Source: a virus
DNA: 22,707 nt
IMG/VR virus record: IMGVR_UViG_3300031712_000016
Location: 1-22,707 of that record
Direction: 5' to 3' (one strand)
Position 1 is the first letter of the stretch, and the number at the start of each line of letters is the position of its first letter. The notes beneath the pieces were generated by a model. That model saw only the letters and a program-made list of their open reading frames with translations, ran no database searches and was not told the origin of the DNA. The position numbers and the translations under genes were made by a program. This document shows, piece by piece, positions 1 to 22,707 of the stretch.

Positions 1-468
1 AACAAACGTTGTAATTTGAATGCTAAATACTTGGTTGAATACAGGGATATCAGCTGCAACAGGAAACACTATAGCCGTATTCCCATTGGCATTGCTGTTA
101 CCCCACATGAGTAATATACCTGATGGTAAATAGCTCCATCCAGAACTATTGTTAGCGGGTACAGGTGTTGTGCTTAAAATAGATGCAGTAACGGATGTTG
201 TTATACCGCTTTGGCTAATGATGTAGAGCTCATCAACACCAGTGATTGGCGATAGAAAGTTATAAAGACCAATCTCACCACCGAGTATGATAGGAGCAAT
301 TGCTTGTACAGGAAATTCTACCAAAGCATGCTTGCCTTCGTCCGGGGAACCAAAACCAACGTGATTCACGTTAACAAACGTGTTTATTTCCTGAAAATTA
401 CCTAAAAGATCAGATTGTGATTGATCTTGAAAGTCAGTTGCCTGGGGAATGTTAGCGTTATACGGCAT
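1..468 (-). CDS. tail fibre-like protein, partial (3' end outside window)
   Basis: This gene starts at ATG 468, preceded by the ribosome binding site TAGGAGATAATA, and runs off the left edge without a stop, so only the first 156 residues are visible. The N-terminus begins MPYNANIPQATDF and continues with a VNHVGFGSPDEGKHALVEF block, which resembles the N-terminal part of small fibre proteins in environmental phages. Near residues 110-150 the pattern WSYLPSGILLMWGN followed by IVFPVAADIP resembles gp53-like tail fibre C-terminal domains (a Gly-Trp/Leu strand, then a hydrophobic FP strand). It lies 18 bases downstream of the connector-like gene, so it is probably the last visible member of the late operon. 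A role in host contact is inferred. Confidence 0.7.
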   Translation of the reverse strand, partial: MPYNANIPQATDFQDQSQSDLLGNFQEINTFVNVNHVGFGSPDEGKHALVEFPVQAIAPIILGGEIGLYNFLSPITGVDELYIISQSGITTSVTASILSTTPVPANNSSGWSYLPSGILLMWGNSNANGNTAIVFPVAADIPVFNQVFSIQITTFV

Positions 469-486
469 TATTATCTCCTAATTTAA

Positions 487-1551
487 TTACCATCCGCCAC
501 CACCCCATCCATAACCATAGTTACCAACACCAACTTGTTCTGTATAGATAGTCGCTGGACGTTCGTTAGTGTATTGAACAACCGTTCTACGCTCGCAAAG
601 TACTTGTTGTTTTCTGAACTCAGGAGTTATCAATGCAACACTATCCATGTCCATACGATCTTCAAACACCTTTTTAGCAGCGCCATAGGCGATGTACTGC
701 CACCACTCATCAAGCCTAGGAGAGTTCTGACCTTGTGGCCCCGGTCCTGCTGCGCTCAACAAATCCGTTGGCGCTACATAGACCTCAAAATTAATCTTAT
801 ACGGCTGATCAGGTATTGGACGCAGTGTGAATGCACCGTCGTAATACAAGAGCGCCTGAGGCAAGGAAGGCTGATAAGGAACTGTTTGTGAATCTATTGG
901 TGCACCAACGGCAGGAGCAGAAGTAAACGTTATATTGAATGCTCCCGTAATATAATTGATAGTTCCTGAAGGCACTTGTGTATTGGTATCAAGAAGAATA
1001 CCAGAACCATTAAAGGGAACATTGGGAACATCGTAGAGCGAAAGTCCCTGAAATAGAGCGTTATAAGAAAAAAGAACTTGTCCTATAACGAGTGGTGCTG
1101 TCTGATTACTTGGCTGTAAGTTAAGATTTCCTATAGTACCAATGAAATTTGTCTGAACACCATTACCCCTTGGTCCTATCGACTGAATATTAGCGATATT
1201 AGGGTAGATAGAATAAAACTGCTCTGGTGATTGTGTAAAAAGAACCTGATATCCCGCTATAAATACGGGAGGGTGAATAGTAAGGTACTTATTATCAAAA
1301 TCAAAAAGAGGATTGGTAATAGGGAGAAAAGCAGCATTATTAATATTAGTTGGGTATACGTCCTGGAACGGATTGCAATAGAAACTAAAATCAGTGCGTA
1401 AGTTAAATGTGCGTAGATGTTCCGGAAAGTCATAGACCACAAATGTGTTGATATAATCATTGAGCGTGTTGGTAGATAACTGCGCTTCTGAAGGTGATCT
1501 TGTAAGGCGTCGTACTTTCGTCTGAATATCTTGCTAGGTATGTATTGCCAT
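487..1551 (-). CDS. connector/virion protein with in-frame amber codon at position 6
   Basis: The best start is ATG 1551, preceded by GAGG at a good distance. The frame then reads MAIHT, TAG (1536-1534), QDIQTKVRRL and onward to TAA at 487, giving 354 codons including the amber and the stop. The residues just after the TAG (RSPSEAQLSTNTLNDYINTF) lead directly into the conserved-looking body (VVYDFPEHLRTFNLRTDF), so the upstream start is real rather than chance. I recognise the type as a virion or head-tail connector-like protein of environmental N4-gp56 phages, but the exact role is not proven. The tail is Gly/Tyr/Trp-rich (GYGWGGGGW). The only obvious downstream restart is GTG 1440, which would remove about 37 residues. 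Read-through, suppression, mutation or an assembly error could explain the TAG. Confidence 0.7.
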
Positions 1552-1629
1552 AAGTGTATCCTCATAACGTAAGTCTATGCCTTAAACTGAACCCTAGACT
1601 AGCAGACACTACGATCAGAAAAAACAATT

Positions 1630-1998
1630 TTATAAGTTTGAGTTAAGTATATTAACCGTCGCCCCAGTCAACTGAGAATTTACTTCACCAACCGGTACAC
1701 ATTGTGCACACGTATTAACATGAGGCGACGGCGCTAAGGGGATAGCAAAGGGAGCAAATGTTGTTGTATCAAGAGCGATAAGAAATGTTGTAGGAGAATT
1801 AACGGTAATGGGTCCTACAAATTGATCAGCCTGTTGCATGCCACATGCAATCGGAATATCCAACCGTACTTGTAAACCAGTAATGTACTGATGAGCAAAG
1901 CTCGTGGTGACTTGTGCTGGATTGGCTTGCGTAATGGCTGTTATAAGACGCATAGCTGGTTGGAATATTGGATTAGGAATGGCATAGCAAAATGACAT
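1630..1998 (-). CDS. phage virion-associated protein, paralogue of the C-terminal half of the 2472-3449 product
   Basis: 122 residues. The start codon overlaps the TAA of the upstream gene (TAATG at 2000-1996), which suggests translational coupling. No catalytic motif is visible. The protein aligns by eye with the second half of the 325-residue protein encoded at 2472-3449: shared features are an ITQA block, a GxxVRxxIPxAxGM block, a DTTxFxPFxIP strand pair and a terminal AQxVPVGE or CVPVGE. It therefore looks like a partial duplication of that gene within the late operon. The beta-rich, Thr/Asn-rich composition suits a capsid decoration or tail component, but this is inference. Confidence 0.7.
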   Translation of the reverse strand: MSFCYAIPNPIFQPAMRLITAITQANPAQVTTSFAHQYITGLQVRLDIPIACGMQQADQFVGPITVNSPTTFLIALDTTTFAPFAIPLAPSPHVNTCAQCVPVGEVNSQLTGATVNILNSNL

Positions 1999-2411
1999 TA
2001 GATACCTACAGTTTCAACAGTTACTAACGGTTTACCTTCAGGCGTCAAATCATCAATATCAACAAACTCTAGGCTAGAAAATCCTACTCGTCTAACTTTT
2101 TGTCCGATCTTGGCAACTGGTCTTCCCGTATCATCAGTCTGGTATGTATGTACAGGATACCAACAATTCTTATTAAGGTGCTTAGCAACACCAAGAGGAA
2201 GAGTATAAACTTTGCCATCTTCTAACGTAAAATTCTCTACTTCGTCTTCTTTATATGCTTTATACGAAAAGCTCATCGTACCACCAGGTACTTCATAAAA
2301 ATGGAAAATACCACGTACTGGTTCACGGTCTTTATCGCGCATATATTTGAGATTGATCTTTGGTTCTTTTGCTTCTTTTTTTGTACTTACGTGTTTTTCT
2401 TGTAATGACAT
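1998..2411 (-). CDS. conserved phage structural-module protein
   Basis: 137 residues from ATG 2411, with AAGGAG six bases upstream. The N-terminal 25 residues are Lys/Glu-rich and probably disordered. The body contains KYMRDKDREPVRGIFHFYEVPGG, split here as a charged turn followed by a beta segment, then a YTLPLGVAKHLNKNCWYPVH block and a KVGQKVRR-like basic stretch. I recognise this pattern as a conserved protein of unknown function that travels with N4-gp56 type major capsid genes in environmental phages. It has no signal peptide or membrane segment. Its place between the capsid-proximal 325-residue protein and its half-paralogue suggests a virion or assembly role. Confidence 0.7.
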   Translation of the reverse strand: MSLQEKHVSTKKEAKEPKINLKYMRDKDREPVRGIFHFYEVPGGTMSFSYKAYKEDEVENFTLEDGKVYTLPLGVAKHLNKNCWYPVHTYQTDDTGRPVAKIGQKVRRVGFSSLEFVDIDDLTPEGKPLVTVETVGI

Positions 2412-2428
2412 CTTGTCTCCTTGATAAA

Positions 2429-2450
2429 GGAGGAGGAATTACCCTCCTCC
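2429..2450 (-). promoter_or_regulatory. polypurine hairpin between late genes
   Basis: On the minus strand GGAGGAGG, a six-base loop (GTAATT) and CCTCCTCC form a perfect 8-bp stem. It lies 22 bases past the stop of the 325-residue gene and ahead of the ribosome binding site of the next gene. UUUAUC follows, a weak U-tract, so it could attenuate transcription. Because GGAGGAGG is a super Shine-Dalgarno sequence held in the stem, control of ribosome binding or RNA stability is equally possible. Confidence 0.5.
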
Positions 2451-2471
2451 TGCGTTAGCATTACGCCAATA

Positions 2472-3449
2472 TTAGAAATTGAACGAAAGACCCGCTTTCC
2501 AGAAAATTACATCGGCTCCTTGGCCTGCTGGAAGATTAACTCCAGCCCCAAGAATCATACCATATTCTATCTGGTTAACCGTAGCATCGCTCAAGATATC
2601 CGCACCAAGTGATAAGGCTAATGCTGTATCTTCACCCACTGGTACAGTTTGTGCCCAAGTGAATGGATAGAGAGCAATAGCAGGTATCACAAACGGTGAG
2701 AATGCTGTTGTATCAATATCAACAGTAATTTGATTATTGGCAACAGCAACAATATTACCGACTAAGTTATTAAGCTGAACCATACCAAATGCATTAGGTA
2801 TATTAAACCTAACCGCTTGACCAACTTTATAATCAGCAGTTACCGACAAGCTAACGACTGCTTGTGCAGCTTGTGTGATGCTGATGATATAGCGGTTCTG
2901 TGGATAGAACGGGCTATTGAAATTAACCTGTCTGTAGAAGCCAGCGCCACCAACTGCTCCAGGTACGTTTGCTAAGGGGAAACGCATTCTGAAGTTTGCA
3001 TTGGCATTGACCGTATCAATTTCAAAGTCAAAGCCCATGATGTTAGGTATAGCTGCAACGTTCGATAAACGAACAACGGAACCAACCGCAAGACCGGCAG
3101 TATTACCTGTTGAAACAACTGGCTGAACAGCATTTGATTCTGCTGTTGTAGCAACCGGATTACCAAGAAGCGGAGAAACTAGTGGGTTCGACTGATCTAC
3201 CAATGTAAACAGACCCGGTCCGAAAAACTCTGGAACTAACGCACCAGTAACAGCAGTTTTAGTATATTCAACACTATTCGTGTTCATACCAGACTGCCAG
3301 TAGAAATATACTCCTTGGCCTGCACCAGCTGCTGCCATCGCGGTTATATTCCAGACTTCCATCCAGCTAACGCCACCGCGTAGTGGAATGTATTGGTTGG
3401 CGCCCGCTGATACGAAGCTACCCTGCACTATTAAGGTATTGTATGCCAT
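2472..3449 (-). CDS. phage virion-associated beta-rich protein next to the major capsid gene
   Basis: 325 residues from ATG 3449 with TAAGGAGATAAC upstream, ending at TAA 2472. It begins MAYNTLIVQGSFVSAG and is rich in Ala, Val, Asn and Gly with alternating hydrophobic strands, typical of virion proteins. No enzyme motif is visible. The C-terminal half (from about residue 170) is repeated as a separate gene at 1630-1998. It starts 13 bases after the capsid stop codon, so the two are surely co-transcribed. The start region (TLIVQGSFVSAGANQYIPLRGG) suggests a capsid surface, head-fibre or minor head protein; the function is unknown. Confidence 0.75.
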   Translation of the reverse strand: MAYNTLIVQGSFVSAGANQYIPLRGGVSWMEVWNITAMAAAGAGQGVYFYWQSGMNTNSVEYTKTAVTGALVPEFFGPGLFTLVDQSNPLVSPLLGNPVATTAESNAVQPVVSTGNTAGLAVGSVVRLSNVAAIPNIMGFDFEIDTVNANANFRMRFPLANVPGAVGGAGFYRQVNFNSPFYPQNRYIISITQAAQAVVSLSVTADYKVGQAVRFNIPNAFGMVQLNNLVGNIVAVANNQITVDIDTTAFSPFVIPAIALYPFTWAQTVPVGEDTALALSLGADILSDATVNQIEYGMILGAGVNLPAGQGADVIFWKAGLSFNF

Positions 3450-3462
3450 GTTATCTCCTTAA

Positions 3463-5425
3463 TTACGCTTGTGTAGCGCGTAGGTTGATGACCCATTGGT
3501 CATTAGTGATACGCGGGACTTCAGCGAACTTATACCCAACTGATGCATTAAGCGCCAATGGACCATCGTATATTGGTGGCATTCTGTTACTTTTTTGACC
3601 TATTGCTAGGCGGGGAAACCTCTTCGGATCTCCCTCACTATGTTTCCATAGTGTTCAGACTATCGCATCCTCTTTCGAGGTCTCTTCACTTAGTCGTTCA
3701 CGCTGCTTGCGCTTGCGCCCTGTCACCCAAAAGGGTTTCCAAGTCAATCAGAAGAGATTTTACTACCGCAACACCTTTACGGTAAATGAAGCTTGCGCTA
3801 TAACCATCTTGCTCGATGCAGGCATAAGCTTCCATACCTACACAGAAAATGTTGAAAACATTAGCGCCAAGTGCTGATGCATTAGGGCTTACTGATCCGA
3901 TTGATGAGATCAAGAAGCGAAGGTTACCAATTGAACCCCACTCAGAACGGAGAGCGTTCATTGGTGATGGATATTGGGTCTTTGCGATAAACCCAGCAAC
4001 AGCATCAAGATCACCAGTCAATTGCGTGCTGCAAAGAGCAAAATACGCATCACGAACTGGAGCTGTACCAAATCTATCTTCACCTTCGATGTTATCCATA
4101 ATCGTGTATGCATTGTTATTTAATAATGCACGTACAACTACATCAACATCAGAACGTGTAATTTCCGTAGGGTTATCGCCGTTTACACCGCCCGTACAGT
4201 TAATAAATCCTGCCGTACCAGCAAGCATGTCACGTGTGAGTTGGTCTTCGGTTTGACGAAGGGATACACCAAGACGAGCTGCGCATTCGTTGAGGACAGG
4301 GTCCTGATTTTGACTAATAGAAACTAAGTTTCTATTTTCCTGTTACTTTTATGACCTATTGTAATAGGCGGTAGGTCTTGTTAGTCCCTACTCCCAGTCT
4401 TTCGAAAGGGTTCAGACTATAGCATCTCTTATCGCTAAGAGCCAAAGGGCTTAGTCGTTGCGGCTGTACATTCGTGATATTATTCTGTATAGTAATAGTA
4501 CATATTAAATTACCATCACCACGGGATATTGAGTGAATCGATATAAATATGAACGCAAAGACTACACTATTGCACAAATTGCTTATCTTGCAGGAATTGT
4601 AGACGGAGAAGGTAGTATTTATATAGGAAACTTTAGCTGTAATCCCAAAACAAAACTTCCTTATTTCCAAACTAATATTCAAGTCACCAATACTGATAAA
4701 CCTCTTATAGATTGGCTTATAAATACATTTGGTGGTCTTTATAGTAAACGAACCATCAAACAACATGCTATCAATTCCAGAAAACAAGTTCATACCTGGA
4801 CAATAAGTGGAGAGAGAGTCACACATTTGTGTGAACTTATTTTGCCATATCTTATTGTTAAGATACGGCAGTGCGAAATCATGATAAAAATGCGAGCTAC
4901 TTTTATTCCAAATCACTGCAAAAAAGGTCGCCAAGGAATCCAAACACTTAGCCTTGAGCTTGTTGCCTTGCGCCAATCTCTCATGGATGAAATGCGTAGT
5001 TTGCATATACGAACTCACTCTTATAAAAATCACGGACACTTGCCTCGGGTTGCCATGCCTCAGTTGCTAGAAGAGGTTTAGGGTTTCCCAGTAATCACCT
5101 TCGGTTTATTCACGCCTCAGTGTCAGGAAAGCGTGACTTGCTCATTGAGTTGTACATATGTGCCGTAAAAACTAATACGAGCATCAATATCTACAGCAGT
5201 AAGCAATTGTGCAGGGGGAGTAACACCAGTGTTTCCTAGTGGAACCATTGCGGTTGCAAGAGGATTATACCTACGCATACGAAGCGTGTTACCACCATTA
5301 CGTGGCATTTGCTTTCTCATCGCAGGGATTTTGTGAATCATGTTAGGAACAGGCACGCTCAACAGTTTATAACTAAAGCTCTGCTGAACGGGCGAAGGCA
5401 ACACAGTAGTTGTTGTTATAGCCAT
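3463..5425 (-). CDS. N4-gp56 family major capsid protein, split by two group I introns: join(3463..3579, 3779..4313, 5130..5425)
   Basis: Three exons on the minus strand are 296, 535 and 117 nt. Joined, they give 948 nt, an exact 315-residue protein plus TAA. Exon 1 begins MAITTTTVLPSPVQQSF at ATG 5425 and ends in ...NEQVTL. Splicing makes codon CTT across junction 1 and continues QNQDPVLNECAARLG, as family members do. Exon 2 holds the FINCTGGVNGDNPTEITR and NIEGEDRFGTAPVR blocks and ends FIYR. Exon 3 continues PPIYDGPLALNASVG and ends NLRATQA. Without splicing, exon 1 stops at TGA 5123 (two codons past the junction) and exon 2 runs to TGA 3698 through the small intron. The family forms the HK97-fold shell. 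It is the first gene of an operon with the structured leader at 5426-5650. Splice sites are inferred from P1 pairing, family alignment from memory and reading frame. Confidence 0.92.
3580..3778 (-). ncRNA. group I intron 2 in the major capsid gene (199 nt, no ORF)
   Basis: The 5' exon end UACCGU pairs with the internal guide GCGGUA just inside the intron, giving a 6-bp P1 with a U.G pair at the splice site. P3 is UCUCUUC with GAAGAGA. P5 looks like ACCC-UUUU-GGGU. P7 is GACUA (3695-3691) with UAGUC (3662-3658), inside the typical AACGACUA and AUAGUCUGAAC contexts. P8 is CCUC-GAAA-GAGG and P9 is CACUAUG-GAAA-CAUAGUG, both with GAAA loops. A CCUA-GCAA-UAGG hairpin follows, and the intron ends ...AACAGAAUG with the terminal G at 3580. 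Removal restores FIYR-PPIYDG across the junction. At 199 nt it is a minimal self-splicing form. Confidence 0.93.
4458..4486 (+). promoter_or_regulatory. possible promoter for the antisense endonuclease gene
   Basis: TTGCGG (4458-4463), a 17-base spacer and TATTCT (4481-4486) resemble a weak sigma70 promoter upstream of the plus-strand endonuclease. Overlap with the conserved intron core (P7 lies at 4452-4456) limits how freely this sequence could evolve, so the match may be chance. Confidence 0.3.
4533..5081 (+). CDS. LAGLIDADG homing endonuclease, antisense to its host group I intron
   Basis: 182 residues from GTG 4533 (weak upstream GGGAT) to TAG 5081. A single LAGLIDADG motif is visible at residues 19-28 (LAGIVDGEGS), with the metal-binding acid at Glu26. 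One motif in a protein of this size suggests a homodimeric enzyme that cuts an intronless capsid allele near the insertion site and spreads the intron. A QTNIQVTNTDKPLIDWL-type strand and helix segment follow, as in single-motif families, then a basic C-terminal part. The gene lies wholly inside intron 1 but on the opposite strand, so it cannot be expressed from the late capsid transcript and needs its own promoter. Function is by family homology. Confidence 0.88.
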   Translation: MNRYKYERKDYTIAQIAYLAGIVDGEGSIYIGNFSCNPKTKLPYFQTNIQVTNTDKPLIDWLINTFGGLYSKRTIKQHAINSRKQVHTWTISGERVTHLCELILPYLIVKIRQCEIMIKMRATFIPNHCKKGRQGIQTLSLELVALRQSLMDEMRSLHIRTHSYKNHGHLPRVAMPQLLEEV

Positions 5426-5460
5426 CGTCGAATTCCTCGCTAAAGATCATTGTGATACTT

Positions 5461-5550
5461 GAGTTGGACGAAAACTCCGTACGTCAGAATGAGCTTGACG
5501 AGGGCTCAATACGTCAACAATAAATAAGCGTGACGAACGCTTTATACGTC
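5461..5550 (-). repeat. three tandem covarying hairpin units
   Basis: Units at 5550-5526, 5515-5490 and 5485-5461 each begin GACGTA and then form a 5-bp stem: AAGCG/CGCTT, TGAGC/GCTCA and GAGTT/AACTC. The loops are TTCGTCA, CCTCGTCAA and TTCGTCC, sharing TCGTC. Stem sequence changes while pairing is kept, which points to selection on structure. The leading GACG can also pair with CGTC in its own loop, so pseudoknots or alternative hairpins are possible, though the final connecting loop would be short (1-2 nt). Confidence 0.75.
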
Positions 5551-5561
5551 TGCAGGAAGAT

Positions 5562-5596
5562 ACCCTCACTAGTAAAGAAGAGCAACTAGTGAGGGT
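5562..5596 (-). promoter_or_regulatory. 12-bp perfect hairpin in the capsid leader
   Basis: ACCCTCACTAGT and ACTAGTGAGGGT are perfectly complementary around an 11-base loop. No T-run follows on either strand, so it is not a standard terminator. It may insulate or stabilise the leader RNA, or act as a protein-binding site. Confidence 0.6.
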
Positions 5597-5604
5597 AGTG
5601 TAGG

Positions 5605-5634
5605 GTGTGACGAAAAAAAGGATAAACGTCACAC
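5605..5634 (-). promoter_or_regulatory. 8-bp hairpin GTGTGACG/CGTCACAC in the capsid leader
   Basis: The 8-bp perfect stem encloses a 14-base pyrimidine-rich loop on the minus strand. It contains the same GACG/CGTC core as the three downstream units, here within the stem rather than the loop, and may be a diverged fourth member. Confidence 0.5.
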
Positions 5635-5650
5635 GTCGAAACTTTAACAT

Positions 5651-5686
5651 AAAAAACCCCTCAGTAGATAGGGGGCCACTGAGGGG
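5651..5686 (-). terminator. rho-independent terminator downstream of the endolysin gene
   Basis: On the minus strand CCCCTCAGT pairs with ACTGAGGGG (9 bp, 12-base loop) and is followed directly by TTTTTT. It ends the transcript of the M15 peptidase gene and separates it from the capsid leader, so the capsid operon must be started downstream or be reached by antitermination. Confidence 0.88.
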
Positions 5687-5702
5687 TCGGAGAGTAAGAA
5701 GC

Positions 5703-5734
5703 ATTCTCTTTGCTGAGTCAAAGTCAAAGAGAAT
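5703..5734 (-). terminator. hairpin directly after the endolysin gene
   Basis: ATTCTCTTTG and CAAAGAGAAT form a perfect 10-bp stem with a 12-base loop, 17 bases past the peptidase stop codon. There is no long T-run, but it stands in tandem with the strong terminator 17 bases further on, so it may help termination or protect the mRNA 3' end. Confidence 0.55.
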
Positions 5735-5750
5735 CTAAACAATGAGCGTT

Positions 5751-6092
5751 TTATAATTCATACATACGTTCGAAGTGGTTTCCGTCTTTTCGCTTAAAAC
5801 GACCGCCCCAACGATTCTGATGATCAAGATTTTCCCAGAATACACCAAACTTTTCATACTCATCACTTTCAGACATGTAATCACCAGAAAAAGTGAATAT
5901 ATTCAAATCAACAGCAAGGCGTTGGCAGTGAAGACTATTTACAATACCCTTACCCTGCTCTGCATATAATTTCGCTTGCTCAGGAGTTCTGTATGCTTCA
6001 CCAAATGTACACGAATAACCAGATGCAAAAATGAAATCAATTAACTGTGCGACGCATTCAGCAAAGCGCGCTTGTTGTTCCTGTAATTTCAT
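5751..6092 (-). CDS. M15-family peptidase, probable endolysin (peptidoglycan L,D/D,D-type peptidase)
   Basis: 113 residues from ATG 6092 with the strong ribosome binding site AGGAGGGCATA. The M15_4/VanY-type zinc site is visible: His55 and Asp62 in SLHCQRLAVDLN, and His106 in DGNHFE; the GEAYRTPEQA block at 31-40 carries the usual Tyr-Arg-Thr. Such short single-domain peptidases cut the peptide cross-links of murein in phage lysis. There is no signal peptide, so it would need a holin; the small membrane proteins at 7325-7906 or 14234-14344 are candidates. It has its own promoter and tandem terminators, unusual for this packed genome, and sits beside the plus-strand cassette. Confidence 0.85.
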   Translation of the reverse strand: MKLQEQQARFAECVAQLIDFIFASGYSCTFGEAYRTPEQAKLYAEQGKGIVNSLHCQRLAVDLNIFTFSGDYMSESDEYEKFGVFWENLDHQNRWGGRFKRKDGNHFERMYEL

Positions 6093-6115
6093 TATGCCCT
6101 CCTGTAAATGCTCAC

Positions 6116-6143
6116 ACTATACCCATATCTTATGAGTAAGCAA
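6116..6143 (-). promoter_or_regulatory. sigma70-like promoter of the endolysin gene
   Basis: On the minus strand TTGCTT (6143-6138), a 16-base spacer and TATAGT (6121-6116) sit 24 bases before the ATG at 6092. It is divergent from the plus-strand promoter at 6196-6223. Confidence 0.55.
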
Positions 6144-6195
6144 ACGTACATTTCAAAGCATCACATTCTGAAATTAAATGATTTTTAAAAGTGTA

Positions 6196-6223
6196 TTGAC
6201 ACGCATTAAAGAACGTATACATT
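6196..6223 (+). promoter_or_regulatory. sigma70-like promoter of the secreted-protein cassette
   Basis: A perfect TTGACA (6196-6201), a 16-base spacer and TACATT (6218-6223) stand upstream of the cassette starting at 6357. This leaves an untranslated leader of roughly 125 bases, in which I see no convincing gene. Having its own promoter makes the cassette expressible independently of the late operon. Confidence 0.6.
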
Positions 6224-6356
6224 GATTTATGGATGTAAGAGTAAGAGCATAGTTAGCAATGAGTTCAAGTTCCATGGCCTTGTCACCCGTGGCGTTCTAT
6301 ATCTTTTCACGTCCAAGTAAGCAGTCGTATCAATCATATCTTTACGAAGGACACAT

Positions 6357-13875: not shown

Positions 13876-14217
13876 CTATTGATTAGTACTCACCTTATCA
13901 TCAACTTTACAGCCCTTACATGAGCATGGTCCGTTAAGAATGTTGAGTCCTTCAATGTAGGTCCAGCGATCTTTGAACCATTCAAAAAACTGCGCTTGTT
14001 CCGGGAATTCCTTCTCAGCATCTTCGAGTGCAGGCTTAAGTAAGAGCACGTAATTGAGCATGCGATGATCGGTACCATTCGGCCCCTGAAGTTTAACCTT
14101 CTTCTCATCTTCAGAAAGATTCTCATCAGCAAGGATTGCCTGAGCTTCTTTATACACATTAAAGAGATTCTGGATTGTCCACGCTACCATGTGTTGAAAC
14201 GCTTGTGGTTGTGCCAT
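13876..14217 (-). CDS. conserved phage protein between terminase and portal genes
   Basis: 113 residues from ATG 14217 (AAAGGTTAATTC upstream) to TAG 13876. Helical content is high: QAFQHMVAWTIQNLFNVYKEAQ, then ENLSEDEKKVKL. The C-terminus has a Cys cluster, CSCKGCK (residues 99-105), that might bind metal. The residue pattern is not one I can tie to a family. The stop is in frame with the portal, separated by 20 codons without a stop, so any read-through would add this domain to the portal; the strong portal start makes separate proteins more likely. Confidence 0.65.
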   Translation of the reverse strand: MAQPQAFQHMVAWTIQNLFNVYKEAQAILADENLSEDEKKVKLQGPNGTDHRMLNYVLLLKPALEDAEKEFPEQAQFFEWFKDRWTYIEGLNILNGPCSCKGCKVDDKVSTNQ

Positions 14218-14233
14218 GAATTAACCTTTCAAT

Positions 14234-14344
14234 TTAACCAAATATTACCCAAACGAACCCGTATAATATCACAAACATAACAAGCACGGAGAGTATGACT
14301 ATACCCATAATGTTTGCTATGAACTTTATCAGTTCACTATTCAT
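14234..14344 (-). CDS. 36-residue membrane protein
   Basis: ATG 14344 overlaps the large terminase stop (ATGA). It encodes a short polar start (MNSELIKFIANIM) and a single membrane span of about 20 residues (GIVILSVLVMFVILYGFVW), ending in VIFG and TAA. It has no known relatives that I can name. Its place between terminase and portal genes, 17 bases before the next ATG, supports translation by coupling. A holin- or antiholin-like role is possible but unproven. Confidence 0.6.
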   Translation of the reverse strand: MNSELIKFIANIMGIVILSVLVMFVILYGFVWVIFG

Positions 14345-15702
14345 CGTAGATCCGAAGGGATATCGTCCCTGAATATGTTGGGTAGGTTTGACTGAGTACC
14401 ATACCGCGCTTCTTGATATTGCCTTTCTCGTTCATCAGCCGACATACCGTCACGAGTCTTTGGCAATGATATCGCAAGATAACGCATAGCATCTGCATAA
14501 TGTGAATTGTAATCATGCAATGGGTGTGATTTATATACTTTCTTCTTTGCATCCCACTCCTGTCTATAACCTTCAAGCGCTTTTATCAATGGAGCACATT
14601 GCTTCTCATCTACCCAGACCTTAGGCAACGTAGTACGAACTGCCTCAATACCATCTATGATGCTCAAATCCGGGGCCACAGTGAACGCTATTCCCAAGTG
14701 CCGAGCTTTCTCTATCCTCGTCATGCCCGTACCAAATTCCCTAACCTTGATATCGTGAGGGGCAATGTGCTTCCCATACTGATACGGCTTCGCCTGCAAT
14801 ACTGAAACGTAGTGCTCTAAACCTTCTTTGTTTTTGTCATAACAATCTATTATACGTACCGTTTGGCCAACGACTTGGAAGAAGATAATGTTGGTCGAAT
14901 CCCTAACGCCAATGTCCCACGCCGTATGGACTTTGAAACCTGGTTCCCACGGGACGACGCTGATCTGGCCTTTGAGGCGCATCCGGTCGAGGCTTTTCGC
15001 ATAGTAGGAGCCTTCGACGCCCATTTCGAAGCTTGTGTAATACTCTTGTTGGATAAGGTCCTCGGACATGATTCCTTCTGCTCGTTCTCGTTCGATTTCA
15101 TGGAGGGGTATATGTTGAGTATCATCGAGGGAGAGCTTGTAGCAGAACCAGTCTGGGTTATTTTGAGCGATGTTGTAGAGCTCCCACAAGTGATTCTTTC
15201 CTCGTGGCGTCGAGAGGAAGAGGGCCCATCCATCATTGGCTGCCAAGATAGGACGCAAGTATTGGTACGCTCGCGGGTCTTGTAACGCATACTCTGAGAA
15301 GACAATCCCTTGAGGGTTGGTACCGACAAGAGAGTCATAGTTGTCAGAACCAACAATCTGAAAGAGTGAGCCATTGGTAAACCTTATCTTCATTTCTTGG
15401 GAGTTAATCGATGCTATTACTTCTTTAGGTATGTACTCGAGTATCCGCTCTCCTGTATTAGTAATCGAATCAAAGAGAATCTTTCTGCCCTGTGAGTATG
15501 TTGGGAATATATAGTAGATGACACAGGTGCGCTTTAAAAGGTAACGAATGCAGAAGTTGAATGCAGTTATGTCCTTGCCTGCCCGTCGAGGCATGATAGC
15601 AAGAACACGCTTATAGCCCTTATTCTCAAGTGCATCAAGAATAGGGAGCTGATATACACGAGGCTTATATTTATTCAGATGTATCTGTGTCGCTACGGTC
15701 AT
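14341..15702 (-). CDS. terL: terminase large subunit
   Basis: 453 residues, ATG 15702. The ATPase domain has a Walker A region MPRRAGKD at residues 37-44, a Walker B-like GIVFSEYA at 132-138 with the acidic Glu137, and the coupling motif LFLSTPRGKN at 161-170. The RNase H-like nuclease domain shows Asp263 in AWDIGVRD and Asp404 in SHYADAMRY. The protein powers DNA translocation into the prohead and makes the genome cuts. Its start overlaps the HNH gene stop (ATGA). The small terminase lies upstream, interrupted by the HNH gene. Confidence 0.92.
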   Translation of the reverse strand: MTVATQIHLNKYKPRVYQLPILDALENKGYKRVLAIMPRRAGKDITAFNFCIRYLLKRTCVIYYIFPTYSQGRKILFDSITNTGERILEYIPKEVIASINSQEMKIRFTNGSLFQIVGSDNYDSLVGTNPQGIVFSEYALQDPRAYQYLRPILAANDGWALFLSTPRGKNHLWELYNIAQNNPDWFCYKLSLDDTQHIPLHEIERERAEGIMSEDLIQQEYYTSFEMGVEGSYYAKSLDRMRLKGQISVVPWEPGFKVHTAWDIGVRDSTNIIFFQVVGQTVRIIDCYDKNKEGLEHYVSVLQAKPYQYGKHIAPHDIKVREFGTGMTRIEKARHLGIAFTVAPDLSIIDGIEAVRTTLPKVWVDEKQCAPLIKALEGYRQEWDAKKKVYKSHPLHDYNSHYADAMRYLAISLPKTRDGMSADERERQYQEARYGTQSNLPNIFRDDIPSDLR

Positions 15703-16232
15703 TGTGCTTGCTCGATTTTATTTGCATGACGACAAGGATGGAGACTTCCGGTCATTCGTCTTAACTGAGATCCGGATCTTGAGGTTTCGTAGCCACATTT
15801 ACAACAACGACAAAGATAATAGTGGAATCTCCATCGATTTTCATTCTCAAGCAGATGTAAGACAAGCCAATTACCAAATTGTTTACCAGGCATATTGTCT
15901 TCTGCCTTGTTTACAGAATTGTTTTCTTTAGCTGTAACCCATCGACAATTATCGGGAGAATATCCCTTATCGTTATCTATTCTATCGATTTGAAGACCTG
16001 ATGGCCGTTCACCCATATCTTCATAGAAGTTTTCAAATCTTAACCAACGGTCACATACGGTTATTCCACGCCCACCATAATATTTATACTTCTTATATTT
16101 GGGATCACTACATCTTGTGATCATAGCAGCCCACACCCTATAAATTGGAGCGCGGGACATTCCATGCTTAAATCTTGGATGATCTTTTCCTCTTTTTATT
16201 TCTCCATCATTGTTCTGTATCTTGGTGCTCAT
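15699..16232 (-). CDS. HNH homing-type endonuclease between the two terminase genes
   Basis: 177 residues from ATG 16232 with GAGAAGAAAA upstream. The HNH-type core spans residues 30-110: IYRVWAAMITRCSDP, YYGGRGITVCDRW, then QIDRIDNDKGYSPDNCRW, the pattern of phage HNH homing endonucleases with an N-x-x-RW end. Residues 115-168 (GKQFGNWLVLHLLE, CRCCKCGYE, GSLHPC) form a second, Cys-rich DNA-binding domain usual in this family. The gene overlaps the small terminase end by 26 bases and the large terminase start by four. Such insertions mark mobile genes; an accessory role in packaging is known for HNH proteins of other phages, but this one looks like a homing type. Confidence 0.85.
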   Translation of the reverse strand: MSTKIQNNDGEIKRGKDHPRFKHGMSRAPIYRVWAAMITRCSDPKYKKYKYYGGRGITVCDRWLRFENFYEDMGERPSGLQIDRIDNDKGYSPDNCRWVTAKENNSVNKAEDNMPGKQFGNWLVLHLLENENRWRFHYYLCRCCKCGYETSRSGSQLRRMTGSLHPCRHANKIEQAQ

Positions 16233-16620
16233 TTTTCTTCTCGGGTACAAGGTTGCTCGTTGGAATCTTTTCAATAACTATGATTTGAGGTCCGCTATTC
16301 AATTCATTTTGCTTATCTCTTAATGATGCGCGCCATTCAGCACTAGCTTTCCATTCTGGGTCGTAATGATGCATGGAGCTTGCAACAATCCCAGCTTCGA
16401 GCTTTTTCTTGATTGCTCCTATTTCTCTCCTGTTACCAATGATACCGCAAGCATTCTCTTGGGCTTCCTTCAAGATAGGGAATGCATCAAGCCACTTATT
16501 CCAGGTACGCTGTCCTATACCCTTTGAGAAGTGAAACTGAGATACCTTAAACGCTTCGGGATCATTGACTGCCCATTCAATTATTTCAGATGCTAAACGC
16601 TCTATTCCTTCATGATTCAT
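16207..16620 (-). CDS. terS: small terminase subunit
   Basis: 137 residues from ATG 16620, preceded by GGAG nine bases upstream. The frame is open to ATG 16797, but that start lacks a good site and would overlap the previous gene by 71 bases; homologues should decide. Residues 1-60 form helical DNA-recognition segments (MNHEGIERLASEIIEW, then VSQFHFSKGIGQRTWNKW). A conserved HYDPEWKASAEWRASL block near residues 92-107 is a pattern I recall in terminase small subunits of environmental phages. It should form a ring that selects the packaging site and recruits the large subunit. The gene lies directly upstream of the HNH and terL genes. Confidence 0.75.
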   Translation of the reverse strand: MNHEGIERLASEIIEWAVNDPEAFKVSQFHFSKGIGQRTWNKWLDAFPILKEAQENACGIIGNRREIGAIKKKLEAGIVASSMHHYDPEWKASAEWRASLRDKQNELNSGPQIIVIEKIPTSNLVPEKKNEHQDTEQ

Positions 16621-16726
16621 TGGTTTCATCTCCAAAGTGAAAATACATTGATAGTCGAACCAGCCTATACTGTTTGGTTGCGTATTTTCTGTGATAGGCT
16701 TACGAACTTTACCGTGTTTTATCTTT

Positions 16727-17125
16727 TCATCGGGAGATTTCCGTAAGCGTGAACTCCGTCCTTGCTTCGGGGTCATAGGTCTTTTTGCAACTGACATGGG
16801 CTATAGTGCTTTCGCAGTCATAAATTATTCCATGAGTAACTGCTTCTAAAAAGTGTACAAGGGTGAATAGCGATGGTGGCATAAGATGTTGGTCACCAGG
16901 GCGAGCTTTGCATTTAGATCGTGCTGTTAATGGTAAGGGAAAGAAAAACATTACATCAAGAGAAAGGGGCCCTTCAAAGAGCGGCTCATCATCATGCTGT
17001 CGTTGTAATTCTATAGATGTTAATAATCGAACTTGTTTGGTAGTTCCCCAAGCTATGACATCATCAGTGCGACGATGTACGAGTGCTTGAGGCAATCCTT
17101 TAATGACATAGGTCTTTGTTCTCAC
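16727..17125 (-). CDS. RusA-like protein lacking the catalytic residues
   Basis: 132 residues from GTG 17125 (AGGTGAAGC upstream). The fold pattern of RusA-type Holliday junction resolvases is visible: a GDQHLMPPSLFTLVHFLEAV segment aligns with the usual GDxHxxKPDLDNLxKFxxDAL, followed by IIYDCESTIAHVSCKKTYDP and ARTEF, where family members have a DD pair then KxYxPEPRTE. The catalytic PDxDN acids are replaced (PSLFT), the Lys by His, and the DD by CE. It may therefore bind branched DNA without cutting, or do something else. It is near the ERF gene but on the other strand. RusA assignment is by pattern from memory. Confidence 0.65.
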   Translation of the reverse strand: MRTKTYVIKGLPQALVHRRTDDVIAWGTTKQVRLLTSIELQRQHDDEPLFEGPLSLDVMFFFPLPLTARSKCKARPGDQHLMPPSLFTLVHFLEAVTHGIIYDCESTIAHVSCKKTYDPEARTEFTLTEISR

Positions 17126-17136
17126 GCTTCACCTGC

Positions 17137-17889
17137 TTAGAATACTTCCTCCCATATCGAATCATCATCGACAGGGAAATCTATCAGCTCAGTCTGTTTT
17201 GTCACTGAATGAATTGTTTTACTCAGTGCGTGACGTTCCGGTACGTACTGAACCGTTTCAGATTGTATTTCATTCAACCCGTGACGTGGTGAATGACTAG
17301 CATTCACTATTTTTGGTACGGGTTGAGCTTCTTTCTCTAGGGCGCCGCGTTTCTCTAACCATTCTCGATGTTTGCGTTGCTTATCGGCATCCATCTTCTG
17401 CCACATGGATAGAGAGTACTGCTTTTTCCAAGCGTTTCTGTCTTGCTTCATGTCCTCTTCCTCGTTTCTCGCGCGTGCGTTAGTTATATAAATATAATTA
17501 TTTATAACCTTAGAACTATATGGTGTAGCGCCAGGTTTGGTAATGGGAAAAAGTAAGCTCAAAGAGAGTGGTGCTAACCACTTAAGTTGTTTCCATAAAT
17601 GAGAGATGCGATAGCGCTCTGCTTTGGCTTCATCCGTAACTTCATACAGACACGTATTCCATTCACGACGCGTCTTCTCGATCCAGCCATCAAGGAAAAG
17701 ATCGCGGAGGGCACGGAGTATAGTAGAGCGATGTTTACCGAAGTGTTTGGCGAGTGTGGTATGTGATACGTAGATCTTTTTAGACTTAAACCCAAGAAAA
17801 TAGCGAATTATGCCTAGTTTGAGCGGCAAAAGTGCTGCTGGATTAAGTTTTTCTTGACTGGACGGTAATGTTTGGTAGTTTTGTTTCAT
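17137..17889 (-). CDS. winged-helix protein, probable replication initiator
   Basis: 250 residues from ATG 17889. Residues 35-75 carry a winged helix-turn-helix (KKIYVSHTTLAKHFGKHR, then STILRALRDLFLDGWIEKTRRE), common in phage replication initiators and regulators. The middle is hydrophobic-basic and the C-terminal third is highly charged and probably disordered (MDADKQRKHREWLEKRG). The gene follows the XRE-like gene, separated by a strong hairpin, and an inverted repeat lies at its start codon, suggesting autoregulation. Origin binding or host helicase loading is inferred, not shown. Confidence 0.6.
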   Translation of the reverse strand: MKQNYQTLPSSQEKLNPAALLPLKLGIIRYFLGFKSKKIYVSHTTLAKHFGKHRSTILRALRDLFLDGWIEKTRREWNTCLYEVTDEAKAERYRISHLWKQLKWLAPLSLSLLFPITKPGATPYSSKVINNYIYITNARARNEEEDMKQDRNAWKKQYSLSMWQKMDADKQRKHREWLEKRGALEKEAQPVPKIVNASHSPRHGLNEIQSETVQYVPERHALSKTIHSVTKQTELIDFPVDDDSIWEEVF

Positions 17890-17890
17890 A

Positions 17891-17909
17891 TACAAAGTCT
17901 AAGTTTGTA
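17891..17909. promoter_or_regulatory. inverted repeat immediately upstream of the winged-helix gene
   Basis: TACAAA and TTTGTA arms flank a seven-base spacer, ending two bases upstream of the ATG at 17889. This operator-like repeat would let a dimeric regulator block ribosome or polymerase access. The arms are only 6 bp, so chance cannot be excluded. Confidence 0.4.
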
Positions 17910-17915
17910 TAAACA

Positions 17916-17947
17916 ATAAGCAGGGATGAGCTTAAGTCCCTGCTTAT
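17916..17947 (-). terminator. 11-bp hairpin between regulator and winged-helix genes
   Basis: ATAAGCAGGGA and TCCCTGCTTAT are a perfect stem with a 10-base loop. On the minus strand TGTTTAT follows (a weak U-tract); on the plus strand GCTTTTT follows. It could attenuate transcription from the XRE-like gene into the winged-helix gene. Confidence 0.6.
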
Positions 17948-17980
17948 GCTTTTTAAATCTATTTCAACGACGCCGTGATA

Positions 17981-18241
17981 CTACCTCAAAATGGTAGGAA
18001 AAATCAAGTCATCTCCATTTTTCTTTATATATTCGTAGATCTTCTCATAGGACATAAACCGAGCAATCTTAGGTTTGCCATGGAGAAAATCTAACAACAT
18101 AGGGAAAGAGACATTAAATTCAGTCGCTGCGTGCTGTCTTGTCCAACCCCTGGCCTTTATGAAGGTTTTTACTATTTCTCGAAACTGATCACGAATTTGT
18201 TCGTCTTCGACTATGTCTTGTATAGCGCGCCAATTGTTCAT
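17981..18241 (-). CDS. XRE-like helix-turn-helix regulator
   Basis: 86 residues from ATG 18241 with AAGGATATCT upstream, ending at TAG 17981. Residues 35-80 show a helix-turn-helix: GWTRQHAATEFNVSFPMLLDFLHGKPK, with a short recognition helix and the basic turn before it. The N-terminal acidic helix (IVEDEQIRDQFREIV) could help dimerise. It is divergent from the early plus-strand genes and shares overlapping promoter elements with them, the layout of a Cro/CI-type switch. No integrase is visible in the window, so lysogeny is not established. Confidence 0.65.
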   Translation of the reverse strand: MNNWRAIQDIVEDEQIRDQFREIVKTFIKARGWTRQHAATEFNVSFPMLLDFLHGKPKIARFMSYEKIYEYIKKNGDDLIFPTILR

Positions 18242-18272
18242 AGATATCCTTATCTAGGTTAGTGATATATAT

Positions 18273-18301
18273 AGAATATAGATTGTTTATTAAGTTGACA
18301 A
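18273..18301 (-). promoter_or_regulatory. promoter of the XRE-like gene
   Basis: On the minus strand TTGTCA (18301-18296), a 17-base spacer and TATTCT (18278-18273) precede the ATG at 18241. The -35 box overlaps the -35 box of the divergent plus-strand promoter, so binding at one should exclude the other. Confidence 0.55.
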
Positions 18302-18322
18302 GATATATGTGCGTGCCATACT
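18295..18322 (+). promoter_or_regulatory. early plus-strand promoter
   Basis: TTGACA (18295-18300), a 16-base spacer and CATACT (18317-18322, four of six matches) lie upstream of the gene at 18366. The overlap with the divergent promoter suggests a bidirectional switch. Confidence 0.55.
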
Positions 18323-18365
18323 TGTAACCAGGAAGTAAAGAGACAATGTTAACTAGAGTCAAATA

Positions 18366-18578
18366 ATGGCAAGATCACGAGCATCAAGAAAGGCAGTAAC
18401 CGAAGCAATACTTGAGTTCCTAAAGCGCAAAGGGTTCCATGCCAATGTGGAACTTCATAGAAAAGAATGCGACTATGGCACAGTAGATTACGAAATCTGC
18501 GAGATCAATGAACATTGCACCGAAGCATGCTTAGAGAAAGGCAACCGTGGAACCAATCATTCAGCGTCTATTAGATGA
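18366..18578 (+). CDS. small early protein, 70 residues
   Basis: The first gene of the early plus-strand operon starts at ATG 18366; the upstream AACTAGAGTCAAATA is a weak ribosome binding site. The N-terminal MARSRASRKAVTEAILEFLKRK helix is basic; the rest is acidic with several Cys (ECDYGTVDYEICEINEHC), suggesting metal binding. No family is recognised. Its end overlaps the ERF gene by 32 bases, with TGA at 18576-18578. Confidence 0.6.
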   Translation: MARSRASRKAVTEAILEFLKRKGFHANVELHRKECDYGTVDYEICEINEHCTEACLEKGNRGTNHSASIR

Positions 18579-19287
18579 AATTAAACTTTGTCATGAACGA
18601 GAGCTCGAAGCAGAGCGCAACAAAACAGTAAAAGATTCTTATCAGTCTGCAGAGACTAAAGATCTCGTAGCAGCATTGGCTAAGGCCCAAGGAGAATATC
18701 CCGTTATTGGGCACAATAGAGAGAACCCATACTTCAAGAGTGCCTATACTGACCTTGATACTATCATCAGAGCTGTTAGACCTGCTTTGCATAAGAATGG
18801 CCTAAGCTTGACCCAAGACACACGATTTGACGAAGGTGGGGCTACGATGCTTCATACTCGTTTATGGCACGCTACGGGGCAATGGATTGAAACTAGGGCT
18901 AGAATACTACCCCCTAAGAACGATCCACAGTCCTACGGTAGTACGCTTACCTATAATCGTAGATACTCTATTATGGCATTGCTAGGTATCACTTGCTCTT
19001 CAGATCCTGGTGATGATGATGCTGAAGTTGCTATGGTAGATTCACGAGACATGATTGCTAAGGGTCCTTCAAATAAATATAACCCTAAAGATCAATCTGC
19101 TGATACCGTTACCAAAGAACAGCTTGAAGAGTTAGAATACGAATTAGCTGGGTATCCAGATATTGGTGAGATGGTGCTCGATAAGCTTCAATTACAATCA
19201 CTCGCTGATATGCCTAAGAGTAAGTATATGGTATCACTACAGCGCATCCGGGAAATTAAGCAGAAACGTTCAGGCGTAAAATCATAA
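18547..19287 (+). CDS. erf: ERF family single-strand annealing protein
   Basis: 246 residues from GTG 18547 (AGAAAGGCAACC upstream), overlapping the preceding gene. The ERF core is visible at residues 37-152: LVAALAKAQGEYPVIG, then YTDLDTIIRAVRPALHKNGLSLTQ, HATGQWIET, and the signature SYGSTLTYNRRYSIMALLGI. A DDDAEV segment follows, then a variable C-terminus that is helical and basic. ERF proteins anneal complementary single strands in phage recombination and repair, matching the early-gene setting. No exonuclease partner is recognised nearby. Confidence 0.88.
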   Translation: MEPIIQRLLDEIKLCHERELEAERNKTVKDSYQSAETKDLVAALAKAQGEYPVIGHNRENPYFKSAYTDLDTIIRAVRPALHKNGLSLTQDTRFDEGGATMLHTRLWHATGQWIETRARILPPKNDPQSYGSTLTYNRRYSIMALLGITCSSDPGDDDAEVAMVDSRDMIAKGPSNKYNPKDQSADTVTKEQLEELEYELAGYPDIGEMVLDKLQLQSLADMPKSKYMVSLQRIREIKQKRSGVKS

Positions 19288-19300
19288 ATACGAGGACACT

Positions 19301-19498
19301 ATGTCAGACCACCCATCACGCATAAGCGAACCGCCCATGCTGATACACCGGCATAGTGCACCTAATATCTACGATCATGCACCGGTAGGATCTCAATGCA
19401 AAGTAGTTTCACCTGATGGATCCTTCGTGATGTATACACAGACTAGTAGAGATGAAAATAATCCTCGCTGGGAAATGCTTAGCCAGGAAGAAGTTTAG
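19301..19498 (+). CDS. small early protein, 65 residues
   Basis: ATG 19301 has GAGGA eight bases upstream, and the frame ends at TAG 19498. It is polar and Pro/His/Ser-rich in the first 30 residues; the rest resembles a short beta domain (GSQCKVVSPDGSFVMYTQTS, then NPRWEML). It is co-transcribed with erf, 13 bases after it. No known family is recognised. Confidence 0.55.
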   Translation: MSDHPSRISEPPMLIHRHSAPNIYDHAPVGSQCKVVSPDGSFVMYTQTSRDENNPRWEMLSQEEV

Positions 19499-19529
19499 GG
19501 ACTGGGTAAGAAGCACATTGTATTACTTC

Positions 19530-19579
19530 CCCCTGCGGAGTATTGATTTAGCGAAAGCTGGTCTATGCTTATGCAGGGG
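19530..19579 (+). terminator. possible terminator hairpin after the erf operon
   Basis: CCCCTGC (19530-19536) and GCAGGGG (19573-19579) pair across a 36-base loop that itself contains AGC-GAAA-GCT. It is followed by TTTGTGTGTTTAT, which is T-rich but interrupted. It lies between the last early gene and two small exported-protein genes. Confidence 0.5.
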
Positions 19580-19634
19580 TTTGTGTGTTTATAACACATT
19601 ATTACCCCTTCACTTACCTTAAGGAGGTAATCGT

Positions 19635-19865
19635 ATGAAGAATGTATTCTTCTCTCTTCTCGTTGTTTCGTCCCTGTACTCATCTGATAAACCAACTACG
19701 ACCAACGTTGTTGTCACCACGACACAAGTCGTTGGATCGTTGAATAAAAAACCTCTGCATAGATCTGTTCAGCGCGTTAGAAGACAAATAGAACAACAGA
19801 AACGTGATGATGCACTACAAGCAGGCGCATTCTGTTGTTGTTTCTTCAAAGACAATTCTAAGTAA
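19635..19865 (+). CDS. small secreted protein with Cys cluster
   Basis: 76 residues from ATG 19635, with AAGGAGGTAATCGT upstream, the strongest Shine-Dalgarno match in the region. A signal peptide covers residues 1-16 (MKNVFFSLLVVSSLYS), with cleavage before SDKP. A Thr/Val-rich stretch follows, then a basic helix (RSVQRVRRQIEQQKRDD) and a hydrophobic Cys-rich end (AGAFCCCFFKDNSK). The CCC cluster could be disulphide-linked, lipidated or metal-bound. The signal peptide style recalls Dependentiae secreted proteins. No function is assigned. Confidence 0.65.
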   Translation: MKNVFFSLLVVSSLYSSDKPTTTNVVVTTTQVVGSLNKKPLHRSVQRVRRQIEQQKRDDALQAGAFCCCFFKDNSK

Positions 19866-19874
19866 GGAGAGGTA

Positions 19875-20234
19875 ATGAAGCATGTTAGGCAGATTCTCGG
19901 TGTAAGTTTGTTTGTTGTGTTGTGTATTGTCTTGTGGAACATTTCAAGCACACAAATGGAATTGCCTGCTAATCCACCACAACTCGTACGCGCGAACGCA
20001 CACTATAATCTTGATGCAGCTACAGAACGACAAGAACAATTGCTTGCTAATCTTGAACAGGCTTTGAACGATGAAGCATTTAGACTGCAAGCATTAGAAC
20101 TTGTTAATGCAAGCGTTCAAGAACATGGAATACCTGGTGTTCTTTTTGTGCCACAACCACGAAGAGCAGATACACAACAGCCATGGTATAAACGACTCAT
20201 CGCTGCCATATCATGCACGGGTAATAGAAGATAG
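19875..20234 (+). CDS. membrane-anchored early protein, 119 residues
   Basis: ATG 19875 is 10 bases past the previous stop, with AGGAGAGGTA upstream. Residues 6-24 form one hydrophobic span (QILGVSLFVVLCIVLWNIS), with a basic start. The exported or soluble part is rich in Gln, Ala and Leu with acidic helices (ERQEQLLANLEQALNDEAF), then a Pro-rich, basic end (PQPRRADTQQPWYKR). It could anchor a complex to the inner membrane or serve as a spanin. The frame ends at TAG 20232-20234, with TAA two codons on. Confidence 0.55.
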   Translation: MKHVRQILGVSLFVVLCIVLWNISSTQMELPANPPQLVRANAHYNLDAATERQEQLLANLEQALNDEAFRLQALELVNASVQEHGIPGVLFVPQPRRADTQQPWYKRLIAAISCTGNRR

Positions 20235-20249
20235 TTGTAAGAGTTAGTC

Positions 20250-20280
20250 CCCCTGCATGGGAACATACACATGCAGAGGG
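20250..20280. promoter_or_regulatory. hairpin between convergent genes
   Basis: CCC-CTGCATG and CATGCAG-A-GGG form a 10-bp stem with one bulged A and a 10-base loop. An A-run follows on the plus strand rather than a T-run, so termination is weak; it separates the early operon from the right-hand fibre gene. Confidence 0.45.
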
Positions 20281-20301
20281 AAAAAAGGAGTAGCAAGAGC
20301 T

Positions 20302-21942
20302 TTATAATTCAGAGATTTCAACATCTACGCGACCAAAACGCTCTTCCATTCTGGCAAGACGGTCCTCAAGTTCAGTAACACGCTCCGCCATCTTTTGCAA
20401 CTCATTCAAGAGTAGGACGGGCAACTCATGATAACGAACTGTTTCAGGTTTGCCTTCTTCATTGTAGATACACAGATCAGGGAATGTAACATCAACTTCT
20501 TCAGCAATAAGACCACGCTGCATGCCCTTGTTGTTGGAATTCTTCCAGGTGAAGGTAACTGGTCGGAGATCCATCAAAGCAGATGAGTAGTCATCCATAT
20601 CTTCAATGTCATCTTTGTAGCGTTCTGATGAAGATATAGTGCCAAGCTGTCCAGCGGAGTCGATAAGTACTGCAATAGCATCATTGTTAACAGTAGTTAT
20701 GCCACGTATACCGGAAATAAATGTTTTAGTTGTAGTTGTTAAAGCAACTGAGCCATCATTACCAAGTCGCATGACATTTGATTCACCTGTTGTTCCAACC
20801 GTATTACCGAAAATACAATTGTACGATTCTGCGCCGTTATAATTGAAACCAGATGATTCCCCTACGCATATTACCTTGGTGCCCGTTAACAAATTGCCTA
20901 AACACTGAAATCCAACAGCCACATTAATACTGGCCGATGTTGCATTTTCCATTGCTGCTACACCAATAACGGTGTTTTGACCTAATCCTGCTCCGTCAGG
21001 ATGGAGCAATGCTGCTAATGTTGTTGAACCTACTGCTACATTTTGGCCTGAATCAATATTGGAGGTTAGTGACCCATTACCTATAGCTGTGCAATTCTGA
21101 GCCGTAGTAGCAACTGCTAAACAACTTGCTCCAAGAGCAACATTAGCTAAACCAGTTGTCAAAGCATGTAAATTACCACCACCGACTGCAACATTGTGCG
21201 TACCTGATAACGTTAAATTACCAGCATTCAGGCCAATAATCGTGTTACCGTTCGCATCAGTAACATTCAATTGAACCGTATTAGCAGGTCCAGGAGCAGA
21301 GAACAATACCGATGATCCGCAACCTAATGTTGCATGTTGAGCAAGTATATTAAGAACATGTGCTACGGGAACTGCGGTGCCAGAATCAGTTGGATAGGAA
21401 TCGGCTATAGAGCCATCAAGGCTCCAGGTTATGGTATGTGTTCCAGGATTGCCGGTGGTTACAATAATACCCGCAGTACCCAAGAGATTGATGTTACCTG
21501 CAAGAGGATGCACTGCTCCTCCAACATCTCCTGTTAAGGTAGAGAGAACACCTGTTCCTATTACCGAAGCCGTGAGAGTGTGAGTTCCTGGGTTACCGGC
21601 AATCGTAATGGTCGTAGCATCTCCGACTACATTGATATTGTCAGCACCGTCAGGAAATACGGGACCGCCAGTGTTACCGGTGAGTGTTTCAAGGTTACCA
21701 GCTCCAAAATTGACCCATGTTGCATTATTTCCTACGAGTGACACCAACATCCATAGATCAGCAACATCGGGTGGCTGCGTTGAAGTATTGAGCCATAAGT
21801 CACCAATATAGAAGTTCTTTGAATCGCTTACCGTTGGATTGCGATCATCCATCACAAAATTGACGGGTGATACAGGAACTACTCCCACGTAGGAAAGTGG
21901 AAATAGTCCATTAAGTCTTTGAGCTCTAGATCTTTGAGGCAT
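20302..21942 (-). CDS. tail fibre with C-terminal S74 intramolecular chaperone
   Basis: 546 residues from ATG 21942 with AAAAGGAGATAGTC upstream. Residues 80-175 hold two related beta repeats (LTGNTGGPVFPDG... and LTGDVGGAVHPLAG...) each ending in GNPGTHT. A long beta-helical middle (about 220-400) has repeated Asn-x-Val-x-Gly-style turns (HNVAVGGGNLHALTTG, ANVALGASC, NVAVGSTT), like trimeric fibre shafts. The C-terminal 109 residues form a Peptidase S74 domain: Ser438 and Lys443 in SSERYK, then GLIAEEV and VRYHELPVLLLNELQKM with a coiled coil. S74 domains trimerise fibres then cleave themselves off. It would bind the host cell. Confidence 0.87.
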   Translation of the reverse strand: MPQRSRAQRLNGLFPLSYVGVVPVSPVNFVMDDRNPTVSDSKNFYIGDLWLNTSTQPPDVADLWMLVSLVGNNATWVNFGAGNLETLTGNTGGPVFPDGADNINVVGDATTITIAGNPGTHTLTASVIGTGVLSTLTGDVGGAVHPLAGNINLLGTAGIIVTTGNPGTHTITWSLDGSIADSYPTDSGTAVPVAHVLNILAQHATLGCGSSVLFSAPGPANTVQLNVTDANGNTIIGLNAGNLTLSGTHNVAVGGGNLHALTTGLANVALGASCLAVATTAQNCTAIGNGSLTSNIDSGQNVAVGSTTLAALLHPDGAGLGQNTVIGVAAMENATSASINVAVGFQCLGNLLTGTKVICVGESSGFNYNGAESYNCIFGNTVGTTGESNVMRLGNDGSVALTTTTKTFISGIRGITTVNNDAIAVLIDSAGQLGTISSSERYKDDIEDMDDYSSALMDLRPVTFTWKNSNNKGMQRGLIAEEVDVTFPDLCIYNEEGKPETVRYHELPVLLLNELQKMAERVTELEDRLARMEERFGRVDVEISEL

Positions 21943-21954
21943 GACTATCTCCTT

Positions 21955-22707
21955 TTAACAGAGTAAGTATCCAGAAAAATAGGTAATAAGTTCACTAGAA
22001 GCGTTACCTTGTACCGTTACATTTTTTGTACTGCCACCTACTGTTACAAAAACAGTAACCGTATTAGTAGCAGACATATCTAATATTGCTGTTCCAGTTT
22101 GAATAAGAAAACCTGCAGAATTAGCCATAACACCTGGATTACAACGGAATAAATCTATCTGACGACTTGTTGCGGATAAAGCTCCTGACCAAGTTGTATA
22201 TGCAGCAGAAAGTCCTGCTAAGAAAACAGTGCATGAGAAAAAATACTTACCTGTAACGGGGGCGGTAAAGGTTCCTGTTCCAGTATTAAAATTTGATGCT
22301 TGGTCAAACACCGTGCTATCAAATATTATCGTATATTGAGTTGAATCACCTGTTACATTTGATTTGTTAGTACTGCAAAAAGCAAGAAAACACGGCTGAG
22401 CTGTGTTTGTCTGTACGTTTGCTGAAGATATTTGAGCCGTCGTCGATGTAACTAATCGTGTACCATCATATTTTACTATTCCTGTACTTGTACTCATGGA
22501 GGTAGCATTAGTACCGCCATTGGCTATTGCTAACGTACCACCCAATGTTTCAGTAGATCCTGCACCAGCAAAGGTAAGACCTGTAGTTCCTCCGGTAAAG
22601 GTAAAACTATTACCCGTTAAGCCACCACCCGAGTTACCAGTTATAGTAATTGAAGAAGCTCCTGCAGCTGCCCATTGAGGCAATGCTGCAGCACCTTGTG
22701 ATGTTAA
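21955..22707 (-). CDS. tail fibre-like protein with C1q-type C-terminal domain, partial
   Basis: The frame is open to the right edge, so the N-terminus lies outside; 250 residues are visible. The first part is Gly/Thr/Ser-rich (GNSGGGLTGNSFTFTGGTTG, NGGTNATSM), a beta fibre shaft found in many metagenomic phage fibres. The last 150 residues match the C1q/TNF-like fold: TIIFDSTVFDQASNF, then TFTAPVTGKYFFSCTVFLAG and a final ELITYFSGYLLC strand. C1q-like tips bind surface receptors. The TAA is 12 bases upstream of the next fibre start, so both are made from one transcript. Confidence 0.8.
   Translation of the reverse strand, partial: LTSQGAAALPQWAAAGASSITITGNSGGGLTGNSFTFTGGTTGLTFAGAGSTETLGGTLAIANGGTNATSMSTSTGIVKYDGTRLVTSTTAQISSANVQTNTAQPCFLAFCSTNKSNVTGDSTQYTIIFDSTVFDQASNFNTGTGTFTAPVTGKYFFSCTVFLAGLSAAYTTWSGALSATSRQIDLFRCNPGVMANSAGFLIQTGTAILDMSATNTVTVFVTVGGSTKNVTVQGNASSELITYFSGYLLC

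Follow-up and report, generated by a model that had tools for sequence, protein, structure and literature searches.

The capsid gene of an uncultured phage most probably contains two self-splicing group I introns, acquired separately from a shared pool, the first of them holding an antisense LAGLIDADG endonuclease gene. We put the probability of this reading at about 0.93. The gene lies in a window of 22,707 nt, by which we mean the whole stretch of DNA that was analysed, and occupies 5425 to 3463 of the minus strand. All results were computed from metagenomic contigs. The features discussed below are as follows:

5130..5425, minus strand: exon 1, 296 nt, codons 1-98 and two bases of codon 99
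4314..5129, minus strand: intron 1, group I, 816 nt, inserted in codon 99 (site 98.2)
5110..5116, minus strand: guide of intron 1, GGCGUGA, forming P1 with the exon end UCACGCU (5130-5136), U.G at the splice site (sequence, P1 test)
5098..5104, minus strand: 5' strand of P3 of intron 1, CCGAAGG, pairing with CCUUUGG at 4442-4448 (by eye from sequence)
4533..5081, plus strand: predicted LAGLIDADG homing endonuclease gene, 182 aa, GTG start, inside intron 1 in the P6 region
4415..4456, minus strand: P7 of intron 1, GACUA 4452-4456 / UAGUC 4415-4419, with the P3 3' strand and P8 between (sequence, model match)
3779..4313, minus strand: exon 2, 535 nt, end of codon 99 to codon 277
3580..3778, minus strand: intron 2, group I without endonuclease, 199 nt, after codon 277 (site 277.0)
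3764..3769, minus strand: guide of intron 2, GCGGUA, forming P1 with the exon end UACCGU (3779-3784)
3751..3757, minus strand: 5' strand of P3 of intron 2, UCUCUUC, pairing with GAAGAGA at 3681-3687 (7/7 pairs with compensatory changes in relatives)
3658..3695, minus strand: P7 of intron 2, GACUA 3691-3695 / UAGUC 3658-3662, with the P3 3' strand and P8 between (covariation)
3463..3579, minus strand: exon 3, 117 nt, codons 278-315 and stop

Joined together, the three exons give 948 nt, that is 315 codons and a stop. A search of IMG/VR yielded 80 uninterrupted relatives of the gene. The closest of these, L002, shares 97% of its amino acids and 89% of its nucleotides with the spliced gene along the full length (residues 1-315). 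It aligns without a gap or insertion at either junction, the outcome by which an earlier reading of the sequence alone had proposed to judge the joined protein. We also ran a splice-aware aligner, in which the DNA is scored against a protein profile made from the spliced window protein and intact relatives (115 capsid sequences in all). The aligner was blind to intron structure and its sole preference was for an intron that follows T and ends in G. Intron 1 came out at 5129-4314, in phase 2 after codon 98, and intron 2 at 3778-3580, in phase 0 after codon 277; to the base, these are the boundaries that the sequence-only reading had drawn. With the T/G (U/G) preference turned off intron 1 moved by one base and intron 2 stayed where it was. 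For the protein family the PHROG match was PHROG 1357 'major head protein', and Pfam gave PF25209 Phage_capsid_4 (E=2e-5, 25.4 bits) just under the cut-off of 27. The family name N4-gp56, which had been suggested for the protein, found no support in these searches.

Both introns show P1 with a terminal U.G, P3, P7, P8, a common 3' motif and a terminal G at the 3' end. For the covariation analysis we aligned 38 small introns, namely intron 2 of the window and 37 relatives with reliable ends, and counted P1, P3 to P9 and two further 3' helices, the P3/P7 pseudoknot included. Across the 38 introns 96.5% of the helix cells were paired and 43 of the 50 base pairs had a change on both sides. We observed 444 doubly changed cells compared to a mean of 118 after shuffling, and none of the 500 shuffles reached the observed value. 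When the strands were slid by 1-3 columns the pairing fell to ∼42%. P1 is paired in 100% of the cases because the members were picked for a 6-bp P1; the other helices were not selected in this way. In intron 1 the core parts were seen by eye and, in addition, by the 3' core model described below. P10 comprises 3 bp in intron 1 (UGA/UCA); intron 2 has no contiguous P10, and a shifted GGUG/CACC pairing is possible by eye. Across the family P10 has a mean of 3.2 bp versus 1.1 when shuffled.

A search with Rfam Intron_gpI, proposed at the outset as a check on both introns, gave no match at the gathering threshold for either of them; at E=10 it returned 13.5 bits for part of intron 1 and nothing for intron 2. 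Rfam Intron_gpI is a broad detector and not the definition of the group I class, and it misses the whole intron family, not just the members in the window. As Rfam gave no useful match, we built a family-specific covariance model of the 3' core from 37 family sequences, both window introns among them. In the window this model matched only at the two introns (intron 1: 4336-4460, 79.7 bits; intron 2: 3580-3699, 136.2 bits). The first reading was right on the boundaries, on P1 and P7 and on the small intron without an endonuclease, and we regard the presence of two group I introns in one capsid gene as confirmed. Splicing would proceed by two transesterifications: guanosine would attack at the U of the P1 U.G and the exons would then be ligated at the terminal G. 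Both introns are probably self-splicing and intron 2 would be a bare ribozyme.

A gene broken in this manner could also be a decaying pseudogene, or an assembly artefact with two chance insertions, and the record is indeed one metagenomic contig of 22.7 kb, though nothing specific speaks for such an origin. However, the exons join to an unbroken frame with 97% identity to an uninterrupted relative, independent contigs carry inserts at the same two sites, and the inserts retain a covarying ribozyme. We give this alternative next to no weight.

The open reading frame inside intron 1 lies on the strand opposite the capsid gene, an orientation that had been left out of the earlier account of the gene. 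Its product scores 25.4 bits for the LAGLIDADG_1 domain PF00961 (cut-off 23.1) and the nearest solved structures are I-MsoI (chain E=5e-6) and I-CreI. Compared with five relatives, third-position changes are in excess in its own frame. The protein appears to be a single-motif LAGLIDADG endonuclease of the I-CreI/I-MsoI type, presumably active in cleavage, and intron 1 would be mobile or have been so recently. Among the family introns of at least 350 nt the LAGLIDADG motif is antisense to the gene in 36/96 and sense in 8/96. The orientation follows the site, with sense at sites 12 and 35 and antisense at sites from 88 on; at site 98, the site of intron 1 in the window, all six introns have an antisense endonuclease. 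Being antisense, the endonuclease cannot be made from the capsid message and needs a transcript of its own. This transcript is likely to be made at another time than the capsid mRNA, and such separate timing would keep the antisense RNA from meeting the intron while it folds. Two other kinds of reading frame were encountered. In six relatives (L192, L248, L132, L083, L180 and L134) introns of ∼400-530 nt have sense frames of 100-140 aa that run into the ribozyme core, where several read QPERSKRED; Pfam assigned no confident family to these frames and they are possibly non-endonuclease cargo. Elsewhere in the window a frame at 15699-16274 (minus strand) adjoins the large terminase gene and has strong HNH endonuclease matches in PHROGs; it looks like a free-standing homing endonuclease.

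The two introns belong to a large family. A 21-base motif at the 3' end matched at least 119 viral stretches, most of them from phages that have this capsid gene, with breaks at many positions. With the help of the core profile we placed 223 family introns, and 172 of these form the 6-bp P1 with their own exon, compared to only 16 with the exons swapped. The guide sequence follows the exon to be recognised, so the introns have been re-aimed many times. The 172 guide-matched introns occupy 55 sites of the capsid gene; 28 sites have two or more introns and are well supported, and the sites with a single intron should be taken with caution. We propose that a group of uncultured phages shares a pool of introns and that introns from this pool have settled at 28 or more capsid-gene sites, each arriving by homing or recombination and the guide changing to match each new exon. 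In the whole collection a capsid gene has between 0 and 5 introns. Two introns in one capsid gene had been called unusual, which holds in general but neither for these relatives nor for a crAss-like phage in which five pieces make up the capsid gene (PMC7886860).

In order to obtain a sample that was not selected for introns elsewhere in the gene, relatives were drawn by similarity of codons 138-262. At least one intron was present in 33 of the 75 full capsid genes (∼44%) of this sample and all 57 core matches were on the capsid-gene strand. Among 38 whole records (34-43 kb), 12 of which came from intron or endonuclease searches, 46 of 50 core matches lie by their coordinates in the capsid gene and the other four in the portal gene. 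Introns of the same family were seen near codons 60-67 of the portal gene in L277, L278, L279, L280, L155 and L092, and one interrupts the large terminase gene of L119 near codon 265 (∼10441-10576). The 21-base motif also occurs in four contigs of 59-155 kb without this capsid gene (L086, L087, L147 and L195), in two of them just before a frame resembling a tape-measure protein. In many intron-less genes the matching hexamer is missing: we found it in 3/98 genes for site 277, in 3/74 for site 98 and in 0/93 for site 12, but in 41/94 for site 181. This fits exon co-conversion or the escape of intron-less alleles. Among short intact contigs, a search for spliced capsid sequences gave suggestive cases (L044 and L053), which we do not use here. 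As hints to the host there are four MAG contigs, which come from unrelated groups.

To compare the ancestry of the two introns we aligned their 3' cores, which are 59% identical to each other, about the same as random pairs of the family (mean 57%). Intron 1 groups with the site-98 introns of other phages (68-85% identity), and the nearest core to intron 2 (95% identity) was found at another site in another phage. In a tree of 130 intron cores we counted 86 site changes compared to 104 with shuffled labels, and the site is therefore partly inherited. The nearest neighbour of a core was at the same site in 37/130 cases (6 expected) and in the same genome in 0/130 (0.8 expected). The sequence-only reading had it that one intron gave rise to the other and that the small one now has no endonuclease; the copy would then have been made within this genome. 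That both introns are of one family with a common 3' motif agrees with such a copy, but their core identity is that of random pairs, each has closer relatives in other phages and same-genome nearest neighbours are absent among the 130; we therefore consider the copy very improbable. The sequences show that the two window introns are of separate ancestry, and they were most probably acquired separately.

Many relatives showed a second kind of insert. Between capsid codons 88 and 89 they have an extra 28-54 nt, in most cases with a frameshift or a stop codon as the result; the carriers include L210, L094/L221, L132, L099, L237, L222 and many others, and the window itself is without one. A broad search pattern for such inserts was dropped since its matches were mostly due to chance, and a specific pattern was used instead. 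This found 67 viral stretches, which together with the earlier loci amount to 51 distinct contexts with inserts of 28-41 nt. Other inserts of similar appearance in L205, L099, L115, L137, L084/L120 and L161 were alignment debris and are excluded from the counts. All 51 contexts have P1 UACGGU/GCCGUA with U.G at the splice site and a terminal G, both of which the search pattern demanded; L203, found without the pattern, has the compensatory P1 UAUGGU/GCCAUA. The P10 match is independent of the pattern: the base that lies three positions 5' of the guide can pair with the third position of the next Thr codon in 51/51 contexts (C-G 3, T-A 6, G-C 34 and A-T 8), compared to a mean of 25 and a maximum of 34 after shuffling. 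P10 thereby covaries with a synonymous codon position.

At 28-41 nt these inserts are too short for a ribozyme core. A detectable core was present at most 1.9 kb downstream in 47/51 contexts; of the remaining four, three contigs stop within 300 nt and L276 shows the next P1. In the earlier set a full intron was found at codons 89-124 in all 27 genes with a mini-insert versus 54/160 without (Fisher 8e-12). The mini-exon between insert and full intron forms a helix with the tail of the insert. In the codon-88 contexts 2-3 nt separate P1 from the start of this helix, Px, and 7-8 nt lie between its end and the next 5' splice site, even though the distance to that site is 26, 50 or 86 nt; the spacing applies to contexts with a helix of at least 7 bp, among which L416 misfits as annotated. 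For the 26-nt class (33 sequences) 89.6% of the Px cells are paired, compared to 73.6% with exons shuffled (maximum 80.5%) and at most 49% with strands slid. With the aligner alone we found six more mini-introns in distant capsid genes, at three further sites (codon 81: L104, L130, L199; codon 86: L123; codon 104: L100, L118). These have P1, a P10 of 4-6 bp and a Px of 8-10 bp; in five of the six, 7-9 nt lie between the end of Px and the next splice site.

We think it likely that the capsid genes of these relatives hold satellite introns of 28-54 nt, which have P1 and P10 only and are without a core; a full group I intron follows 26-86 nt downstream. Px would set the two P1s side by side: it begins 1-4 nt after P1, and the gap from its end to the next 5' splice site is 7-9 nt with few exceptions, for any length of mini-exon. 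The core of the neighbour would dock one P1 and then the other, and four transesterifications by this one core would remove two introns and free a mini-exon of 8-28 codons. Early ribozyme work showed that group I cores can work on a separate P1 hairpin in trans. We rejected the possibility that the mini-exon is skipped as part of one large intron: joining phase 88.0 to 96.2, 104.2 or 116.2 breaks the frame and, as the phases differ, the two removals cannot be one.

Alternatively, the mini-inserts could be kept in the mRNA and hopped over by the ribosome in the manner of T4 gene 60. The size of the inserts is close to the 50-nt T4 gap and a hairpin comes after a Gly codon, but T4 bypassing has matched GGA take-off and landing codons (PMC11194080), whereas here take-off would be at GGT and, in the inserts listed, translation would resume after a triplet that has a final G but is not of the GGN type. 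Furthermore the insert of L123 is in phase 1, the group I guides are kept, P10 holds in 51/51 contexts with all four pair types, and the inserts co-occur with a neighbouring full intron (Fisher 8e-12). Bypassing thus seems unlikely, and removal by the neighbour's core is the explanation we favour. A limited full-text search of the open-access literature found no earlier report of core-less mini-introns. If the core of a neighbour splices them, a group I intron can turn into a dependent without a core of its own; to our knowledge this state is known only for degenerate group II-type introns.

A small capsid gene is thus the chief home of one ribozyme family. Target change in group I introns is mostly discussed by comparing introns two at a time, and the set of 172 guide-matched introns, spread over 28-55 sites, offers a natural experiment in it. 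As Rfam misses the family, annotation would report fragments in place of the capsid gene in ∼44% of these phages. An essential and conserved gene such as the capsid gene is a good homing target. It may be a battleground on which co-infecting phages turn their intron endonucleases on each other's capsid genes; under this hypothesis, mutual attack with resident introns shielding their own sites would explain the many sites in one gene.

In phage PhiPA3 the endonuclease of the gp210 intron was shown to interfere with the assembly of a co-infecting phage (PMC11620839). The target there is not the major capsid gene itself, and for the present family competition is only hypothetical. With the introns of Staphylococcus phage Twort and of T4 td, nrdB and nrdD, the present family has in common that one phage gene can have more than one group I intron (two in Twort nrdE), but there the genes are others and the sites far fewer. 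We know of no core-less mini-introns in Twort or T4. Within the crAss-like Zeta group the capsid gene of cMAG OLRF01000054 is divided into five fragments by introns, and group I-type domains were found in 3/4 of its capsid introns (PMC7886860). These phages are large and unrelated to the window phage and their introns were found via endonuclease domains; the sections of that study available to us report neither a catalogue comparable to the 28 sites here nor core-less introns. Another close counterpart is mycobacteriophage LittleE (Cluster J), with a spliced 819-bp group I-like intron in the major capsid gene and a LAGLIDADG-like frame on the bottom strand of that intron (PMC3706429). LittleE has one intron in this gene, and the accessible parts of the report mention no array of sites and no mini-introns; its sister phages have a related endonuclease-free intron in a tail gene. 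LittleE is the one published precedent we found for a bottom-strand LAGLIDADG frame in a capsid intron (PMC3706429).
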